Below, one piece after another: positions 1 to 64,000 of a stretch of DNA of 64,000 nt. The position numbers and the translations under genes are program-made. Location: the NCBI GenBank assembly GCA_014896315.1, contig JADBKP010000006.1, positions 186,001-250,000 on the forward strand, written 5' to 3'. The notes below the pieces were generated by a model. The model did not search any database. It was not told where the DNA came from and saw only the letters and a program-made list of their open reading frames with translations. The DNA is from Limnochordales bacterium (GTDB lineage: Bacteria > Bacillota > Limnochordia > Limnochordales > DUMU01). Each line of letters begins with the position of its first letter. Positions within the stretch are counted from its first letter, which is position 1.

Positions 1-99
1 GACCGCTCCAGCGGGGAAGAGCTGGACCGGCTCGGCCTGACCACACGGGTGGGAGGTCACAAGAGCCCGGTCACCTTTGGAATCTGGATAAAGGAATAG
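1..99 (+). CDS. C-terminal end of a truncated unidentified protein
   Basis: The first frame is open from base 1 to a TAG at 97-99, giving 32 residues that include GGHKSPVTFGIW. The start lies outside the window. A GG-x-SPV-x-YG type tail just upstream of miaA recalls the end of small class I SAM-dependent methyltransferases found beside mutL/miaA in clostridia. That identity rests on memory of gene order and a short motif, so it is only a suggestion. No other frame is more convincing here. Confidence 0.4.
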   Translation, partial: DRSSGEELDRLGLTTRVGGHKSPVTFGIWIKE

Positions 100-147
100 G
101 ATAGCTTGTATAGCAGGTAGAAGCTGAAGCCGAGAGGGGACAGGGAT

Positions 148-1194
148 GTGCCCGGACCGTTGCTCGTGCTCGTAGGGCCCACCGCTGTGGGTAAGACCAG
201 TCTGTCGCTGCGCCTTGCAGAGGCGCTGAACGGCGAGGTCGTCTCCGCCGATTCCATGCAGGTCTATATCGGCATGGACATCGGGACGGCCAAGCCGACG
301 CGAGAAGAGAGGGCACGGGTAGTCCATCACCTGATAGACGTGGTTGAACCGACTGAGCCCTTCAGTGTGGCCCGTTACGCCGAGTTAGCCCACCAGGCGA
401 TCGCCGCCATCCACACGCGGGGCCATCTGCCGATTCTGACGGGAGGAACGGGCCTCTATATTCGCGCAGTTGTGGACGGATTGCCGCTGCCGCCTGCTCC
501 ACCCAACCCGGAGATCCGGGCGAGGCTCGCGGAAGAAGCCCGCCGGTTAGGGCCGGCGGCACTCCACGAGCGGCTGGCCCGGGTAGATCCGGTCAGCGCC
601 GCCCGTCTGCACCCCAACGATCTCCGGCGCATAATCCGGGCTCTGGAGATTTACGAAACAACGGGACGCCCGCGCAGCGCAACACAAGCTCCTTCCGGTG
701 CGGCCTCGCGTTACCGGGCGCACTGGTTCGGACTTACCAGGCCCCGCGCCTCGCTCTACAAGCGCATCGACGAGCGGGTCGAGGCCCAGATCGCCGCCGG
801 GCTCGTACAAGAGGTGCAGGCACTGCGCGCCCGTGGGTGGAATCCCCGCGCCACCAGCGTTCAGGCGCTGGGGTACAAGGAGATTCTGGACTATCTGGAT
901 GGGAAGGTTACCCTTGAAGAGGCCAAGGCCCGGCTGAAGAAGGCAACCCGCCAGTATGCCAAGCGCCAGCTCTCCTGGTGGCGGGCTGATCGTCGTATTA
1001 GATGGATCAATCTCGATGATTGGACCGAGGAAGAGGCGTGTTGCTGGATAGTACAGGCATTTCTCGCCGAAGAGGCGCCCGGAGTTAATGCTGCGCCCAT
1101 GCAGCTCCGTTGTCTGCCTGCGCCACCGCCATCACGACCGGTCTTCCTGACAAGTCCGGACGTCCCGGCCACACCCCGCCTGCAAAACTCGTAG
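148..1194 (+). CDS. miaA: tRNA dimethylallyltransferase MiaA
   Basis: MiaA transfers a dimethylallyl group to N6 of A37 in tRNAs that read codons starting with U, the first step of ms2i6A synthesis in the cytoplasm. The protein opens with a P-loop, GPTAVGKT (residues 10-17), then SADSMQVY and DIGTAKPT, the standard family signatures, and has GGTGLY near residue 100. At 348 residues it is longer than the usual 300-320. The extra part is a Pro-rich C-terminal tail after about residue 310 that looks non-conserved. The start is GTG at 148, preceded by a purine-rich AGGGGAC ribosome site. An ATG at 146 is in another frame. Confidence 0.95.
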   Translation: MPGPLLVLVGPTAVGKTSLSLRLAEALNGEVVSADSMQVYIGMDIGTAKPTREERARVVHHLIDVVEPTEPFSVARYAELAHQAIAAIHTRGHLPILTGGTGLYIRAVVDGLPLPPAPPNPEIRARLAEEARRLGPAALHERLARVDPVSAARLHPNDLRRIIRALEIYETTGRPRSATQAPSGAASRYRAHWFGLTRPRASLYKRIDERVEAQIAAGLVQEVQALRARGWNPRATSVQALGYKEILDYLDGKVTLEEAKARLKKATRQYAKRQLSWWRADRRIRWINLDDWTEEEACCWIVQAFLAEEAPGVNAAPMQLRCLPAPPPSRPVFLTSPDVPATPRLQNS

Positions 1195-1214
1195 GAGGAG
1201 GGCTCGAGCCAGAG

Positions 1215-1718
1215 ATGATGGGGGATTCGTTGCCCAGGTATTGTCCCCGTTGCGCCGCCCCGCTCTCACCCGGCAGGCCGCCGGGCGATCGGCGCGACAG
1301 ACTGCTTTGTCGTGCTTGTGGTTATGTTTATTACCACAATCCGAACGTAGCAGTGGGTGCCATCCCCTTTCTGGATGGACGTATTGTTCTTGTACGCCGG
1401 GCCATTGAGCCCGGTTATGGCCTGTGGACCTTCCCGGGGGGATATGTCGAGATCGACGAGAGTGTGGAGGAGGCAGCCGTCCGGGAGACCCGGGAGGAGA
1501 CAGGGGCAGAGATCCGTCTGGAGCGTCTCCTCAACGTTTACTCGTTTCCCGTCTCTCAGGTGGTGTTGCTCGTCTATGTGGCACAAGTCCTCGGTGGTGT
1601 GATACGACCGGGGGAGGAGTGCCTTGAAGTGGCCACCTTCGCACCCGTAGAGATTCCCTGGCGGTCACTGGCATTCCGTTCAACAGAGCAGGCATTGCAC
1701 GACCTACTCAAGTACTAA
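1215..1718 (+). CDS. Nudix hydrolase with N-terminal zinc ribbon
   Basis: This is a 167-residue Nudix-family pyrophosphohydrolase. The N terminus has two Cys pairs (CPRC and CRAC) that should form a zinc ribbon, as in NADH pyrophosphatase-like and ADP-ribose/NADH-type Nudix proteins. The Nudix box runs from GGYVEIDES to RETREETGAE and keeps the catalytic REx2EE core. The substrate cannot be told from sequence. The same frame is open upstream into miaA, but ATG 1215 or 1218 follows a GGAGGAGGG ribosome site that starts at the miaA stop, so the short form is preferred. Tight spacing suggests cotranscription with miaA. Confidence 0.85.
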   Translation: MMGDSLPRYCPRCAAPLSPGRPPGDRRDRLLCRACGYVYYHNPNVAVGAIPFLDGRIVLVRRAIEPGYGLWTFPGGYVEIDESVEEAAVRETREETGAEIRLERLLNVYSFPVSQVVLLVYVAQVLGGVIRPGEECLEVATFAPVEIPWRSLAFRSTEQALHDLLKY

Positions 1719-1747
1719 CCGGGACTGACGAAGTAAAATGTGATTAA

Positions 1748-1776
1748 TTGACACTTGCAGGGGACCATGCTACCAT
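1748..1776 (+). promoter_or_regulatory. Predicted sigma-A promoter for dapF
   Basis: TTGACA at 1748-1753, a 17-nt spacer and TACCAT at 1771-1776 lie 38 nt upstream of the chosen dapF ATG. The -35 is perfect and the -10 matches four of six. This would start dapF-dapL separately from miaA-Nudix. Confidence 0.55.
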
Positions 1777-1813
1777 CAGGGCACTTGAGCCCCGGCGGCG
1801 GGAGGCGCCAAGA

Positions 1814-2746
1814 ATGGAATTCACCAAGATGCACGGCCTTGGTAATGATTATATTTTCATCAACCTCCTGGATAACCCGGACCAGGAAGAGCAGATTGAT
1901 TGGCAGGCCCTCTCCCGACTGGCCAGCAACCGCTACACGGGAGTGGGGAGCGATGGGATCATCCTCATCTGCCGCCCGGCAGCAGATGGTCACTTCCGCA
2001 TGCGGATTTTCAATGCCGACGGCAGTGAAGGGGAGATGTGCGGCAACGGGATCCGCTGCGTTGGGCGTTTCGTCTACGACCACGGTTATACTCGAGAGAG
2101 AGATCTGACTGTTGAGACCAGAGCGGGACTCCGCCGTCTCCACCTGCTCATTGACGAGCGGGGACACGCCAGCCAGGTCATCGTAGACATGGGCAAGCCC
2201 GCCCCCATGGCAGTTCCGCCAGAGTCGGCAGTACCGCTCCGGGGATTGCCGGGAGGCTTTTACGTCTACGCCCTGGGCGGTCCGCAGTCTGAGCCGTCGC
2301 TGGATGGTGAAGTGGCCGGCATCCCTGTCTCCATGGGCAATCCCCATCTCGTGATATTCGTGCCCGCCACCCAGAATGTTCCCCTGGCCAGCATAGGCCC
2401 GGTGCTGGAGCATCATCCGGCCTTCCCCAACCGGACCAATGTGGAGTTTGTCGAGGTCCTGCCCGATCAACAGCTGCGGGTTAGGGTTTGGGAGCGGGGA
2501 AGCGGCGAAACCCAGGCCTGCGGTACGGGAGCTTGCGCGTCAGCAGTGGCAGCAATGGTAAGCGGCTGGATAGACGCGCCAGCGGGGATAGAGAAGAATG
2601 TAACGGTTTACCTGCCCGGAGGTCCTTTGAAGATTCGCTGGCGCGGTCCCGGAGAGACACTCTTTATGGAGGGGCCAGCGGAGGAGGTCTATTCGGGTAG
2701 GTTTAGTAGTTCGTTTCTGGCCCGGGCGAAATGCTACCGTGATTGA
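1814..2746 (+). CDS. dapF: Diaminopimelate epimerase DapF
   Basis: DapF interconverts LL- and meso-diaminopimelate, giving the peptidoglycan and lysine precursor. The two active-site cysteines are visible in GEMCGNGIRC and QACGTGACA, the signatures of the two mirror halves of the fold. The N terminus MEFTKMHGLGNDY is typical of the family. ATG 1814 is preceded by GGGAGGCG and gives 310 residues, slightly above the usual 275-285. The frame stays open to 1748, but the upstream residues do not resemble the family. It pairs functionally with the next gene, dapL. Confidence 0.95.
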   Translation: MEFTKMHGLGNDYIFINLLDNPDQEEQIDWQALSRLASNRYTGVGSDGIILICRPAADGHFRMRIFNADGSEGEMCGNGIRCVGRFVYDHGYTRERDLTVETRAGLRRLHLLIDERGHASQVIVDMGKPAPMAVPPESAVPLRGLPGGFYVYALGGPQSEPSLDGEVAGIPVSMGNPHLVIFVPATQNVPLASIGPVLEHHPAFPNRTNVEFVEVLPDQQLRVRVWERGSGETQACGTGACASAVAAMVSGWIDAPAGIEKNVTVYLPGGPLKIRWRGPGETLFMEGPAEEVYSGRFSSSFLARAKCYRD

Positions 2747-2828
2747 ACTGGCAGGTAATCACAGAACGCCGGCGCCTGGAACGAAGACTTTTTGATCTTT
2801 CCTCATTAGATAACTGGAGGCTGTGAGA

Positions 2829-3995
2829 GTGAAGGTAGCAGAACGTATCCAAGCCATCCCTCCCTACCTCTTCGCCCAGATCGACCGGAAGATCGCCGAA
2901 GCCAAAGCCGCGGGTGTGGATGTGATCAGTTTCGGTATCGGCGACCCCGACCGGCCAACCCCCGCGCACATCGTGGCCGAACTGGCGCGGGCGGCGGAGG
3001 ATCCGGCAAACCATCGCTATCCCTCTTACGAAGGACTACCGGCCTTCCGCCGGGCGGTAGCAGACTGGTATGCGCGGCGTTTCGGTGTCACCCTCGATCC
3101 GGATCGTGAGGTGATATCCCTGATCGGATCAAAAGAGGGAATAGCCCATATCTCCCTCTGTTACGTTGACCCGGGTGACATCAACCTTGTACCTGATCCC
3201 GGATATCCCGTTTATGCTCTAGGTACGATCTTTGCAGGCGGAGAGCCTTACAAGATCCCGTTGCGGGCTGAGAAGGGCTTTCTGCCGGATTTTTCTGCTA
3301 TACCGAGCGATGTAGCACGCCGTGCTAAGCTCCTCTTTTTGAACTATCCCAACAATCCGACCGGTGCGGTAGCCGACTTGAAGTTCTTCACTGAAGCAGT
3401 CGAGTTTGCCCGCCAGTATGACCTGGTGATCTGTCACGACGCTGCCTACACGGAAATAGCCTTTGACGGCTACCAGCCGCCCAGCTTCCTGCAGGCGCCG
3501 GGAGCCAGAGAAGTGGGGATTGAGTTTCATTCCCTTTCGAAGACCTATAACATGACCGGATGGCGTCTGGGGTGGGCGTGCGGCAATTCGGAAGTCATAG
3601 AGGCTCTGGGACGCCTGAAGACCAACATTGACTCCGGTGTTTTCCAGGCAATACAGTACGCCGGAATTGCCGCTCTGCAAGGTCCTGATGAGCCCGTTCG
3701 CACTATGTGCCGCGTCTACCAGGAGCGGCGTGACGTTTTGGTCCAGGGCCTGCGTGACCTTGGATGCCCGGTTGCGCCGCCTAAGGCTACCATCTACGTC
3801 TGGGCACCGGTGCCGGCAGGTCACACATCCACCTCCTTTACGGAACTGTTACTGGAACGGACTGGAATCGTGGTAACGCCGGGTATAGGTTATGGAGAAG
3901 GCGGCGAGGGGTTCGTCCGCTTCTCCCTTTGCCTGGAAGTAGAGCGGATCAAGACAGCAGTGGAGCGTATGCGGCGGGCCGGCATACGTTGGTAG
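2829..3995 (+). CDS. dapL: LL-diaminopimelate aminotransferase DapL
   Basis: This is a fold-type I PLP aminotransferase of 388 residues. It begins with an [12 protein letters not shown] segment and has [20 protein letters not shown] and the PLP-lysine motif [12 protein letters not shown]. These are typical of the DapL family, which converts tetrahydrodipicolinate directly to LL-DAP using glutamate. The position next to dapF supports this over a general aspartate aminotransferase. GTG 2829 sits 8 nt after GGAGG (2816-2820). The in-frame GTG at 2823 is only 2 nt from that site and so is less likely. DapL plus DapF gives the short aminotransferase route to meso-DAP. Confidence 0.88.
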
Positions 3996-4005
3996 AAACC
4001 GGGTA

Positions 4006-4036
4006 AAGCGGGGTCGGGTTTTTCCCGGCCCCGCTT
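4006..4036 (+). terminator. GC-rich hairpin after dapL, possible terminator
   Basis: A 13-bp stem with one G-T pair (4006-4018 with 4024-4036) closes a loop of five T. There is no T-run after it, so it is not a classic intrinsic terminator. It lies 10 nt after the dapL stop and touches the -35 of the trp promoter. Confidence 0.45.
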
Positions 4037-4065
4037 GACTTATGCGCGGAGATTGGGTGTATAAT
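4035..4065 (+). promoter_or_regulatory. Predicted sigma-A promoter of the trp operon
   Basis: TTGACT (4035-4040) and a perfect TATAAT (4060-4065) are separated by 19 nt. Transcription should begin near 4072, which places the start a few bases before a small hairpin and the TRAP-type repeats. This leaves a leader of about 230 nt before trpE. Confidence 0.7.
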
Positions 4066-4075
4066 GCAGGCAACA

Positions 4076-4093
4076 GCCCGCCAGGCCGCGGGT
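4076..4093 (+). promoter_or_regulatory. 5' stem-loop of the trp leader
   Basis: CCCGC (4077-4081) pairs with GCGGG (4088-4092) around a 6-nt loop, and a G-T pair can extend the stem. It begins about 4 nt from the predicted transcript end and finishes 2 nt before the first GAG repeat. The B. subtilis trp leader has a 5' stem-loop in the same place that helps TRAP binding. The equivalence is inferred from position only. Confidence 0.5.
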
Positions 4094-4094
4094 C

Positions 4095-4146
4095 GAGTTG
4101 AGATGAGTGGAGCTTAGTTTAGCGGAGTCGAGATAGCAGAGCCGAG
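4095..4146 (+). promoter_or_regulatory. TRAP (MtrB) binding site: eleven GAG/TAG repeats
   Basis: Eleven NAG triplets lie in a row: GAG at 4095, 4100, 4105 and 4110; TAG at 4115 and 4120; GAG at 4125 and 4130; TAG at 4134; GAG at 4139 and 4144. All spacers are 2 nt except a single 1-nt spacer before the ninth. TRAP is an 11-subunit ring that, when loaded with tryptophan, wraps RNA made of 11 (G/U)AG triplets spaced by 2-3 nt. Count, spacing and position just downstream of the trp promoter all fit. The mtrB gene is not in this window. Confidence 0.9.
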
Positions 4147-4184
4147 GCGCTGACCACTCCCGGCGGCCGACTTTTTCCTGCTTT

Positions 4185-4294
4185 CTCCTCCTGCAGGGCA
4201 CAGACGACGAAAAAGCCAACCGAAGCGGCTCGTCGTATCCATGAGTGTTCTGGCCACTCCTCTCTTCCGACCACACGGTCAGGGCGGGAGGAGG
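4185..4294 (+). promoter_or_regulatory. Possible Shine-Dalgarno sequestering structure for trpE
   Basis: CTCCTCCTGC (4185-4194) can pair over 10 bp, with one T-G pair, with GCGGGAGGAG (4284-4293), which contains the trpE ribosome site. Between them a hairpin (4204-4209 with 4231-4236, plus 4214-4217 with 4227-4230) would bring the arms together. The segment 4105-4110 inside the repeats can pair with 4154-4159, so the repeat region has alternative partners when TRAP is absent. B. subtilis uses TRAP-dependent blocking of the trpE ribosome site as one control layer. The same logic here is inference. Confidence 0.55.
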
Positions 4295-4302
4295 TGCGGC
4301 CC

Positions 4303-5865
4303 GTGCAGTTTCGTTTCCTTCCCCCACGTGAAGAGTACCTCAAGCAAGCCTGCTCCGGCGCAAGAGTTCCCATCGCCGTAGAAACGCTGGCGGACCTGGA
4401 GACGCCGGTCTCCCTGTACCTAAAATTGAGAGCTATGACCGGGCCCACATGCCGGGGAAACAAGGCGACATTTCTCCTTGAGAGTGTCTCGCTTCATGGG
4501 GAGACCGGACGCCACTCCTTCCTCGGTGCAGCTCAACAGTTCATCGAAGTGTCTGGCCATCGTCTCTTGAGGTGGCGTAGCGGTCAGATAGTGGAGAGCC
4601 TGGCCTCCTTTCCGCCCTGGGAGGCGTTGCGCCGGTCGATCCTGTCCGAAAGGGTGGCCAGCATCTCCGGCATGCCTCCGTTCATCGGAGGTGCTGTCGG
4701 CTATTTCTCCTACGATGCTGTACGCTACATTGAAAAGATTCCGACTCTTGCCCGGGTCGAACAGCATGTACCCGAGATCCTGCTGATGCTGGCCGATACC
4801 GTCCTGGCCTTCGACCACTTCCGGCGAACGCTCCTGGCCGTTGCTGCGCCCGTGGTCGACCAGGATGCGGGCCGGGTCTACGACGGGACTGTCGCGCAGC
4901 TGACTGATCTTCTGCAGCAATTACTGACGGCGCCCCTGGTCGGGCCGGAGGCTCCACCCTCAGAACCAGAGCCCTCGGCTGCGGGGGATGAAGCGATCGG
5001 CTGGCAGTCGAATCTCAGCGAAGAGGAGTTCTGTCGCGCCGTAGAGACCGCCCAACGCTACATCAGAGAGGGAGAGATCTTCCAGGTAGTACTTTCGCAA
5101 CGTTTTGAATGGGCAGGATCAGCTCCCGACAGCCTCGCCTTCTATCGGGCGTTGCGCCAGCGCAACCCCTCGCCGTACCTCTTTCACCTTGACTTTGGCG
5201 ACTTCCAGGTCGTCGGCTCCTCGCCCGAGGTGATGGTCCGGCTGCGGGGCCGACTGGCCGAACTCCGGCCGATCGCAGGCACTCGCCCCCGCGGGCTAAC
5301 ACCGGAAGAAGACCGGCGCCTCGAAGCGGAGCTCCTCGCCGATCCCAAGGAGCGTGCCGAGCACGTCATGCTTGTCGATCTCGGCCGCAACGACCTGGGA
5401 AAGGTCTGCCGTTACGGCAGTGTCCGCGTTCCCGAGCAGATGGTAGTGGAGCGGTACTCGCACGTATCCCACATTGTCTCCCTGGTCCAGGGTGAACTCC
5501 TGCCAGACCGGGATGCGATCGACCTCTTCTGTGCCACCTTTCCGGCCGGAACGGTCACCGGCGCTCCGAAGATACGGGCCATGGAGATCATTGAGATGCT
5601 CGAGCCTGTCAGGCGGGGGGTTTACGCCGGAGCGGTCGGGTACATCGGATTTGACGGAAACATGGACACCTGTATCGCCATCCGGACCGGGGTCTTTTAT
5701 TCGGGCCGCCTTTTCGTTCAGACCGGAGCCGGGATCGTCTACGACTCCGTACCGGAAAGAGAGTACCGGGAGACGCTGCAGAAGGCGGCCGCCCTGCTGG
5801 ACACCGTGCGGGAGTTGCACAGGCAGCGGAGGGGAGTGGGAGTCCATGCGTCTGCTGGTGATTGA
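4303..5865 (+). CDS. trpE: Anthranilate synthase component I TrpE
   Basis: TrpE is the chorismate-binding subunit of anthranilate synthase and makes anthranilate with ammonia delivered by TrpG. It is 520 residues long. The C-terminal chorismate-binding domain shows IAGTRPRG, DLGRNDLGKV, TFPAGTVTGAPK and the late QTGAGIVYDS motif. The N-terminal region has the PFIGGAVGYFSYD segment of the family. GTG 4303 lies 8 nt after the GGGAGGAGG site (4286-4294). An in-frame GTG at 4294 overlaps that site and is rejected. It is the first gene of the operon and the likely target of the TRAP-type leader. It overlaps trpG by 20 nt. Confidence 0.96.
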   Translation: MQFRFLPPREEYLKQACSGARVPIAVETLADLETPVSLYLKLRAMTGPTCRGNKATFLLESVSLHGETGRHSFLGAAQQFIEVSGHRLLRWRSGQIVESLASFPPWEALRRSILSERVASISGMPPFIGGAVGYFSYDAVRYIEKIPTLARVEQHVPEILLMLADTVLAFDHFRRTLLAVAAPVVDQDAGRVYDGTVAQLTDLLQQLLTAPLVGPEAPPSEPEPSAAGDEAIGWQSNLSEEEFCRAVETAQRYIREGEIFQVVLSQRFEWAGSAPDSLAFYRALRQRNPSPYLFHLDFGDFQVVGSSPEVMVRLRGRLAELRPIAGTRPRGLTPEEDRRLEAELLADPKERAEHVMLVDLGRNDLGKVCRYGSVRVPEQMVVERYSHVSHIVSLVQGELLPDRDAIDLFCATFPAGTVTGAPKIRAMEIIEMLEPVRRGVYAGAVGYIGFDGNMDTCIAIRTGVFYSGRLFVQTGAGIVYDSVPEREYRETLQKAAALLDTVRELHRQRRGVGVHASAGD

Positions 5866-6445
5866 TAACTATGATTCTTTCACATACAACCTGGTCCAGC
5901 TCTTTGGCCTGCTGGGAGCTGAATTGCTGGTCTTCCGGAACGACGAGATAGACGTCGGTGGGATCACTGCCTTGCGTCCCGACGCGCTGGTGATATCCCC
6001 GGGTCCGGGACGACCGGAAGGGGCGGGCGTGACGCTGCCGGCCATCCGTTCACTGGCTGGCAAGTACCCGATCCTGGGGGTCTGCCTCGGACTGCAGGCG
6101 GTTGCCGTCGCCTTTGGTGGCCGTGTGGGAGCAGCGCGAACGCCCATGCACGGCAAGGTGTCCCGGATTCGCCACGACGGGCGAGGGCTGTTCCAGGGGC
6201 TGCCACCGGAGATCGAAGCGACCCGTTATCACTCTTTAGTTGCCATCCGGGAGGAGCTGCCGCCCGAGCTGGTCATCACCGCCGAAGCTGAAGACGGAGA
6301 GATCATGGGCTTGCGACACCGAACGCTGCCCATCGAGACGGTCCAGTTTCACCCCGAGTCGATCCTAACCCCTACGGGCAAACAGATCCTTGCCAACTTC
6401 CTGCACCTGGCCGAGGAGTACCGGAAGGAGGCGCTGACAGCATGA
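5846..6445 (+). CDS. trpG: Anthranilate synthase glutaminase component TrpG
   Basis: This is a class I glutamine amidotransferase that frees ammonia from glutamine for TrpE. The start MRLLVIDNYDSFTYNL is diagnostic of TrpG/PabA. The nucleophile Cys is in GVCLGLQAVA, and the catalytic His-Glu pair is in FHPESI near the C terminus. It is 199 residues, the normal size. The ATG at 5846 falls inside the end of trpE, so translation is probably coupled. Because pabA is often absent in Firmicutes that use TRAP, the subunit may also serve folate synthesis; that is inference. Confidence 0.95.
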   Translation: MRLLVIDNYDSFTYNLVQLFGLLGAELLVFRNDEIDVGGITALRPDALVISPGPGRPEGAGVTLPAIRSLAGKYPILGVCLGLQAVAVAFGGRVGAARTPMHGKVSRIRHDGRGLFQGLPPEIEATRYHSLVAIREELPPELVITAEAEDGEIMGLRHRTLPIETVQFHPESILTPTGKQILANFLHLAEEYRKEALTA

Positions 6446-7578
6446 GCAGCAGTGCCAACAGCACAAGTAGCCTGGCCGGCATGAGCAATCCACCCCCCGC
6501 AAGCAAGGTAATGGAGGCAATCGCCAGCATCAGCCGGGGCGAATCCTTGAGCGAGGAAGCAGCGGCCCAGGCCATGGAAGAAGTGATGACCGGTGCGGCC
6601 ACGCCGGCGCAGATTGCTGCCTTCATCACCGCTTTGCGTCTCAAGGGGGAGACGGTGGATGAGCTTGCGGGCGCTGCGCGCAGCATGCGTGCCGCCGCCC
6701 ATCACATTCATCCGCGCGTTGCTCCGCTGGTAGACACTTGTGGTACCGGAGGGGATGGAGCCCGCACTTTCAATATCTCGACCGCGGCAGCTCTGGTGGT
6801 GGCGGGGACGGGAGTGGCCGTAGCCAAACACGGCAACCGAGCCGTCTCCAGTGCCGCGGGCAGCGCGGATGTGCTGGAAGCGCTCGGGGTGGTCGTTGAG
6901 CTGCCTCCTTCGGACGTGGAACGGTGCATCGAAGAGGTGGGAATCGGTTTCCTCTTTGCGCCGGTCTTCCATCCCGCCATGCGCTTTGCGGCCGGTCCGC
7001 GGCGGGAGATAGGGATTCGCACCATCTTCAACCTTCTTGGTCCGCTGACCAATCCTGCCCAGGCCCAGGCGCAAGTTGTGGGCGTCTTTGCACCATGCTG
7101 GGTTGAGCCGTTGGCCCACGTCCTCTCCCGCCTGGGCGTCCGGGAGGCGCTGGTGGTTCATGGGGAAGCAGATGGGATCGACGAGCTGTCGCTGAGCGGT
7201 CCCTCTCTTGTCGCCCGCCTCCACCATGGAAGGGTGGAGGTAGGTCGCATCACCCCCGAAGAGGTGGGCCTTGCGCGGCGTCCGCTGGCCGACATCGTCG
7301 GAGGTGACGCACGGGAGAACGCCCGCATCATCCGCCGGGTGCTGGGCGGGGAGCCCGGGCCGGCCCGGGATGTGGTCTTGCTCAATGCCGGTGCCGCCCT
7401 GCTTGTCGCCGGGAAGGCCGCCGATCTTGCTGAAGGAATACGGCTGGCCGCGGAGAGTATCGACTCCGGAGCCGCCCTCGCCCGCCTGGAGCATCTGATC
7501 CTGTTTACCCGGGCGGCCCGGGAACGCCATGCATCCACGGTCCGAGCGGCAAACCGCACGCAGGAGGCGGCAGGCTGA
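6442..7578 (+). CDS. trpD: Anthranilate phosphoribosyltransferase TrpD
   Basis: TrpD joins anthranilate to PRPP, giving phosphoribosylanthranilate. The PRPP-binding loop CGTGGDGARTFNIS, the KHGNRAVSS motif and FLFAPVFHPAM are all present. At 378 residues it exceeds the usual 335-345. About 20 extra residues lie at the N terminus (a Ser/Asn-rich lead-in before SKVMEAIASI), so an internal ATG at 6481 is a second possible start. The ATG at 6442 overlaps the trpG stop by 4 nt (ATGA), which favours it. Confidence 0.95.
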   Translation: MSSSANSTSSLAGMSNPPPASKVMEAIASISRGESLSEEAAAQAMEEVMTGAATPAQIAAFITALRLKGETVDELAGAARSMRAAAHHIHPRVAPLVDTCGTGGDGARTFNISTAAALVVAGTGVAVAKHGNRAVSSAAGSADVLEALGVVVELPPSDVERCIEEVGIGFLFAPVFHPAMRFAAGPRREIGIRTIFNLLGPLTNPAQAQAQVVGVFAPCWVEPLAHVLSRLGVREALVVHGEADGIDELSLSGPSLVARLHHGRVEVGRITPEEVGLARRPLADIVGGDARENARIIRRVLGGEPGPARDVVLLNAGAALLVAGKAADLAEGIRLAAESIDSGAALARLEHLILFTRAARERHASTVRAANRTQEAAG

Positions 7579-8384
7579 TGGGGCTGCTTGAGTCAATTCT
7601 GGCCGCCCGTCGCCAGCAGACTGAAGCCGCCAGGCGGGTTCTCCCCCTTGTCGAACTGAAAGCCCGGGTGGCCGATCTGCCCCCGCGCCGGGCAGGAAGG
7701 TTTGTGGCAGCGATAAGGGCCGCTTCCGCGCCGGAGCAGGGGCGCGTCGCAGTAATAGCCGAGCTCAAACGGTACTCGCCATCCGCCGGCCCGATTCGAC
7801 CCGACCTCGACCTTGTGGCCATGACTCGGATCTTTGAGGCGGGAGGGGCGGCAGCCCTATCCGTTCTGACAGAGCAGCACTACTTCGGGGGCAACCCACG
7901 AGATCTGGAACTGGTTCGACAGGTTACCGAACGGCCACTTCTGTGCAAGGACTTTCTCGTTGAGCCCTATACCGTCTACGAAGCGCGCCTGCGGGGAGCC
8001 GATGCCGTCTTACTCATCACCCGCCTGCTCTCAGCGCAACAGCTTGTGGATCTCCTCGGTCTTGCCCACGATCTTGGCCTGGATGCGCTGGTTGAGATCC
8101 ATGGCCCTGACGAATTGCCCCTGGCCCTGGCAAGCGGCGCCGAACTGATAGGCATCAACAACCGGGACCTCGATAGCCTGCGCATCGACCTGAGCAGAGT
8201 ACGGGAGCTTGCCCCGCTCGTTCCTGGTGACCGGGTAGTAATCGCGGAGAGCGGCTACAAGCACCCGGCCGACGTTGCCGGCCTCGCGAAGCTGGGCGTA
8301 CGGGCCGTGCTGGTCGGCGAATCCGTCCTTCGGGCCACGGATCCGGCCCTTCACCTGCGCCAACTGGCAGCGGCTGCCGGTTGA
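7578..8384 (+). CDS. trpC: Indole-3-glycerol phosphate synthase TrpC
   Basis: TrpC closes the indole ring of carboxyphenylamino-deoxyribulose phosphate. The TIM-barrel signatures are clear: VIAELKRYSPSAG with the catalytic lysine, LCKDFLVEPYTVYEA, LIGINNRDLDSL and VIAESGY. It is 268 residues, the normal size for a monofunctional enzyme. The start ATG shares a base with the trpD stop (TGATG), so translation is coupled. It has no fused TrpF domain; trpF follows as a separate gene. Confidence 0.96.
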   Translation: MGLLESILAARRQQTEAARRVLPLVELKARVADLPPRRAGRFVAAIRAASAPEQGRVAVIAELKRYSPSAGPIRPDLDLVAMTRIFEAGGAAALSVLTEQHYFGGNPRDLELVRQVTERPLLCKDFLVEPYTVYEARLRGADAVLLITRLLSAQQLVDLLGLAHDLGLDALVEIHGPDELPLALASGAELIGINNRDLDSLRIDLSRVRELAPLVPGDRVVIAESGYKHPADVAGLAKLGVRAVLVGESVLRATDPALHLRQLAAAAG

Positions 8385-8469
8385 GCCGGCCTGCAGGCCG
8401 GAAAGCGACGGGAAGTGTGCCGGGTATAGAACATGAACGGGAGAAAGGGGGGAGAAGGAGGAGATAGCT

Positions 8470-9255
8470 ATGGACACGAGCCGAGACGCAGATCCAACCC
8501 TCCCGGCCATCGCCCGCTGGGAAGCCTTCTGCTACCGTTCCAACCGGCGCCCGGGAGTGAAAATCTGCGGACTTCGCGATGAGGAGACGCTGCTTTTCAC
8601 CGCCCAGGCAGGAGCGGACGCGGTAGGCCTGGTCTTCTATCCGCTCAGTCGCAGGTTTGTCTCCTTGGAAGAAGCCCGCCGGCTGGTGAACGGTCTGCGT
8701 CGCGGGCTGCCGCCAAAAGTGCAGCCGCTGGTGGCCGGGCTCTTTGTCCGGGCGCCGGTGGAGGAGGTCGTCCGTTACGCAGGCGAACTGGGGCTTGATC
8801 TGGTACAGCTGCAGGGAGATGAAGACCCATCATATCTGGAGCAGTTGCGGCAACGGTTGGAGGCAGAAGGCTTAATGACCCGGGTGCTGCTGGCGCTGGC
8901 TTGCGTGGACGCCACCGAAGCCGTGACCCGGCTGCCCCGTCTGGCCCGCGAGCTCGCCGCGCACGGCCTTATCGATGCGCTGATGGTGGACCGCCGGGGA
9001 ACGCTTCCCGGTGGCAACGGCCTTCCACTTGAGTGGAGTCGACTCGCAGCCCTGGCGGCAGGCAGGCGCACTGGAGAGCTCCCGCTCCCGTGGGGGCTGG
9101 CGGGGGGGCTTGATCCCCGGAGCGTGGAGGCGGCCTGCCGACAGGCGGAGCCGGATTTTGTCGATGTCTCTTCCGGGGTGGAAAAAGATGGTCGCAAGGA
9201 TGGCAACTTGATCCGTGAATTCATCATGGCAGTACGCAAGGTTGGGGCGATTTGA
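8470..9255 (+). CDS. trpF: Phosphoribosylanthranilate isomerase TrpF
   Basis: TrpF isomerises phosphoribosylanthranilate. The barrel start is VKICGLRDEE with the catalytic Cys, then AGADAVGLVFYPLSRR, LVQLQGDE, LAGGLDPRSV and VDVSSGVEKDGRKD. The protein is 261 residues against the usual 200-210. About 28 residues precede the first strand, and there is extra sequence around residues 150-200. ATG 8470 follows an AGGAGG-like site (AAGGAGGAGATAGCT). An 85-nt gap separates it from trpC, the only real gap in the operon besides the one before trpB. Confidence 0.93.
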   Translation: MDTSRDADPTLPAIARWEAFCYRSNRRPGVKICGLRDEETLLFTAQAGADAVGLVFYPLSRRFVSLEEARRLVNGLRRGLPPKVQPLVAGLFVRAPVEEVVRYAGELGLDLVQLQGDEDPSYLEQLRQRLEAEGLMTRVLLALACVDATEAVTRLPRLARELAAHGLIDALMVDRRGTLPGGNGLPLEWSRLAALAAGRRTGELPLPWGLAGGLDPRSVEAACRQAEPDFVDVSSGVEKDGRKDGNLIREFIMAVRKVGAI

Positions 9256-9309
9256 GCACCCGCCCAAGCCAGAAGGAGCCAGAAGGAAAGAGAGGAGCCT
9301 GAGAGCAGC

Positions 9310-10521
9310 ATGGCCGCCTACACCCTCCCCGATCAGAGGGGGCACTTTGGAGAGTTCGGCGGACGCTTTGTCCCAGAAACCCTGATGCCGGCCCTGGAGG
9401 AACTCTCCTGGGCCTACGAGGAGGCCCGTCGTGATCCTCAGTTTCTGGCCGAATACGATGCGTTGCTCAGAGAGTACGTGGGCCGCCCGACACCGCTGAC
9501 ATACGCAGCCAATCTCAGCGCTCACTACGGCTTCAGCATCTATCTCAAGCGGGAAGATCTCTGCCATACGGGAGCCCACAAAATCAACAACGCGCTGGGG
9601 CAGGTGCTTCTCGCCAAACGCCTTGGCAAACGGCGTGTCATTGCCGAGACCGGCGCCGGTCAACACGGAGTGGCCACCGCTACCGCTTGTGCCCTGCTCG
9701 GTCTGGAGTGCCAGATCTACATGGGCGAAGAGGATATGCGGCGCCAGCAACTCAACGTATTCCGCATGAAGCTCCTGGGAGCGCAGGTGATCCCGGTGGT
9801 GACGGGGAGCCGTACCCTCAAAGATGCCTGCAACGAAGCGATCCGGCAGTGGGTGACGTCGGTGCGGGATACACACTACGTGATCGGTTCGGTCGTCGGG
9901 CCCGACCCCTATCCCCGCATGGTGCGGGATTTCCAGTCAGTCATCGGCCGGGAAGCACGGGAGCAGATCCTCAAAGCCACCGGCCGCCTTCCCGACGTCT
10001 GCCTGGCGTGCGTAGGCGGCGGTTCAAACAGCATGGGGCTTTTTTATCCCTTCATCGAGGATACCACAGTCCGTCTCATCGGGGTGGAGGCTGCCGGCAA
10101 GGGTATTGCCTCCGGTGAACATGCTGCTAGCCTTACCGCAGGCCGCCCGGGAGTGCTGCACGGCGCCTTCTCGTTCCTGCTACAAGATGATGAAGGTCAG
10201 GTGCTCCCCGCTTACTCGATCTCTGCCGGGCTGGATTACCCGGGGGTCGGTCCTGAACACTCTTACCTGCGCAGCATCGGCCGGGCCGAGTATGTGGCAG
10301 TGACCGACGACGAAGCACTGTCTGCCGTCGCGCGGCTATGCCGCAGCGAAGGTATCCTGCCGGCTCTGGAAAGCGCCCACGCCCTTGCCTATCTCGAACA
10401 CTTAAAGCTACCTGCGGAAGCAAGTGTGGTGGTCTGTCTGTCGGGACGGGGAGACAAGGACGTGGAGATTCTCCAAAGGCATCTCCGATTGTGGGAGCAA
10501 GAGGGGAGTGAGCGGGAATGA
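9310..10521 (+). CDS. trpB: Tryptophan synthase beta chain TrpB
   Basis: TrpB condenses indole with serine in a PLP-dependent reaction. The PLP lysine is in [13 protein letters not shown], the phosphate-binding loop is GGGSNSMG, and [15 protein letters not shown] and the late [12 protein letters not shown] segment are conserved. It is 403 residues and begins [22 protein letters not shown], the typical TrpB1 N terminus that pairs with TrpA. It overlaps trpA by 4 nt (ATGA). Confidence 0.97.
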
Positions 10522-11375
10522 GCCGTTTCGAAGCCATGTTCTCCCGCCTGCAGGTGCGCGCCGAGAAGGCACTCATCGGATATCTGACAGTCGGTGATCC
10601 CGGCCTGGTGGAATCAGAGGCACGTTGTGAGACGGCTCTGGCCGCGGGGGTTGACGCTCTGGAACTCGGGATCCCTTACTCCGATCCTCTCGCCGATGGG
10701 CCGGTCATCCAGGCTGCCGGGCAGCGTGCTCTGGCGGCAGGCTTCCGGTTGGAGTGGCTGTGGCAAATCCTCCGCCATTTGCGGGAACGCCACCCCGATA
10801 CCCCGCTGGCCATCATGACCTACGTAAACCCTGTGCTGCAGGTGGGGATGGAGAAGTTCGTCTCCCGAGCGGCGGCGGAAGGGGCGGATGCGCTGATAGT
10901 CCCCGATCTGCCGCCAGAGGAGGAGAAACCGCTACTCTCCGTCTGCCGCAACCTGGGACTGGATCTGATACCGTTTGTGGCGCCGACCACCCCCCTTGCC
11001 CGGATGCGGGAGGTACTGCCGGGACATAGCGGGTTTGTCTACTGTGTGTCGATTACCGGGGTGACTGGTACACAACTGGACGGTCGGGTATCGGAGGCGG
11101 AGAGCCGGCCCATCGATGAACTCCTGGCGCAGGCCCGGGCTGTGAGTGGCCTGCCGGTTAGCCTTGGCTTTGGCATTTACAGCGCCGCTGACATCCGTCG
11201 GTTCGGCCGCGAAGCAGACGGCGTGATCGTCGGCTCGGCCCTGGTCCGCATCCGGAGCACAGCAGAACTCGGGGAGTTCGTCCGTTCATTGAAAGAAGCA
11301 ACCCGTGCAGACTCCCAGCAAAAGCGAGTGGGGAGGGGAAGGGGGGAGGAAACCGCTGCTGTGATACAATCGTAA
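10518..11375 (+). CDS. trpA: Tryptophan synthase alpha chain TrpA
   Basis: TrpA cleaves indole-3-glycerol phosphate and channels indole to TrpB. Catalytic Glu is in [16 protein letters not shown] and catalytic Asp in [24 protein letters not shown] and [10 protein letters not shown] complete the barrel. It has 285 residues, with a C-terminal tail of about 20 that is basic and not conserved. It ends the classical pathway genes. The next gene starts 18 nt later and is likely in the same transcript. Confidence 0.96.
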
Positions 11376-11393
11376 CGTTGGAGGCGCAAGAAG

Positions 11394-12794
11394 GTGTCAG
11401 ATCAGGGCATTTGCCGTTCGAGTGGCAGCAGCAACTGGTGGGATGAGCCCGTCGGCAAAGAGGCACTGCGGCTGGTGGCAGAAGTGCGCGCCTCGGAACT
11501 GGTGCAGAGGATGTGGGCACAGGTTGACGAAGTGGTCCGCTGGAACCAGATGCGCGTGCTTGCTGCCTTCCAGGCGGCGGGCGTCGCTCAGTACGAGCTG
11601 AACGGCACCACCGGCTATGGGTACAATGACGCGGCACGGGAAGCCGTCGAAAAGGTCTATTCCCACTACTTCCAGACCGAAGCAGCCCTGGTCCGTCCCC
11701 AGATCGTCTCCGGCACCCACGCGCTGGCCTGCGCCCTCTTTGGGCTGCTGCGCCCGGGCGACGAGCTGCTCGCTTTGGGCAGGCCCTACGACACGCTGGC
11801 TGCGGTGATCGGGATCGCCCCCACGGCCGGGGGAGGGGAAGCTCCCGGGAACCTCCGGGAGTTTGGGATCAGCTACCGGGAAGTACCTATGCCCTCGGAG
11901 GAGTGGGAGACCAGTGCTACCGACGCCGGCACCGCGGCAGAAGAGATGGCGCGCAAGGTGGTAGAGGCCGTCGGGCCACGCACGCGTGCTCTCCTGTTGC
12001 AACGCTCCCGCGGGTATGCCGCCCGGCCCTCGCTACCGGTTGCGGCCATAGCCACGATCATCGCTGCTCTTCGCCAGGCGAAGCCTGATGTGATGGTTAT
12101 CGTGGATAACTGCTACGGCGAGTTTGTCGAAACCCGCGAGCCGTCGATGGTAGGGGCCGACCTGGTGGCAGGGTCGCTGATCAAGAATCCGGGAGGCGGT
12201 CTTGCTCCCACCGGGGGATATCTGGTAGGTCGGAAGGATCTCATCGCCAGGGCAGCAGCACGCCTCACCGCCCCGGGGGTGGGAGCCGAGGTCGGGCCGT
12301 ACTTCGGCTTCGCCCGGCCCATTCTCCAGGGCTTCTTTCTTGCACCCCACGTAGTAGGCGAGGCAGTACGCGGGGCGATCCTGGCAGCTGCCTTCTTCAG
12401 CAGGCTTGGGTGGAAAGTATCTCCGCCTGCGGATGCGCCGCGGACAGACATCATCCAGGCCATTCACTTCCCCGCCGCTGAACCTCTGATCCGGGCTGCC
12501 CAGGCCGTGCAGGCAGCAAGTCCCATCGACTCCCACGTCCGGCCCGTTCCTGCACCCATGCCGGGATATGACGACATGGTGATTATGGCCGCGGGGACAT
12601 TTGTGCAGGGCGCTTCTCTGGAGTTGACCGCTGATGCGCCACTGCGACCGCCTTTCACGCTCTACTGGCAGGGAGGGCTGACTCGCGAGCATGTAGAGGT
12701 GGCGTTGGCTCTCATCTACCGTTCACTTGCCAGCCTGCTGGAACCAATGACAATCTCCGCTGGTAGAAGCAAAAGTAGCCCACAAGTGCCTTGA
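11394..12794 (+). CDS. YnbB-like PLP enzyme (aluminium resistance / methionine gamma-lyase family)
   Basis: This is a 466-residue PLP-dependent protein of the family annotated as aluminium-resistance or methionine gamma-lyase-like, with B. subtilis YnbB as a member. Visible marks are AGVAQYELNGTTGYGYND, VRPQIVSGTHALACALFG, VIVDNCYGEFVE and the probable PLP lysine in GSLIKNPGGGLAPTGGY. The true reaction of the family is not settled. YnbB has been linked in B. subtilis to 5-aminopentanol modification of elongation factor P. GTG 11394 follows GGAGG (11380-11384) at 9 nt. Its place right after trpA suggests joint transcription, which is unusual for this family. Confidence 0.8.
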   Translation: MSDQGICRSSGSSNWWDEPVGKEALRLVAEVRASELVQRMWAQVDEVVRWNQMRVLAAFQAAGVAQYELNGTTGYGYNDAAREAVEKVYSHYFQTEAALVRPQIVSGTHALACALFGLLRPGDELLALGRPYDTLAAVIGIAPTAGGGEAPGNLREFGISYREVPMPSEEWETSATDAGTAAEEMARKVVEAVGPRTRALLLQRSRGYAARPSLPVAAIATIIAALRQAKPDVMVIVDNCYGEFVETREPSMVGADLVAGSLIKNPGGGLAPTGGYLVGRKDLIARAAARLTAPGVGAEVGPYFGFARPILQGFFLAPHVVGEAVRGAILAAAFFSRLGWKVSPPADAPRTDIIQAIHFPAAEPLIRAAQAVQAASPIDSHVRPVPAPMPGYDDMVIMAAGTFVQGASLELTADAPLRPPFTLYWQGGLTREHVEVALALIYRSLASLLEPMTISAGRSKSSPQVP

Positions 12795-12818
12795 CATGGG
12801 GGGGCATTTTGTTACAAT
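12791..12818 (+). promoter_or_regulatory. Predicted sigma-A promoter of speD
   Basis: TTGACA (12791-12796) and TACAAT (12813-12818) are separated by 16 nt. The -35 overlaps the stop codon of the preceding gene. The predicted start near 12825 leaves a leader of about 90 nt before speD. Confidence 0.7.
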
Positions 12819-12842
12819 AACGACGTTGTCTTGACCCTGTGT

Positions 12843-12867
12843 GCCGAAGCCACGGGGAAAGCTCGGC
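12843..12867 (+). promoter_or_regulatory. Hairpin in the speD leader
   Basis: GCCGAAGC (12843-12850) pairs with GCTCGGC (12861-12867) with one bulged A. The loop carries GGGG (12854-12857), which could pair with the CCCC that overlaps the 3' side of the stem. I do not recognise it as a known riboswitch. It may be a simple structured leader. Confidence 0.35.
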
Positions 12868-12915
12868 CCCATGGTGTCAGACACGCATTCGGTTCGCGGG
12901 GGAGGCATTGTATGA

Positions 12916-13329
12916 ATGCAGAAGGCTTTGGGACGTCATATCCTGTGCGAGGCATACGGGTGTGACCCCGAGGTCCTCAATGATCGTCAGCTTGTCGAAG
13001 AGTTGATGGTGGAAGCTGCTCTGGATGCAGGCGCTGAGGTTCGTGAGGTTGCCTTCCACAAGTTTGCACCCCAGGGAGTAAGCGGTGTCGTTGTCATCTC
13101 CGAATCCCACCTGGCTATCCACACCTGGCCCGAGTACGGGTACGCGGCTATTGATGTCTTCACCTGTGGTGAGCGAGTAGACCCCCGGGTCGCCTGCGAT
13201 CTCATCTTGCGTGGCCTGCGGGCTACCGAACACCACAAGTCCGAAGTATTCCGGGGAACGTTCCCGCCCCTCACGGAGGCGCCTGCGGTCGAGAAAGGGG
13301 AGAAGTCACTGTTGTATGAGTCCCGGTAA
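12916..13329 (+). CDS. speD: S-adenosylmethionine decarboxylase proenzyme SpeD
   Basis: SpeD decarboxylates S-adenosylmethionine to supply the aminopropyl donor for spermidine. The short bacterial type is self-cleaving: the chain splits before the Ser in [13 protein letters not shown], leaving a pyruvoyl group. FTCGERVDP carries the conserved Cys. It is 137 residues, close to the B. subtilis/Thermotoga class. ATG 12916 lies 10 nt after GGGGGAGG. It has its own promoter and is followed by a strong terminator, so it is a single-gene unit. speE is not in the window. Confidence 0.94.
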
Positions 13330-13358
13330 CGCTGACAATTTACGCAGCCCGGGCAAGT

Positions 13359-13402
13359 AGACCCTGCCGGTAGAAAAAGCGGCAGGGTCTTATTTTTTTA
13401 TT
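13359..13402 (+). terminator. Intrinsic terminator after speD
   Basis: An 11-bp perfect stem (13359-13369 with 13380-13390) with a 10-nt A-rich loop is followed by a T-rich tract ending in seven T. This is the clearest intrinsic terminator in the window. Confidence 0.9.
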
Positions 13403-13520
13403 GGTGTCGAGAAGCAGGGGGGCCAGGCATCTGCTGGCAGGATGTGGACGGGCGGCTGCCGAATATTCCCACTTTGGCGGCAGTAAGTTTTCCCCGGCGG
13501 GGCTACGCGAGGTGATAACC

Positions 13521-14189
13521 ATGGCTGTTGGCAAGAATGAGCGGCCGGATGCTGCGCTGGCGGCACGGGAGCAACTGCGGAACTCCCCCAACTCCACCTC
13601 ACCAACGGGGCCCGACCTTTCCGACGACGAACTTGTCTGCAGGGCCCAACGCGGCGATGCTGAGGCCCAGGAGATCTTGCTGCGGCGCTACTGGACGCAG
13701 GTGTCGTATTGGGCTCATCGCTACTTTCTGCCCGGGGGAGATCAAGACGACATCTTCCAGGAGGGTTTGATCGGTTTTCTCAAGGCTATCCACGACTACC
13801 TGCCGGGCACTTCCTCCTTTTGCAGTTTTGCTCGGCTGTGTGTACGCCGGCATTTAATCAGTGCGATCAAAGGTAGCAATCGCTACAAGCACGAGCCACT
13901 AAACAGGTATGCCCCTCTGCACCTTTCGCCGGATGGGGAAGAGGAGCATCCTCTGCTTGAGACCATCTCCGGCGGGCCGGACCCCGAGACCATCACGCTT
14001 GCTCGTGAGCGGCTGGAGGCGGCCCGCTACATAATCCGCAACTGTTTGAGCCCGTTTGAAGCCAGTGTCCTGGTATTATACGTCAAAGGGTTCAGTTATC
14101 AGGAGATGGCGCAGGTCCTGAGCACGCACGCCAAATCGATCGATAATGCCCTCTGTCGCATCAAACAGAAGATTCAACAAGTGATATAG
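13521..14189 (+). CDS. sigH: SigH-type RNA polymerase sigma factor
   Basis: This 222-residue sigma-70 family protein has region 2 (DQDDIFQEGLIGFLKAI, then FARLCVRRHLISAIK) and region 4 (FSYQEMAQVLSTHAKSIDNALCRIKQKI). The second part is close to the end of B. subtilis SigH, the sigma factor that starts sporulation. ATG 13521 follows a GAGGTGA site; the frame is open further up without a better start. SigH usually sits near rlmB/yacP, whereas here it is between speD and an MgtC gene. This may therefore be a SigH paralogue rather than the main one. Confidence 0.82.
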   Translation: MAVGKNERPDAALAAREQLRNSPNSTSPTGPDLSDDELVCRAQRGDAEAQEILLRRYWTQVSYWAHRYFLPGGDQDDIFQEGLIGFLKAIHDYLPGTSSFCSFARLCVRRHLISAIKGSNRYKHEPLNRYAPLHLSPDGEEEHPLLETISGGPDPETITLARERLEAARYIIRNCLSPFEASVLVLYVKGFSYQEMAQVLSTHAKSIDNALCRIKQKIQQVI

Positions 14190-14198
14190 GAGGCATCG

Positions 14199-14873
14199 AT
14201 GCAGATTACCATAACTGAGATAGTATTACGGCTGGTCTTTGCCATGCTCCTGGGTGGGTTGATAGGTCTTGAACGAGAGCTCCACGGGCGGGCAGCCGGC
14301 TTTCGTACCCACATCCTGATGGCTGTCGGGTCAGCGCTGATCATGGAGCTGTCCATGTACGCCTTTCCCTTGGATCCCGCTCGCGGGCTGGTGCGGGATC
14401 CCGCCCGCCTCGCTGCCCAGGTGGTAAGCGGAGTAGGGTTTATCGGCGCCGGCACGGTCCTGCGCGAGGGAGCGAGCATCCGCGGCCTCACCACGGCCGC
14501 CAGTCTCTGGGTGGTCTCTGGCATCGGCCTGGCAGTAGGTGCCGGCTTCTACATCGCCGGCCTGACCACCGCAATGCTTGTTATTACCACTCTGCTACTC
14601 CTGCGGCCCCTCGAGCACCGCTTCCTCACGCCGCGGTCGCAGTTCGTCTCCATAGTGATCGCGGACCATCCCGGCCAGCTGGCGGCAGTTACCAGACTGA
14701 TTGCCGAACGCAATATTAACGTGCGAACCATTCAGATGAGCGAGGGGCCTGAGGCTGATCGCGTAACAGTAGATATGACACTCCAGATCCCCCCGGGTGT
14801 CGACCGCTTGCAGTTGATAGCAGATCTGCAAGCTCTGCCGGGGGTGTTCTCCGCCTCCTACGGGCAAACCTGA
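14199..14873 (+). CDS. MgtC/SapB-family membrane protein
   Basis: This 224-residue protein has four to five membrane segments in the first 140 residues and the MgtC signatures GGLIGLERELHGRAAGFRTH and VVSGVGFIGAGT. The C-terminal part (about 145-224) looks like a small soluble ACT-like domain (VSIVIADHPGQLAAVTRLIAE). MgtC-family proteins are tied to magnesium homeostasis or act as regulators of membrane ATPases; the exact role here is unknown. AGGAGGC lies just upstream of the ATG. It begins 10 nt after the sigma factor gene, so the two are likely cotranscribed. Confidence 0.85.
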   Translation: MQITITEIVLRLVFAMLLGGLIGLERELHGRAAGFRTHILMAVGSALIMELSMYAFPLDPARGLVRDPARLAAQVVSGVGFIGAGTVLREGASIRGLTTAASLWVVSGIGLAVGAGFYIAGLTTAMLVITTLLLLRPLEHRFLTPRSQFVSIVIADHPGQLAAVTRLIAERNINVRTIQMSEGPEADRVTVDMTLQIPPGVDRLQLIADLQALPGVFSASYGQT

Positions 14874-14931
14874 GGTCCGGGAGAACGGCTGAGCAAGGGA
14901 GCCGCTGCCATCGCGACCTCATAAGATGGAT

Positions 14932-14962
14932 TCCCGGGGGTGATCAAACCTAACCCCCGGGA
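14932..14962 (+). repeat. Perfect 10-bp inverted repeat
   Basis: TCCCGGGGGT (14932-14941) and its exact complement (14953-14962) flank an 11-nt loop, between the MgtC-family gene and the next small gene. There is no T-run, so a terminator role is doubtful. It could be an attenuator or an RNA-stability hairpin. Confidence 0.5.
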
Positions 14963-14986
14963 GCATTCACCCCGGAGGTGACTGGG

Positions 14987-15202
14987 ATGGCAAGCTTCCT
15001 TGTGATAGGAGTGGTGCTGGGATTGGCAGCTCATGGCGTGTTAACACTCATCATCGAACTCAACCGAAGCACGGAACCGGAATCAGGGGAGAAGTGGCGG
15101 CGCGTCGGGGATATCGGGATGACCCTGGCGGCCGGGTATAATCTGCTGGTGGTCGTGTTGCTGGCCTGGTTGGTACTCTCAATGCTTCTTCAGGTAGGAT
15201 AG
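14987..15202 (+). CDS. Small membrane protein of unknown function
   Basis: This is a 71-residue protein with two hydrophobic segments (about residues 2-22 and 45-68) joined by a charged loop (NRSTEPESGEKWRR). ATG 14987 lies 8 nt after CGGAGG. I recognise no family. The good ribosome site and the even two-helix pattern support a real gene. It follows the MgtC-family gene and might act with it, but nothing in the sequence shows this. Confidence 0.6.
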   Translation: MASFLVIGVVLGLAAHGVLTLIIELNRSTEPESGEKWRRVGDIGMTLAAGYNLLVVVLLAWLVLSMLLQVG

Positions 15203-15345
15203 CCTGATTCACGAACCACTCACTCGCATTGTGCGATAACAAGACAAACGTTAGTAACCAAGCAGAGAAAAAGGAAATCTGCCGGTGATGCCGAAAACAG
15301 CACGGGTAAGGTGGACCGATTGATCAGCGGAGGGAGAAACCCGTC

Positions 15346-16029
15346 ATGTTGTCGGCACCGCCAGGCAGAGAACGCGAAGGCTCTCTAACCTGCCAAAGAA
15401 AGCTGCTTTGCCTTATTGCGGTTCTATGGTTTCTCGCGCTGCTGTTTGACCCCGGCACCAGCCGGGCCACTGCTGCTTCGCGGAGTATATACCCCTGGGA
15501 GCAGCTGGTCGCCCAATACCAGAAGAGCAGTGTACCTGAACACCGTTTAATCCTGGCCACCGCCTACGCCAACCTCGGACAGCTCGAAGAAGCCTTCGCG
15601 ATATTCCAGGAGCTTTCTCAGGGAGCCTACCAAGAGCTGGGTGAGACAGTAATAAAGAAGTACTCCGCGCGCACGCAAAAGGATCCCAAAGATATCCTTG
15701 CCTGGAATCTACAGGCATTTGCCTATTACGCTCTTGCTCAGCATGATCAGGCCATCGCGTCTTTTCGCCAGGTGGTAAGTCTCGACCCGGGGAACGTCTG
15801 GCCCCGCCACTTCCTTGCCCTTTCCCTGGCGGCCGTGGACAGGATTGATGAAGGGGTTGCCGTTCTGGAAGAGGCGTTGCGCCTGGACGAGGGAAACCAG
15901 TATACCCATCTGCTCCTGGCCATGGGATACTATGAACAGAAGCGCTATGCGGCTGCAATCTGGCATCTCCTGCGCAGCCCGCAAGCCGCAGCTAAACTGG
16001 CCCGTTATGGGATCACGGTGGGAAAGTAG
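15346..16029 (+). CDS. Secreted or membrane-anchored TPR protein
   Basis: This is a 227-residue protein with a basic start and one hydrophobic stretch (LLCLIAVLWFLALLF, about residues 24-38) that acts as a signal peptide or anchor, with a likely cleavage near ATAAS. The rest is at least four tetratricopeptide-like helix pairs, for example LILATAYANLGQLEEAFAIF and NLQAFAYYALAQHDQAIASF. Such proteins scaffold other proteins; the partner is unknown. GGAGGGAG precedes the ATG. YpmA follows after 5 nt. Confidence 0.75.
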   Translation: MLSAPPGREREGSLTCQRKLLCLIAVLWFLALLFDPGTSRATAASRSIYPWEQLVAQYQKSSVPEHRLILATAYANLGQLEEAFAIFQELSQGAYQELGETVIKKYSARTQKDPKDILAWNLQAFAYYALAQHDQAIASFRQVVSLDPGNVWPRHFLALSLAAVDRIDEGVAVLEEALRLDEGNQYTHLLLAMGYYEQKRYAAAIWHLLRSPQAAAKLARYGITVGK

Positions 16030-16034
16030 GGCAG

Positions 16035-16253
16035 ATGCGCATGGGTGAATCCGTCGAACAGAATCGAGTATATACACGCCCTGTAGTACTGGGCAGTGAA
16101 CGGCTCAGACTGAGCGGTGAGCTACACCGTCTGATCACTTTTCTCAATCAGACCCTGGCCCAGGACAGACTGGAATTCGGCCTGCGCAAGGAGGAGGAGG
16201 GGGTTTACGTCCTTACCCTCTATCGGATTGAGGAGTTCGGCATTGCTCGCTGA
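16035..16253 (+). CDS. YpmA-like DUF4264 family protein
   Basis: This is a 72-residue protein. Its second half (LHRLITFLNQTLAQDRLEFGL, then YVLTLYRIEE) matches the pattern of the short Firmicutes family DUF4264, whose B. subtilis member is YpmA. The function is unknown. ATG 16035 or 16041 could start it; neither has a strong ribosome site, so coupling to the TPR gene 5 nt upstream is likely. Confidence 0.65.
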   Translation: MRMGESVEQNRVYTRPVVLGSERLRLSGELHRLITFLNQTLAQDRLEFGLRKEEEGVYVLTLYRIEEFGIAR

Positions 16254-16422
16254 CCCGCATACCTATTGAAAGGAAGGGAACGATTCTACCGGTAGCAAAA
16301 TGACCAGAGCCAAAAAGGTTCGCTCTCCAGAAGGTATGCGCTGGTACGCTAGAAGGAGGAAGGGCACCCTCCGTAGAATTACGAGATAGAGCGGCCGACA
16401 TCCACACAGGGGGGGATGGGCT

Positions 16423-16854
16423 GTGCACCAGGTTGCTCAGGAGGATGTCCTGCGGGCGCTTAAGAAGTTTAAGCGCCTGGCCAAGCAGGACCTGTTGGCA
16501 AGTCAACTGATGGCGGATCCGGAGTTCTGGGAGCAACAAGCCATAGCGCGGCGGGCGGTATACGAAGAGTTGATGTTGAAGGTGGAGAACGAAGGGGTAG
16601 AGCCGGCGTATCGCGAAGCAAAGATGCGGTACCTGGCGCTACCCCTTCTTGCATCTGACGACCACACAAACCCCAAATTGCATGGGGAAGAACAGGCCCT
16701 GGAGATGTTCTTTACCATCCTCGGAGTCAGCAGCGCCGAATTGGACGAGTGGCGGGCTTTGCGCGCAGCCGGGGGAGCAGATGGGGCTGCGCAGAACGCG
16801 GGCTCTATCAACGTCTCCGGTGAAGAGCTGGCTATGGGGGCCGGGGGAGCATAA
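16423..16854 (+). CDS. Uncharacterised helical protein
   Basis: This is a 143-residue protein that should be mostly alpha-helical and charged in its first 115 residues, then ends in a flexible Gly/Ala tail. It is loosely similar in length and character to YlbF-type helical proteins, but I cannot support that assignment. GTG 16423 lies after a GGGGGGATGGG purine run. The 169 nt before it hold no gene that I can see. Confidence 0.5.
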   Translation: MHQVAQEDVLRALKKFKRLAKQDLLASQLMADPEFWEQQAIARRAVYEELMLKVENEGVEPAYREAKMRYLALPLLASDDHTNPKLHGEEQALEMFFTILGVSSAELDEWRALRAAGGADGAAQNAGSINVSGEELAMGAGGA

Positions 16855-16907
16855 GGTGAAGGAGGCTATCTGGCGCCGGCAGCGACCGGCTCTGTGCAAG
16901 GAAACTG

Positions 16908-17291
16908 ATGGGATTTGCTGACTGGGCACGCGGGCTCTTTCGTCAAGGTCGCCAGGGTAATGCAGCCCCTGCGGCAGCCATACCCGTCACCCAGGATGGT
17001 GCGGATGCCATCAAAGTATTTGTGCGCTGCCGGCGCTGTGGTGAGCCGATCTCCGTACGGATTCGCCTCACGGACGAAGTGGGAGAAGCAGAAGAAGGAG
17101 CCGCCTGCGCTTATTGGGTTCAGAAGGAGATCAGTGGCAGCGGGAGGCGCCGCTGCTTTCAGAGGATGCATTTGCGCCTGGAGATGGATCGGGACAGGCA
17201 GGTAGTGCGATACGAATTGACGGGAGCCGACCTGCTCACGCCGGAGGAGTATCGCCGCGAACTTGCTCGGTGGGAGAGTCCAACGCAGTAA
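16908..17291 (+). CDS. Uncharacterised protein with a single CxxC motif
   Basis: This 127-residue protein has a basic amphipathic N terminus (MGFADWARGLFRQGRQG), then FVRCRRCGEP, a CxxC pair that could bind metal with a later Cys, and a run of beta-type sequence ending TGADLLTPEEYRRELA. No family is recognised. It converges on lexA with a 42-nt gap. Codon use is like its neighbours. Confidence 0.55.
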   Translation: MGFADWARGLFRQGRQGNAAPAAAIPVTQDGADAIKVFVRCRRCGEPISVRIRLTDEVGEAEEGAACAYWVQKEISGSGRRRCFQRMHLRLEMDRDRQVVRYELTGADLLTPEEYRRELARWESPTQ

Positions 17292-17333
17292 CGTGGTAAC
17301 GTAGCCAGGTGTACCGGCCACGAGAGCGCCCGG

Positions 17334-17948
17334 CTAAAAGCGGCGCAGTAACCCGATAACTTTGCCGAGAATCCTGACTTCCTGCGCGTAAATGGGCTCG
17401 TAGCGAGGGTTCTCGGCTTGCAATCGTACACGGTCACCTTCCTTGTAGAACCGCTTGACCGTTGCCTCATCGTCAAGCAACGCCACCACGATGTCTCCGT
17501 CATCAGCGGCTGACTGGCGGGCGACAATGACCATGTCCCCATCCAGGATACCCGCCCCAACCATGCTATCTCCGCGAACCCGGAGCGCAAAGAGCTCATC
17601 ATCGCGCCCGAAGAATTCGGTTGGGAGCGGAAGGCGCTGCTCGATGTTCTCTACGGCGAGAATCGGCTCTCCGGCGGTTACGCGGCCGACTACGGGCACA
17701 TTGACAGTCGCGGGGCGAGCTTCAGGGCCGAGCAACTCGATAGCCCGTGGTTTGGTAGGGTCACGGCGCAGGAAACCCTTGGCCTCAAGCCGGTTGAGAT
17801 GGCCGTGCACGGTGGCAGAAGACTTGAGTCCCACGGCCTGACCGATCTCTCGTACGGAGGGCGGATAACCCCTCCGCTCGACTTCCTGACGGATGAAGTC
17901 AAGGATCTGTTGCTGCCGGGGACTGAGGGAACTCTTGCGGTGCGGCAT
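17334..17948 (-). CDS. lexA: LexA repressor
   Basis: This is the SOS repressor, which cleaves itself when RecA filaments form on damaged DNA. The N-terminal winged helix has [16 protein letters not shown] and [21 protein letters not shown]. The cleavage site is the Ala-Gly in VTAGEP; the catalytic pair is the Ser in [10 protein letters not shown] and the Lys in ATVKRFYKE. It has 204 residues from the ATG at 17948, the usual size. The frame is open further upstream, but that part does not look like LexA and covers the promoter. Confidence 0.96.
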
Positions 17949-18016
17949 CTCGCCTTGCCCCCTCGGGGAAGCTTTCGGCACGGGTGATGTCAGGAAAACC
18001 CAGCCCTGCCTTCTGC

Positions 18017-18046
18017 AGTATACCATACGCGTTTGTGTTTGCAAAC
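18017..18046 (-). promoter_or_regulatory. Predicted lexA promoter with a candidate self-operator
   Basis: On the minus strand TTGCAA (18039-18044), a 16-nt spacer and TATACT (18017-18022) make a good sigma-A promoter about 65 nt upstream of lexA. A perfect 10-bp palindrome GTTTGCAAAC (18037-18046) covers the -35. Known Firmicutes SOS boxes have the form CGAAC-N4-GTTCG. This one differs, so its role as LexA site is a guess from position and symmetry. Confidence 0.5.
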
Positions 18047-18528
18047 GGTAGTTTGATTTGCCGGGCGCGACCATCGTAGTACCATTTAGCGGGAGGTGAG
18101 ATGCGGAAATCGCCTCAACCAAGGGTCAAGACCCGATGCTGGCATTAGAGTACCTGGTCAGTGCCGTTGTACATTGGCGGTAAACCGGAGACAAGAGATC
18201 CTAACATGCTTACGCCCGAAAGCGAAAGTCCCTACAAGTTGCTGCAACCGTAACCGGCGTTGTGCCAGGAGCCGGGATGAAGACCCCGGCTTCTCCGGCT
18301 TCACAGAGCTTATTTCGCAAAATGGATATTATGTTAAATCTGACGCGGATGTCCCCTTCGCTTCCTCCTAGCTCACGTCTACTTGCTCACGTCTGCCTTG
18401 ACTTCGCTTTGAGTGACAGCACCCATCTAGTTCGTGCAGTTTGGGCTGAATCCTGCTCATCGTCACGGATGCAGACTGGCGTCAACTCCTCGTCCCAAAT
18501 ATGATTGTGATGCGAGGTGAGAAGCGGG
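18047..18528 (+). other. Region without a recognised gene
   Basis: This stretch separates the lexA promoter from the NifX-like gene. It holds a 15-codon frame at 18101-18148 behind GGGAGGTGA, a 7-bp hairpin (18270-18276 with 18285-18291) and a 10-nt direct repeat, GCTCACGTCT, at 18371 and 18385. An open frame of 91 codons (18096-18371) has a Cys- and Arg-rich product with no family character. I see no known riboswitch pattern. Confidence 0.4.
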
Positions 18529-18891
18529 ATGCGTGTCGCAGCCCCGGTCAGTTCTGACGGACAAACCGTTACCACCCTCGTCGACGCCAGCGAGATCGTT
18601 ATCTGGGAATCGGACCACCCGGAGCGGGAGCAGCGGTTTCCTAATCCGAGTGTCGGAGCAACCCGGCAGCGTCGACTGGCGGTCACCAACTTTCTGGTCA
18701 GAGAGCGAGTCCACGCCGTAATCACCGTGCCGGAAAGCTTCTGCGCCACCTCACAACGGACGGCCCAGAAGGCGGAGATCCTCTTTCTCCCGGTCGAACC
18801 CGGGACATCATTGCACCACGTGCAAAGCGAGTGGAAGGTTTACGAACCTCTCCTGGCAACCAGGGTGCCGCTCGGTTGGCTGCACACCTGA
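18529..18891 (+). CDS. NifX/NifB-type dinitrogenase cofactor-like protein
   Basis: This 120-residue protein begins MRVAAPVSSDGQTVTTLVDA and continues with ESDHPEREQRF. It resembles the small RNase H-fold family called dinitrogenase iron-molybdenum cofactor biosynthesis proteins, many of which lie far from nif genes in anaerobes. It lacks an obvious metal-binding Cys/His cluster. ATG 18529 lies about 8 nt after GAGGTGA. No nitrogenase genes are in the window, so a nitrogenase role is not implied. The last 52 nt overlap the end of purD on the other strand. Confidence 0.6.
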   Translation: MRVAAPVSSDGQTVTTLVDASEIVIWESDHPEREQRFPNPSVGATRQRRLAVTNFLVRERVHAVITVPESFCATSQRTAQKAEILFLPVEPGTSLHHVQSEWKVYEPLLATRVPLGWLHT

Positions 18892-20282
18892 TAGCCGATG
18901 TCGCGCCGGTAGTACTGGTTGGCGAACCGAACCCGCGCTACAGCTTCGTAGGCTCTGGCCCTGGCCTCCGCTAGCGACTCGCCCACGCCAACCAGATTGA
19001 GCACACGACCCCCGGCTGTCAGCACCCGGCCGGCCGACCCCACGCGGGTACCGGCGTGAAAGAGATACACCTGCTGCAGTTCACAAAGCGCGGCAAGCCC
19101 TTCAACAGGAAAACCCGTCTGATACGAACCCGGGTAGCCCTCCGAGGCGATCACCACCGCCAGAGCTGCACCAACCTGCGGCACGAGCTGCCAGACTGCG
19201 GGAACCCTAGAACCACCCGTTCCCGCCGGAAAGAGCCTTCTGGCCTGCGAACAACTTTGCAGGTATCCGTCCAGATTCCCCTTTGCCACTGCTGAGAAAA
19301 GTGCCAGCCAATCCATCTCCAGCCGCGGGAGAATGACCTGCGTTTCAGGGTCGCCGAACCGGCAGTTGAACTCGACTACTTTCGGACCGTCAGCGGTAAG
19401 CATAAGTCCTGCATAGATCACCCCGCGGTATGCGATGCCTTCCGCTGCAAGGCCGCGTAACGTGGGAAGAAGTATGCGGTGGATTACCTCTTCGCGAACT
19501 GGGTCGGAGAAGAACGGGACCGGCGAGTACGCCCCCATGCCCCCGGTGTTGGGACCGGTATCCCCCTCCCCGATCCGCTTGTGGTCCTGGGCTTCCGGAA
19601 GAATAGCAAGCGTGTGGCCGTCGGTAAGTACGAGCAGGCTGACCTCGCGGCCTGTCATCCGTTCCTCAATGACGAGGCAGTTGCCTGCCTCACCTAGCGC
19701 ATTTCGAACAAAGAGTTCTTCCAGGACTTGCAGCGCCTCGTCGGTCGATTCGGTCACCGTCACTCCTTTGCCGCCGGCCAGCCCATCCGCTTTGATGACC
19801 GGAGGCGTCCTGAGACTCTTGACGAACTCCCGGGCTTTGGCCAGCTCCGTCCGGGTGAAGGTCCGGTAACGGGCCGTGGGAATACCATGGCGGGTCATGA
19901 ACTTCTTGGCCCAGGCTTTGCTGCTTTCGATCTGAGCTCCGGCCCGGCCCGGCCCGACGACGCCCACCCCCACCGCCCGCAGCCTGTCTGCGAGGCCAGC
20001 GGCCAGATAAGCCTCAGGGCCGATGACTGCCAGGTCAATGCCCTGGTGTACCGCCCAGGCGGTCAGTCGCTCGCTCTCCTCTCCGGCCGCGGAGAAGCTT
20101 GCCAGCTCGTCCCGGGTCAGGTTGCGGCCCCAGCGGAGCGTTCCGGCATTGCCCGGGTAAAACCATAATTCGACTCCACCCGTTGCGGCCTGGGTTGATC
20201 GCGAAAGGGCCCACCCGAGGGCGTCTTCCCTGCCCCCTCCACCGACCACCAGGACCTTCCTCAGTTCGCCACCCATTGCCAT
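18840..20282 (-). CDS. purD: Phosphoribosylamine-glycine ligase PurD
   Basis: PurD (GAR synthetase) joins glycine to phosphoribosylamine with ATP, step 2 of the IMP pathway. It is an ATP-grasp enzyme starting RKVLVVGGGGREDALGWAL, with IKADGLAGGKGVTV, the PNTGGMGAYSP segment and VVEFNCRFGDPETQ. At 480 residues it is longer than the usual 420-430. Extra sequence lies in the N-terminal third and in a tail of about 18 residues past YRRDIGYQ. It is the last gene of the pur cluster and its end overlaps the converging NifX-like gene. Confidence 0.95.
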   Translation of the reverse strand: MAMGGELRKVLVVGGGGREDALGWALSRSTQAATGGVELWFYPGNAGTLRWGRNLTRDELASFSAAGEESERLTAWAVHQGIDLAVIGPEAYLAAGLADRLRAVGVGVVGPGRAGAQIESSKAWAKKFMTRHGIPTARYRTFTRTELAKAREFVKSLRTPPVIKADGLAGGKGVTVTESTDEALQVLEELFVRNALGEAGNCLVIEERMTGREVSLLVLTDGHTLAILPEAQDHKRIGEGDTGPNTGGMGAYSPVPFFSDPVREEVIHRILLPTLRGLAAEGIAYRGVIYAGLMLTADGPKVVEFNCRFGDPETQVILPRLEMDWLALFSAVAKGNLDGYLQSCSQARRLFPAGTGGSRVPAVWQLVPQVGAALAVVIASEGYPGSYQTGFPVEGLAALCELQQVYLFHAGTRVGSAGRVLTAGGRVLNLVGVGESLAEARARAYEAVARVRFANQYYRRDIGYQVCSQPSGTLVARRGS

Positions 20283-20336
20283 CAGGTCACTCCCACCACC
20301 CAGCTTTCGCCCTTCACGGACACCTGGCCCGCCGGC

Positions 20337-22010
20337 TCAGTGCTTGAAGTGTCGCCGACCGGTGAATACCATGGCGATCCCGGCCCGGTCACAGGCCGCA
20401 ATGGACTCATCGTCGCGGATGCTACCCCCCGGCTGGATGATTGCGGCAATTCCCGCTTCGGCAGCAGCTTCCACCACGTCGGCAAAGGGGAAGAACGCAT
20501 CCGAAGCCAGCACTGCTCCCCGGGCCTTCTCCCCTGCCTGGCGCAGCGCCAACCGCGCGGAAGTGATACGGTTCATCTGCCCGGCGCCGCTGCCCAGAAG
20601 CTGCAGGTTGCGGGCAACGGCGATGGCGTTTGACTTGACATGCTTCACCGCAATCCAGGCAAAGATCAGGTCGTCCCAGAGCTCGTCGGGTACCGGGGCT
20701 TTTGTCACCACCCGCCAGCTCGCCCGGTCGAGGCTTAGCCGGTCGGGCTGCTGCACAAGATACCCTCCGGCCACTTTGCGCACGTCGAGCTCCCGTGAAC
20801 CGAGGAAGCCCCATCCCTTCTCCGCATCAACCACGGCCCAGGGCGAGATGAATCCTTGCACCGGCTGAAGCGTTCCCCTGGCGACGCCCTCTGCCAGCGC
20901 CGCCAATCCCGGAACTTCGAGCAGCCGTACATTCTTCTTCCTGGTAAGCAGCTCCAACGCCTCCGGAGTAAAAGCAGGAGCGAGGATCACTTCCAGGAAA
21001 ATCTCGTGCAGCAGTTTGGCCGTCTCCAGATCGACCGGTCGGTTAAGGGCTACGATGCCCCCGAAGATCGAAACCGTATCAGCCTCGTAGGCTCGGCGGA
21101 AGGCCTCGGCAATCGTCGGAGCCACGGCCATGCCGCAGGGGTTCATGTGCTTTACCGCCACCGCGGCCGGTGCAGCAAACTCCGCCACCGCCGCCAGCGC
21201 GGCGTCGGCATCTTGGATGTTGTTAAAAGACAGCTCTTTCCCGTGCAGCTGGCGGGCGTTCACAAGAGAGATGGGTACAGGCTCTGAACCGTTACTCCCC
21301 GAGCCTGCTCCAGCCAGCGGATCTTTATAAAACGCCGCCTGTTGATGCGGGTTCTCGCCGTAACGAAGCGCAGAGATGAGTTCCAGAGGCAGGGTGAGAC
21401 GGGTGGGCGGGTTGGCGGGCGACAGCTGCCTGAGGAAGAAGCGCTCGATAGCAGCGTCGTAGGCTGCGGTCAGGCTGAACGCCTCCAGCGCCCAGCGCCG
21501 GCGAAGCTCCAGCGGGATACCGCCCTCTTTCTGCCATACCTGCAGAAACTCATCGTACTGCTCGGGACGGCAGAGCACGGCCACGTGAGCAAAGTTCTTG
21601 GCTGCCGCTCGCAGCAGTGTCGGGCCGCCGATGTCGATCTGCTCAACAGCCTCCTCCCAGGTAACGCCCGGACGGGCCACCGTCTCGCTGAAAGGATAGA
21701 GGTTTACCACTACCAGGTCGATCGGTTCAATTCCCTGTCGCTGCAGAGCCTCCATATCACCGGGACGGTCGCGTCGGGCAAGAATCCCTCCATGAATCCG
21801 CGGATGGAGGGTCTTCACCCGGCCGTCGAGCATCTCCGGAAAGCCAGTTACCTCGCTCACCGGCCGAACCGGGAGTCCCGCCTCACTTAGTGCCCGCAGC
21901 GTGCCGCCGGTGGAGATGATCTCAACTCCCGCAGCCACCAGGGCACGGGCAAACTCGATCAACCCCCGTTTGTCCGAAACGCTTACCAACGCACGTCTTA
22001 TCTGGATCAT
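20337..22010 (-). CDS. purH: Bifunctional AICAR transformylase / IMP cyclohydrolase PurH
   Basis: PurH performs the last two steps to IMP. The N-terminal cyclohydrolase domain starts [20 protein letters not shown] with the [10 protein letters not shown] loop. The transformylase domain has [14 protein letters not shown] and the catalytic KHMNPCG. The protein is 557 residues against about 510-520. A Gly/Ser-rich insertion ([13 protein letters not shown]) lies after the ENPHQ region, and further extra residues occur near the middle. The start overlaps the purN stop by 4 nt, so the two are coupled. Confidence 0.96.
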
Positions 22011-22657
22011 CCCTCGTCGCTCTCCTCGAAGATAACTTTCCGGCCCTCCAGCCGCCAGCGACGCGTCAAGATCAGCCGGATGGCGGCCGGGTACAGACGG
22101 TGTTCCACCTGCAGAATACGGGCAGCCAGCGTATCCTCTGTGTCGTCCGGATAAACAGGCACCGCCTCCTGCAGCAGAATCGGACCGGTATCCATTCCTT
22201 CGTCAACCAGGTGAACCGTGCACCCGCTCACCCTTACGCCGTACTCCAGGGCCTGCCGTTGTGCATGAAGACCGGGAAACGCAGGCAGCAGCGCCGGATG
22301 GATATTAAGCATCCGTCCTCGCCACCGGGCGACGGTCGCCGGCGCAACCAGTCGCATGTAGCCGGCAAGACAGACCAGGTCGGGATGCAGATGTTCCAGC
22401 AGCTCATCCAAGGCCCGGTCGTACTCCTCCCTCCGCCGGAAGGAACTCCGAGCAAGGAGATAAACCATTGGCACACCAGCGGCACGGGCACGGTCGAGGG
22501 CCTGTGCCCGCGGATTGTCACTGATGACAGCCTCAACCCGGGCGAGGCCGGCCAGCTCTCCCCGGGCGCACGCGTCCAGGATGGCCTGCAAGTTCGAGCC
22601 TCTTCCCGAAACCAGCACGGCCAGGCGTGCCGGTTCTGCCCTCCCGGTGGTCATCAA
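22007..22657 (-). CDS. purN: Phosphoribosylglycinamide formyltransferase PurN
   Basis: PurN formylates GAR using 10-formyl-tetrahydrofolate. [18 protein letters not shown], the catalytic Asn-His stretch [13 protein letters not shown] and the Asp in [11 protein letters not shown] are all in place. It has 216 residues, the usual size. The start overlaps the purM stop by 4 nt (ATGA). The formate-dependent PurT is not seen in this cluster. Confidence 0.96.
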
Positions 22658-23730
22658 CGGAACTCCACACCTTTCTCTCCGGACACCACCTCGCCCACCG
22701 GCCAGCTGGTCACCCCCGACTCGGCCAGAATAGCCCTCGCGCGATCGACCTCCCCGGGCGGCAGGATGACAACCATGCCTATACCCAGGTTGAAGGTACG
22801 CCGCATCTCCTCCTCCGACACTGGACCAAGGCGGCGCAGCATGTCGAAGATGGGCGGCTCTGGCCAGCTTCCCACCTCAATCACCGCTCGTGTACCATCT
22901 GCCATAGCCCGCGGCAGGTTCTCGGGTAGCCCGCCCCCGCTGATGTTGGCAATACCGTGCACGGTAACCGACCGGGTAAGCCTTAAGATCGGACGGGCGT
23001 ACACGGCCGTAGGGGTCAACAATTCCTCCCCCAGCGTCCGCCCTAATTCCGGATAGTACGCGTCCAGTGGCAGCCGGTGCTGCTCGAGAACGATCCGTCG
23101 TACCAGGGAGAAGCCGCTCGCCTGCAGTCCCGTGGAAGCAAGTCCCAGCAACACATCGCCAGGGCGTACCTGCGCGCCGGTGATAATCTTCTCTTCCGAA
23201 ACGACGCCTACCGCAAAGCCGGCCAGGTCGTACTCGTCCGGCGGGTAGAAGCCGGGCATTTCCGCCGTCTCACCCCCTATCAGCGCGCAACCAGCCTGCC
23301 GGCAACCTTCCGCCACGCCCGCCACTATCCGGGCCACCTTCTCCGGATCAAGGCGGCCGACGGCCAGGTAGTCCAGGAAGAAGAGAGGCTCGGCGCCATG
23401 GCAGATGATATCGTTGACACAGTAGGCAACACAGTCGATACCGACCGTATCGTGCCGATCGAGGAGAAACGCTATCTTGAGCTTCGTGCCCACACCGTCA
23501 CTGCCCGCAACCAGAAGCGGCCGGCGCAAACCCATGCTCTCCAAGGAGAAGAACCCGCCAAATGAACCGATCTCGCCCCTTACTTCCGGCCGATAGGTGG
23601 TGCGCGCCAGCTCCTTGATGAGCCGGACCGCCGCGTAACCGGCCTCGATATCGACCCCGGCCTCTCGATACGACACTCCCGTCATTGGCTGCCCGCTAGC
23701 GTTATCGGCTTCTTGGGCCCGTTCTGGCAT
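22654..23730 (-). CDS. purM: Phosphoribosylformylglycinamidine cyclo-ligase PurM
   Basis: PurM (AIR synthetase) closes the imidazole ring with ATP. Typical blocks are YREAGVDIEAG, SDGVGTKLKIAFLLDRHDT, CVNDIICHGAEPLFFLDY and ISGGGLPENLPRAM. ATG 23730 lies about 9 nt after an AAGGGGG site and 5 nt past the purF stop, giving 358 residues. The frame is open into purF, but those residues are not family-like. Confidence 0.95.
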   Translation of the reverse strand: MPERAQEADNASGQPMTGVSYREAGVDIEAGYAAVRLIKELARTTYRPEVRGEIGSFGGFFSLESMGLRRPLLVAGSDGVGTKLKIAFLLDRHDTVGIDCVAYCVNDIICHGAEPLFFLDYLAVGRLDPEKVARIVAGVAEGCRQAGCALIGGETAEMPGFYPPDEYDLAGFAVGVVSEEKIITGAQVRPGDVLLGLASTGLQASGFSLVRRIVLEQHRLPLDAYYPELGRTLGEELLTPTAVYARPILRLTRSVTVHGIANISGGGLPENLPRAMADGTRAVIEVGSWPEPPIFDMLRRLGPVSEEEMRRTFNLGIGMVVILPPGEVDRARAILAESGVTSWPVGEVVSGEKGVEFR

Positions 23731-23734
23731 CCAG

Positions 23735-25264
23735 CTACCCCCTTTCCAGTTCATCTTTGGCGGGGCGTACTTCGTCGGTAAGCTCGGTGGGGTAGCAGCC
23801 GCTGAAACAGGCCGTACAGAGGCCGGCATCTTCCGGCTTCTCTTCTTCTGCTGCTACTCCCCGTACAGCCTTGATCAGCCCTGAGAGCGAGAGGAAGTGG
23901 AGTGAATCCGCACCCACCAGCTCCTTGATCTCCTCCACGGAATGCTTTCGGGCGATCAGCTTCTCCTCGTCAGTGGTGTCCACTCCGTAAAAGCAGGGAT
24001 AACGATACGGCGGCGAGGCGATCACCAGATGAACTTCCCGCGCTCCCGCCTCCCGCAGCAGGGCCACCGTCTTACGGCTGGTCGTCCCCCGCACGATGGA
24101 GTCGTCGACCACTACCACCCGTTTGCCTGCCAGAACCGCACTGACCGGGTTGAGCTTGATGCGGACACCCAGTTCACGATCGGCCTGATCGGGCTGAATA
24201 AACGTGCGGCCCACGTACCGGTTCTTCACCAACCCCAGGTCAAACGGGATTCCTGAACCCTGGGCGTACCCGAGGGCGGCAGAAGTACCCGAATCGGGCG
24301 CCGGAATGACGACATCGGCAGCAACCGGCGCCTCCAGCGCCAGCTGCCGGCCGATCGCCTGCCGCACCCCGTGAACGCTCTGCCCCTCCAACTCAGCGTC
24401 GGGTCGAGCCAGGTAGATATATTCGAACACACAAAAGGCCCGCCGGCGTGGCGGAAACCAGTCCTCGATCCTCACCCCCGCCGGCGTAATGATGGCCGCC
24501 TGGCCCGGCTCAAGTTCCGTCACGGGGGCCGCCCCGACCGCGGCCAGGGCCGTGGTCTCCGACGCCAGGACATACGCATCGTCCCGGCTGCCAAGAACCA
24601 GGGGGCGGAGTCCGTGGGGATCGCGGCAGCCAATCAGCACCGGCTGCCCGCTGGCTTCCTCACCAAGGACGACTAGAGCATAAGCACCCCGCACCGCCTG
24701 CAACGCCTGGGCGACCGCCTCCGGCAGCCGTTCCGCTGCCGACTGGGAGACGAGCGCCAGCACAAGTTCGGTATCGGTCGTGGTCTGGAACGTTGCACCC
24801 TGCGAGAGCAGACGTCGGCGCAAGGACGACGCATTGACAAAGTTGCCATTATGGGCCACGGCCACCGGCCCGTAGGATGTGATACCTAAAAGCGGCTGGG
24901 CGTTCTCCCTTCGGCTGCTGCCCGTCGTGGAATAGCGGACGTGGCCGATGGCGGCGCTGCCGGGAAGCTGGTCCAGCGTCTCCCGATCGAACACCTCTGC
25001 GACCAGGCCCATCTCTTTTCGCAGGAGGATGCCGCCTCCCACGGTCACATCGCGGAAGCGCGCAAAGCGGTTCCGGATGCGCTCACCTTCGTTTTCGCCG
25101 ACTGCCCTGGCGGGAGGATTCCAGGCTGAAACGGCAATCCCGGCACTCTCCTGACCCCGATGCTGCAGGGCAAAGAGGCCCAGGTAGGCCAGCCAGGCGG
25201 CCGAAAGAGACCGGCCGGCACCGGGCGCGTCCAGCCGTCCGCAGATACCGAAAACTCCGCACAC
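23735..25264 (-). CDS. purF: Amidophosphoribosyltransferase PurF
   Basis: PurF makes phosphoribosylamine from PRPP and glutamine, the committed step. The chain begins with Met then the nucleophile Cys (CGVFGI), so there is almost no propeptide, unlike the 11-residue one of B. subtilis. The PRPP loop is VVVVDDSIVRGTTSRK. Late cysteines in YPCFYG and GLCTACFSGCYP, with one in FCVFEY, match the B. subtilis type that carries a structural 4Fe-4S cluster and is oxygen-sensitive. It is 509 residues, starting at GTG. Confidence 0.95.
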   Translation of the reverse strand: MCGVFGICGRLDAPGAGRSLSAAWLAYLGLFALQHRGQESAGIAVSAWNPPARAVGENEGERIRNRFARFRDVTVGGGILLRKEMGLVAEVFDRETLDQLPGSAAIGHVRYSTTGSSRRENAQPLLGITSYGPVAVAHNGNFVNASSLRRRLLSQGATFQTTTDTELVLALVSQSAAERLPEAVAQALQAVRGAYALVVLGEEASGQPVLIGCRDPHGLRPLVLGSRDDAYVLASETTALAAVGAAPVTELEPGQAAIITPAGVRIEDWFPPRRRAFCVFEYIYLARPDAELEGQSVHGVRQAIGRQLALEAPVAADVVIPAPDSGTSAALGYAQGSGIPFDLGLVKNRYVGRTFIQPDQADRELGVRIKLNPVSAVLAGKRVVVVDDSIVRGTTSRKTVALLREAGAREVHLVIASPPYRYPCFYGVDTTDEEKLIARKHSVEEIKELVGADSLHFLSLSGLIKAVRGVAAEEEKPEDAGLCTACFSGCYPTELTDEVRPAKDELERG

Positions 25265-25270
25265 CGAAGC

Positions 25271-27562
25271 TCAGACCTCCCCTTCTGCGCTCGTGAACGG
25301 ATCGCTGTAGTAGCTTCGCTTGACTGCTTCCAGGGTTACACGAAAAACAGGGCCTGACGCCGACTCTCCCGCGGCGTCGGTACAGGCGCCCGGAATCTCA
25401 AACTGCAACTCGGCCGCGGCCGTGGTCTGGCCCAGCCGCACCCACGGAAGTCCGCTGCCGCGCAGAAGGGCCAAAGCCCGCGCCGCGGCCTCGCCCGGGT
25501 TGAGGACCACCACTACCCGGCTCGGCCACTCGCCAAAAGCTCGTGCCCGGGGCGAAAGCCACCCTGCCGGCGGAATGGTAACATCCAATCCCACCCCCCC
25601 TGCCAGCGCCATCTCCGCCAGGGCAACTGCCAGCCCCCCCTCGCTCACGTCGTGGGCAGCGGCCACCGCCCCTGCCTCGTAGAGCTCAAGCAGTAGATCC
25701 TGCAACTGCTTTTCCAGGCGCAGATCCACATCGGCCGGCACTCCCTGCGGTCCTGTTCCGGACAACAAGGCTTGTAGCTCACTTCCTGCCCAGACCTCTG
25801 ACTCATCAGCCGGCCCCTGAACGTCTCCTAAGAGCAGCACCTCAAGGCCGGCGGCCGGCGGGGCGATTCCCCGGCACAGCTCGGCCCTCTCCGCCAGCCC
25901 GAGCATTCCCACAACCGGGGTCGGGTAGATCGCGCCCTTCTCCGATTCGTTGTAAAACGATACATTTCCGCCCGTAACGGGCGTCTGCAACGCCTCCGCC
26001 GCTTCGCTCATACCGGCAATGGCTTCCTGGAACTGCCAGAAGATCTCCGGGTCCTCGGGGTTGCCGAAGTTGAGACAGTTGGTCATTGCGAGGGGCCTCG
26101 CACCGACGCAGGCCACGTTGCGGGCTGCTTCGGCCACCGCCAACCGGCCTCCCCGGCGAGCATCAAGGTAACAAAGCCGGCCATTGCCGTCGGTCGCCAG
26201 AGCGATCGCCTTGCGCATCCCACTTTCCCGCAAAACAAGGACGGCCGCATCTGCCGCGCCGGGCAGAAGGAGCGTCCGCACCTGCACCTGATGATCGAAG
26301 CGCCGGTAAGCCCAGGCTTTGCTTGCGATGGTGGGCCGTCGCAGAAGCTGCAAGAGCAGATCCGCCTCACCGGGAGCTCCCGCCACCGGTAAACTGGCAG
26401 GAGCGCGGGTGCTTCGCAGGTAGGCAGGTTCTCGTGCAGCCGGCTGGTACGTCGGAGCTTCTGTAAGAAGGCGAACGGGTACCTGGCCTACTACTTCGCC
26501 ATGCAGTCGAACGGTGAGGAGTCCGTCTTCCGTTACTCGGCCGATCACCGCCGCATTCAAGCCGAAATGCCGGCAGATCGTGGTGATCGCTTCGACGTTC
26601 TCCGGTCGGGCGATGACCAGCATGCGTTCTTGCGATTCGGAAAGCATCACCTCATAGGGGGTCATGCCCGGCTCCCGCTGTGGAACGGCGGCAATCTCTA
26701 CGTCTACTCCCGTACCGCCCCGCGCGGCCGTCTCCGCCAGCGAGGAGGTCAGCCCGGCTGCCCCCATATCCTGGATTCCGACAGCCAGGCCCTGGCGGAC
26801 GATTTCCAGACAGGCCTCGATCAGGAGCTTTCCCATGAAAGGATCGCCCACCTGGACGGAGGGACGGCGGGATTCGGACTCCGCGTCCAGTTCCCCCGAA
26901 GCAAAAGTCGCCCCGTGAATACCATCCCGGCCCGTATGCTGCCCGACAAGAATACAGACATTTCCCACTCCGCTCGCCGCTGCCCGGGTCAGCCGCTCCT
27001 TGTCGATCAACCCGACGCACATCACATTGCAGAGGGGATTGGCCGCGTAAACAGGATCAAAGGCTATCTCGCCCCCGACCGTAGGCACACCCACGCAGTT
27101 TCCGTAGCCGGCAATCCCTTCGACAACACCTTGCGCGATATGGGCGGAGCGGGCATCGCTCGGAGGCCCGAAGCGGAGTGAGTCGAGCAAGGCGATGGGA
27201 CGAGCACCCATGGCGAGGATGTCGCGGATGATCCCGCCCACACCGGTCGCCGCCCCCTGGTACGGTTCGATAGCGCAGGGATGGTTGTGGCTTTCCATGC
27301 GGAAGGCAACGGCAAACTTCTCGCCGATATCCACCACTCCGGCATTTTCTCCCGGTCCGACCAGCACCTGCGGTCCTTGCGTTGGAAAGCGGCGCAAAGC
27401 CAGTTTTGAGTGCTTGTAGCCGCAGTGCTCCGACCAGAGAACGGCAAACATGCCAAGCTCCAGTTCATTCGGTTCACGCCCGAGCAGCTCCACGATCCGG
27501 GCATACTCGGCATCGGTCAGTCCCTGCCGGCGCCAAGCCGGCTGATCCTCATGCTCCTGCAC
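25271..27562 (-). CDS. purL: FGAM synthase large subunit PurL
   Basis: PurL uses ATP and ammonia from PurQ to convert FGAR to FGAM. This is the small bacterial type (763 residues) that works with separate PurQ and PurS. Conserved blocks include [38 protein letters not shown] and [18 protein letters not shown]. It starts with GTG at 27562, after a GAGAGGGGAG purine stretch, and lies 21 nt after purQ. PurS is supplied as a domain of the purC product in this cluster. Confidence 0.96.
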
Positions 27563-27583
27563 CCTGCCCGCTCCCCTCTCTCC

Positions 27584-28288
27584 TCACAAGACCCGTTCCA
27601 GTACTCCTGCGAGCGACAGCAAGATCACCCGACCATCCTCACCGCCGAGCAGCGGGTGAACCACCCGCTCCGGGTGGGGCATCATCCCGACCACGTTCCC
27701 CTCCCGGTTGCAGATGCCGGCGATGTCATTCACCGAACCGTTGGGATTGGACTCTGGCCTTCTGGTTCCGTCCGCGGAGGTGTAACGAAAGACCACCTGC
27801 CCGTTCCGTTCCAGTTCCGCCAGCACCGCTGGGGGCGCAAAGAAGCGGCCCTGCGCGTGGGCAATCGGCAAGCGCAGGATCATCCCGGGGCTCGCCGAGC
27901 GGGTAAAAGCGGTCGCCGTGTTCTCGACCCGCACGTAAACCTCTTCACACTGGAAACGCCGGCTAAGATTGGGGAGCAGCGCGCCGGGAAGGAGGCCGGC
28001 TTCGCACAGTATTTGGAAGCCGTTGCAGATCCCCAGCACCGGCATCCCTTTTTTTGCCCAGGCGGCTACCGCCTGCATGACCGGAGAGAAGCGAGCTATG
28101 GCACCTGCCCGCAGATAATCACCGTAGGAGAAGCCTCCCGGAAGGATCACACCATCCAGGCCCGAGAGCCTAAGCGACTGATGCCAGATGGGAACAGCTT
28201 CAAAGCCCAGTTGCTCCAGCGCCCAGATGCAGTCCTGGTCACAATTGGATCCAGGGAAGATGACAACTCCCACACGTCCTCTGCTCAT
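27584..28288 (-). CDS. purQ: FGAM synthase glutaminase subunit PurQ
   Basis: PurQ is a class I glutamine amidotransferase that gives ammonia to PurL. VGVVIFPGSNCDQDC opens the chain; the nucleophile Cys is in VLGICNGFQIL; the His-Glu pair is in MMPHPERVVHPLLGG. It has 234 residues, the usual size. It overlaps the end of purC::purS by 4 nt, so the glutaminase and the PurS adaptor are translated in tandem. Confidence 0.96.
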   Translation of the reverse strand: MSRGRVGVVIFPGSNCDQDCIWALEQLGFEAVPIWHQSLRLSGLDGVILPGGFSYGDYLRAGAIARFSPVMQAVAAWAKKGMPVLGICNGFQILCEAGLLPGALLPNLSRRFQCEEVYVRVENTATAFTRSASPGMILRLPIAHAQGRFFAPPAVLAELERNGQVVFRYTSADGTRRPESNPNGSVNDIAGICNREGNVVGMMPHPERVVHPLLGGEDGRVILLSLAGVLERVL

Positions 28289-29328
28289 CCCCCGGAAACC
28301 TCCTCCAGGCCAAAGCTGTACTCTTCCATTACCGGGTTGGCGAGGAGCCGGCGGCAGATCTCGTCGGCGATCCTTTCCGCAGCCGCTCTGTCCAAAGCTG
28401 TGAGGGTGAAATCGATTACCTTCCCCACCCGGACGTCTCCAGCCTGCGAAAATCCCAGAGCCCGCAGAGCCGTCTCCACGGCCTGCCCCTGAGGGTCAAG
28501 CACCCCCTCCTTCAGTCGCACCAGCACGCGCACCTTCCACTGTCGCCCGGCAGTCGCTGTTGTGTCGTATCCTTGCAACGCCCGCCGGAGAATCTCCGCA
28601 TACGCCTCCTCCACACGACCGAGGTCACGGCGAAAGCGGTCCTTGTCCAGCTTCTCACCGGTAGCAGCATCCCACAGCCGACAGGTGTCAGGGGATATCT
28701 CATCGGCAAGCAGGATCTGGCCGGTAGAATCTTTGCCAAACTCCAGCTTGAAATCGACCAGTACGATCCCGCGCTGCTGCCAGAACTCTTGCAGGATACG
28801 GTTCACCTGCAGGGCGAGCTCCTTCAGGCGGGCTACCTCCTGCTCGGTCGCCAGCCCGAGCAGGCGGATGTGTTCTTCAGTAAGAAGCGGGTCGCCCAGG
28901 GCATCATCTTTGTAGAAGAACTCCACAAGAGGTTCAGTCAGGGTTTGTCCCTCGGGCCAGCCGAGCCTGCGGCTGAACGAACCGGCCGCGATATTCCGCA
29001 CTACCACCTCCAGGGGGATGATCCGCACTTTGCGCGCCAGCAGGGTACGCTCATCCACTTGAGCTACGAAGTGCCCGGGGATTCCCCGCTCCTGCAGATA
29101 ACGGTAAAGAACCGCGCAAATTGCTGCGTTTCTCATCCCTTTCCCACTGATGGTGCCCCGCTTTTTCCCGTCGAAGGCGGTTGCCTCATCTTTGAACTCG
29201 ATCAGTACCAGCTCAGGGTCAGAGGTCGCATAGACTACTTTGGCCTTGCCTTCGTACAGCCTCTCGCCCCTTGTAACTTGGGGCCTCAGTTGCCTTTCTT
29301 CTCGCTGCTTGGCCACTTCTTGTTCCAT
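28285..29328 (-). CDS. purC: Fusion of SAICAR synthetase PurC with FGAM synthase subunit PurS
   Basis: The first 255 residues are PurC, which joins aspartate to CAIR: LYEGKAKVVYAT, FKDEATAFDGKKRGTI, RNIAAGSFSRRLG, VDFKLEFGKD and ADEISPDTCRLWD. A short linker leads to a full PurS domain (residues 264-345): WKVRVLVRLKEGVLDPQG, KVIDFTL and the NPVMEEYSF end. PurS bridges PurL and PurQ. There is no stop or frameshift between them, and no separate purS in the cluster. ATG 29328 follows a TGGGGGG site; the frame is open into purB upstream. The fusion is described as a finding. Confidence 0.93.
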   Translation of the reverse strand: MEQEVAKQREERQLRPQVTRGERLYEGKAKVVYATSDPELVLIEFKDEATAFDGKKRGTISGKGMRNAAICAVLYRYLQERGIPGHFVAQVDERTLLARKVRIIPLEVVVRNIAAGSFSRRLGWPEGQTLTEPLVEFFYKDDALGDPLLTEEHIRLLGLATEQEVARLKELALQVNRILQEFWQQRGIVLVDFKLEFGKDSTGQILLADEISPDTCRLWDAATGEKLDKDRFRRDLGRVEEAYAEILRRALQGYDTTATAGRQWKVRVLVRLKEGVLDPQGQAVETALRALGFSQAGDVRVGKVIDFTLTALDRAAAERIADEICRRLLANPVMEEYSFGLEEVSGG

Positions 29329-29371
29329 GCCGCTCGCCCCCCAAGATGACGATCCCGTACCCTCTGCCAGG

Positions 29372-30838
29372 CTAGGCCTCGCTTGCCAGATACTCTTCCC
29401 AATGTGCCGCAATCTGCAACGCCTTCTCCCTGGCCCGGCCCTGATATCTCTCCGGATGATGCAAGAGCTCCCGCTCCTGGGGCCTCAACCTCGCAAGGTA
29501 GACTGCGAGCTCCGGATCGTTCTCGGCCAGGGCAATCAGACTTTTTTCCCTTGCTGCCGGCTGCAAGGTAAGGCGGCGCACCGCCTCGTGGGCATCGGGA
29601 TGCCCGGCGGCAGCAAGAAGGATGTAGAGCGGTTCAGCGGTGAAGAGGCCTGCCGACTCCTGCAGGTTCTCTTGCATCCGCTTGCGGTCCACCACCAGGG
29701 TGCGACTGACTTTTGTCAGGCGCCGGGCGGCGTGAACCAGCACGGCTGCCATCTCGGGCAAGAAACGTCCGGAGGCAGAGTTGGTGAGATCCCGCTGGTG
29801 CTCGGAAATCTGATCCATGTACACGGTCAATATCCTGGGCATGAAGGCCTTCCACAAGCTCTTGACATGTTCGAAGTTCCAAGGGTTCCGCTTGTGCGGC
29901 ATGGTGGAGGAACCAACCTGTTCCGGAGAGAACGCTTCTCCCACCTCTCCTATCTCGCTGCGCTGGAGGTGGCGCATATCGTCGGCAAAATTGGCGAGCA
30001 CGCCAAAAGTGCTGATTAAAGCGTGAGCCCAGTCAAGAACCGGTTCTGGGGGTGCGATCTGCGTCGAGATCGGAGCCGGGGCAATCCCCAGATACTTTAA
30101 GACTGCCTCCTCCAGTCGTTCAGGTTGCGGCAGCCGAAGACTGGCAGCATTGTACGCTCCCACCGCTCCCGCCATCTTGCCCACGAGCCGTCCAGTTGCT
30201 GCTTCCACGGCGCGGATACGATCACCAAGCCGCTGCACGTACCAGGCCATGGCGAACCCAAACGTAATCGGTACGGCGTGCTGGCCATGCGTCCGCCCGA
30301 TCTGGGGCGTATCTGCCTCCCGTTTGGTTATCGCAATCCAGACCTCAAGCAGCTCCTTGAGCGAGGGAAGGATGAGATGGCGCGTCGCGTCTTTATACTG
30401 CAGAGCGCGAGCTGTGTCGAGGATGTCGACGGAGGTTGCCGACCAGTGAACATACTGCCGATACGCTTCCGGCATCCGCCGGCGGATACAGTTAACCAGC
30501 GCTCGTACGTTGTGCTGTGTTCGGCTTTCCTCTTCCGCCACCTCCTCCGGACTGACACAAGCAGCAGCTTTCTCTATCTCCACGGCTGCCTGGGGCGGAG
30601 CAAGACCCAATTGAACAAGTCCGTAAACCAAAGCTACTTCCACGCGCAGCTGGTAGCGTAGATACGCAGCTTCCGATAGGTAGCGGCTCAGTTCAGCAAA
30701 AAGCTCCGGATCTTCTGCCGCGTAGCGGTGATCGAGCGGACTCAAACTGGCAAAAAGGTCCACGGGCCGGGCGGAGCGTCCGGGCGCAACCGCCCTCTCC
30801 CCCCTTTCGGGCTGATGGGTGGTGCCTCTGCGTACCAT
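29372..30838 (-). CDS. purB: Adenylosuccinate lyase PurB
   Basis: PurB releases fumarate from SAICAR and from adenylosuccinate. The fumarase-superfamily signature is GSSTMPHKRNPWNFE. Other blocks are EEESRTQHNVRALVNCI and IGRTHGQHAVPITFGF. At 488 residues it belongs to the longer subgroup. The first ATG at 30838 is only about 5 nt after the predicted transcription start and has no ribosome site. A GTG at 30763 (product starting MDLFASLSPLDHRY) is the other candidate. It is the first gene of the transcript driven by the PurBox promoter. Confidence 0.93.
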   Translation of the reverse strand: MVRRGTTHQPERGERAVAPGRSARPVDLFASLSPLDHRYAAEDPELFAELSRYLSEAAYLRYQLRVEVALVYGLVQLGLAPPQAAVEIEKAAACVSPEEVAEEESRTQHNVRALVNCIRRRMPEAYRQYVHWSATSVDILDTARALQYKDATRHLILPSLKELLEVWIAITKREADTPQIGRTHGQHAVPITFGFAMAWYVQRLGDRIRAVEAATGRLVGKMAGAVGAYNAASLRLPQPERLEEAVLKYLGIAPAPISTQIAPPEPVLDWAHALISTFGVLANFADDMRHLQRSEIGEVGEAFSPEQVGSSTMPHKRNPWNFEHVKSLWKAFMPRILTVYMDQISEHQRDLTNSASGRFLPEMAAVLVHAARRLTKVSRTLVVDRKRMQENLQESAGLFTAEPLYILLAAAGHPDAHEAVRRLTLQPAAREKSLIALAENDPELAVYLARLRPQERELLHHPERYQGRAREKALQIAAHWEEYLASEA

Positions 30839-30849
30839 TGAACGAGCTT

Positions 30850-30927
30850 AGTGTACTCCTGCCACCAGGGGGGTGTCAAGAAAAAACCGAACGATATACG
30901 GTCTACCGCACCAAAATGTTCGGAATG
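30850..30927 (-). promoter_or_regulatory. Promoter of the purB operon with two inverted PurR boxes
   Basis: On the minus strand TTGACA (30874-30879), an 18-nt spacer and TACACT (30850-30855) form a sigma-A promoter. Upstream lie two inverted copies of the B. subtilis/Lactococcus PurBox (AWWWCCGAACWWT): 30883-30895 and 30915-30927, each one mismatch from consensus. Relative to the start near 30843 they fall at about -40 to -52 and -72 to -84, close to the arrangement in the B. subtilis pur operon. PurR would repress here unless PRPP is high. Confidence 0.75.
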
Positions 30928-30934
30928 GTGAACA

Positions 30935-30983
30935 GAAAAAAGGCCCGAACGGTCATCCGCTGCTTGCTGTCACCGCTTGGGCC
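30935..30983 (-). terminator. Intrinsic terminator after purE
   Basis: On the minus strand a stem of about 12 bp with one mismatch (arms 30972-30983 and 30942-30953) is followed directly by six T (30936-30941). It lies about 15 nt after the purE stop and upstream of the purB promoter, so it should separate purE from the rest of the cluster. Confidence 0.75.
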
Positions 30984-30997
30984 CGAAATAAGGTGCC

Positions 30998-31492
30998 TCA
31001 GTCTTGCAGCTCCTCGTCTGCCTGGCGCACCCGTTCGGCCTGTTTCTCCCGCCAGGCAGCAAGTCTTCCGGCAATGACAGGATCTGAGACTGCCAGGATG
31101 GAGGCGGCCAGGAGCGCAGCATTCCGGGCATTTCCAATCCCAACCGTGGCCACGGGCACACCGGTCGGCATCTGTGCCATGGCCATGAGAGCATCGAACC
31201 CATGTAATGGCCCGGTATCAACCGGCACTCCTATTACCGGTAATGTGGTGTAGGCTGCCAGAACTCCCGGGAGGTGGGCTGACAGACCTGCCACCGCGAT
31301 CAGCACCGACAAACCTCGCTCCCGGGCAGTTTCGGCATAGGCTGCCGCCTCCCGCGGCGTGCGGTGAGCGGAGATCACCCGCTGTTCATACGGAATCCCG
31401 AGCTCTTCGAGTATCCGGACCGCCTCGTGGGCGACCGACGCATCTGAACTGCTCCCTATCACAATGCCTACCCGTGCTCCACTACTTCCCAT
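30998..31492 (-). CDS. purE: N5-CAIR mutase PurE
   Basis: PurE (class I) moves the carboxyl of N5-CAIR to give CAIR. VGIVIGSSSDASVAHEAV, ISAHRTPREA and AGLSAHLPGVLAAYTTLPVIGVP are the family blocks. It has 164 residues, the usual size. PurK is not in the window, so either purK is elsewhere or bicarbonate is used directly. The 185 nt upstream of the start face the YlxP gene on the other strand and hold no PurBox that I could find. Confidence 0.95.
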   Translation of the reverse strand: MGSSGARVGIVIGSSSDASVAHEAVRILEELGIPYEQRVISAHRTPREAAAYAETARERGLSVLIAVAGLSAHLPGVLAAYTTLPVIGVPVDTGPLHGFDALMAMAQMPTGVPVATVGIGNARNAALLAASILAVSDPVIAGRLAAWREKQAERVRQADEELQD

Positions 31493-31676
31493 CAGTCCCT
31501 ATCACCTTCACATACGAGCATTCCTTGTTCTGCTCCTGCTTCTCCTTCGTCGGCCGCGCCCGTCGTTCCTCCTGTCTGGCGGCAGGGGACCGGACCTGCC
31601 GTGGCGAAGCGACTGCCACTAACTGGCGCGGGCTCAGGGTGATACACGTCGCCACGCCAATGTGGGAGGGAAGGCC

Positions 31677-31976
31677 ATGTCTCTGCCGCCCGTCGCTCGT
31701 GCTGTCCTCAGCATCCATATTCCCATGGCCAGGAGTTTGAAAGAGAAGCGGGCCGTAATCCAGAGCGTTATCGGACAGGTGCGCTCCCGCTACGCGGTAG
31801 CCATAGCCGAGACAGGCTATCAGGATAATCATAACCTGGCCGAGATCGGTCTGGCGGTGGTGAGCGGGCAGGAGTTCGTCGCCCGCCAGATCATGGATGA
31901 GGTACTGCGGTATGCTGAAGCCCTCGTGGAAAGGCAGGGAGCACGCGTCACCGATCTGCAGGTAGAGATAGTGTAG
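31677..31976 (+). CDS. YlxP-like DUF503 protein
   Basis: This is a 99-residue protein of the DUF503 family (B. subtilis YlxP, encoded near infB/rbfA there). Family marks are LSIHIPMARSLKEKR and YQDNHNLAEIGLAVVSG. It may take part in translation or ribosome maturation, but its function is not established. ATG 31677 follows a GGGAGGGAAGG purine site. It stands alone between divergent purE and a convergent glycosyltransferase gene, which ends 3 nt after it. Confidence 0.85.
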   Translation: MSLPPVARAVLSIHIPMARSLKEKRAVIQSVIGQVRSRYAVAIAETGYQDNHNLAEIGLAVVSGQEFVARQIMDEVLRYAEALVERQGARVTDLQVEIV

Positions 31977-31979
31977 CGC

Positions 31980-33278
31980 TTACACCCTGCCCCGCTTCAT
32001 CAAGAGATTACGGTAGCTGGAGATAAGCCTCTCCGTGGCGGCGCTTATGCTGAGGTCACCGGCCCTTGCGAGAGCGGCGCGTTGCAGCCGTTCATACAAA
32101 GCAGCGTCCTCCAGCACGCGCTGGCAAGCTGCGGCAAATGCTGCGGGCGTTCCGGCGGCAACGACCGCCTCCTGCCCGTCGCGAGCCGTCTCCAGCAGTT
32201 GCGGTGAGTTAACCGTAACCACGGGGAGCCCCGCAGCCAACGCTTCTGCCACCACCAGGCCCTGCGTCTCAGTATAGGAAGCCATCAGGAAAAGATCGGC
32301 ACCAAGCAGGGCGTCGGCCACCCGTTCCGGCGGCTGTCGCCCGCAAAAGATAACCCGGTCGCCAATCCCCAGCTCCCTGGCCTCGGTCTCCAGGGCGGAA
32401 CGCTGCGGACCATCACCTACGAGCACCAGATAGTGCGGGCTCACCGGCCGACCGGAGGCTGCTTGTTCCTTCTCTCCCTCGCGGAGCAAGGCGAAAGAGG
32501 CCAGAAGAAGCCGGGGGTTTTTCTCCAGCGTCAGACGCCCCACGTTGATCAGGACTCGGGCCTCCTGCGGGATGGCAAACTCCCGGCGCAACCACCCGCG
32601 GTCCCGCTGCGGGCTGGTGAAGAGGTCCAGATCGATGCCGCTTGGGATAACCTCGACCGGTGTGTTGACCCGGTATCCGTCGCGTACCTGCGCGGCCACG
32701 ACGTGACTTGGCGCGATGACGAGCGCGGCCTGCCGGCAGTAGCGAGCCACGTGTTGCCATACCCACCAGCGGACCAATCGCCGCCCGACCGGGGCATAGT
32801 GAACGTACTCATGGTAGAGGGTGTGATGGGTAAAGACCAGCGGCACTCCCCTCCGCCGGGCTAGCGACATGGCAAGACCACCGAGGAGAAATGGAGTGTG
32901 GGAATGAATGATGTCCAGCCCCAGCTCCCGTACTCTACGCCCAATCCCCGGCTGATAGGGCAGGGGCAGGCGAAAGCCCGGGTAGTTTGGAGCCGGCAAC
33001 GACGGAAAACGGATAATCTGGATGCCAGAGTCATCCCGTTCCGACCATGTCTTGCCACTTCGGAAGCGGTCGTATCCGGGTGCAAATATGATGACCTGGT
33101 GTCCCCGCCGGATCAGTTCGCGACTGGTTGTCTCAACGACGCGGACAACGCCGCTCAGGTAAGGGAGATAGCTGTCGGTGAAAACCCCAATCCGCAGCGG
33201 CCGCTCACATCTGGCGGCAGGCCCGTCCCGCTCCTCTGTCTTGGGTGGCTCGCTACCAGGCGGATAGCTCATCTTCAT
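31980..33278 (-). CDS. Family GT4 glycosyltransferase
   Basis: This 432-residue protein is a GT-B fold retaining glycosyltransferase. The N domain starts RIGVFTDSYLPYLSGVVR with the usual Gly-rich loop. The C domain has LINVGRLTLEKNPRLLLASF, YLVLVGDGPQR and the E-x7-E nucleotide-sugar motif in ASYTETQGLVVAEALAAG. Members of this subgroup make glycolipids such as glucosyl-diacylglycerol or mannosyl-phosphoinositides; the substrate cannot be read here. ATG 33278 lies about 9 nt after GAGGAG. It begins 4 nt after rarA ends, so the two share a transcript. Confidence 0.85.
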   Translation of the reverse strand: MKMSYPPGSEPPKTEERDGPAARCERPLRIGVFTDSYLPYLSGVVRVVETTSRELIRRGHQVIIFAPGYDRFRSGKTWSERDDSGIQIIRFPSLPAPNYPGFRLPLPYQPGIGRRVRELGLDIIHSHTPFLLGGLAMSLARRRGVPLVFTHHTLYHEYVHYAPVGRRLVRWWVWQHVARYCRQAALVIAPSHVVAAQVRDGYRVNTPVEVIPSGIDLDLFTSPQRDRGWLRREFAIPQEARVLINVGRLTLEKNPRLLLASFALLREGEKEQAASGRPVSPHYLVLVGDGPQRSALETEARELGIGDRVIFCGRQPPERVADALLGADLFLMASYTETQGLVVAEALAAGLPVVTVNSPQLLETARDGQEAVVAAGTPAAFAAACQRVLEDAALYERLQRAALARAGDLSISAATERLISSYRNLLMKRGRV

Positions 33279-33282
33279 CTTT

Positions 33283-34647
33283 TCAGCTCCTCGTCCCGCT
33301 CTCCTCTTTCGCCGCTGCCTCTCTCCAAGCCCGCAGACGGCAACCGATCTCTGCTTCGAGCCCGTTCTCGGACGGGTGATAGTAGCGCCGACCGCGGAGA
33401 ATATCCGGCAGGTACTGCTGGACCACAAAGTGGCCGGGAAAGTCGTGCGGGTACAGGTACCCCTTCCCGTGGCCGAGCCTTTCGGCACCCGGATAATGCG
33501 CATCCCGCAGGTGCGCAGGTATCGGCCCTACAAGCCCTTTTTGAACGTCCTCCCGGGCGCGAGCCAACGCCAGATAACTGGCGTTGCTCTTTGGCGCACA
33601 TGCTACGTAGATGGTGGCCTGGGCCAGGGGGATTGCCCCTTCCGGTAGCCCGAGGCGCTCCACCGCCTGGGCCGCCGCTACCGCCACTAGCAATGCCTGC
33701 GGATCGGCATTGCCCACATCTTCGGCCGCCTGGATCATCAGCCGCCGGGCGATGAAGAGAGGATCCTCCCCCGCCTCCAGCATGCGCACCAGGTAATGCA
33801 ACGCGGCGTCAGGATCACTTCCCCGCAGGCTCTTGATATAGGCGGAGATCGTATCGTAATGGTTGTCCCCCTGCCGGTCGTACTGGAGAACCCGCTGCTG
33901 GATGGAATCTTCAGCAATCTGCAGGGAGATGTGGATCAGCCCGTCCTCCTGCGGCGGGGTTGTCAGGGCGGCCAGCTCCAGCGCGTTCAAAGCACGGCGG
34001 GCATCGCCAGCCGCCACTTCGATCCAGTGGTCGATCGCCTCCGGTTCAACTTTGAGCGGGAGCTTGCCCAGCCCTCGTTCGGGATCGCGGATAGCGCGGC
34101 TTAAGATCTCCCGCATCTCTTCACGATTTAACGGCCGCAGCCGGAAGATCTGAGCCCGGCTGAGCAGGGGAGCGTTTACGGCAAAGAAGGGATTCTCAGT
34201 TGTAGCGCCGATCAGAATGATCGTGCCATCCTCGACGGCCGGCAAGAGGGCATCCTGCTGTGCCCGGTTAAAGCGATGGATCTCGTCGATCAGGACTATG
34301 GTCCGCCTGCCCGACATCTTCCGTCGCTGGCGGGCCGCATCTATCACCGCCCGCAATTCCGCCACGCCGGCGGTGACCGCGTTGAGCGTCACGAACTCAG
34401 CGCCGGTGTGGCCGGCGATTACGTGGGCAAGAGATGTCTTCCCCGTCCCGGGAGGACCGTAGAAGATCAGAGAGTGCAAGCGGTCGGCTTCAATCGCCCG
34501 GCGGAGCAAGCGTCCCGGCCCGACTATCTCCTGCTGGCCGACGAACTCCTCCAGGCTACGCGGCCGCATCCGCACGGCCAGCGGTTGACCGCCAGCCCCC
34601 CCAGGCTCTGTATTCTGTTTCTGCAAGCCATAGTCGAAAAGGTCCAA
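33283..34647 (-). CDS. rarA: Replication-associated recombination ATPase RarA (MgsA)
   Basis: This is an AAA+ ATPase of the RarA/MgsA/WRNIP1 family acting at stalled forks. Walker A is [12 protein letters not shown], Walker B is [19 protein letters not shown], and sensor 1 is [12 protein letters not shown]. The C-terminal tetramerisation region includes [21 protein letters not shown]. It has 454 residues. The likely start is TTG at 34647 after a GGGAG site, giving a MDLFDYGL start that suits a family N terminus before [13 protein letters not shown]. Confidence 0.93.
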
Positions 34648-34800
34648 CTGTTTCTCCCACCCCCTCGCATAATATCATCCCGCGCCGCTTCGGGGGTGCT
34701 CCTGGTGAACATGTACTGCCGGGTGAACTACATCCATAGAATCCCGGTGGACGGGTATTCCGCCACGACAGAATTGCCCGGCCCGGAAGGAGAGTCCTGA

Positions 34801-35277
34801 ATGGGTGTAACTCTGGCGGTCTTGACATTCACACATCTTTTGGGGACATCTCTTTGGCTTGGTGGCATCGTCGCTTTCCTGGTTTTGATAACGCTCGCGG
34901 CCCGCTCTGCTGAGCAGGGACGCAATGAAGCGGTACGTTCACTGTCGCAGGGGGCGTTCCTGCTCAACTGGATCATCATTCTGGGAGGAGCGCTTACAGT
35001 ACTCTCGGGTGTGATGCAGACCTTCGATACCTCCTCACCCTTTCTGGACCGGACGGCAGTACCGCTCTTTCTCATGCAATTGCTCGGCTTCATCGCGTTC
35101 CTGGGCTCGGGGCTCCTGTACCGGCTGGCCGCAACCGCTGCGAAAAAAGGCGAGGAACTGGCCCGTGGCAAGACAAACTATCTGCATTTTTTGACCGCCA
35201 ATGGCCGGGCCGGCTGGGCCGGCTTCTTTGTGCTTATCTGCTTGCTTGGCGCGCTCCTGGCATCCTCCCTGACCTGA
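34801..35277 (+). CDS. Four-helix membrane protein of unknown function
   Basis: This is a 158-residue protein with four predicted membrane helices (about residues 4-34, 50-70, 84-108 and 132-156). His in the first helix (THLLGTSLWLGG) and the general pattern recall CopD/DUF2269-like membrane proteins, where a His at that site can bind haem or copper. That is only a resemblance. The ATG directly abuts an upstream stop, and GGAAGGAGAG precedes it. It converges on carB. Confidence 0.6.
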   Translation: MGVTLAVLTFTHLLGTSLWLGGIVAFLVLITLAARSAEQGRNEAVRSLSQGAFLLNWIIILGGALTVLSGVMQTFDTSSPFLDRTAVPLFLMQLLGFIAFLGSGLLYRLAATAAKKGEELARGKTNYLHFLTANGRAGWAGFFVLICLLGALLASSLT

Positions 35278-35314
35278 AGGCCGGGCGCAGCCGGCGACGG
35301 CGACGCAGCGGGTC

Positions 35315-38300
35315 TCAGCGCCTGGTACGCTCCGTCTTCACCCGGCTGCCCCCGCCTATCTCCAGATACTCGCGCAGGGAGATTACCCCGTAGCTCTGCT
35401 TCTCCTTCACTACGCTGACGAGGGCCCGGAAAGTGTCCAGAGAGGTCAGGCAGGGGATCTTCAGCTCGGTAGCGGCTCGCCGCAACTGAAAGCCACTGCG
35501 AGCCGGTATCCTGCCGCGGGTGGGTGTGTTGACCACAAGATTCACCTTACCGGCGTATATGAGGTCGAGCACTGTCGGATGACCCTCGCCGATCTTGGCT
35601 ACCTCCCGGACGGGAACGCCCGCTGCCCGCAGGGCGGCAGCCGTGCCGCGGGTGGCGTATACTTCAAAGCCGATCTGTGCGAGCTCCGCCACGAGCGGTA
35701 TGCCTTCCTGCTTATCTTTGTCGGCCAGGGTGGCCAGTAGCGCACCCTTGTCCGGCACCGAGCCCACCGAGGCCAGCAGCGCTTTGTAGAGTGCCTCCTC
35801 TAGGGTGAAGCCCAGACCCAGAACCTCCCCGGTCGACTTCATCTCCGGCCCCAGTCCGATATCCACCTGTCCGAGCTTCTCGAAAGAGAAGACCGGGGCT
35901 TTCACCGTGTAGAAGGAAGGAACCGGAAGCACCCCGTCGGTATAGCCCATATCCCGCAGCTTCTGGCCCAGCATCACTCGGGTCGCCAGCTCCACCATGG
36001 GCACGCCCGTCACTTTGCTCAGGAAAGGAACGGTCCGGCTTGCCCGCGGATTGACCTCGAGGACATAGACCTCGCCATCTACCACCACGTACTGAACGTT
36101 CATCAGCCCCCGCACGCCCAGGGCCAGCGCCAACCGCCGGGTATAGTCAACAACGGTGTCGAGTTCGGAAGCGGTCAGGCTGTAAGGGGGAAAGACAGCC
36201 ATGCTGTCGCCGCTGTGCACTCCCGCCCGTTCAATATGTTGCATGACGCCCGGGATAACTACAGTCTCCCCGTCGGCAATGCAGTCCACTTCCACCTCCT
36301 TGCCCGCCAGATACCGGTCCAGAAGCACCGGGTGGCGGTGCGACACCTCGGCGGCGAGCTTCATATACTCCAGGAGTTCCGCCTCGTTGTTGACAATCTC
36401 CATAGCCCGGCCACCCAAAACGTAGGAGGGGCGTACCACCAGTGGAAAGCCGAGCTTGAGGGCGATGCCCATCGCCTCCTCCACCGAAGTGGCAGTCCCG
36501 CCTTCGGTCTGCCGGATGCCGAGGGAACTTACGAGGCGGGCAAACTTCTCCCGGTCTTCCGCGATGTCAATAGCTTCGGGTGCAGTCCCGAGGATCGGCA
36601 CTCCCGCCCGGGCCAGCGGCTCGCACAGGTTGATGGCCGTCTGGCCGCCGAACTGCACTACCACGCCGATGGGCTTCTCCTTCTCCACAACGTTGAGTAC
36701 ATCCTCGAACGTGAGCGGCTCAAAGTAAAGCCGGTCGGCCGTGTCGAAGTCCGTACTGACGGTCTCCGGGTTGTTGTTGATGATAATGGCCTCCACGCCC
36801 GCCCGCTGCAGCGCCCAGACCGAGTGCACGGAGCAGTAGTCGAACTCGATCCCCTGGCCGATGCGAATCGGTCCCGACCCCAGTACGATCGCCTTCGGCC
36901 TGGAGGAGGGTGGCGCTTCGTCCTCCCACTCCAGGGTGGAGTAGTAATACGGCGTCTCGGCCGCAAACTCGGCCGCGCACGTATCTACCAGCTTGTATAC
37001 GGGATTGAGACCGAGGCTCTGCCGCAGCCGACGTACCACCAGCTCGTCGACGTTCCAGAGCCGGGCCAAGTGCGCGTCGGCAAAGCTCCACAGCTTTGCT
37101 TGCCGAAGCAGTGCGACCAGCTCCGGAGGCAAGGTTGGTTGCTGCCCGCCGGCATTGCCTTCCGGAACCGCCTCTCCACCCACGGTGCTCAGCAGCTCTT
37201 GCACCCGTTCTCCCCAGGCGGCCAGCTTGTTTTCGAGCGCCACGACCTGCCGTATTTTCTCGATAAACCAGGGGTCGACCCCGGTTAGCTGGTTGATCTC
37301 TGCGGCCGACATGCCGCGGCGGCAGGCTTCCGCCAGTACGAAAAGCCGGTCATCTTCCGCCCGCTGCAGACGCCGCCGGAGTGTTTCATCAGAAAGCTCT
37401 CGCACTCCCGGCCACTCGAGGCTGTCCAGCCCGATTTCGAGGGAACGGACCGCTTTGAGCAGCGCACCTTCGAAGCTGCGGTCGATGGCCATCACCTCAC
37501 CGGTCGCTTTCATCTGCGTCCCCAGGGTCCGGTTGGCGCCGGCGAACTTGTCAAACGGCCAGCGCGGGAACTTGACCACCACGTAATCGAGGGCCGGTTC
37601 GAAACAGGCGGTGGTAGCGCCGGTCACTGCGTTGCGAATCTCCGGCAAGGTCAGGCCGACGGCGATCTTGGCCGCCACCCGAGCGATGGGGTAACCCGTA
37701 GCTTTAGAGGCAAGAGCACTGGAACGGCTCACCCGGGGATTGACCTCAATCACGTAATACCTGTCGCTTTGCGGGTCCAGCGCAAACTGGATGTTGCAAC
37801 CGCCGGCAATGCCAAGTGCCCGGATAATCTTGAGCGCCGCATTCCTTAACATCTGGCACTCCCGATCGGTCAACGTCTGACTGGGAGCCACCACAATGCT
37901 GTCGCCGGTGTGAATGCCGATGGGATCGAGATTCTCCATGTTACAGATAGTGATACAGTTGTCTGCCTGGTCGCGAATCACCTCGTATTCGATCTCTTTC
38001 CAACCGGCCACCGACTTCTCCAGCAGCACCTGGTGAATCAGGCTCTGACGCAGTCCGCGCAGACAGATCTCTTTCAACTCGTCCGGATTATGGGCGAAAC
38101 CGCCTCCGGAGCCCCCCAGAGTGTAGGCAGGGCGTACGATCACCGGGTACCCGATCTTTGCGGCAAACTCCAGCGCCTCGTCTACGCTCTCGGCGATCAC
38201 ACTTTCGGGAACAGGCTCTCCGATGCTCAGCATCAGCTCTTTGAAGAGCTCGCGGTCTTCAGCCCGTTCGATGGCTTCAAGCGGCGTGCCGAGCAGTCTC

Positions 38301-38638
38301 ACGCCCAGTCGAGCGAGTATCCCCTGTTTGGCCAGAGCGAAGGCGAGGTTCAGACCGGTCTGACCGCCCAGGGTGGGCAGGAGTCCATCGGGGCGTTCCC
38401 GTTCCAAAATCTTCTCCACATACTCCGGCGTCAGCGGCTCGAGGTAGACCCGATCGGCCATCTCCAGATCGGTCATGATGGTGGCCGGGTTGCTATTGAC
38501 GAGTATGACCTCAATTCCTTCCTCCCGCAAAGCGCGGCAGGCTTGCGTACCGGCGTAATCAAACTCGGCCGCCTGGCCGATGACGATCGGCCCCGAGCCG
38601 ATCACCATCACGCGGCGCAGCGTTGGGTCCTTGGGCAC
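35315..38638 (-). CDS. carB: Carbamoyl-phosphate synthase large subunit CarB
   Basis: CarB makes carbamoyl phosphate from bicarbonate, ATP and ammonia passed from CarA. Both ATP-grasp halves are complete: [21 protein letters not shown] with [14 protein letters not shown] in the first, and [21 protein letters not shown] with [14 protein letters not shown] in the second. The MGS-like allosteric domain forms the C terminus. It has 1107 residues against about 1070; an insert of about 30 residues ([12 protein letters not shown] region) lies in the oligomerisation domain. GTG 38638 (product starting [10 protein letters not shown]) fits both the family and the GAGGTG site. carA is not adjacent. Confidence 0.95.
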
Positions 38639-38660
38639 ACAGATCACCTCATCTATTCTC

Positions 38661-39866
38661 TCAGGCGGCAGATTGCCAAACGGAAAGGCATTCGTCCAGG
38701 ATCCGGACGCCCTCTTCGATCTCGTCCGCTGTTACCACAAGCGGCGGCAACAGCCGCAGAGTCTGTGGACCGGTGGCATTTACCAGGAGCCCTCGCTCCC
38801 GGGCCAGCCTCACCACATCCGGCGCGCCAGGACGCCCCAGATCGAGTCCCACCATCAGACCCGCGCCCCGGGCCTCTCGCAGATGATACTTGACAACCAG
38901 CTCATCCAGCAGGCCCAGGAGCTGGGCTCCCCGCTCGGCAGCTGCCTCTACCAGGTGCTCCTGTTCGATGACATCCAGCACTGCCAAAGCAGCCCGGCAG
39001 GCCAGGGGATTGCCGCCAAAGGTTGAGGCATGAGTGCCCGGCACAAACCCCTGCGCCGCTTCCGCGGTGGCCACCATAGCCCCGATTGGCACGCCGCCCC
39101 CCAGCCCTTTGGCGAGCGTAACAATATCGGGCCGGATGCCGGCCCGCTCACAGGCAAGCCATCTGCCCGTACGCCCCAGGCCGGTCTGAACTTCATCCAT
39201 GATCAGCAGGGCTCCCCTCTCCCGGGTCAGCTCACGGGCCGCCTGCAAATAATCGGGGGCGGCTGGAATCACTCCCCCTTCGCCCTGAACCGGCTCAAGG
39301 ATCACGGCCGCCACCGTCTCGTCAACCGCCCGGGCCAACGCCTCGACATCGTTGTAAGGCACGTAGTCAAAGCCTCCCGGCAGGGGCTCAAATCCCCTAT
39401 GGTACTTCTCCTGCCCGGTGGCGGCAAGGGCGCCTAGCGTGCGGCCATGAAAGGAATTCAGGGCAGCGATGATGGTCCGTCGCCGGTCTTCTCCCCGCAC
39501 CGCCACGGCGAAGCGGCGGGCCAGTTTGATCGCCGCCTCTACCGCTTCCGTCCCGCTGTTGCAGAAGAAGACCCGATCAAGCCCGGTCAACTCTGCCAGC
39601 CGGCGAGCAAGGCGCGCCTGGGGTTCAGTGTAAAACAAGTTTGAAGTGTGTATTAACTGGCCGGCTTGCTCCTGGACGGCGGCCACCACTCGCGGGTGGC
39701 AGTGGCCTACGGCAGCTGTGGCGATCCCTCCCACGAAATCGAGGAAGCACCTGCCCTCGGCATCCCAGACCCGGCAGCCAGCACCCCGCACCAGCGCCAG
39801 CGGCTGCCGGTTATAGGTCTTCATCCCGTAATCTTCAGTGAGAGCCACTATCTCCGCGGTATTCAT
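38661..39866 (-). CDS. argD: Acetylornithine aminotransferase ArgD
   Basis: ArgD is a class III PLP aminotransferase that makes N-acetylornithine. [48 protein letters not shown] and the PLP lysine in [15 protein letters not shown] are all present. From ATG 39866, which follows GGGAGGCAGG, it has 401 residues. It lies between argB and carB with the same direction, in the arginine cluster. Family members can also act on succinyl-DAP, but DapL makes that step unnecessary here. Confidence 0.93.
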
Positions 39867-39988
39867 GAACTTCCTGCCTCCCGGCCCTTCAATCTTCCTC
39901 ACTTAGTGCGACGTGCCTCGTGCCGTGCATCCTGCCACCAGGCGACCCAATCCCCGGGCCATCGACCTCGCCAAAGCCGCCGGGTTTG

Positions 39989-40879
39989 TCAGCCTATGAC
40001 CATCGTTCCGATGCCGCGATCGGTGAAGATCTCGAGCAGTAACGAGTGAAGCTTGCGGCCATCGATGATGTGCGCACGCGACACGCCGCGAGAGAGGGCC
40101 CGGATACAGGCCTGCACCTTGGGAATCATGCCCCCCTGGATGCGGCGCTCCTCTATCATGCGGCTGGCCCGTTCCACCTGCAAGGCGGAGATAAGGGTCG
40201 CCGGGTCATTGGGATCTTCAAAGATACCCTCAACGTCGGTGAGCATGATAAGCTTCTCCGCGCCCAGCGCTGCCGCCAGCTCTCCTGCTACCAGATCGGC
40301 GTTGATGTTGTAGGCCTGACCGTCAAGCCCCGCTCCCACCGAGGAGATGACCGGAATATAGCCGGCCTGGGAAAGCAGGTGAACCGCCGCCGGGTTAATA
40401 GCCTCCACGTCGCCTACGAAGCCCAGGTCAACCGGCGCACCGCCAACCGCTGCCATTTCCTCCGGCGTCAGTTGGTGTTTGCGAGCAACGATAAGGTTGC
40501 CGTCAACCCCCGATAGCCCCACCGCCCGGCCTCCGTATCGGTTAATGAGCGACACCAGCTGCTGGTTGATCTTGCCCACGAGTACCATCTGGACTATTTC
40601 CATTGTCTCGGCATCGGTGACGCGCAGCCCGCCTACAAACTGCGACTCCTTCCCGAGTTTCTGGAGCATGGCTGTGATCTCTGGGCCGCCGCCATGAACG
40701 ATGACCGGATGCACGCCAACATACTTGAGCAGAATGACGTCGAGGACCACCGCCCGGGTCAACTCTGCATTGTCCATGGCATGGCCCCCGTACTTGATCA
40801 CGAAGGTCTTGCCCGCAAAGGTACGAATGTACGGCAGCGCTTCGACGAGCACCCCTGCTTTCTCCACCGAGCTCAGCAC
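39989..40879 (-). CDS. argB: Acetylglutamate kinase ArgB
   Basis: ArgB phosphorylates N-acetylglutamate. KTFVIKYGGHAMDN, VIVHGGGPEITAML and VGLSGVDGNLIVARK are characteristic of the amino acid kinase fold. The start is GTG 40879, 8 nt after AGGGAGG, giving 296 residues beginning MLSSVEKAGVLVEALPYIRTF, the standard ArgB opening. The frame is open further up to 40984 without resemblance to the family. An N-terminal helix before the kinase core suggests the hexameric, arginine-inhibited type; that is inference. Confidence 0.95.
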   Translation of the reverse strand: MLSSVEKAGVLVEALPYIRTFAGKTFVIKYGGHAMDNAELTRAVVLDVILLKYVGVHPVIVHGGGPEITAMLQKLGKESQFVGGLRVTDAETMEIVQMVLVGKINQQLVSLINRYGGRAVGLSGVDGNLIVARKHQLTPEEMAAVGGAPVDLGFVGDVEAINPAAVHLLSQAGYIPVISSVGAGLDGQAYNINADLVAGELAAALGAEKLIMLTDVEGIFEDPNDPATLISALQVERASRMIEERRIQGGMIPKVQACIRALSRGVSRAHIIDGRKLHSLLLEIFTDRGIGTMVIG

Positions 40880-40980
40880 CAATGTCGCCTCCCTTGATCT
40901 ATTCCCGTCCATCCTGCGATACCCAAGATCGCCGGCCGGTTGCTGCCCGATCACCAATCCCAGAATTGGCCAGGCACCCC

Positions 40981-42213
40981 TCACGTCCGGTAACTCGCAT
41001 TTATCTTTACATAGTCATAGGTCAAGTCACAGCCCCAGGCGACGGCTTCGCCCTGGCCCTCCTCCATTACCAGCCTTACCACCACTTCGGGTTGGCGCAG
41101 GACCTCCGAGGCAACCGCTTCGTCGAAGGGTAGTGCCGAGCCGCGGTCACAGACCTGCACATGCCCGAGGAAGATGCTGACGCCTTCCGGTCGGAAGGGA
41201 ACCCCCGCATAACCGGCCGCGCACAGGATCCGTCCCCAGTTTGCATCTCCGCCGAAGATCGCTGCTTTCACAAGATTGGAGCGGACGATACTGCGGGCTA
41301 TGATCCTGGCCGCTTCATCGGAGGCTGCTCCCTCGACCCTCACCTCGAGCAGCTTGGTGGCGCCCTCGCCGTCCCGGGCGATCGCTTTGGCCAGCTCGCG
41401 GGCTGCGTACTCCAGAGCCCGAGCAAAGTTCGGAAACTCGGGATCGTCCGCGGTCAGAGGCCGGTTGCCTGCCATACCGTTGGCCAGCAGCAACGCCATA
41501 TCGTTGGTGCTGGTGTCACCGTCAACAGAGATCTGATTGAACGTCCGCCGCACGACATCACGGAAGAGCCGGTCCAGCGACTCTCTTTCCACCGCACAAT
41601 CCGTAGCTAAGAAAGCCAGCATGGTGGCCATATTCGGATGTATCATCCCCGAACCCTTGGCCATTCCGGCCAGAAAGCAGTCATGTCCCTGGATGCGGAA
41701 ACGTACTGCCACCTCTTTGGGCACGGTGTCGGTGGTCATAATGCCTTCCACGGCAGCGGCTGCCGCTTCGCGACTTTTCGCAAGCTCCCGGGCGGCTTGG
41801 GCGATCCCGGCCCGCACTTTCTCCATGTCGAGCGGAAGGCCAATAACACCCGTGGATGCTACCAGTACCTCTTCCTCGTCCAGGCCCAACTCTTGCGCAA
41901 CGGCAGCGCCCATGGCAAGCGCGTCCCGCTCCCCCCGCGGGCCATTACATGCATTGGCATTGCCGCTGTTGCAGACAATGGCACGTGCTACCCCCCGCCC
42001 GCGCACTCGTGCCTGGGTAATCACCACCGGGGCTGCCTTGACCTGGTTGGTGGTAAAAGTACCGACCACCGCTGCCGGAACCTCGGAATAGATCAGGGTC
42101 AGGTCTCGCCGCTTCCGCTTGAGACCGCAATGCACACCGGCAGCCAGGATACCCCGCACCACCGTTATCCCTGCCTCGATCAGCTCGATCTCATCGCCTT
42201 CAACCAGTTGCAT
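40981..42213 (-). CDS. argJ: Bifunctional ornithine acetyltransferase / N-acetylglutamate synthase ArgJ
   Basis: ArgJ recycles the acetyl group from acetylornithine to glutamate, which makes the arginine pathway cyclic. It cleaves itself before the Thr in HPNMATMLAFLATD to give two chains. AIVCNSGNANACNGPRG and SVDGDTSTNDMALLLANG are conserved blocks. ATG 42213 follows GGAGGAG and gives 410 residues, the normal length. A further ATG at 42249 has no good ribosome site. It stands between argC and argB. Confidence 0.95.
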   Translation of the reverse strand: MQLVEGDEIELIEAGITVVRGILAAGVHCGLKRKRRDLTLIYSEVPAAVVGTFTTNQVKAAPVVITQARVRGRGVARAIVCNSGNANACNGPRGERDALAMGAAVAQELGLDEEEVLVASTGVIGLPLDMEKVRAGIAQAARELAKSREAAAAAVEGIMTTDTVPKEVAVRFRIQGHDCFLAGMAKGSGMIHPNMATMLAFLATDCAVERESLDRLFRDVVRRTFNQISVDGDTSTNDMALLLANGMAGNRPLTADDPEFPNFARALEYAARELAKAIARDGEGATKLLEVRVEGAASDEAARIIARSIVRSNLVKAAIFGGDANWGRILCAAGYAGVPFRPEGVSIFLGHVQVCDRGSALPFDEAVASEVLRQPEVVVRLVMEEGQGEAVAWGCDLTYDYVKINASYRT

Positions 42214-42285
42214 GCTCTCCTCCAACCGCGTCCACCCCTCACTCGCCATGATCAGCTAAGGTAAGCCACTCTTTCCCCCTTGTGA

Positions 42286-43332
42286 TCACGGATAGACGGG
42301 CACAGCGGTCAGGCCTGTCTCTTCGGGAAAACCAAACATCAGGTTGAAGTTCTGCACCGCCTGCCCGGCCGCACCCTTCCGCAAATTGTCCAGTGCCGCC
42401 ATGGCAATCGCGGTCCTGCCGTCAGGGCTGATTCTGACAGTGACATCGCAGAAGTTGCTCCCTGCCACCGCCTTTATCTGAGGGAGTCTCTCCTCATCCA
42501 GCACCCGCACAAACCGTTCACCGCCATAAGCCTGCCGGTAGAGGGCCACCGCCTCGCCGCAGGTCAGCTCACGCGCCAGCGGAACGAAGCTCGTAGCCAG
42601 GATCCCGCGGCTTGCGGGAATCAGCTGGGGAACGAAGTTGACACTCACCGGCCGTCCGGCGAGCCAGGAGGCCTCCTGTTCCATCTCCGGAGTGTGTCGG
42701 TGCGTCGCTACCTGGTAGGGACGGGCATTCTCTGTCATCTCCGGAAAGTGGTATCCGGGCGCGGGCGTAGCGCCGGCGCCGCTGACTCCAGAAAGCGCGC
42801 AGACCTGTACCGGACCATCTCCTACGTATCCCCCTTTAAGCAGCGGCGCCAAAGAGAGCAAGACCGCGGTGGGATAACATCCCGGATTGGCCACCAGGCG
42901 CGCCTTCCTGATGGCTTCCCGGTGCAACTCCGGCAGACCATAGACAGCCTGCGAAAGCCAGGGAAGCGTCTCTTCGTCGTGGGCGAACCGGTAGTAGCGG
43001 GGGTAAAGTGCTGGATCCCGCAACCGGAAGTCCGCCCCCAGGTCAATGTAGCGGCAACCGGCCCGCATGGCCGCCAGCACCAGCTCCCGTGCTGCACCGG
43101 CCGGAGTCGATCCGAAGATGCAGTCCACCGCAGAACTGAGCTTCTCCGGCTCGAGCGGTTCAAACACGAGATCATCCCTGTGAACCAGGTGAGGGAAGAC
43201 CACGCCGACCGGCTGGCCCGCATGCTGTCGCGAGATCAGGTGAATCTCTTCTACCCCCGGATGGCTGAGCAACAAAGAAAGAAGTTCGCCGCCGGCATAA
43301 CCCGACGCGCCGACGATTGCCACCTTGACCAA
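42286..43332 (-). CDS. argC: N-acetyl-gamma-glutamyl-phosphate reductase ArgC
   Basis: ArgC reduces acetylglutamyl phosphate with NADPH. VKVAIVGASGYAGGELL is the nucleotide-binding start, and the catalytic Cys is in LVANPGCYPTAVLLSL. It ends in the usual dimer region with KGAAGQAVQNFN. The start is probably TTG 43332, after GGAAGG at 10 nt, giving 348 residues; a TTG at 43353 and GTG at 43323 are alternatives. It is the first gene of argCJBD-carB and lies behind an ARG-box promoter. Confidence 0.94.
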   Translation of the reverse strand: MVKVAIVGASGYAGGELLSLLLSHPGVEEIHLISRQHAGQPVGVVFPHLVHRDDLVFEPLEPEKLSSAVDCIFGSTPAGAARELVLAAMRAGCRYIDLGADFRLRDPALYPRYYRFAHDEETLPWLSQAVYGLPELHREAIRKARLVANPGCYPTAVLLSLAPLLKGGYVGDGPVQVCALSGVSGAGATPAPGYHFPEMTENARPYQVATHRHTPEMEQEASWLAGRPVSVNFVPQLIPASRGILATSFVPLARELTCGEAVALYRQAYGGERFVRVLDEERLPQIKAVAGSNFCDVTVRISPDGRTAIAMAALDNLRKGAAGQAVQNFNLMFGFPEETGLTAVPVYP

Positions 43333-43362
43333 GACAACCCCGCCTTCCGCCAAGTTGCGTTC

Positions 43363-43391
43363 AGTATACTACCGGCAGCATAAATATGCAA
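43363..43391 (-). promoter_or_regulatory. argC promoter with an ArgR/AhrC box
   Basis: On the minus strand TTGCAT (43386-43391), a 17-nt spacer and TATACT (43363-43368) make a sigma-A promoter. The -35 is overlapped by TGCATATTTATGCT (43377-43390), which matches 13 of 14 positions of the ARG box form TGMATWWWWATKCA. Arginine-loaded ArgR/AhrC bound here should block RNA polymerase. The argR gene is not in the window. Confidence 0.7.
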
Positions 43392-43491
43392 TAACGCCGC
43401 GTAAAAATCCAAAGGTCAGCAAAGAACTGTGCCCCTTCCGATGTCCTGAGAATGGGTAGGGCTGTCAGGCAATCTTACGGGCAGGAGTGCA

Positions 43492-44835
43492 CTACCCCTC
43501 ACGCTCGGTCAGCCGAAAGCTCAACTCGCTGAGCCTTCCCTCTTCCACCAGTTCGACCCTGGCTCCCAATCCACGCAGCTTGCCGACGGGGTCTTCGTAA
43601 CCGCGCAGCAGATGCTCAACTCCCTGAATAACCGAGATGCCCTCGGCCATCAAACTGCCGATCACGAGTGCGGCCGCCATGCGCAGATCCGACGCAAAGA
43701 GCGGAGCTCCGGTCAACCGGGGAACGCCCTCAATCACAGCCGTAGACCCGTCGCACTTGATGCAAGCGCCTAGCCGGTTCAACTCGTCCACATGGCGAAA
43801 GCGGTTTTCAAAGACGCGCTCGTAAACAACACTCGTCCCTTCTGCCCGGGTCAGATAGGCCGTAAATTGGGGTTGCAGGTCTGTGGGAAAACCGGGATAC
43901 GGTATGGTGGTGATATGAACCGCCCGCGGGCGCAGGGGGCCGCGGGCCACAATCGCGTCCTCACTGATCGATACCTCAGCACCGGTTTCGATCACCTTGG
44001 CAATGACTGCCTCCAGGTGCTTGGCGATCACATTCTCCACCCTTATGGTGCCACCACAGGCCAGGCCGGCCAGAAGATAAGTTCCGGCCTCAATCCGGTC
44101 CGGGATCAGGGTGTGTGCCGCCCCGTTGAGCCGGTGCTGGCCGGTAATGCGGATCAGATCCGTGCCGGCCCCTCGCACCTGAGCGCCCATGGAGTTAAGG
44201 AAAGTGGCGAGATCTACGATCTCCGGCTCCTTGGCCGGGTTGTGAATCACCGTCTGCCCGTCAGCCAGGGTGGCAGCCATCATGATGTTCTCCGTCGCCC
44301 CGACACTAGGGAAATCGAGATAGATCTCCGCCCCATGCAAGCGGCCGCCGGGAACCTGCCCGGTAACAAAGCCGTGTTCGACCCTGATATCGGCCCCCAT
44401 AGCGGCCAAGCCCTTAAGGTGCAGGTCGATCGGGCGCGAACCGATATCGCACCCTCCGGGAAGAGCCACCTTAGCCTTGCCGAAACGGGTAAGCAGCGGT
44501 CCCAGAAAGAGAATGGAGGCGCGCAGCTTCTTCGCCAGGTCGTGGGGGACGATCCGATCGCCCTCAGCAGCCTGCCGTACCTCCACCACCGCCCCGGCAG
44601 GTTCGGCACGCGCCGTCCCGTCCGGACCGGTCAGAAACCGAGCTTTGAACCCTACAGCGTTTAAGATCTCGAGCAATACGAGCACGTCGGCAATGACCGG
44701 CACGTGCCGCAGAAAGCAGGGTTCTTCCGTGAGTGTCGTCGCTGGCAGGATCGCAGCCGCCGAATTCTTCGCCCCGCTGATAATCACGCGCCCCTCAAGG
44801 CGCTGCCCGCCTTCCACCCTCAGTACCTGCCCCAC
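43492..44835 (-). CDS. murA: UDP-N-acetylglucosamine 1-carboxyvinyltransferase MurA
   Basis: MurA adds enolpyruvate to UDP-GlcNAc, the first committed step of peptidoglycan synthesis. GRVIISGAKNSAAAILPA opens the protein. The catalytic Cys is in LPGGCDIGSRPIDLHLKGL, so the enzyme should be open to fosfomycin. FPSVGATENIMMAA and YPGFPTDLQPQ are also conserved. The length of 447 is slightly above the usual 420-430, with extra residues around 65-85. GTG 44835 follows a GGGGGAG site. Firmicutes often have two murA copies; which one this is cannot be told. Confidence 0.95.
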   Translation of the reverse strand: MGQVLRVEGGQRLEGRVIISGAKNSAAAILPATTLTEEPCFLRHVPVIADVLVLLEILNAVGFKARFLTGPDGTARAEPAGAVVEVRQAAEGDRIVPHDLAKKLRASILFLGPLLTRFGKAKVALPGGCDIGSRPIDLHLKGLAAMGADIRVEHGFVTGQVPGGRLHGAEIYLDFPSVGATENIMMAATLADGQTVIHNPAKEPEIVDLATFLNSMGAQVRGAGTDLIRITGQHRLNGAAHTLIPDRIEAGTYLLAGLACGGTIRVENVIAKHLEAVIAKVIETGAEVSISEDAIVARGPLRPRAVHITTIPYPGFPTDLQPQFTAYLTRAEGTSVVYERVFENRFRHVDELNRLGACIKCDGSTAVIEGVPRLTGAPLFASDLRMAAALVIGSLMAEGISVIQGVEHLLRGYEDPVGKLRGLGARVELVEEGRLSELSFRLTEREG

Positions 44836-44892
44836 CTGTACTCCCCCCGGGAAGGGCTTTCTACCCTTTCCGCCTGATTCCTGCTCTTTCGT

Positions 44893-45681
44893 TCAGCTGG
44901 CCGCGGGTGGAGATGGGATGCCCCGGTAGTAGCGGATCAGGCCAGAAAAGATTGCTTCGGCCAACCGCTGACGGTAATTGGGATCGGCGAGCCTGGCCGC
45001 CTCCTGGGGGTTGGAGAGAAAACCGACCTCCACGATAACCGCCGGCATCTTTGTCTCCCGCAAGACGCGAAAGTCGCCGGCCAGAGCGCGCCGGCGGTTG
45101 GGGGGCAGCATACGGACGAGTTCTGCCTGAATCGCTTCGGCCAGCCGGCGGCCCTCCTCTGAACCCCGCTGGTAGAAGACCTGCGCGCCATGCCATTTGC
45201 TCTCCGGGAAGGCGTTGGCATGCACGCTCAGGAAAATCTGCGCGTTGATCCGGTTGGCCATCTCCGCCCGGTGGGAAAGCTCCTTTTTCTTGTTGCCACT
45301 GATACGCTCGCCGTCAGTGAACTCGTCGTCACTGCGCCGGGTCAACAGGGGCTCGGCTCCCGCCTGTAGCAGCAACCTCTCTAGCCGCAGAGCAATATCC
45401 AGCACCACGTCTTTCTCCACCAGCCCGCCGCGCTTTGCCCCGGGGTCAGGTCCTCCGTGTCCCGGATCAACGGCGATGGTTCGCTGTCGCAGCACGCCTG
45501 CATCTGCCATCAGCGTCGCTGTGCGCATCGCTTGCTGCCAGCGCATTGCATAGAGAGATACAGCGGCAAAGAGAAGAAGGAAAGGTAGGTACAGCAGCCG
45601 CTTGTGGATGACAATGAAGAAGACCGCGTGGGAACGCCCCAGGAGCAGTCGGCGCGCAGGGTGTGACACGCTTTCATCCAT
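44893..45681 (-). CDS. cwlD: Spore-cortex N-acetylmuramoyl-L-alanine amidase CwlD
   Basis: This is an Amidase_3 zinc enzyme of 262 residues with one N-terminal membrane helix (LLYLPFLLLFAAVSLYA). Zinc ligands are in IAVDPGHGGPDPGA, the Glu of GLVEKDV and FLSVHANAFP; the catalytic Glu is in AVIVEVGFLSNP. Length, single anchor and lack of wall-binding repeats match CwlD, which with PdaA makes muramic-delta-lactam in the spore cortex. This supports a spore-former. It lies downstream of the RsmC-like gene with a 45-nt gap. Confidence 0.88.
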   Translation of the reverse strand: MDESVSHPARRLLLGRSHAVFFIVIHKRLLYLPFLLLFAAVSLYAMRWQQAMRTATLMADAGVLRQRTIAVDPGHGGPDPGAKRGGLVEKDVVLDIALRLERLLLQAGAEPLLTRRSDDEFTDGERISGNKKKELSHRAEMANRINAQIFLSVHANAFPESKWHGAQVFYQRGSEEGRRLAEAIQAELVRMLPPNRRRALAGDFRVLRETKMPAVIVEVGFLSNPQEAARLADPNYRQRLAEAIFSGLIRYYRGIPSPPAAS

Positions 45682-45726
45682 CCCCGGCGGTCAGGTATCG
45701 TATCGGAAGCCGCCGCTAACTCGTAT

Positions 45727-46347
45727 TCATCCCTGCCAGGCGCGCAGAACCCGGTAACCGCTTCCGCGTTCCCATACCTCTACCCGCTCGCGGCCGAAAA
45801 CCTCACCCATGTACGCAAAAAGGCTCTTTGCCCCCTGGCTTGTTCGGGCCACCAGGTAGAGGGAGCCTCCCGGCAAGAGAGCCCGCCGGGCTCCCGCGAT
45901 CCAGCTATGAATCAGTTTCTTGCCGGCCCGGATGGGAGGGTTGGTCAGTATGTAGTCGAATGCCGCCTCCGTCAAGAGCAGCGTACCATCGCCAGACTGC
46001 AGGGTGATTCTCTCGCCGGAGACCCCGTTTCGTTCCACATTCTCCCGGGCAAGGGCAACGGCCCGCTCGTTGATGTCAATCATCACTACCTCTGCAACCG
46101 GGCTAAATGCGGCCACGATCACCCCTACCGGACCGTAACCGCATCCCAGGTCGAGAACGCGACCTGTGAGCGGCAGCGGGAGACTCAGAAGAAGCAGCTC
46201 TGTTCCCCGGTCCAGACGGGTGCGGGAGAAGACAGCCGTGTCGGTAACAAAATGAAAAGTGCGGCCGCGAAATTCGTGCGTGAACTCAAGGCGGCGGCTG
46301 GGTGCCTGCGGCCGGGCTGAGTAGTAATGCTCGCCTTTACCGTTCAT
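45727..46347 (-). CDS. RsmC-like class I methyltransferase
   Basis: This 206-residue SAM-dependent methyltransferase has the SAM loop VLDLGCGYGPVGV and the NPPI catalytic motif in YILTNPPIRAGKKL, which marks N-methylation of bases. It matches the short form of the RsmC family (B. subtilis YbxB), proposed to methylate guanine in 16S rRNA. It lacks the N-terminal duplicate domain of E. coli RsmC. Its start overlaps the yprB stop by 4 nt. Confidence 0.85.
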   Translation of the reverse strand: MNGKGEHYYSARPQAPSRRLEFTHEFRGRTFHFVTDTAVFSRTRLDRGTELLLLSLPLPLTGRVLDLGCGYGPVGVIVAAFSPVAEVVMIDINERAVALARENVERNGVSGERITLQSGDGTLLLTEAAFDYILTNPPIRAGKKLIHSWIAGARRALLPGGSLYLVARTSQGAKSLFAYMGEVFGRERVEVWERGSGYRVLRAWQG

Positions 46348-47288
46348 TCAGTACCAGTCCTCTCCCCATACCCCTGCGGTAGCCCGGGATGCGCCGTACA
46401 GGAGGCGGGCCCGGCCAGTTGCGTGGCAAAAGCGACCAATCTTTGCAACAAGAACGCAAGCGCGAGCAGATCTTCGGCGTTGTGGTTGAGGACGGGCTCG
46501 ATGGTCAACCAATCTCCCTCGGCAACGAACTGGTGGTAGAGCGACGGCACCAAAGAGCCCGGGATATCGTCGGCCCGCGACCTGCCAAGCAGCCACTCGC
46601 TGACGGTCACCAGCCGGAAATCCGGCAAGTCGCCCCGGAAGTAGCGCCGGGTAAGAGGAAGCAGGTCGACGTGCCAGGCACTCCACCGGCAGGGAGATTG
46701 CGTGATCAGAGCGCGCCTGATCAGATACGGCTGATCGAAGGAACGGCCATTGTAGGTCACCACTACCGGATACTGCGCCAACAAGGAGTTGACAGCTCGT
46801 ACCAGCGGCTCTTCCTCTTCATAGGAGCGGGCGAAATACTGGCGCAGCAGCAGATCATCGCCATCGATGAACGCGACGCCGGCAAGAAAGACCGGCATCA
46901 GGGGCGATAGGCCCGCCGTCTCCAGGTCCAGAAAGAGGATATCCCGAGGTGTAAAAAAACCGAGTAGCTCCAGGGATTCTGCGCCCCGGGTGCTCAGCTC
47001 GTTCAGGTCGCGCTTCTCGATGGCCCGCAAGACCGGTACGGTTGCACTCTGCCAGCGAGGATCATGGACAAGCTCCCGCAGATCTCCGATCCCCTGGCGG
47101 CGCAGTCTCGCCTCCCGCCAGGGACCGATCCGGTAGACCAGCTGCAGGTTGGAGTAGAGCCGCTCAGGAGATGGAAGTCTCTCCCAGAGGGCGGTGAGCT
47201 CCCGTGCCCCGCCTACCTCCCGCCGCTCCCTCTGCCAGACAGCCGAGCCACCGACGATCAGTTCCCTCTCGGTCCACTCTCCCGGCAT
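46344..47288 (-). CDS. YprB-like RNase H-fold exonuclease
   Basis: This 314-residue protein carries a DEDD-type nuclease domain: ILFLDLETAGLSP (first Asp and Glu), VVTYNGRSFDQPYL (second Asp) and NHNAEDLLALAFL (last Asp). This is the RNase_H_2 family, with B. subtilis YprB as a member. The first 100 residues are a less conserved region with YRIGPWREARLRRQGI, perhaps helix-hairpin-helix-like. The substrate is not known. YprB often pairs with the YprA helicase, which is not beside it here. Confidence 0.8.
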   Translation of the reverse strand: MPGEWTERELIVGGSAVWQRERREVGGARELTALWERLPSPERLYSNLQLVYRIGPWREARLRRQGIGDLRELVHDPRWQSATVPVLRAIEKRDLNELSTRGAESLELLGFFTPRDILFLDLETAGLSPLMPVFLAGVAFIDGDDLLLRQYFARSYEEEEPLVRAVNSLLAQYPVVVTYNGRSFDQPYLIRRALITQSPCRWSAWHVDLLPLTRRYFRGDLPDFRLVTVSEWLLGRSRADDIPGSLVPSLYHQFVAEGDWLTIEPVLNHNAEDLLALAFLLQRLVAFATQLAGPASCTAHPGLPQGYGERTGTE

Positions 47289-47291
47289 CCT

Positions 47292-48011
47292 TCATTCCTC
47301 CGGCTTGCCCCAAAGCTCCGGCTGCGTTGCACAGACGGCAGCCAGAAGCTGTTGCGTGGTGCGGAAGTGCCACTTGGCCACCTGGCGGAGGGCCGTTTCG
47401 CCACCCATATCCCAGATCACTCTCGCCTGGTCCAGCACATGGGTCGCTCCCTTGGGCAGTCTAACGCCAAAGGCCTGCGAAAGCCGCTCCAGTCCGGCCA
47501 AAAACGTGGCACGGGCCAGAACCGAAGCCGCTGCCACCTCCACATTGCGTTCGCCCCGGGGAAGGGTTGTGACCCGAGCCTTCCGGGCTCCGGCAAAGAG
47601 AGCCCGCTCCAGCACGGCCGCCGGCGCAAACTGGTCGACCAGCACCGCCACGGGACTTCCTGCCGGCAGGCGCGCCAGCAGATTCTCCAGGGCTCTGGCG
47701 TGCGCCCAGGCGAGGAGCCGGTTTAGATTACCGATGCGAGCGTACAACTCGTTATAGCGTCCTGGCGAGATCTCCACCACTTCGCAGGGGTACTCCTGCC
47801 TTATCATCTCTGCCAGTTCCCGGCAACGAGCGTCGCTCAGCCGCTTCGAATCGGCGACACCCGCCTGTAGCAGACGAGTTGCGCCTTCGCGGTCCAGTAC
47901 GGCCACGGCCGCCACCACAAGGGGTCCGAAGTAATCGCCTTTCCCGGCCTCGTCACTTCCCACACGCGGGTACTCTCCCGCTTCCGCTGCCAATTCCCCC
48001 TGAGCGATCAT
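47292..48011 (-). CDS. rnhC: Ribonuclease HIII-type enzyme lacking the N-terminal domain
   Basis: This enzyme cuts RNA in RNA-DNA hybrids. The active-site start GSDEAGKGDYFGPLVVAAV has the DEGK-type Asp and Glu and the DYFGPL that sets RNase HIII apart from HII. Further acidic residues lie in GVADSKRLSD and AVLVDQF. The protein is 239 residues and the motif begins at residue 18, whereas typical RNase HIII has a TBP-like domain of about 80 residues first. ATG 48011 overlaps the deoC stop, so a longer form is not possible in this frame. Confidence 0.85.
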   Translation of the reverse strand: MIAQGELAAEAGEYPRVGSDEAGKGDYFGPLVVAAVAVLDREGATRLLQAGVADSKRLSDARCRELAEMIRQEYPCEVVEISPGRYNELYARIGNLNRLLAWAHARALENLLARLPAGSPVAVLVDQFAPAAVLERALFAGARKARVTTLPRGERNVEVAAASVLARATFLAGLERLSQAFGVRLPKGATHVLDQARVIWDMGGETALRQVAKWHFRTTQQLLAAVCATQPELWGKPEE

Positions 48012-48871
48012 TGCTGCATCTTTCCCGGGTCGACCTGGAGGAGGCCATCCAGGATCGCCCGCCCGCTGCTGGTCCCGATCCGATCCGCACCGGCTGCCAG
48101 CATGGCCATGGCAGAATCAAGGTTCCGGATTCCACCTGCCGCCTTCACACCTGCCCTCGTTCCAACAGCCTGCCGCAGCAGAGCCACATCACGCTCTTTA
48201 GCCCCTCCCGGCCCGAACCCGGTCGACGTCTTGACAAAGGCCGCCCCCGCCGCACAAGCCACGGCCGCCCCCACTGCCATGCTCTCCTCATCGAGATAGG
48301 CACATTCCAGTATGGCCTTGACCGGAACGTTACCGGCAGCGGAAACCACCGCCTCAAGATCGGCTGCCACTGTTTCCCAATCCTTCGCCCGCAGCGCTCC
48401 CAGGTGGACCACCATGTCGATCTCTTCTGCTCCCGCCTCCACCAGTGCCCGGGTTTCGGCAGCCTTGATTCGGGCTGGTAGCGCACCGTGCGGGAAGGCC
48501 ACCACCACCGCCACTCGCGTACACGGCTGACGCCGGGCAGCAAGAGCCCGTTCCAGAAAGACCGGTTGAACACAGAGGGCCGCATACGGAATATCGGCCG
48601 CCCCTTGCAGGAAGGCATCCATCTCAGCGGTGGTTGCCTGCGGCGCAAGAAGAGTCTGATCGATCAGGCCCGCAAGTTCCGCCACCATCCGGTCCGGCTG
48701 GATGTCGGGTGCGCCAGCCAGCCAACGCTGATACTCCTGGTAATACCGCCAGCCGGCATCGGTTCGCTCCACCTGACTCCGACGGGACGGCTCAGCACTG
48801 AGCAGTCGGTAGGCCAGCTCAACCGCCTCTTTCCAACCGCGTGGCTCCACCGCAGCCACCTCCTCAAACAA
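48008..48871 (-). CDS. deoC: Deoxyribose-phosphate aldolase DeoC
   Basis: DeoC splits deoxyribose 5-phosphate into glyceraldehyde 3-phosphate and acetaldehyde. The Schiff-base lysine is in AAFVKTSTGFGPGGA and the second lysine in GVKAAGGIR; IDQTLLAPQAT and EIDMVVHLGAL are also typical. It has 287 residues against about 220; about 65 helical residues precede the barrel. It overlaps glpC by 8 nt and rnhC by 4 nt, so it lies inside a compact chain. Confidence 0.93.
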   Translation of the reverse strand: MFEEVAAVEPRGWKEAVELAYRLLSAEPSRRSQVERTDAGWRYYQEYQRWLAGAPDIQPDRMVAELAGLIDQTLLAPQATTAEMDAFLQGAADIPYAALCVQPVFLERALAARRQPCTRVAVVVAFPHGALPARIKAAETRALVEAGAEEIDMVVHLGALRAKDWETVAADLEAVVSAAGNVPVKAILECAYLDEESMAVGAAVACAAGAAFVKTSTGFGPGGAKERDVALLRQAVGTRAGVKAAGGIRNLDSAMAMLAAGADRIGTSSGRAILDGLLQVDPGKMQQ

Positions 48872-50264
48872 AACTAAGCTCGCCCAAGAGTCTCAACGGG
48901 TGCATCACCAGGGCCTGAGGGACCAGATCCCGGATCTGCATCCGGCAAGTCTCACATTCAGTTGCGACGACGGGCGGGTCAAGCGCCAATACAGCTTCCT
49001 GCAACCCGCGTCCGACGGCACGTGCAATCTCGTATTTCTCCCGTTTTAGCCCGTAGGTGCCGGCTATGCCACAGCATCCCGCCTGCAAGTCGACTACCTC
49101 AACCCCTGGCAGCCGGCTCAGCAGCTTGAGCCAGGGCCTGCCTGAGGCTCCTGCCTCCACGTGACAGGGGGTGTGATAGCCAATCCGCGTCAGTCCGCGG
49201 GTAGATTCGGCTGGTTTCTGCGGCACGATCCGCACCGGCCGTCCCCGCCGCCGCGACTCCTCCTCTTCCAGCCGGAGCAGGTACAGACCTAGATCGTAGA
49301 TATGCTGGGATACCCGGGACGCCGCTTCCCGCAGATGAGGAGGTACGAGGTTGAGGGCCAGGTAGTCGTGGCGAAGAGTCAGGCCGCATGAACTTGACGA
49401 AAGAACCACCTCCCACCCATCCTCCACCCAGGCGAGCAGCCTTTCCACATTGGCCGCCGCCTGTCTTTGCGCAGCCCCGGACCAGGCGTTGGCGATCAGC
49501 GGCAGGCCGCAGCAGGCAACCTCATCCACCGCCGTCTCAACCCCGAGTCCGGCCAGAGTATTCAGAACCAGTTCCCCCAGTTCGGGTTCGTAGTACTCTA
49601 CCTGACAACCGGGGAAGTAGACCACCTTCCTGCTGAGCAGGCTCTCGTGACGTCCGGTACCATCTGCACCCTCACTTGCGACGGACACGCCGCCAGCCGA
49701 TCCGGATGGCCGCGGCGGGGGAGGTGGAGAGGGTGGATGCAGCGAGGAGAACCGCCGCCGGGCAAAGGGAGGCAAGACGCGCCTTGCGCTTATCCCGACC
49801 ACGTGGTGGAGCACGAACCGCACCGGCCTGGTGGGCAGCAGAGCGTTGGCCAGCGGGCCAAATGTGGTGCCCGCTTTGCCCAGAAGGTAGGCCCGTCCGA
49901 GAAACCAATCACGCCAGGCAGTTCTCCACTCGTGCCGGTGGCGGCGGCTCAGGCGGCTTCGCACTATCAGGCGGGAGGGCGCGACGCCGGCCGGGCAGGC
50001 GACATCGCACCGGCGACAACCAAGGCACAGGTCAAGGTCGCGGGGCAGTGAATCCCAGCCGGAGCTCTCTGCAAAGCCGGCTGCCTGCTGCTGGCGCCAG
50101 AGGTCGGGACCGAGCCGCTTGGGGCCGGCGTAGTGGGGCAGGACTCCTGCGAGCGGACAGGCGGCCAGGCAGGCGGTACACCGCTGGCAGGCATCCGTCT
50201 CCACCAACAACTTGAGGGGGTCCGCTAGCTCGACTGCTCTTGTCGACGCCATTGCGCTCATCAT
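48864..50264 (-). CDS. glpC: Anaerobic glycerol-3-phosphate dehydrogenase subunit C
   Basis: GlpC anchors GlpAB at the membrane and passes electrons to quinone. Two 4Fe-4S motifs, CQRCTACLAACP (residues 26-37) and CLGCRRCDVACP (80-91), are followed by two Cys-rich CCG-type domains (VACCGLP and AGCCGIAG). A linker near residues 177-190 contains five prolines in a row. ATG 50264 overlaps the glpB stop by 4 nt and follows GGAGGAGGG, giving 466 residues. The frame is open upstream within glpB, but that part is not family-like. Confidence 0.9.
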   Translation of the reverse strand: MMSAMASTRAVELADPLKLLVETDACQRCTACLAACPLAGVLPHYAGPKRLGPDLWRQQQAAGFAESSGWDSLPRDLDLCLGCRRCDVACPAGVAPSRLIVRSRLSRRHRHEWRTAWRDWFLGRAYLLGKAGTTFGPLANALLPTRPVRFVLHHVVGISARRVLPPFARRRFSSLHPPSPPPPPRPSGSAGGVSVASEGADGTGRHESLLSRKVVYFPGCQVEYYEPELGELVLNTLAGLGVETAVDEVACCGLPLIANAWSGAAQRQAAANVERLLAWVEDGWEVVLSSSSCGLTLRHDYLALNLVPPHLREAASRVSQHIYDLGLYLLRLEEEESRRRGRPVRIVPQKPAESTRGLTRIGYHTPCHVEAGASGRPWLKLLSRLPGVEVVDLQAGCCGIAGTYGLKREKYEIARAVGRGLQEAVLALDPPVVATECETCRMQIRDLVPQALVMHPLRLLGELSFV

Positions 50265-51505
50265 GCACCCTCCTCCACACGGCCACCATCCAGCGCCGGG
50301 GAGCTCTTCCGTCCCCGCCATCTGGCAGCGACCTCCCGTCCCGCCAGATAGCCGCTCCTCCAGAGGATGGCGTGGGTGCTTCCCGGGATCGGATCAGGCA
50401 CGGCACCGGCAACACGGCCTGTCGCACCTGCCAGCACCAACCTGTTCTCTGCCCTGCCACCACACCCCGCAGCCGCCGGGGTGTCAGCAGCAAGATAGGT
50501 GAGCGAATCGCTGGCAAAGTCTGCAGCCAGAATCAGATACTCGCCCGAGACGGTAAACTCTGTCTCGGTTCCCTGCACATACCCGCTCACAGCAGGGCGG
50601 TTGCCGACCGCAATCCTCGTTACGGTCCAGCCCGGCCGAACCGCTACCCGCAAGCCGGCCAGCGCTCTGTCCAGGATCGCCCTGGCCCGCAAACCACCAG
50701 GAGCCGGCAGCAAGCCGGCCACTTCACACAAGACCAGACCGGAGAGGCGGTACACTTCCTCTCGTATGAACCGCGTACGGTCGAGTCCGACCACCGGCAA
50801 GGCGACCCGCAATCGGCCTTCGCTGTGGGCCTGCTTCGCCGCGGCAGGCAGATCAGTCCGGACCAAAGCCAGCTCCAGACCCGAGACCAGCGCCCGTACT
50901 CCTTCCGGCCGCTCCATCTCCGCAGCCAGGGCCCTCCAATTGAGACCGGGGAAGTCTCCGCCCCCTCGTTCCCGGCCCGACACAAGCCGGGGAAATACCT
51001 CGGAGATCGCCAGAGTCGCTGCCAGGACCAAAGGAGGGCTGACTGCCGGCGAACGGCCATCGATCCGCCCGGCTCGCTCCTGCAGTTGCCGCTGCAAGGC
51101 CGCCGCCGCCCAGGCGGCCGAGAACGAAGGTAACTCCTGCCAGCCTACCAGAAGGAGGGGGTCGGGGCATCCCAGGTCGGCCGCCTGAAACTCCTCCGGG
51201 GTCAGGTCGGCAGCACGAAGCGTCCCCAGCGTGGTGGGGAGCAGAAAGGTTTCCCCGGCACGAGCAACGCCCACCGGGTACCCGGCGGCCGTGTACAGTT
51301 CAACCAGTGCCTGGAAGGCCGCATCTTCCATCTGGCCTCGCGTGTAGAGACTGCCCCCGAAAAGTGCCCAGGCTTTCCCCCCTCCGGGGATGAGCAAAAC
51401 TTCCGCTCCCTGCCCGGCCGCAGCCAGTGCAGCAGCATAGGCGGCAAGGCCGCCGCCCGCGACAATTACTTGCGCCCTTTCATCCAGCAATCTCGGTCCC
51501 GTCAC
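50261..51505 (-). CDS. glpB: Anaerobic glycerol-3-phosphate dehydrogenase subunit B
   Basis: GlpB is the FMN/FAD-binding partner of GlpA. It opens with a Rossmann dinucleotide site, VIVAGGGLAAYAAALAAAGQG, followed by GGGKAWALFGGSLY. The rest is poorly conserved, as is common for GlpB. It has 414 residues. GTG 51505 overlaps glpA by 26 nt and lacks a good ribosome site, so coupling is likely; a TTG 15 nt further in is an alternative start. Confidence 0.85.
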   Translation of the reverse strand: MTGPRLLDERAQVIVAGGGLAAYAAALAAAGQGAEVLLIPGGGKAWALFGGSLYTRGQMEDAAFQALVELYTAAGYPVGVARAGETFLLPTTLGTLRAADLTPEEFQAADLGCPDPLLLVGWQELPSFSAAWAAAALQRQLQERAGRIDGRSPAVSPPLVLAATLAISEVFPRLVSGRERGGGDFPGLNWRALAAEMERPEGVRALVSGLELALVRTDLPAAAKQAHSEGRLRVALPVVGLDRTRFIREEVYRLSGLVLCEVAGLLPAPGGLRARAILDRALAGLRVAVRPGWTVTRIAVGNRPAVSGYVQGTETEFTVSGEYLILAADFASDSLTYLAADTPAAAGCGGRAENRLVLAGATGRVAGAVPDPIPGSTHAILWRSGYLAGREVAARWRGRKSSPALDGGRVEEGA

Positions 51506-53360
51506 TTTGTTTTAGTTTGGCGGCCAGTCCATCGGGATCGGGCCACCCGTCTACCGCAAACCCGTACTGCTCCGGTGGAAGGCCAAACAACTCGGTATAC
51601 ACGAAATAGGCCTCTTCCGCCTGCTCTATTGCCCTCCTCAATGTTTCCTCCACCTGCGGAACGCGCGCAGACGCCCGGCCCGGCCCGGGAATCAATCCCC
51701 TGATGCCGAGCGCCGCCACCCCCGCAAAGCGGGAGCGGACGAAAGCAGCCCAGGCGTCCCAGATGCGCTCGACGGCATCGGTCCCGCCAGAGATGGCCTC
51801 CCAGGCGATGCCGGGCAGGGCCAGGCTGCAATGAGTTCCCTGGCAGCCACCCATACCCAGCCGGAGCCTCCGCCGGGCTCCGGCAAAGCCATCCCGGGTG
51901 AAGCTGGCCGCCAGCTCGGCCACCAGTTCGTCCCGGCTCACCCACTCGCACTCGCAGATGATGCTCCGATCGCCTTGCGACCCGCCATGCTGTGCGCGCC
52001 TGCGATCCCACCAGGGCCGGCCGGGAACAGGTACGGTAAAGGAGCGCCGGCGCTGCGACCCTGACAGGCGTTTCCGGTGCAGGCGTCCTGTCCTCCACCC
52101 ATCCTGTCCCAGCCACGGGGTGGCGGGCACGGCGATCCCGAATAGTGGCGCGACGCGCCGGGCGGTGGCTTCGCCCATGAGAAGAGAGGTCGTCAGCTTT
52201 CCTCCCACGACGGCAAAGAAACCTTCGGGTGCGCCCAGCTCTGCCGGCGCGAACACACGGAAGTCCCGGGTCTGAGCCCTGGCAGCCGGCTGGGTCCAGC
52301 GTCCTTGCGTTGCGTCTTGACCCCGGCCTTGGCCTTCACTTTCGCCTCGGGCCTGACCTTGACCTGCCCCATGAGCCGGCCCCTCGGCCGGCGCTGGCTC
52401 AACCGGTCCGGCCAGCGCCCGCACTCCGGCAAAGGCCCGCAGCAGGCGCAACTCCTTCAAAACCGGCAGCAACGCTTCGGCTTCGGCCCGCAGCAGACGC
52501 ACTTCGGCAGCGTCCACGCGCAATCCCGGCGGATCGAGCAAGGCAGGGTTATCTGGTGGAAGGAAGCGGGCCGTCGTCCCCGCCACCAGCACCGGCCCAC
52601 CCGGCACGAGGATATCCCCATCCGCGGGTGGCCGGGCCCGATTGATCACCCGCCGGGTCGGACGCGACTGGTAGACCAAGAGTGATCCGGCCGACAACAC
52701 CAGCGGCACCTTCACCCCCGCCAGCCCCGCCACCTGCGCCACCCAGGGTCCGGCCGCATCGATCACTGCATCCGCGGTCAGACTCACTCCCGTCTTCAGC
52801 TCTACCCGCCAGCGCCCGCCCCGCCCGGAGGGAGCGTGTAGGGCGACTACTTCATGTCCGGGGAAGAGCAGCGCGCCCTCGGCGGCAGCCCAGCTGGCGA
52901 TCGCATAGACCAGGCGAAAGGGATCGACCGCACCGTCGGGTACGGTGAGGGCCGCCCGTACCGCCGGCGAGAGAGCAGGCTCAAGCTGCCGCGCTGCCCT
53001 CCCGTCCAGGCGACCGGAGGGAATACCCAGGACTTCCAGGGAGCGCCTTAGCTCTTCCAGATACGCCTCTTCCTCCTCGGACAGGGCTACGAAAAGCCCT
53101 CCGCAAGGATCAACCACCTCCGGGAAGAGCCGCCGCACCCGCTGATTCTCTGGCCAGCATTCCAGCGCCGCCGCCGGGTCTTTGACAGCGTAGCGCGCTC
53201 CGCTGTGCAGCAGCCCGTGGTTGCGCCCGGATGTGCCCGCCGCAAAGTCCCGTCTCTCCACCAGCGCCGTACGGACTCCCAGGCTGGCTAACGCAAGGGC
53301 GGTGCTTACCCCGGTAGCACCGCCACCAATCACCACCACCTGCACTGCTACTGAGTTCAT
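51480..53360 (-). CDS. glpA: Anaerobic glycerol-3-phosphate dehydrogenase subunit A
   Basis: GlpA is the FAD subunit that oxidises glycerol 3-phosphate to dihydroxyacetone phosphate. VVVIGGGATGVSTALAL is the FAD site, with RRDFAAGTSGRNHGLLHSGARY after it and VVGGKLTTSLLMGE in the substrate region. A BFD-like 2Fe-2S domain follows, with cysteines in IICECEW and GMGGCQGTHC. A Gly/Gln/Ala-rich insert lies at about residues 319-363. ATG 53360 overlaps the stop of the next gene up by 4 nt, giving 626 residues. The glpA-B-C order is the usual one. Confidence 0.92.
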   Translation of the reverse strand: MNSVAVQVVVIGGGATGVSTALALASLGVRTALVERRDFAAGTSGRNHGLLHSGARYAVKDPAAALECWPENQRVRRLFPEVVDPCGGLFVALSEEEEAYLEELRRSLEVLGIPSGRLDGRAARQLEPALSPAVRAALTVPDGAVDPFRLVYAIASWAAAEGALLFPGHEVVALHAPSGRGGRWRVELKTGVSLTADAVIDAAGPWVAQVAGLAGVKVPLVLSAGSLLVYQSRPTRRVINRARPPADGDILVPGGPVLVAGTTARFLPPDNPALLDPPGLRVDAAEVRLLRAEAEALLPVLKELRLLRAFAGVRALAGPVEPAPAEGPAHGAGQGQARGESEGQGRGQDATQGRWTQPAARAQTRDFRVFAPAELGAPEGFFAVVGGKLTTSLLMGEATARRVAPLFGIAVPATPWLGQDGWRTGRLHRKRLSGSQRRRSFTVPVPGRPWWDRRRAQHGGSQGDRSIICECEWVSRDELVAELAASFTRDGFAGARRRLRLGMGGCQGTHCSLALPGIAWEAISGGTDAVERIWDAWAAFVRSRFAGVAALGIRGLIPGPGRASARVPQVEETLRRAIEQAEEAYFVYTELFGLPPEQYGFAVDGWPDPDGLAAKLKQSDGTEIAG

Positions 53361-54685
53361 GCTCCGCTCCCGCTCGTCCCGTTCCCACTGGGCCAAACAA
53401 TGGAGACCGCCGCCCGCTCCGGCGTCAACACCGTCTGCAGCAGCTCTGCGACCTGCTCCTGTTTGACCTCGTGTATCAAATCAATGTAGGTAAGCAGATT
53501 GACACCCCGAAAGTACAGGCTGGAGAACGCGTTGGCGATGAACTCCACCGAGTCGAACCGGATGCACGTCTGCCCGAGAAAACGCCTTCGTACCCTTTCT
53601 AGATCCTCGGCACTGATCCCTTCTCGCCGCTGCTTTTCGATGCCCTCCCATAGGCGAGCCTCAAGCCGTCCCGGGTCGGGCGTCTCGCCCCCAACGATGG
53701 CGTACGCATAGGATGGCGCAGCCGAGTACATCGACCCGAACTCGTCATTGATCAATCCTTCCTCATAGAGCTGCGTGTAGAGGTCGCTGCTGGGACCGAA
53801 GAGCAGATGGAGCAGGAAGTCCATGGCCAGTTCCCGCCCGACCAGCTCCTCTCCCGACTTTCCCGTTGCCGGATCTTTGAAACCCAGGTAGAAGATGGGG
53901 CGGGCCGCCGCCAACCTCTCCTCCCGGCGTTTTTCATTCACACCTTCCGGTTCTTCCGGGTAGACTCGCCGGATCTCTCCCTGGAAAGAAGGCCGGCGCG
54001 CCATGATCTCCCTTTCTGCCAGATCAAGCGTGGCTTCCGGATCGATGTCACCCACCGCTACCAGAACCATATTGCTTGGATGGTAAAAAGTGTTGTAGCA
54101 GGTGTAAAGCAGCTCCTTGGTGATCTTCTGGATCGATTCCACAGTTCCCCCGATTTCCAGCCTTACCGGATTGACATGGTAGAGCGCCTCAAGGAGGTTC
54201 CGGTACACCCGCTGCTCGGGAATGTCACGATACATCTGCAATTCCTGGGCGATGATCCCTTTCTCCTTCTCGACGTTTTCATCCGTGAAATAAGGGTGAA
54301 GCACAAAGTCGATGAGGATCTTGAGGTTCTCCTCAAAATGATCGGTGCAGGAGAAGAGATATGTCGTGTTGGTATAGTTCGTATATGCGTTGGCCGAAGC
54401 ACCCAGGCGTGAGAAGCGATCGAAAACCGATCCGTCTTCTTCTTCGAACATCTTGTGTTCGAGGAAATGGGCGATCCCGTCAGGAACGTGTACTACCTCA
54501 CTCTGCCCGGGGGGAATGAAGTGACTGTCGATTGAGCCGTAGTAGGTGGAGAATACAGCAAACTTTTTGGTAAACCCGGGTTTGGGCCAGACAAACAGCT
54601 GGCAACCGTTGGAGAGTTTGCGGCTGTACACCCGCTCCTGGAGCAGCGAATGGCTTTGAATCAATGTCTCGCCGGCCTTGCTCAT
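53357..54685 (-). CDS. M16-family zinc peptidase, YmfH-like
   Basis: This 442-residue protein has an intact inverted zinc motif HFLEH in GIAHFLEHKMFEEEDGS, the downstream Glu region (NVEKEKGIIAQELQMYRD) and the second M16 half. It corresponds to B. subtilis YmfH, one of a pair linked by genetics to 5-aminopentanol modification of elongation factor P. Its molecular role there is unclear. It overlaps both its partner upstream and glpA downstream by 4 nt. Confidence 0.85.
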   Translation of the reverse strand: MSKAGETLIQSHSLLQERVYSRKLSNGCQLFVWPKPGFTKKFAVFSTYYGSIDSHFIPPGQSEVVHVPDGIAHFLEHKMFEEEDGSVFDRFSRLGASANAYTNYTNTTYLFSCTDHFEENLKILIDFVLHPYFTDENVEKEKGIIAQELQMYRDIPEQRVYRNLLEALYHVNPVRLEIGGTVESIQKITKELLYTCYNTFYHPSNMVLVAVGDIDPEATLDLAEREIMARRPSFQGEIRRVYPEEPEGVNEKRREERLAAARPIFYLGFKDPATGKSGEELVGRELAMDFLLHLLFGPSSDLYTQLYEEGLINDEFGSMYSAAPSYAYAIVGGETPDPGRLEARLWEGIEKQRREGISAEDLERVRRRFLGQTCIRFDSVEFIANAFSSLYFRGVNLLTYIDLIHEVKQEQVAELLQTVLTPERAAVSIVWPSGNGTSGSGA

Positions 54686-55968
54686 CCCTGCGCCTCCCCC
54701 CGTCTGGTCAAGAAATAGATGGTGTCAAGTTTCACTCGCTTTGCCACCTCGACGACCTGGTCGCGGGTGACCTTTTCGATGGCCGCTATCATCTCCTCCG
54801 GTGGCCACTGCCGGCCGTTTACCACACCCAATAGAATGCGGTCAATCAACGCTCCCGGCGAATCATATATTGAACGGAGACTTGTCCGCAGGGAGGCTCG
54901 GGTTGCCGCCAGTTCTTCCTCGGTGAACTCGCCACGGGCCATCGCCTCCACCTGGGCCTGCATTAGCTCCAGCGCCCGGCCGTAGTGTTTCGGGTCGATG
55001 CCGCAGCTTGCCGTCATCAGGCCCATGGTCGACTCCAGACGTGTCCAGGCGAAATAAGCCAGGCTCGCCCTCTCCCGTACCTGGATGAAGAGCTTGGAAT
55101 GGGGAAATGCCCCCAGAATTCCGTTGTATACCACAAGGGCCGGGTAGAGCGGATCGCCGAACGTAATCCCGGTCCGATATCCGAGGTAGAGGAGTGCCTG
55201 GTTAACCTCCTGCTCTTCTTTCACCGTCTGCGGGGCGGATCTCTCGGGTGCCGCGAAGGGACCGGCCTTCGGCAGCGGTCTCCGTTCGCCAGTCGGCCAG
55301 GGGAAGCGCCGCACCGCCTCCTCCACTTGCGAGGGGTCAAACGCCCCCACGGCAAATATGCTCACGGGACTTTGTTCAAGCAACCGCCGGTAATGTTCCA
55401 CCAGGCCTTCGGGGGTGATCGGGTCGATCTGCTCGAGCGTCCCCAGCCGGTGCGTGGCAAAGGGATCTCCCTTGCACATCTCCTGGTAGAGCCGGAAGGC
55501 TGCGTAGCTGCGCTTATCGTTGATCAGTCCTTCGATCTTCTGCCGCAGGACGTTCTTCTCCTGGGCCAGGTAGTCCCCATGGAACTTGTTATCTTCCAGG
55601 CGGGGATGGAAGAGGATCTCGGACAGGAACTCGACCTGCTTATCCAGAAGATCCGGCTCCGCATTCACAAACTGGGCGCTCGCACCTCCAACTTCCAGTC
55701 CCATCAGGTGGTCGCGCCCGATCTTACTGACGTCCCCGTCTATCCCGGTTCCGTAAAGTTCCTCGCGCCGCCGGGACAGACTCTGGAGGGTAGGATAACG
55801 GGCGCTGCCTCGCAGGAGAACCCTGGGCAACAAGGCCGTTTGGGTGGCGTCCGGCCCCAGCGGATGGTGAAGGAACACCTTGACCGTGATGCTCTTGAAT
55901 TGCCGCGTCGGCCATAGGTAGAGCGTGACCCCCGGCGCCAGCTGGCGCTCGCTAAACCGAGCCTCCAT
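54682..55968 (-). CDS. M16-family inactive peptidase homologue, YmfF-like
   Basis: This 428-residue M16 homologue has no HxxEH at the expected place (around the RREELYGTGI region), so it is probably non-catalytic. It should pair with the active neighbour, as M16B proteins often work as one active and one inactive chain. The B. subtilis counterpart is YmfF. ATG 55968 lies 9 nt after GGAGG; an upstream in-frame ATG at 55998 has no such site. Confidence 0.83.
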   Translation of the reverse strand: MEARFSERQLAPGVTLYLWPTRQFKSITVKVFLHHPLGPDATQTALLPRVLLRGSARYPTLQSLSRRREELYGTGIDGDVSKIGRDHLMGLEVGGASAQFVNAEPDLLDKQVEFLSEILFHPRLEDNKFHGDYLAQEKNVLRQKIEGLINDKRSYAAFRLYQEMCKGDPFATHRLGTLEQIDPITPEGLVEHYRRLLEQSPVSIFAVGAFDPSQVEEAVRRFPWPTGERRPLPKAGPFAAPERSAPQTVKEEQEVNQALLYLGYRTGITFGDPLYPALVVYNGILGAFPHSKLFIQVRERASLAYFAWTRLESTMGLMTASCGIDPKHYGRALELMQAQVEAMARGEFTEEELAATRASLRTSLRSIYDSPGALIDRILLGVVNGRQWPPEEMIAAIEKVTRDQVVEVAKRVKLDTIYFLTRRGEAQG

Positions 55969-56019
55969 GCGACCAATCCTCCTTCTGTCCTGGTACATCT
56001 TTTCCTACCGGTCGTTTCG

Positions 56020-58473
56020 TCACGCGGACCGCTTCACCACCGTTTTCGTTGCACGCGTTCTGGCAGCCGCTCGGGAAACCGCTGCCGGAAGCAAGGCAAT
56101 TGCCAGGACCTCATCGATTGACTCGACCGGGCGGATCTCCAACGCCTGCTTGACGTCGGCCGGCAGTTCGGCCAGGTCGGGCAGGTTGGCCGCCGGCAGG
56201 AGGAAGAGCTTCAGCCCGTATCGGTGGGCGGCCAGGATCTTCTCTTTCACCCCGCCGACACCCAGAACTTTACCGCGCAGGGTGATCTCACCTGTCATGG
56301 CCACATCCCTGCGAACCGGACGCCCGGTAAGCACCGACGCCAGCGCGCACACCATCGCCACTCCCGCAGAGGGGCCGTCCTTGGGTACTGAACCGGCCGG
56401 CACGTGGATGTGAACGTTCTGCCGTTCAAAACGGCTCGCCGGAATGCCGAGCTCCTTGGCATGAGAACGGCAGTAGGTGTAAGCAGCCTGCGCCGACTCC
56501 TGCATCACTTGCCCTAGCTGCCCGGTGAGCGTCAGGCTCCCGTTTCCGGGCATTACGGCAGCCTCTACGTACAGTACTTCACCACCGGCTTCCGTCACCG
56601 CCACACCGGTAGCTACGCCAACCGTGTCTTTCTCGATGGTCTGGGGACCGAGCAACCGCGGCGGCCCAAGCAAGGTGGGCAGCAGGTCCGCAGTGATGAT
56701 GTCCGGAGAGGGAGGCACCCCGCCACCCTCGACCACCTGGCGAGCGCGCTTGCGGGCGATCTGAGCCAGCTCCCGTTGCAGACCCCGCACACCGGCTTCC
56801 CGGGTGTACTCGCGGATAACCCGTCGGATCGCGTCGTCTGCCAACTTCAGTCCGCCAAACTTCTCCAGTCCGTGGTCGCGTACCACCTGGGGAATCAGGA
56901 AATGCTTGGCGATGTTCAGCTTCTCCTCTTCCGTATAACCGGGTATGGTTATTATCTCCATCCTGTCCCGCAAGGCGGGCGGTATCGTATCCAGCACGTT
57001 GGCCGTGGTGATGAAAAAGGTTTCTGACAGGTCGAAAGGAACTTCAAGGTAATGATCACTGAAAGCATAATTCTGCTCGGGGTCGAGTACCTCAAGCAGA
57101 GCTGCCGCCGGATCGCCCCGGAAATCGGTACCGATCTTGTCAACCTCATCCAGCATAAAGACCGGGTTCTTTGTCCCCGCATTACGAATTCCCTGGATGA
57201 TCCGCCCGGGAAGCGCGCCCACATACGTTCGCCGATGTCCCCGGATCTCCGCTTCATCGTGAACACCACCCAGGGAAGTACGGACGAAGTTGCGCCCCAG
57301 AGCCCGCGCGATAGAACGCCCCAGGCTCGTCTTCCCCACCCCCGGAGGTCCGACAAAGCAGAGGATGGGGGTGCGGGTTGCTTTACCCGCCAGCTGCCTT
57401 ACGGCGATAAACTCGAGGATACGCTCCTTCACCTTCTCCAACCCATAATGATCCTCGTCCAGAACCCGCGCCGCATGGGCCAGGTCGAGCTGATCGGTGG
57501 TGCGGCGGTTCCAGGGCAGGTCTGCCAGCCATTCGACGTAAGTACGGATCACACCAGCCTCAGGGGAATGCAGGCCATAGTGCTCAAGGCGGCTCAACTC
57601 ACGTTCAGCCTTGGCGAGCACCTCCTCGCTCATTCCCGACGCCTTCAGCTTCTCGCGCAGCTCGTTGATGACCGCTGTCTCGGGGTCTGCCTCGCCCAGC
57701 TCCTTGCGGATCGCCTCAAGCTGCTGCCGAAGCAGGTGCTGGCGTTGTTGCTGTTCAACCCTGCTTTTGACCTCCTCACGCAGGTGAGCGCGAATCTGCG
57801 CCCGCTCCAGCTGCTCTTGCATCAGCGCCGACGCCTTCTGCAACCGGCGGGTCGGATCAAGTTCTGCCAGAAGACTGTACCTCTGGGCGTAATCCAGCTC
57901 CGGGGCGAAAGCCACGTGGTCGGCGAGCTGCCCCGGACTGGTAATGCTTCGGATGTAGGCAGCAATCCCCTGCGGCAGCCCGGGAGTGAGCTCGAGGTAC
58001 AGTTCAATAGTGGCTACCAGCCGGTTCATTAACTCCCGGATGTCCGGAGTGATCTCTTCCTCTACCTGTACTCGCACAGCCTCTGCCCGGTAGTAGGGAT
58101 CATCCTGGGTCTTGCGCAACAAGCGGACGCGAGCCACTCCCTCGACCACTACCTGCTGGCCGTCGTCGAGGGGAGCAATTCTCTCGATGTGTCCGAGAAG
58201 TCCGATCGCTTCTTCCGGGCGCAAATCCTCGGGCAGCTTCGGGTCCTCCGCCTCCTCAGGAGGGCGGGGTAAGAGCAGGATCAGACCGCTGCCGTCACGG
58301 ATGGCATCGCCTATCGCCCGTAGCGCCCGGGGCTGGGAGACCTGCAGGGGCGCCGTCATTCCCGGCATGATCACCAGGCCCGGCAGGAGCAAAACAGGGG
58401 CTTCAACCCTGTTGCTCTCCTCCGCGCCGGAATGCTGGTCCGCATCAGCTTTGATCAAGACTTCTTCACGCAC
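56020..58473 (-). CDS. lon: ATP-dependent protease Lon
   Basis: This 817-residue LonA has the N-terminal substrate domain (LLLPGLVIMPGMTAPLQV), a coiled-coil, the AAA+ core (Walker A FVGPPGVGKTSLG, FMLDEVDKIG) and the protease domain with the Ser-Lys pair in KDGPSAGVAMV and the Lys of GEITLRGKVLGVGGVKEK. It degrades damaged and regulatory proteins in the cytoplasm. GTG 58473 is about 15 nt after GGTGGAGG, a long gap. A TAAAAT at 58511-58516 on the minus strand could be its -10. Confidence 0.95.
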   Translation of the reverse strand: MREEVLIKADADQHSGAEESNRVEAPVLLLPGLVIMPGMTAPLQVSQPRALRAIGDAIRDGSGLILLLPRPPEEAEDPKLPEDLRPEEAIGLLGHIERIAPLDDGQQVVVEGVARVRLLRKTQDDPYYRAEAVRVQVEEEITPDIRELMNRLVATIELYLELTPGLPQGIAAYIRSITSPGQLADHVAFAPELDYAQRYSLLAELDPTRRLQKASALMQEQLERAQIRAHLREEVKSRVEQQQRQHLLRQQLEAIRKELGEADPETAVINELREKLKASGMSEEVLAKAERELSRLEHYGLHSPEAGVIRTYVEWLADLPWNRRTTDQLDLAHAARVLDEDHYGLEKVKERILEFIAVRQLAGKATRTPILCFVGPPGVGKTSLGRSIARALGRNFVRTSLGGVHDEAEIRGHRRTYVGALPGRIIQGIRNAGTKNPVFMLDEVDKIGTDFRGDPAAALLEVLDPEQNYAFSDHYLEVPFDLSETFFITTANVLDTIPPALRDRMEIITIPGYTEEEKLNIAKHFLIPQVVRDHGLEKFGGLKLADDAIRRVIREYTREAGVRGLQRELAQIARKRARQVVEGGGVPPSPDIITADLLPTLLGPPRLLGPQTIEKDTVGVATGVAVTEAGGEVLYVEAAVMPGNGSLTLTGQLGQVMQESAQAAYTYCRSHAKELGIPASRFERQNVHIHVPAGSVPKDGPSAGVAMVCALASVLTGRPVRRDVAMTGEITLRGKVLGVGGVKEKILAAHRYGLKLFLLPAANLPDLAELPADVKQALEIRPVESIDEVLAIALLPAAVSRAAARTRATKTVVKRSA

Positions 58474-58583
58474 CGGTTGAGTTTCTTACCTCCACCTGAT
58501 GATTTCGCTTAATTTTACCCCCGCGCCTGCCAGGAGGAAAGCAGTGCTGCGGGGCGAAAGGTGTGTTAGACGAGGTGATCCGT

Positions 58584-59276
58584 ATGTTTGTTGCCAACCG
58601 TATGACGCCCAACCCGATTACTATCGACGAAGAGACCCCGGTCTTGGAAGCCCTTGACATCATGCGACGGCACAAAGTACGTCGACTGCCCGTGATGCGT
58701 GGCGATAAGCTGGTAGGCATCGTTACGGAAACGGATCTGGTCCGTGTCAGTCCGTCGCCTGCTACCACCCTTTCGGTCTTTGAGATGAATTACCTGCTGG
58801 CCCGTATGAAAGTAAAGGAAGTTATGGCCAAGGAAGTAGTTACGGTTCGCCCCGAAACTACCATTGAAGAGGCGGCAGTACTCATGCGTGAACATGCCAT
58901 CGCCGGATTGCCGGTGATGGACGGAACACGCCTGGTGGGCATAGTAACCGAAACCAATCTTTTCGACGCCCTGGTGGACATGATGGGACTGCGGCGTCCG
59001 GGAAGCCGCATAACCATCGAGGTGACCGATCGCCCGGGGATCCTGGCAGAGATCAGCAAGATCATCGCCCAGCTCGGAATCAACGTGATCAGCGTCGCCA
59101 CGTTCCCGGCTACGAACGCGCCGGAGATCCCTGCCGACCCGAGCCGCTGCCTCAGCGAACCGGAAGAAGGCAAGGGGCAGCTGGTGGTACGTGTAAACAC
59201 CACCGAGCCGGGGAAGCTCGTAGCAGCCCTGCAGGAGGCCGGTTTCAAGGTCCTGCACGTGGTTTCAGGAAGCTAG
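58584..59276 (+). CDS. AcuB-like protein with two CBS domains and an ACT domain
   Basis: This 230-residue protein has two CBS domains (starting FVANRMTPNPITI and MKVKEVMAKEVVTV, each ending with a GIVTETDL/GIVTETNL motif), then an ACT domain (ITIEVTDRPGILAEISKII). This is the layout of AcuB, linked to acetoin use in Bacillus, but here there are no acu genes, so it is better seen as a nucleotide- or amino-acid-sensing regulator of unknown target. ATG 58584 follows GAGG at 8 nt. It is divergent from lon and its end overlaps the helicase gene by 4 nt. Confidence 0.85.
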   Translation: MFVANRMTPNPITIDEETPVLEALDIMRRHKVRRLPVMRGDKLVGIVTETDLVRVSPSPATTLSVFEMNYLLARMKVKEVMAKEVVTVRPETTIEEAAVLMREHAIAGLPVMDGTRLVGIVTETNLFDALVDMMGLRRPGSRITIEVTDRPGILAEISKIIAQLGINVISVATFPATNAPEIPADPSRCLSEPEEGKGQLVVRVNTTEPGKLVAALQEAGFKVLHVVSGS

Positions 59277-61684
59277 AGCACCACGGCCACCTCGTCCCGG
59301 TCGAGGCGGCTGATGGCTTCGGCTACCCGCCCCGCGCCAATGGGATCCGCCCCCTCACAGGCTATCCGGACCTGGCGCAGCAGGTCAATGGCGCGGCGGA
59401 AAGCAAAGACCACATCGCCGGGATCGATGGCAATCCCCTTTAGCAGATCGGAGAACGACTTGCCCCTGCTCCACTCATAGGCAAGCTGTGCCAGGTCGTC
59501 CTGAAACCGCACACAGGTCTGGCCCAGAAACTCTCGTTCCATCCTTTCCACCCAGCGAACGTGGGGAGTGATCAGCGAAAGGTCCAGGCAGCGGTTGGGC
59601 ACGCGAGGATCGCCCCGGCGCGGCTCGTAGTCGATGGAGACGGCCAATGCTGCGAGCTGGTGTATATCCAGCTTGTGGAAGATCCCGGCAAAGTACAGCT
59701 CTGTTACCAGCAACTCCTGCGTGTGTATCTGGGCGGCGAACTCGCCACGGGCGGTAAGAGTGTCGCCCCTGATATAGTCCATTGCCGACAACAACAGGCG
59801 CCGGTCTTCAAAATCGTCGATGAAACGATCCCCAGCTTCGAGCTCGGCCAGCCGCCTGAGCAGTTGCTGGTTTCTCTTCTCCAGCTCTTGCCGTCGCTTT
59901 TCCTCCCGCCGGCAGGCCTTTCTTGCCTTCTTGCTGCACTCGACCGGCGTCACAGTAGCAAGCTCTGCTTCGAGCTCTCTCACTCGCCGCCACTCTGCCT
60001 CCTGCAGCCCCTTCTGTCCCTTTGCCCTGCCCCGCCGCCGTGGACTCGCAAGACGCCGCCTGAGCTCTTCCAGCTCTTTCTGACGGCGCTCGTATACCAG
60101 CGGACACCTGACAGTGCCGCTCGCCGAACAGGCCGCAGAGCCAATGCCCGCCTGCTCATAAGCCTGGCGCAGCTTCGCCTCGATCGCTTCCCGTTCAACC
60201 TGGCACTGGTAGGCGGCGAAGTTCTTGCGCAGGATAGCGTGAATCTCCTCGGTGGAGTATTTGCGGACGAGGTTGAGAACGGTGTTGTAGGAGAGGCTAA
60301 ACTGGCTGACCAGCGGCTCGATCTTGCTCTCGTCGTATTCGGGGATCTCTCGCGGGTCAAAGTAGTTCAGATCGACGAGGGTGAAGACAAACCCCTTCTC
60401 GTCTATGCCCCGCCGGCCGGCACGGCCCGCCATCTGGAAGTATTCGGCATGTGTCAGGGGGCGAAATGCGCGCCCGTCCCATTTGGTCAGACCGTCAAAA
60501 CAGACAGTACGGCAGGGAAAATTGAGCCCGACTGCGAAAGTCTCCGTGCAATAGAGAACGTATATCAGACGCTTCTCGAAGAGAGTCTCGACGATCTCTT
60601 TCACCACCGGCAACAGGCCGGCGTGGTGATAGCCTATTCCTCGCAGGAGGAGCTGCTTGAGTTTGCTGAGATTCGGCGTTTTCCGCTCGCTCGTCCCGTA
60701 GCGTCGCAACGCTTCCTCTATTACCGCTGCCACCTGGCGTTTTTCCGGCTGACTGAGGTAATCCACCACCTCGGCCAGCTCCTCGGCGTTAGCCTCGCAC
60801 TTGCGCCGGCTGAAGCTAAAAAAGAGACAGGGCAGATACTCCCGCCCCATTGTCATGACCAGGTCGAGGTGGGTCGTGGGCGGAAAAAGGTGCATGTGCC
60901 GGCTGTCACCGTCGTAGTCGAGCACTCGCCGCCGGCGCTCGACTGCCCGCTTCAACTGCTCGTAGGTACAGAAGCCCCGGGATGCCTCAAAAAAGCGGTG
61001 TTCGAGAGGAACGGCCCGCCGGTCATGGCGGACCACCGCCACAGGACGCTGATGGACCGATTCCACCCAGCGCGCCAGCTCCTCGACGTTGGGCACGGTA
61101 GCCGACAGACCCAGAAAATTGATGGTCGGTGGCAGAAAAATGAGGGATTCTTCCCAAACGCTGCCTCGCTCGGGGTCGGCCAGCCAGTGGATCTCGTCAA
61201 ATATAACGTACGAGACGCGGCTCAGGCGGTCGGGGTCCAGATGAAGCATGTTGCGGAAGATCTCCGTCGTCATCACCCGTACCGGTGCATCCGGCTGAAA
61301 AACGACATCACCGGTAATGATGCCGACCGCATCCTCCCCCAAAAGCCGCTTGAACTCCTTAAACTTCTGGTTGCTCAGCGCCTTGATGGGAGCTGTGTAG
61401 ACTACCTCGCGCCCTTCGCGAAAAACCTTCTCCACAATATAATCCGCGATGAGGGTCTTTCCGGTTCCCGTAGGCGCCGCTACCAGAACAGACTTTCCCT
61501 GCTCCAGCAGAGCAATGGCCTCTGCCTGGAAGGGATCCAAAAGATAGCCGCGGTAGGTCGTCGGCGGCCGCGGCGGCAGCTCCACCTGCATGCTATCGGA
61601 CTTTAAACTCCCCTGTTTGCCTTGCAGCTCCGCCGAAACGTCGACGGCCACGTCGTGGGGTGGCTGCACGTGTTGCGACTGCAA
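59273..61684 (-). CDS. Ski2/Mtr4-like DExH-box RNA helicase
   Basis: This 803-residue superfamily 2 helicase has Walker A AAPTGTGKT (70-77), TAPIKALSNQKFKEF, the DEIH box (163-166), LGLSATVPNVEEL, GIGYHHAGLLPVVKE and FQMAGRAGRRGID. A basic, charged region lies at about 540-640. The end looks like the DSHCT domain of Ski2 and Mtr4. Relatives are HelY of Actinobacteria and helicases in Chloroflexi and cyanobacteria. The start may be TTG 61684 or ATG 61591. It is followed upstream by an RNase H-fold nuclease, so an RNA-processing role is inferred. Confidence 0.85.
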   Translation of the reverse strand: MQSQHVQPPHDVAVDVSAELQGKQGSLKSDSMQVELPPRPPTTYRGYLLDPFQAEAIALLEQGKSVLVAAPTGTGKTLIADYIVEKVFREGREVVYTAPIKALSNQKFKEFKRLLGEDAVGIITGDVVFQPDAPVRVMTTEIFRNMLHLDPDRLSRVSYVIFDEIHWLADPERGSVWEESLIFLPPTINFLGLSATVPNVEELARWVESVHQRPVAVVRHDRRAVPLEHRFFEASRGFCTYEQLKRAVERRRRVLDYDGDSRHMHLFPPTTHLDLVMTMGREYLPCLFFSFSRRKCEANAEELAEVVDYLSQPEKRQVAAVIEEALRRYGTSERKTPNLSKLKQLLLRGIGYHHAGLLPVVKEIVETLFEKRLIYVLYCTETFAVGLNFPCRTVCFDGLTKWDGRAFRPLTHAEYFQMAGRAGRRGIDEKGFVFTLVDLNYFDPREIPEYDESKIEPLVSQFSLSYNTVLNLVRKYSTEEIHAILRKNFAAYQCQVEREAIEAKLRQAYEQAGIGSAACSASGTVRCPLVYERRQKELEELRRRLASPRRRGRAKGQKGLQEAEWRRVRELEAELATVTPVECSKKARKACRREEKRRQELEKRNQQLLRRLAELEAGDRFIDDFEDRRLLLSAMDYIRGDTLTARGEFAAQIHTQELLVTELYFAGIFHKLDIHQLAALAVSIDYEPRRGDPRVPNRCLDLSLITPHVRWVERMEREFLGQTCVRFQDDLAQLAYEWSRGKSFSDLLKGIAIDPGDVVFAFRRAIDLLRQVRIACEGADPIGAGRVAEAISRLDRDEVAVVL

Positions 61685-61720
61685 ACGCGACCCAAAGCCT
61701 CCTCTTTCGTCCGCGCCAGC

Positions 61721-62337
61721 TCAGACAGCTAGTGCTTCGGCCCACTCCTGTCGCCCACTCCAGCTGGCCCGCAATGGTCTCCTCGCCCCGGTGCGGTCCC
61801 GCCAGTAGAGACATCCTTCTCGCCAGCCATAGCGAAAGAGATTCCAGGTCACTTCAACGTCCCGGCGGCAGTAGGAGATGAGTTCGTCGAAACGCCCTTC
61901 CCGATACCACTGTATCGCCTGCAGCCCGTCGCCACTCTTCCCCTCCCCCAGCGTCTCACAAGCCAAATGATCCAGACTCAGACGAAACCCCAATTCTTTT
62001 CTAATCTCCTGCAGGATATCCAGAGATGGCAGCACCTGCCCCAGGTCCTCCCCCGCATACGGGCGCAGTACCCGGTAGTCAAAGCCAAGGATGTTGAAAC
62101 CCACCACCAGATCTGCCCGGCGCAACACTGCCAGAAGTTTGTCGACCTCTTCTTCCCGGTAGGCAGTGTACTCCCGGGTACGGGTGCTGTATACGACGGC
62201 GACAGAAAGGCCGAGGCGTTCGATAAACGCTCTCCCGCCGACCTCATCAAAGGCCTTCTGGGTCTCCACGTCAAAAACAACCAGCTCCGTAGCAAAATCC
62301 CCCTGTCCGCGCCGGGTAGCAGGCTATCTTCCTTCAA
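61721..62337 (-). CDS. Putative 3'-5' exonuclease (RNase H fold) with an apparent frameshift
   Basis: The body (62284 to 61721) encodes VVFDVETQKAFDEVGGRA, VVGFNILGFDYRVLRP and a late SYCRRDVEVTWNLF, the DEDD pattern of a 3'-5' exonuclease. In that frame there is no normal start: ATG, GTG and TTG are missing before the first catalytic Asp, and a TAG lies at 62324-62326. A TTG at 62337 that overlaps the stop of the previous gene opens the neighbouring frame (MKEDSLLPGADRG). One more G in the GGGGG run at 62299-62303 would join the two. This could be a sequence error, a real mutation, or CTG initiation at 62284. Confidence 0.7.
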
Positions 62338-62537
62338 TACTGCCCGACAGCAGCCGGCGGCTCGCTCTCCGGTCGTCTGTGCAATTCCTCCAGCACCTGG
62401 TCGAGCAGAGCATCAACCTCATCGTACAAGGCAAGAAATTCCGGTGTATCTCTTTCCATTTCGAGGAGCGCAAAGAACTTCGAGGCTAACGCCTCCCGAT
62501 CAACCGTACCTTCTGTCTGGCCGGCCCGGCTTGCCAT
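62334..62537 (-). CDS. Small protein of unknown function
   Basis: This is a 67-residue acidic protein, mostly helical (SKFFALLEMERDTPEFLAL, then EVDALLDQVLEELHRR), with no recognised family. The ATG at 62537 follows a strong AAGGAGGT ribosome site at 11 nt, and the stop overlaps the probable TTG start of the exonuclease gene (TATTGA). The good site and overlap favour a real gene that acts with the nuclease. Confidence 0.65.
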   Translation of the reverse strand: MASRAGQTEGTVDREALASKFFALLEMERDTPEFLALYDEVDALLDQVLEELHRRPESEPPAAVGQY

Positions 62538-62645
62538 TGCTGGATTCGACCTCCTTCGGGGTATAAACCGAAGGAAAATTCGCCGGTCGGACAGAAAAAC
62601 CTGCTCGGAGGCAAGAAAACTAATACAAAGGCAGGCGTAAGCCTC

Positions 62646-63917
62646 TCAGTCCGGTTCCCGCCAGGCCTCAGCCTCACCAGCAAAGCGCTGGCGCACATGC
62701 TCCCACTCCCGCCGCAATCTTTCGGCCTCCTGCAGAACCCGCTCTCTGAGCTCCTCCGTGAGTTCGTTCTCAAGAATGTCCTGGACCATGAGCATAAGGG
62801 TACTGCCCGGCAGCGCGGTCCGATCGGTTAGCGCCGCCACCAGCGGTTCGACAGCGACCTGTTGATCAAAACGTGCCAGAGCCCTGAGAGCTGCGCCCCG
62901 TACGGGTGCAACTCCCTCCTCTCGGGCCAGGCGCTGCAGCAGGGGTAGATCTTCCGCCTCCGGCCCCAGCGCGATGAGGAACTTGACCCCAATCTCCCGC
63001 AGAACCGCGCTCTCACTTTGCATGAACTGGTGGAGCAGTCGCCGGAGCGGTTCACGTCTTGCCTTCAGCAAGACCTCTCTGACCCCTTCCCCGAGCGGAT
63101 CCTCACGGTCGAACCGCAGCAGTCCTGCCGCTTCCAGCGCGGTCAAAGCAACGGCAGCCTGGGTGCGGGTCTTGGGATCTACCAGGACCAGCCGGACCAG
63201 CTCTGGAACGAGGTGCCATAAACCCCGGCGTTGAATGGCCGCAATGGCCAAAAGCCGCGCGCCCGGACGCTCATCCTGCAGCCAGCGAGCGATGCGCGGT
63301 TCGATCTCTGTCACGGGCAACCGGTCGACCAGGGAGAGAAAGCCCTCCCGGGCGCGCAGTCGCAGGCGCTCGTCGTGCGCGGGATCGAGGCGAAGATAGA
63401 AACGGAAAAGCTCGTCGACCATTGCGGGTTGGTCGGTCCGCCCCATCAAATCTACCGCCACCAGCTGCAGGCGGCTATCGTTGCTATTCAGAGCACGCCG
63501 TAACGCCTCCCCAAACGGCCCGGCCGGCGCGTTCTGAAAGAGTTCCAACAGGGCATCGCTCAGGTTGCGGTCACTCGTGGTCGCCAGCACCCGGATCAAA
63601 CCGAGGTAAGCCCGCGGGTCGCGCGAGTGGGAGACTGTGGCCGCAATGTTCTCCCAACGGCCGCGCGCTACGGCAGTACGGAAATGCTTTTCGAGCGCCT
63701 GCAGCCCGCCCCGGCTCAGGGGTTGCGCCAGCAGTCGTTCGTACAACAGGTCGCGCAGGTCGGCCGGCTGCTCGTCGAGTACGCGCAGGAAATCCTTGGT
63801 GCGGCCTGACTTTAAAGCATACTCGATCAGCCGTGTTATCTGGTCCTCAGTCGGAGTTGCACCAACCAGGTTAGCCAGCTCACGGCGAAATTCATGTTCC
63901 AGGGTTCCCAATTCCAT
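62646..63917 (-). CDS. HEAT-repeat-like protein of unknown function
   Basis: This is a 423-residue protein built of repeated helix pairs of 30-40 residues, for example DSRLQLVAVDLMGRTDQPAMV, RPGARLLAIAAIQRRGLWHLV and APVRGAALRALARFDQQVAVE, typical of HEAT/PBS-lyase repeats. It has no signal peptide or membrane segment and ends in a charged helix. Such proteins bind other proteins. Its ATG shares bases with the stop of the gene upstream (TGATG). A 108-nt gap separates it from the small gene. Confidence 0.7.
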   Translation of the reverse strand: MELGTLEHEFRRELANLVGATPTEDQITRLIEYALKSGRTKDFLRVLDEQPADLRDLLYERLLAQPLSRGGLQALEKHFRTAVARGRWENIAATVSHSRDPRAYLGLIRVLATTSDRNLSDALLELFQNAPAGPFGEALRRALNSNDSRLQLVAVDLMGRTDQPAMVDELFRFYLRLDPAHDERLRLRAREGFLSLVDRLPVTEIEPRIARWLQDERPGARLLAIAAIQRRGLWHLVPELVRLVLVDPKTRTQAAVALTALEAAGLLRFDREDPLGEGVREVLLKARREPLRRLLHQFMQSESAVLREIGVKFLIALGPEAEDLPLLQRLAREEGVAPVRGAALRALARFDQQVAVEPLVAALTDRTALPGSTLMLMVQDILENELTEELRERVLQEAERLRREWEHVRQRFAGEAEAWREPD

Positions 63918-64000
63918 CAGGCCACCTCCACTTTAACTCCGTACTCTCCTTCCCCAGCCTGTGAACGATGTTCCACTCCAGAATCTCCTCGGGTTGCAAC
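63917..64000 (-). CDS. C-terminal end of a truncated unidentified protein
   Basis: On the minus strand a frame open from the window edge gives 27 residues (ending GEYGVKVEVA) and stops at a TGA that overlaps the ATG of the HEAT-repeat gene. The overlap suggests a real upstream gene in the same transcript, but the fragment is too short to identify. Confidence 0.4.
   Translation of the reverse strand, partial: VATRGDSGVEHRSQAGEGEYGVKVEVA

Follow-up and report, generated by a model that had tools for sequence, protein, structure and literature searches.

The leader of the trp operon in the window, the whole 64,000-nt stretch of DNA analysed here, very probably carries a TRAP binding site (positions 4095–4146) through which the tryptophan genes are controlled, judging from the sequence of the site and of the protein. 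An array of eleven (G/U)AG triplets lies between conserved promoter boxes and trpE, the genome codes for TRAP (mtrB), similar arrays are conserved order-wide, and there is no T-box at the operon. The earlier note had proposed this reading, and the mtrB gene and the conserved arrays now support it, with the binding itself predicted; we infer binding, its dependence on tryptophan, and repression. Whether the output is translational or transcriptional is a separate question on which the claim of a TRAP site does not depend. As to the output, we favor translational control by long-range refolding of the leader over transcription attenuation, the main rival, because refolding at the trpE Shine-Dalgarno (SD) sequence is computed in the window's family and no terminator is found in the window leader. 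Three points count against the overall picture: a 1-nt spacer breaks the register of the array, the TRAP protein has an isoleucine at the F32 position, and the array in one family relative (G320) consists of six triplets. The coordinates of the leader elements and genes are listed in Table 1.

Table 1. Leader elements and genes of the trp operon in the window.
Feature	Position	Strand	Basis
trp promoter: TTGACT 4035–4040, 19-nt spacer, TATAAT 4060–4065	4035–4065	+	sequence, boxes conserved
5' stem-loop CCCGC-caggcc-GCGGG, adjoining first triplet	4077–4092	+	predicted in nascent leader
TRAP-type array: 11 triplets, 8 GAG and 3 UAG	4095–4146	+	direct reading, chain scoring, order conservation
Predicted anti-Shine-Dalgarno/switch segment GGCCACTCCTCTCTTCC	4252–4268	+	constrained folding, computed
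trpE Shine-Dalgarno GGGAGGAGG	4286–4294	+	folding; SD match AGGAGGTG 6 nt before GTG 4303
trpE, anthranilate synthase component I, preferred start GTG 4303	4303–5865	+	TIGR00564, SD placement
trpG, glutamine amidotransferase, probable start at MRLLVIDNYDSF (~5846)	5846–6445	+	translation within ORF 5474–6445
trpD	6442–7578	+	TIGR01245, 417 bits
trpC	7578–8384	+	NF001377, 261 bits
trpF	8470–9255	+	NF002298, E 9e-40, below cut-off
trpB	9310–10521	+	TIGR00263, 624 bits
trpA	10518–11375	+	TIGR00262, 228 bits

The triplets of the array start at positions 4095, 4100, 4105, 4110, 4115, 4120, 4125, 4130, 4134, 4139 and 4144 and are ordered, 5' to 3', as four GAG, two TAG, two GAG, one TAG and two GAG. 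Neighbouring triplets are 2 nt apart in nine cases and 1 nt apart in one (A4133), and the count of eleven given in the earlier note can be read directly in the sequence, with the reservation that the ninth triplet depends on the 1-nt spacer; the alternative count is ten triplets and one skipped position. TRAP binding sites are defined as about 9–11 (G/U)AG triplets with 2–3-nt spacers (PMC4347634, PMC11255114), and the array has this number of triplets, with all but one of its spacers within that range, as well as the appropriate setting, downstream of a promoter and in the transcript of tryptophan genes. The 2-nt spacing had been singled out as notably tight, but falls within the 2–3 nt usual at TRAP sites (PMC11255114).

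Scoring chains of NAG triplets gives 10.1 at the array. The maximum was 4.7 when the 300-nt leader was dinucleotide-shuffled 2000 times, and again 4.7 when the whole 64-kb window was shuffled 40 times, which bears out the initial judgment that a chance origin is very unlikely; the top chain on the opposite strand of the window scores 3.05. Across the whole 2.59-Mb genome the array is the sole match to seven DAG triplets at exact 2-nt spacing with at most one mismatch, and also the sole match to five KAG triplets at exact 2-nt spacing, so that a second TRAP target with at least five KAG triplets at this spacing is found nowhere else in the genome. The array could in principle be a chance or compositional repeat, or code for a peptide, and have no regulatory role, and purine-rich short repeats, many of the AAG type, do occur in some TRAP-negative genomes; this reading is extremely improbable, however, given the gap between the array and its shuffles, a 5-nt period that differs from the codon period, and the conservation across the order of the position and triplets, but not of the surrounding sequence.

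This conservation was followed in the 14 genomes of the order, all of which encode TRAP. A trpE match is present in 13 of these, one of which ends at a contig edge, and a triplet array lies upstream of trpE in each of the remaining 12, as the earlier note had anticipated for close relatives. The number of triplets varies, with 11 in the window's own leader, 10 in G335, nine in the genus-mate G314 and in G326, G190 and G323, eight in G329, G317, G288 and G311, and six in G320 and G215. Between and around the triplets, these leaders differ strongly in sequence; that the triplets were kept while their surroundings changed fits the prediction of selection on the triplets.

The array follows the trp promoter directly, as had been claimed, and TTGAC and TACAAT/TATAAT boxes are conserved in the two closest relatives (of the same genus and of the same family), but the promoter is imperfect; its 19-nt spacer is outside the 16–18 nt used in a consensus promoter scan, which is why the scan missed it and the promoter is absent from the scan list. 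Transcription is expected to start near A4072. The CCCGC and GCGGG arms of the predicted 5' stem-loop are likewise present in the leaders L118 and L116, and by analogy it may act in the same way as the 5' stem-loop of B. subtilis. Upstream of the promoter is dapL (2823–3995; TIGR03540 above cut-off), and a GC-rich hairpin, GCGGGGTCGGG-ttttt-CCCGGCCCCGC (4008–4034), which abuts the trp –35 box and is probably the dapL terminator. Downstream of the array the genes are ordered trpEGDCFBA. The trpE product matches TIGR00564 with 508 bits, slightly below the cut-off of 517.7, yet this is its best family, and the trpG start is placed by the N-terminus of the translation. A PLP-enzyme ORF (11394–12794) with weak methionine gamma-lyase-type matches lies directly 3' of trpA.

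A single mtrB gene is present in the genome (C5:76735–76935, in a frame of 85 residues), as the earlier note's reading had implied it should be. In a profile search of the genome its product scores well above the cut-off of PF02081 (126.2 bits; cut-off 21.3) and also above that of the equivalog NF009724 (127.2 bits; cut-off 117), and it matches the crystallised TRAP 1c9s with 98 bits. Residues E36, K37, D39, E42, K56 and R58 (B. subtilis numbering) are all kept, and are invariant columns of the TRAP alignment. These six are reported as the RNA-contact residues of TRAP, and F32 as a residue that stacks against the third base of the triplets (PMC4854314). Phenylalanine at F32 is common in the TRAP family without defining it, and the residue here is isoleucine, with glycine or alanine beside it at the H33 position, as is also the case in the TRAP of the genus-mate and of the Bu26 genome, which belongs to the same family. 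Among 124 TRAP loci the F32 residue is Phe in 118, Ile in four and Leu in two, and the four Ile loci are all from the window's family, with Bu26 counted twice via two loci; the loci that combine Ile at F32 with Gly or Ala at H33 are L001:1450–1707, L208, L203 and L025. A site of eleven triplets is consistent with the eleven-subunit, tryptophan-binding TRAP ring. Anti-TRAP, which the earlier note had named beside mtrB as a gene to look for, has no PF15777 match in the genome assembly (96.8% complete).

TRAP is widespread beyond the order, with mtrB in 46 of the 61 class genomes and in 152 of the 299 sampled across the phylum. The statement that TRAP is reported in few Firmicutes outside Bacillus fails in this sample, and control of trp by TRAP is not confined to Bacillus: about half of the sampled Bacillota genomes, which include Carboxydothermus, Peptococcaceae and relatives in the Limnochordia, carry mtrB, and arrays accompany it. 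We found no report of TRAP in Limnochordia in the literature searched, a search to which the survey of Gutierrez-Preciado et al. (2007) did not belong. A 7-triplet pattern is present in 82 of the 152 phylum genomes that have TRAP and in 19 of the 147 that lack it (Fisher p 2e-14), many of the matches in TRAP-negative genomes being AAG-type low-complexity repeats; the reversed pattern, chosen for comparison, is likewise correlated with TRAP, and is a poor control because GAG reads identically both ways. Some TRAP-positive genomes have triplet arrays at multiple loci (G035, C4 and C9; G119, C13 and C14; G054, C13 and C22; G039, with 10 matches), and their TRAP regulons may extend beyond trp. One genome has two mtrB genes (G020:C7:49982–50182 and G020:C29:85806–86000).

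A further possibility is that the operon is under T-box control by tRNA-Trp, the usual clostridial way, and that the array is secondary. There are ten T-boxes in the genome, and some class members have one before trpE, but none of the ten is at the trp operon (C17:190k), and the window as a whole contains no above-threshold match to any Rfam family, RF00230 upstream of trpE included. At the sensitivity of RF00230, we consider such control exceedingly unlikely here. Leaders of both kinds are combined in three TRAP-positive class members, where an Rfam T-box precedes a triplet array located at, or close to, the start of trpE (L136:1087–1483 on the plus strand, with seven triplets; L142:1100–1442 on the plus strand, with 13; and L130:2958–3290 on the minus strand, with five), which suggests joint control, of transcription by uncharged tRNA-Trp and of translation by TRAP. 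Among mtrB-bearing Bacillales, trpE is preceded by one or two T-boxes in the leaders L162, L163, L166 and L170 (Lysinibacillus, Bacillus infantis and Planococcaceae-type), some of which also carry a shorter triplet array near the start codon. In three TRAP-positive members of family f6 (L131, L134 and L135) a T-box precedes trpE, with no strong array in the leader, and TRAP may have other targets in these genomes. Collectively, the leaders of these genomes, with or without a terminator and with or without a T-box, form an extensive natural series, which could show how the ring protein and the RNA switch co-evolve, and which TRAP output, termination or SD hiding, goes missing more easily.

The preferred account of the output, hiding of the trpE SD, is based on computed folds of the leader. 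When the leader RNA is free, its 5' stem-loop and first triplets are predicted to pair with 4252–4290 and the SD is partly free, whereas with the array masked 4257–4263 is predicted to pair with 4287–4293, and the paired bases among the 16 before the start codon number 16 masked versus 10 free. With the array masked, opening the SD is computed to cost 4.3 kcal/mol more in the window, 5.4 kcal/mol more in G314 and 6.7 kcal/mol more in G320, and shuffles of the RNA between array and SD do as much in 6, 1 and 0 of 50 cases, respectively, so that the switch in the window alone is not individually significant (6/50). Combining the three leaders by Fisher's method (by hand) gives about p = 0.006, for three related leaders out of 17 looked at. 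Masking leaves the minimum-energy pairing of the SD unchanged in L118, and most other order members have smaller SD changes on masking or none; free-RNA folds of this kind ignore co-transcriptional kinetics.

On this model, when tryptophan is plentiful the TRAP ring would wrap the eleven triplets of the trpEGDCFBA leader, 4257–4263 would fold onto 4287–4293, and trpE would not be translated; when TRAP is absent, the first triplets and the 5' stem-loop would instead pair with about 4252–4290, and the trpE SD would be comparatively open. Taken by itself, this SD-hiding step seems rather probable. TRAP could alternatively cover the trpE ribosome-binding site directly, as at B. subtilis trpG and trpP, which is a known TRAP mode (PMC4347634) and for which the class offers RBS-overlapping arrays in L136 and L142; with the array ending at 4146 and the SD beginning at 4286, 140 nt away, the coordinates exclude this unless the RNA folds back, and it is highly improbable here.

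The main rival, in which array-bound TRAP works chiefly through transcription, blocking an antiterminator such that a terminator forms before trpE, is rather unlikely in the window, though it deserves more weight than direct covering of the ribosome-binding site. Attenuation is the main TRAP mechanism in B. subtilis (PMC4027176), where TRAP can also terminate transcription without an intact terminator, according to the literature cited in PMC11255114. In seven relatives (L117, L119, L120, L121, L124, L126 and L139) a strong local hairpin with U's directly after it lies between the array and trpE, and the window has a run of five U's at 4172–4176. However, all seven are outside the window's family, two relatives within it have weak hairpins without a clean U-tract, and no local intrinsic terminator is found in the window leader between the array and trpE, including ahead of the U-run at 4172. 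We also considered a stem enclosing the array, the idea being that RNA wrapped on TRAP brings its ends together and so closes the stem. In the window this terminator-like candidate pairs GGCCGCGGG (4084–4092) with CCCGGCGGCC (4159–4168), followed by GAC-UUUUU, and was rejected, as shuffled 5' flanks equal it in 692 of 1000 cases; corresponding stems in L118, L116 and L127 are equaled by shuffled flanks in 110–327 of 1000 and were also rejected.

Returning to SD hiding, a more speculative and less likely reading is that in the window's family trp control may be purely translational, with a leader that is refolded from 140 nt upstream of the trpE SD and operates without a terminator, anti-TRAP or a T-box, and with a TRAP that lacks the stacking aromatic residue. 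If so, the family would have a minimal, tryptophan-only version of the TRAP circuit, the terminator having been kept in its relatives.

On the sequence criteria by which site and protein are defined, the leader belongs to the TRAP class, but it falls outside the definition of a B. subtilis-type attenuator because no terminator is found. As in the B. subtilis trpEDCFBA leader, eleven (G/U)AG triplets follow the promoter and a possible 5' stem-loop. The two differ in that here no classical terminator is found, all spacers but one (1 nt) are 2 nt long rather than 2–3 nt, trpG is inside the operon, anti-TRAP is not found, and TRAP has Ile at F32; moreover, mtrB is arranged with folE in B. subtilis, and here its neighbours are dnaE on one side and, on the other, a small ORF and then accD (ORFs named by eye). 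The downstream anti-SD segment, predicted here to fold onto the trpE SD once the array is occupied, would have its counterpart in the B. subtilis leader, where hiding of the trpE SD by TRAP-dependent refolding is attributed to Du and Babitzke (1998), as cited in PMC11255114 and PMC4347634. Clostridial trp T-box leaders (RF00230) resemble this one in the tryptophan-responsive control of trpE, but the T-box, absent here, senses uncharged tRNA-Trp and not tryptophan via a protein. The B. subtilis trpG, trpP and ycbK sites are also NAG arrays for the same protein and control translation, as predicted here, but these overlap the ribosome-binding site, whereas the array described here lies ~140 nt upstream of it.
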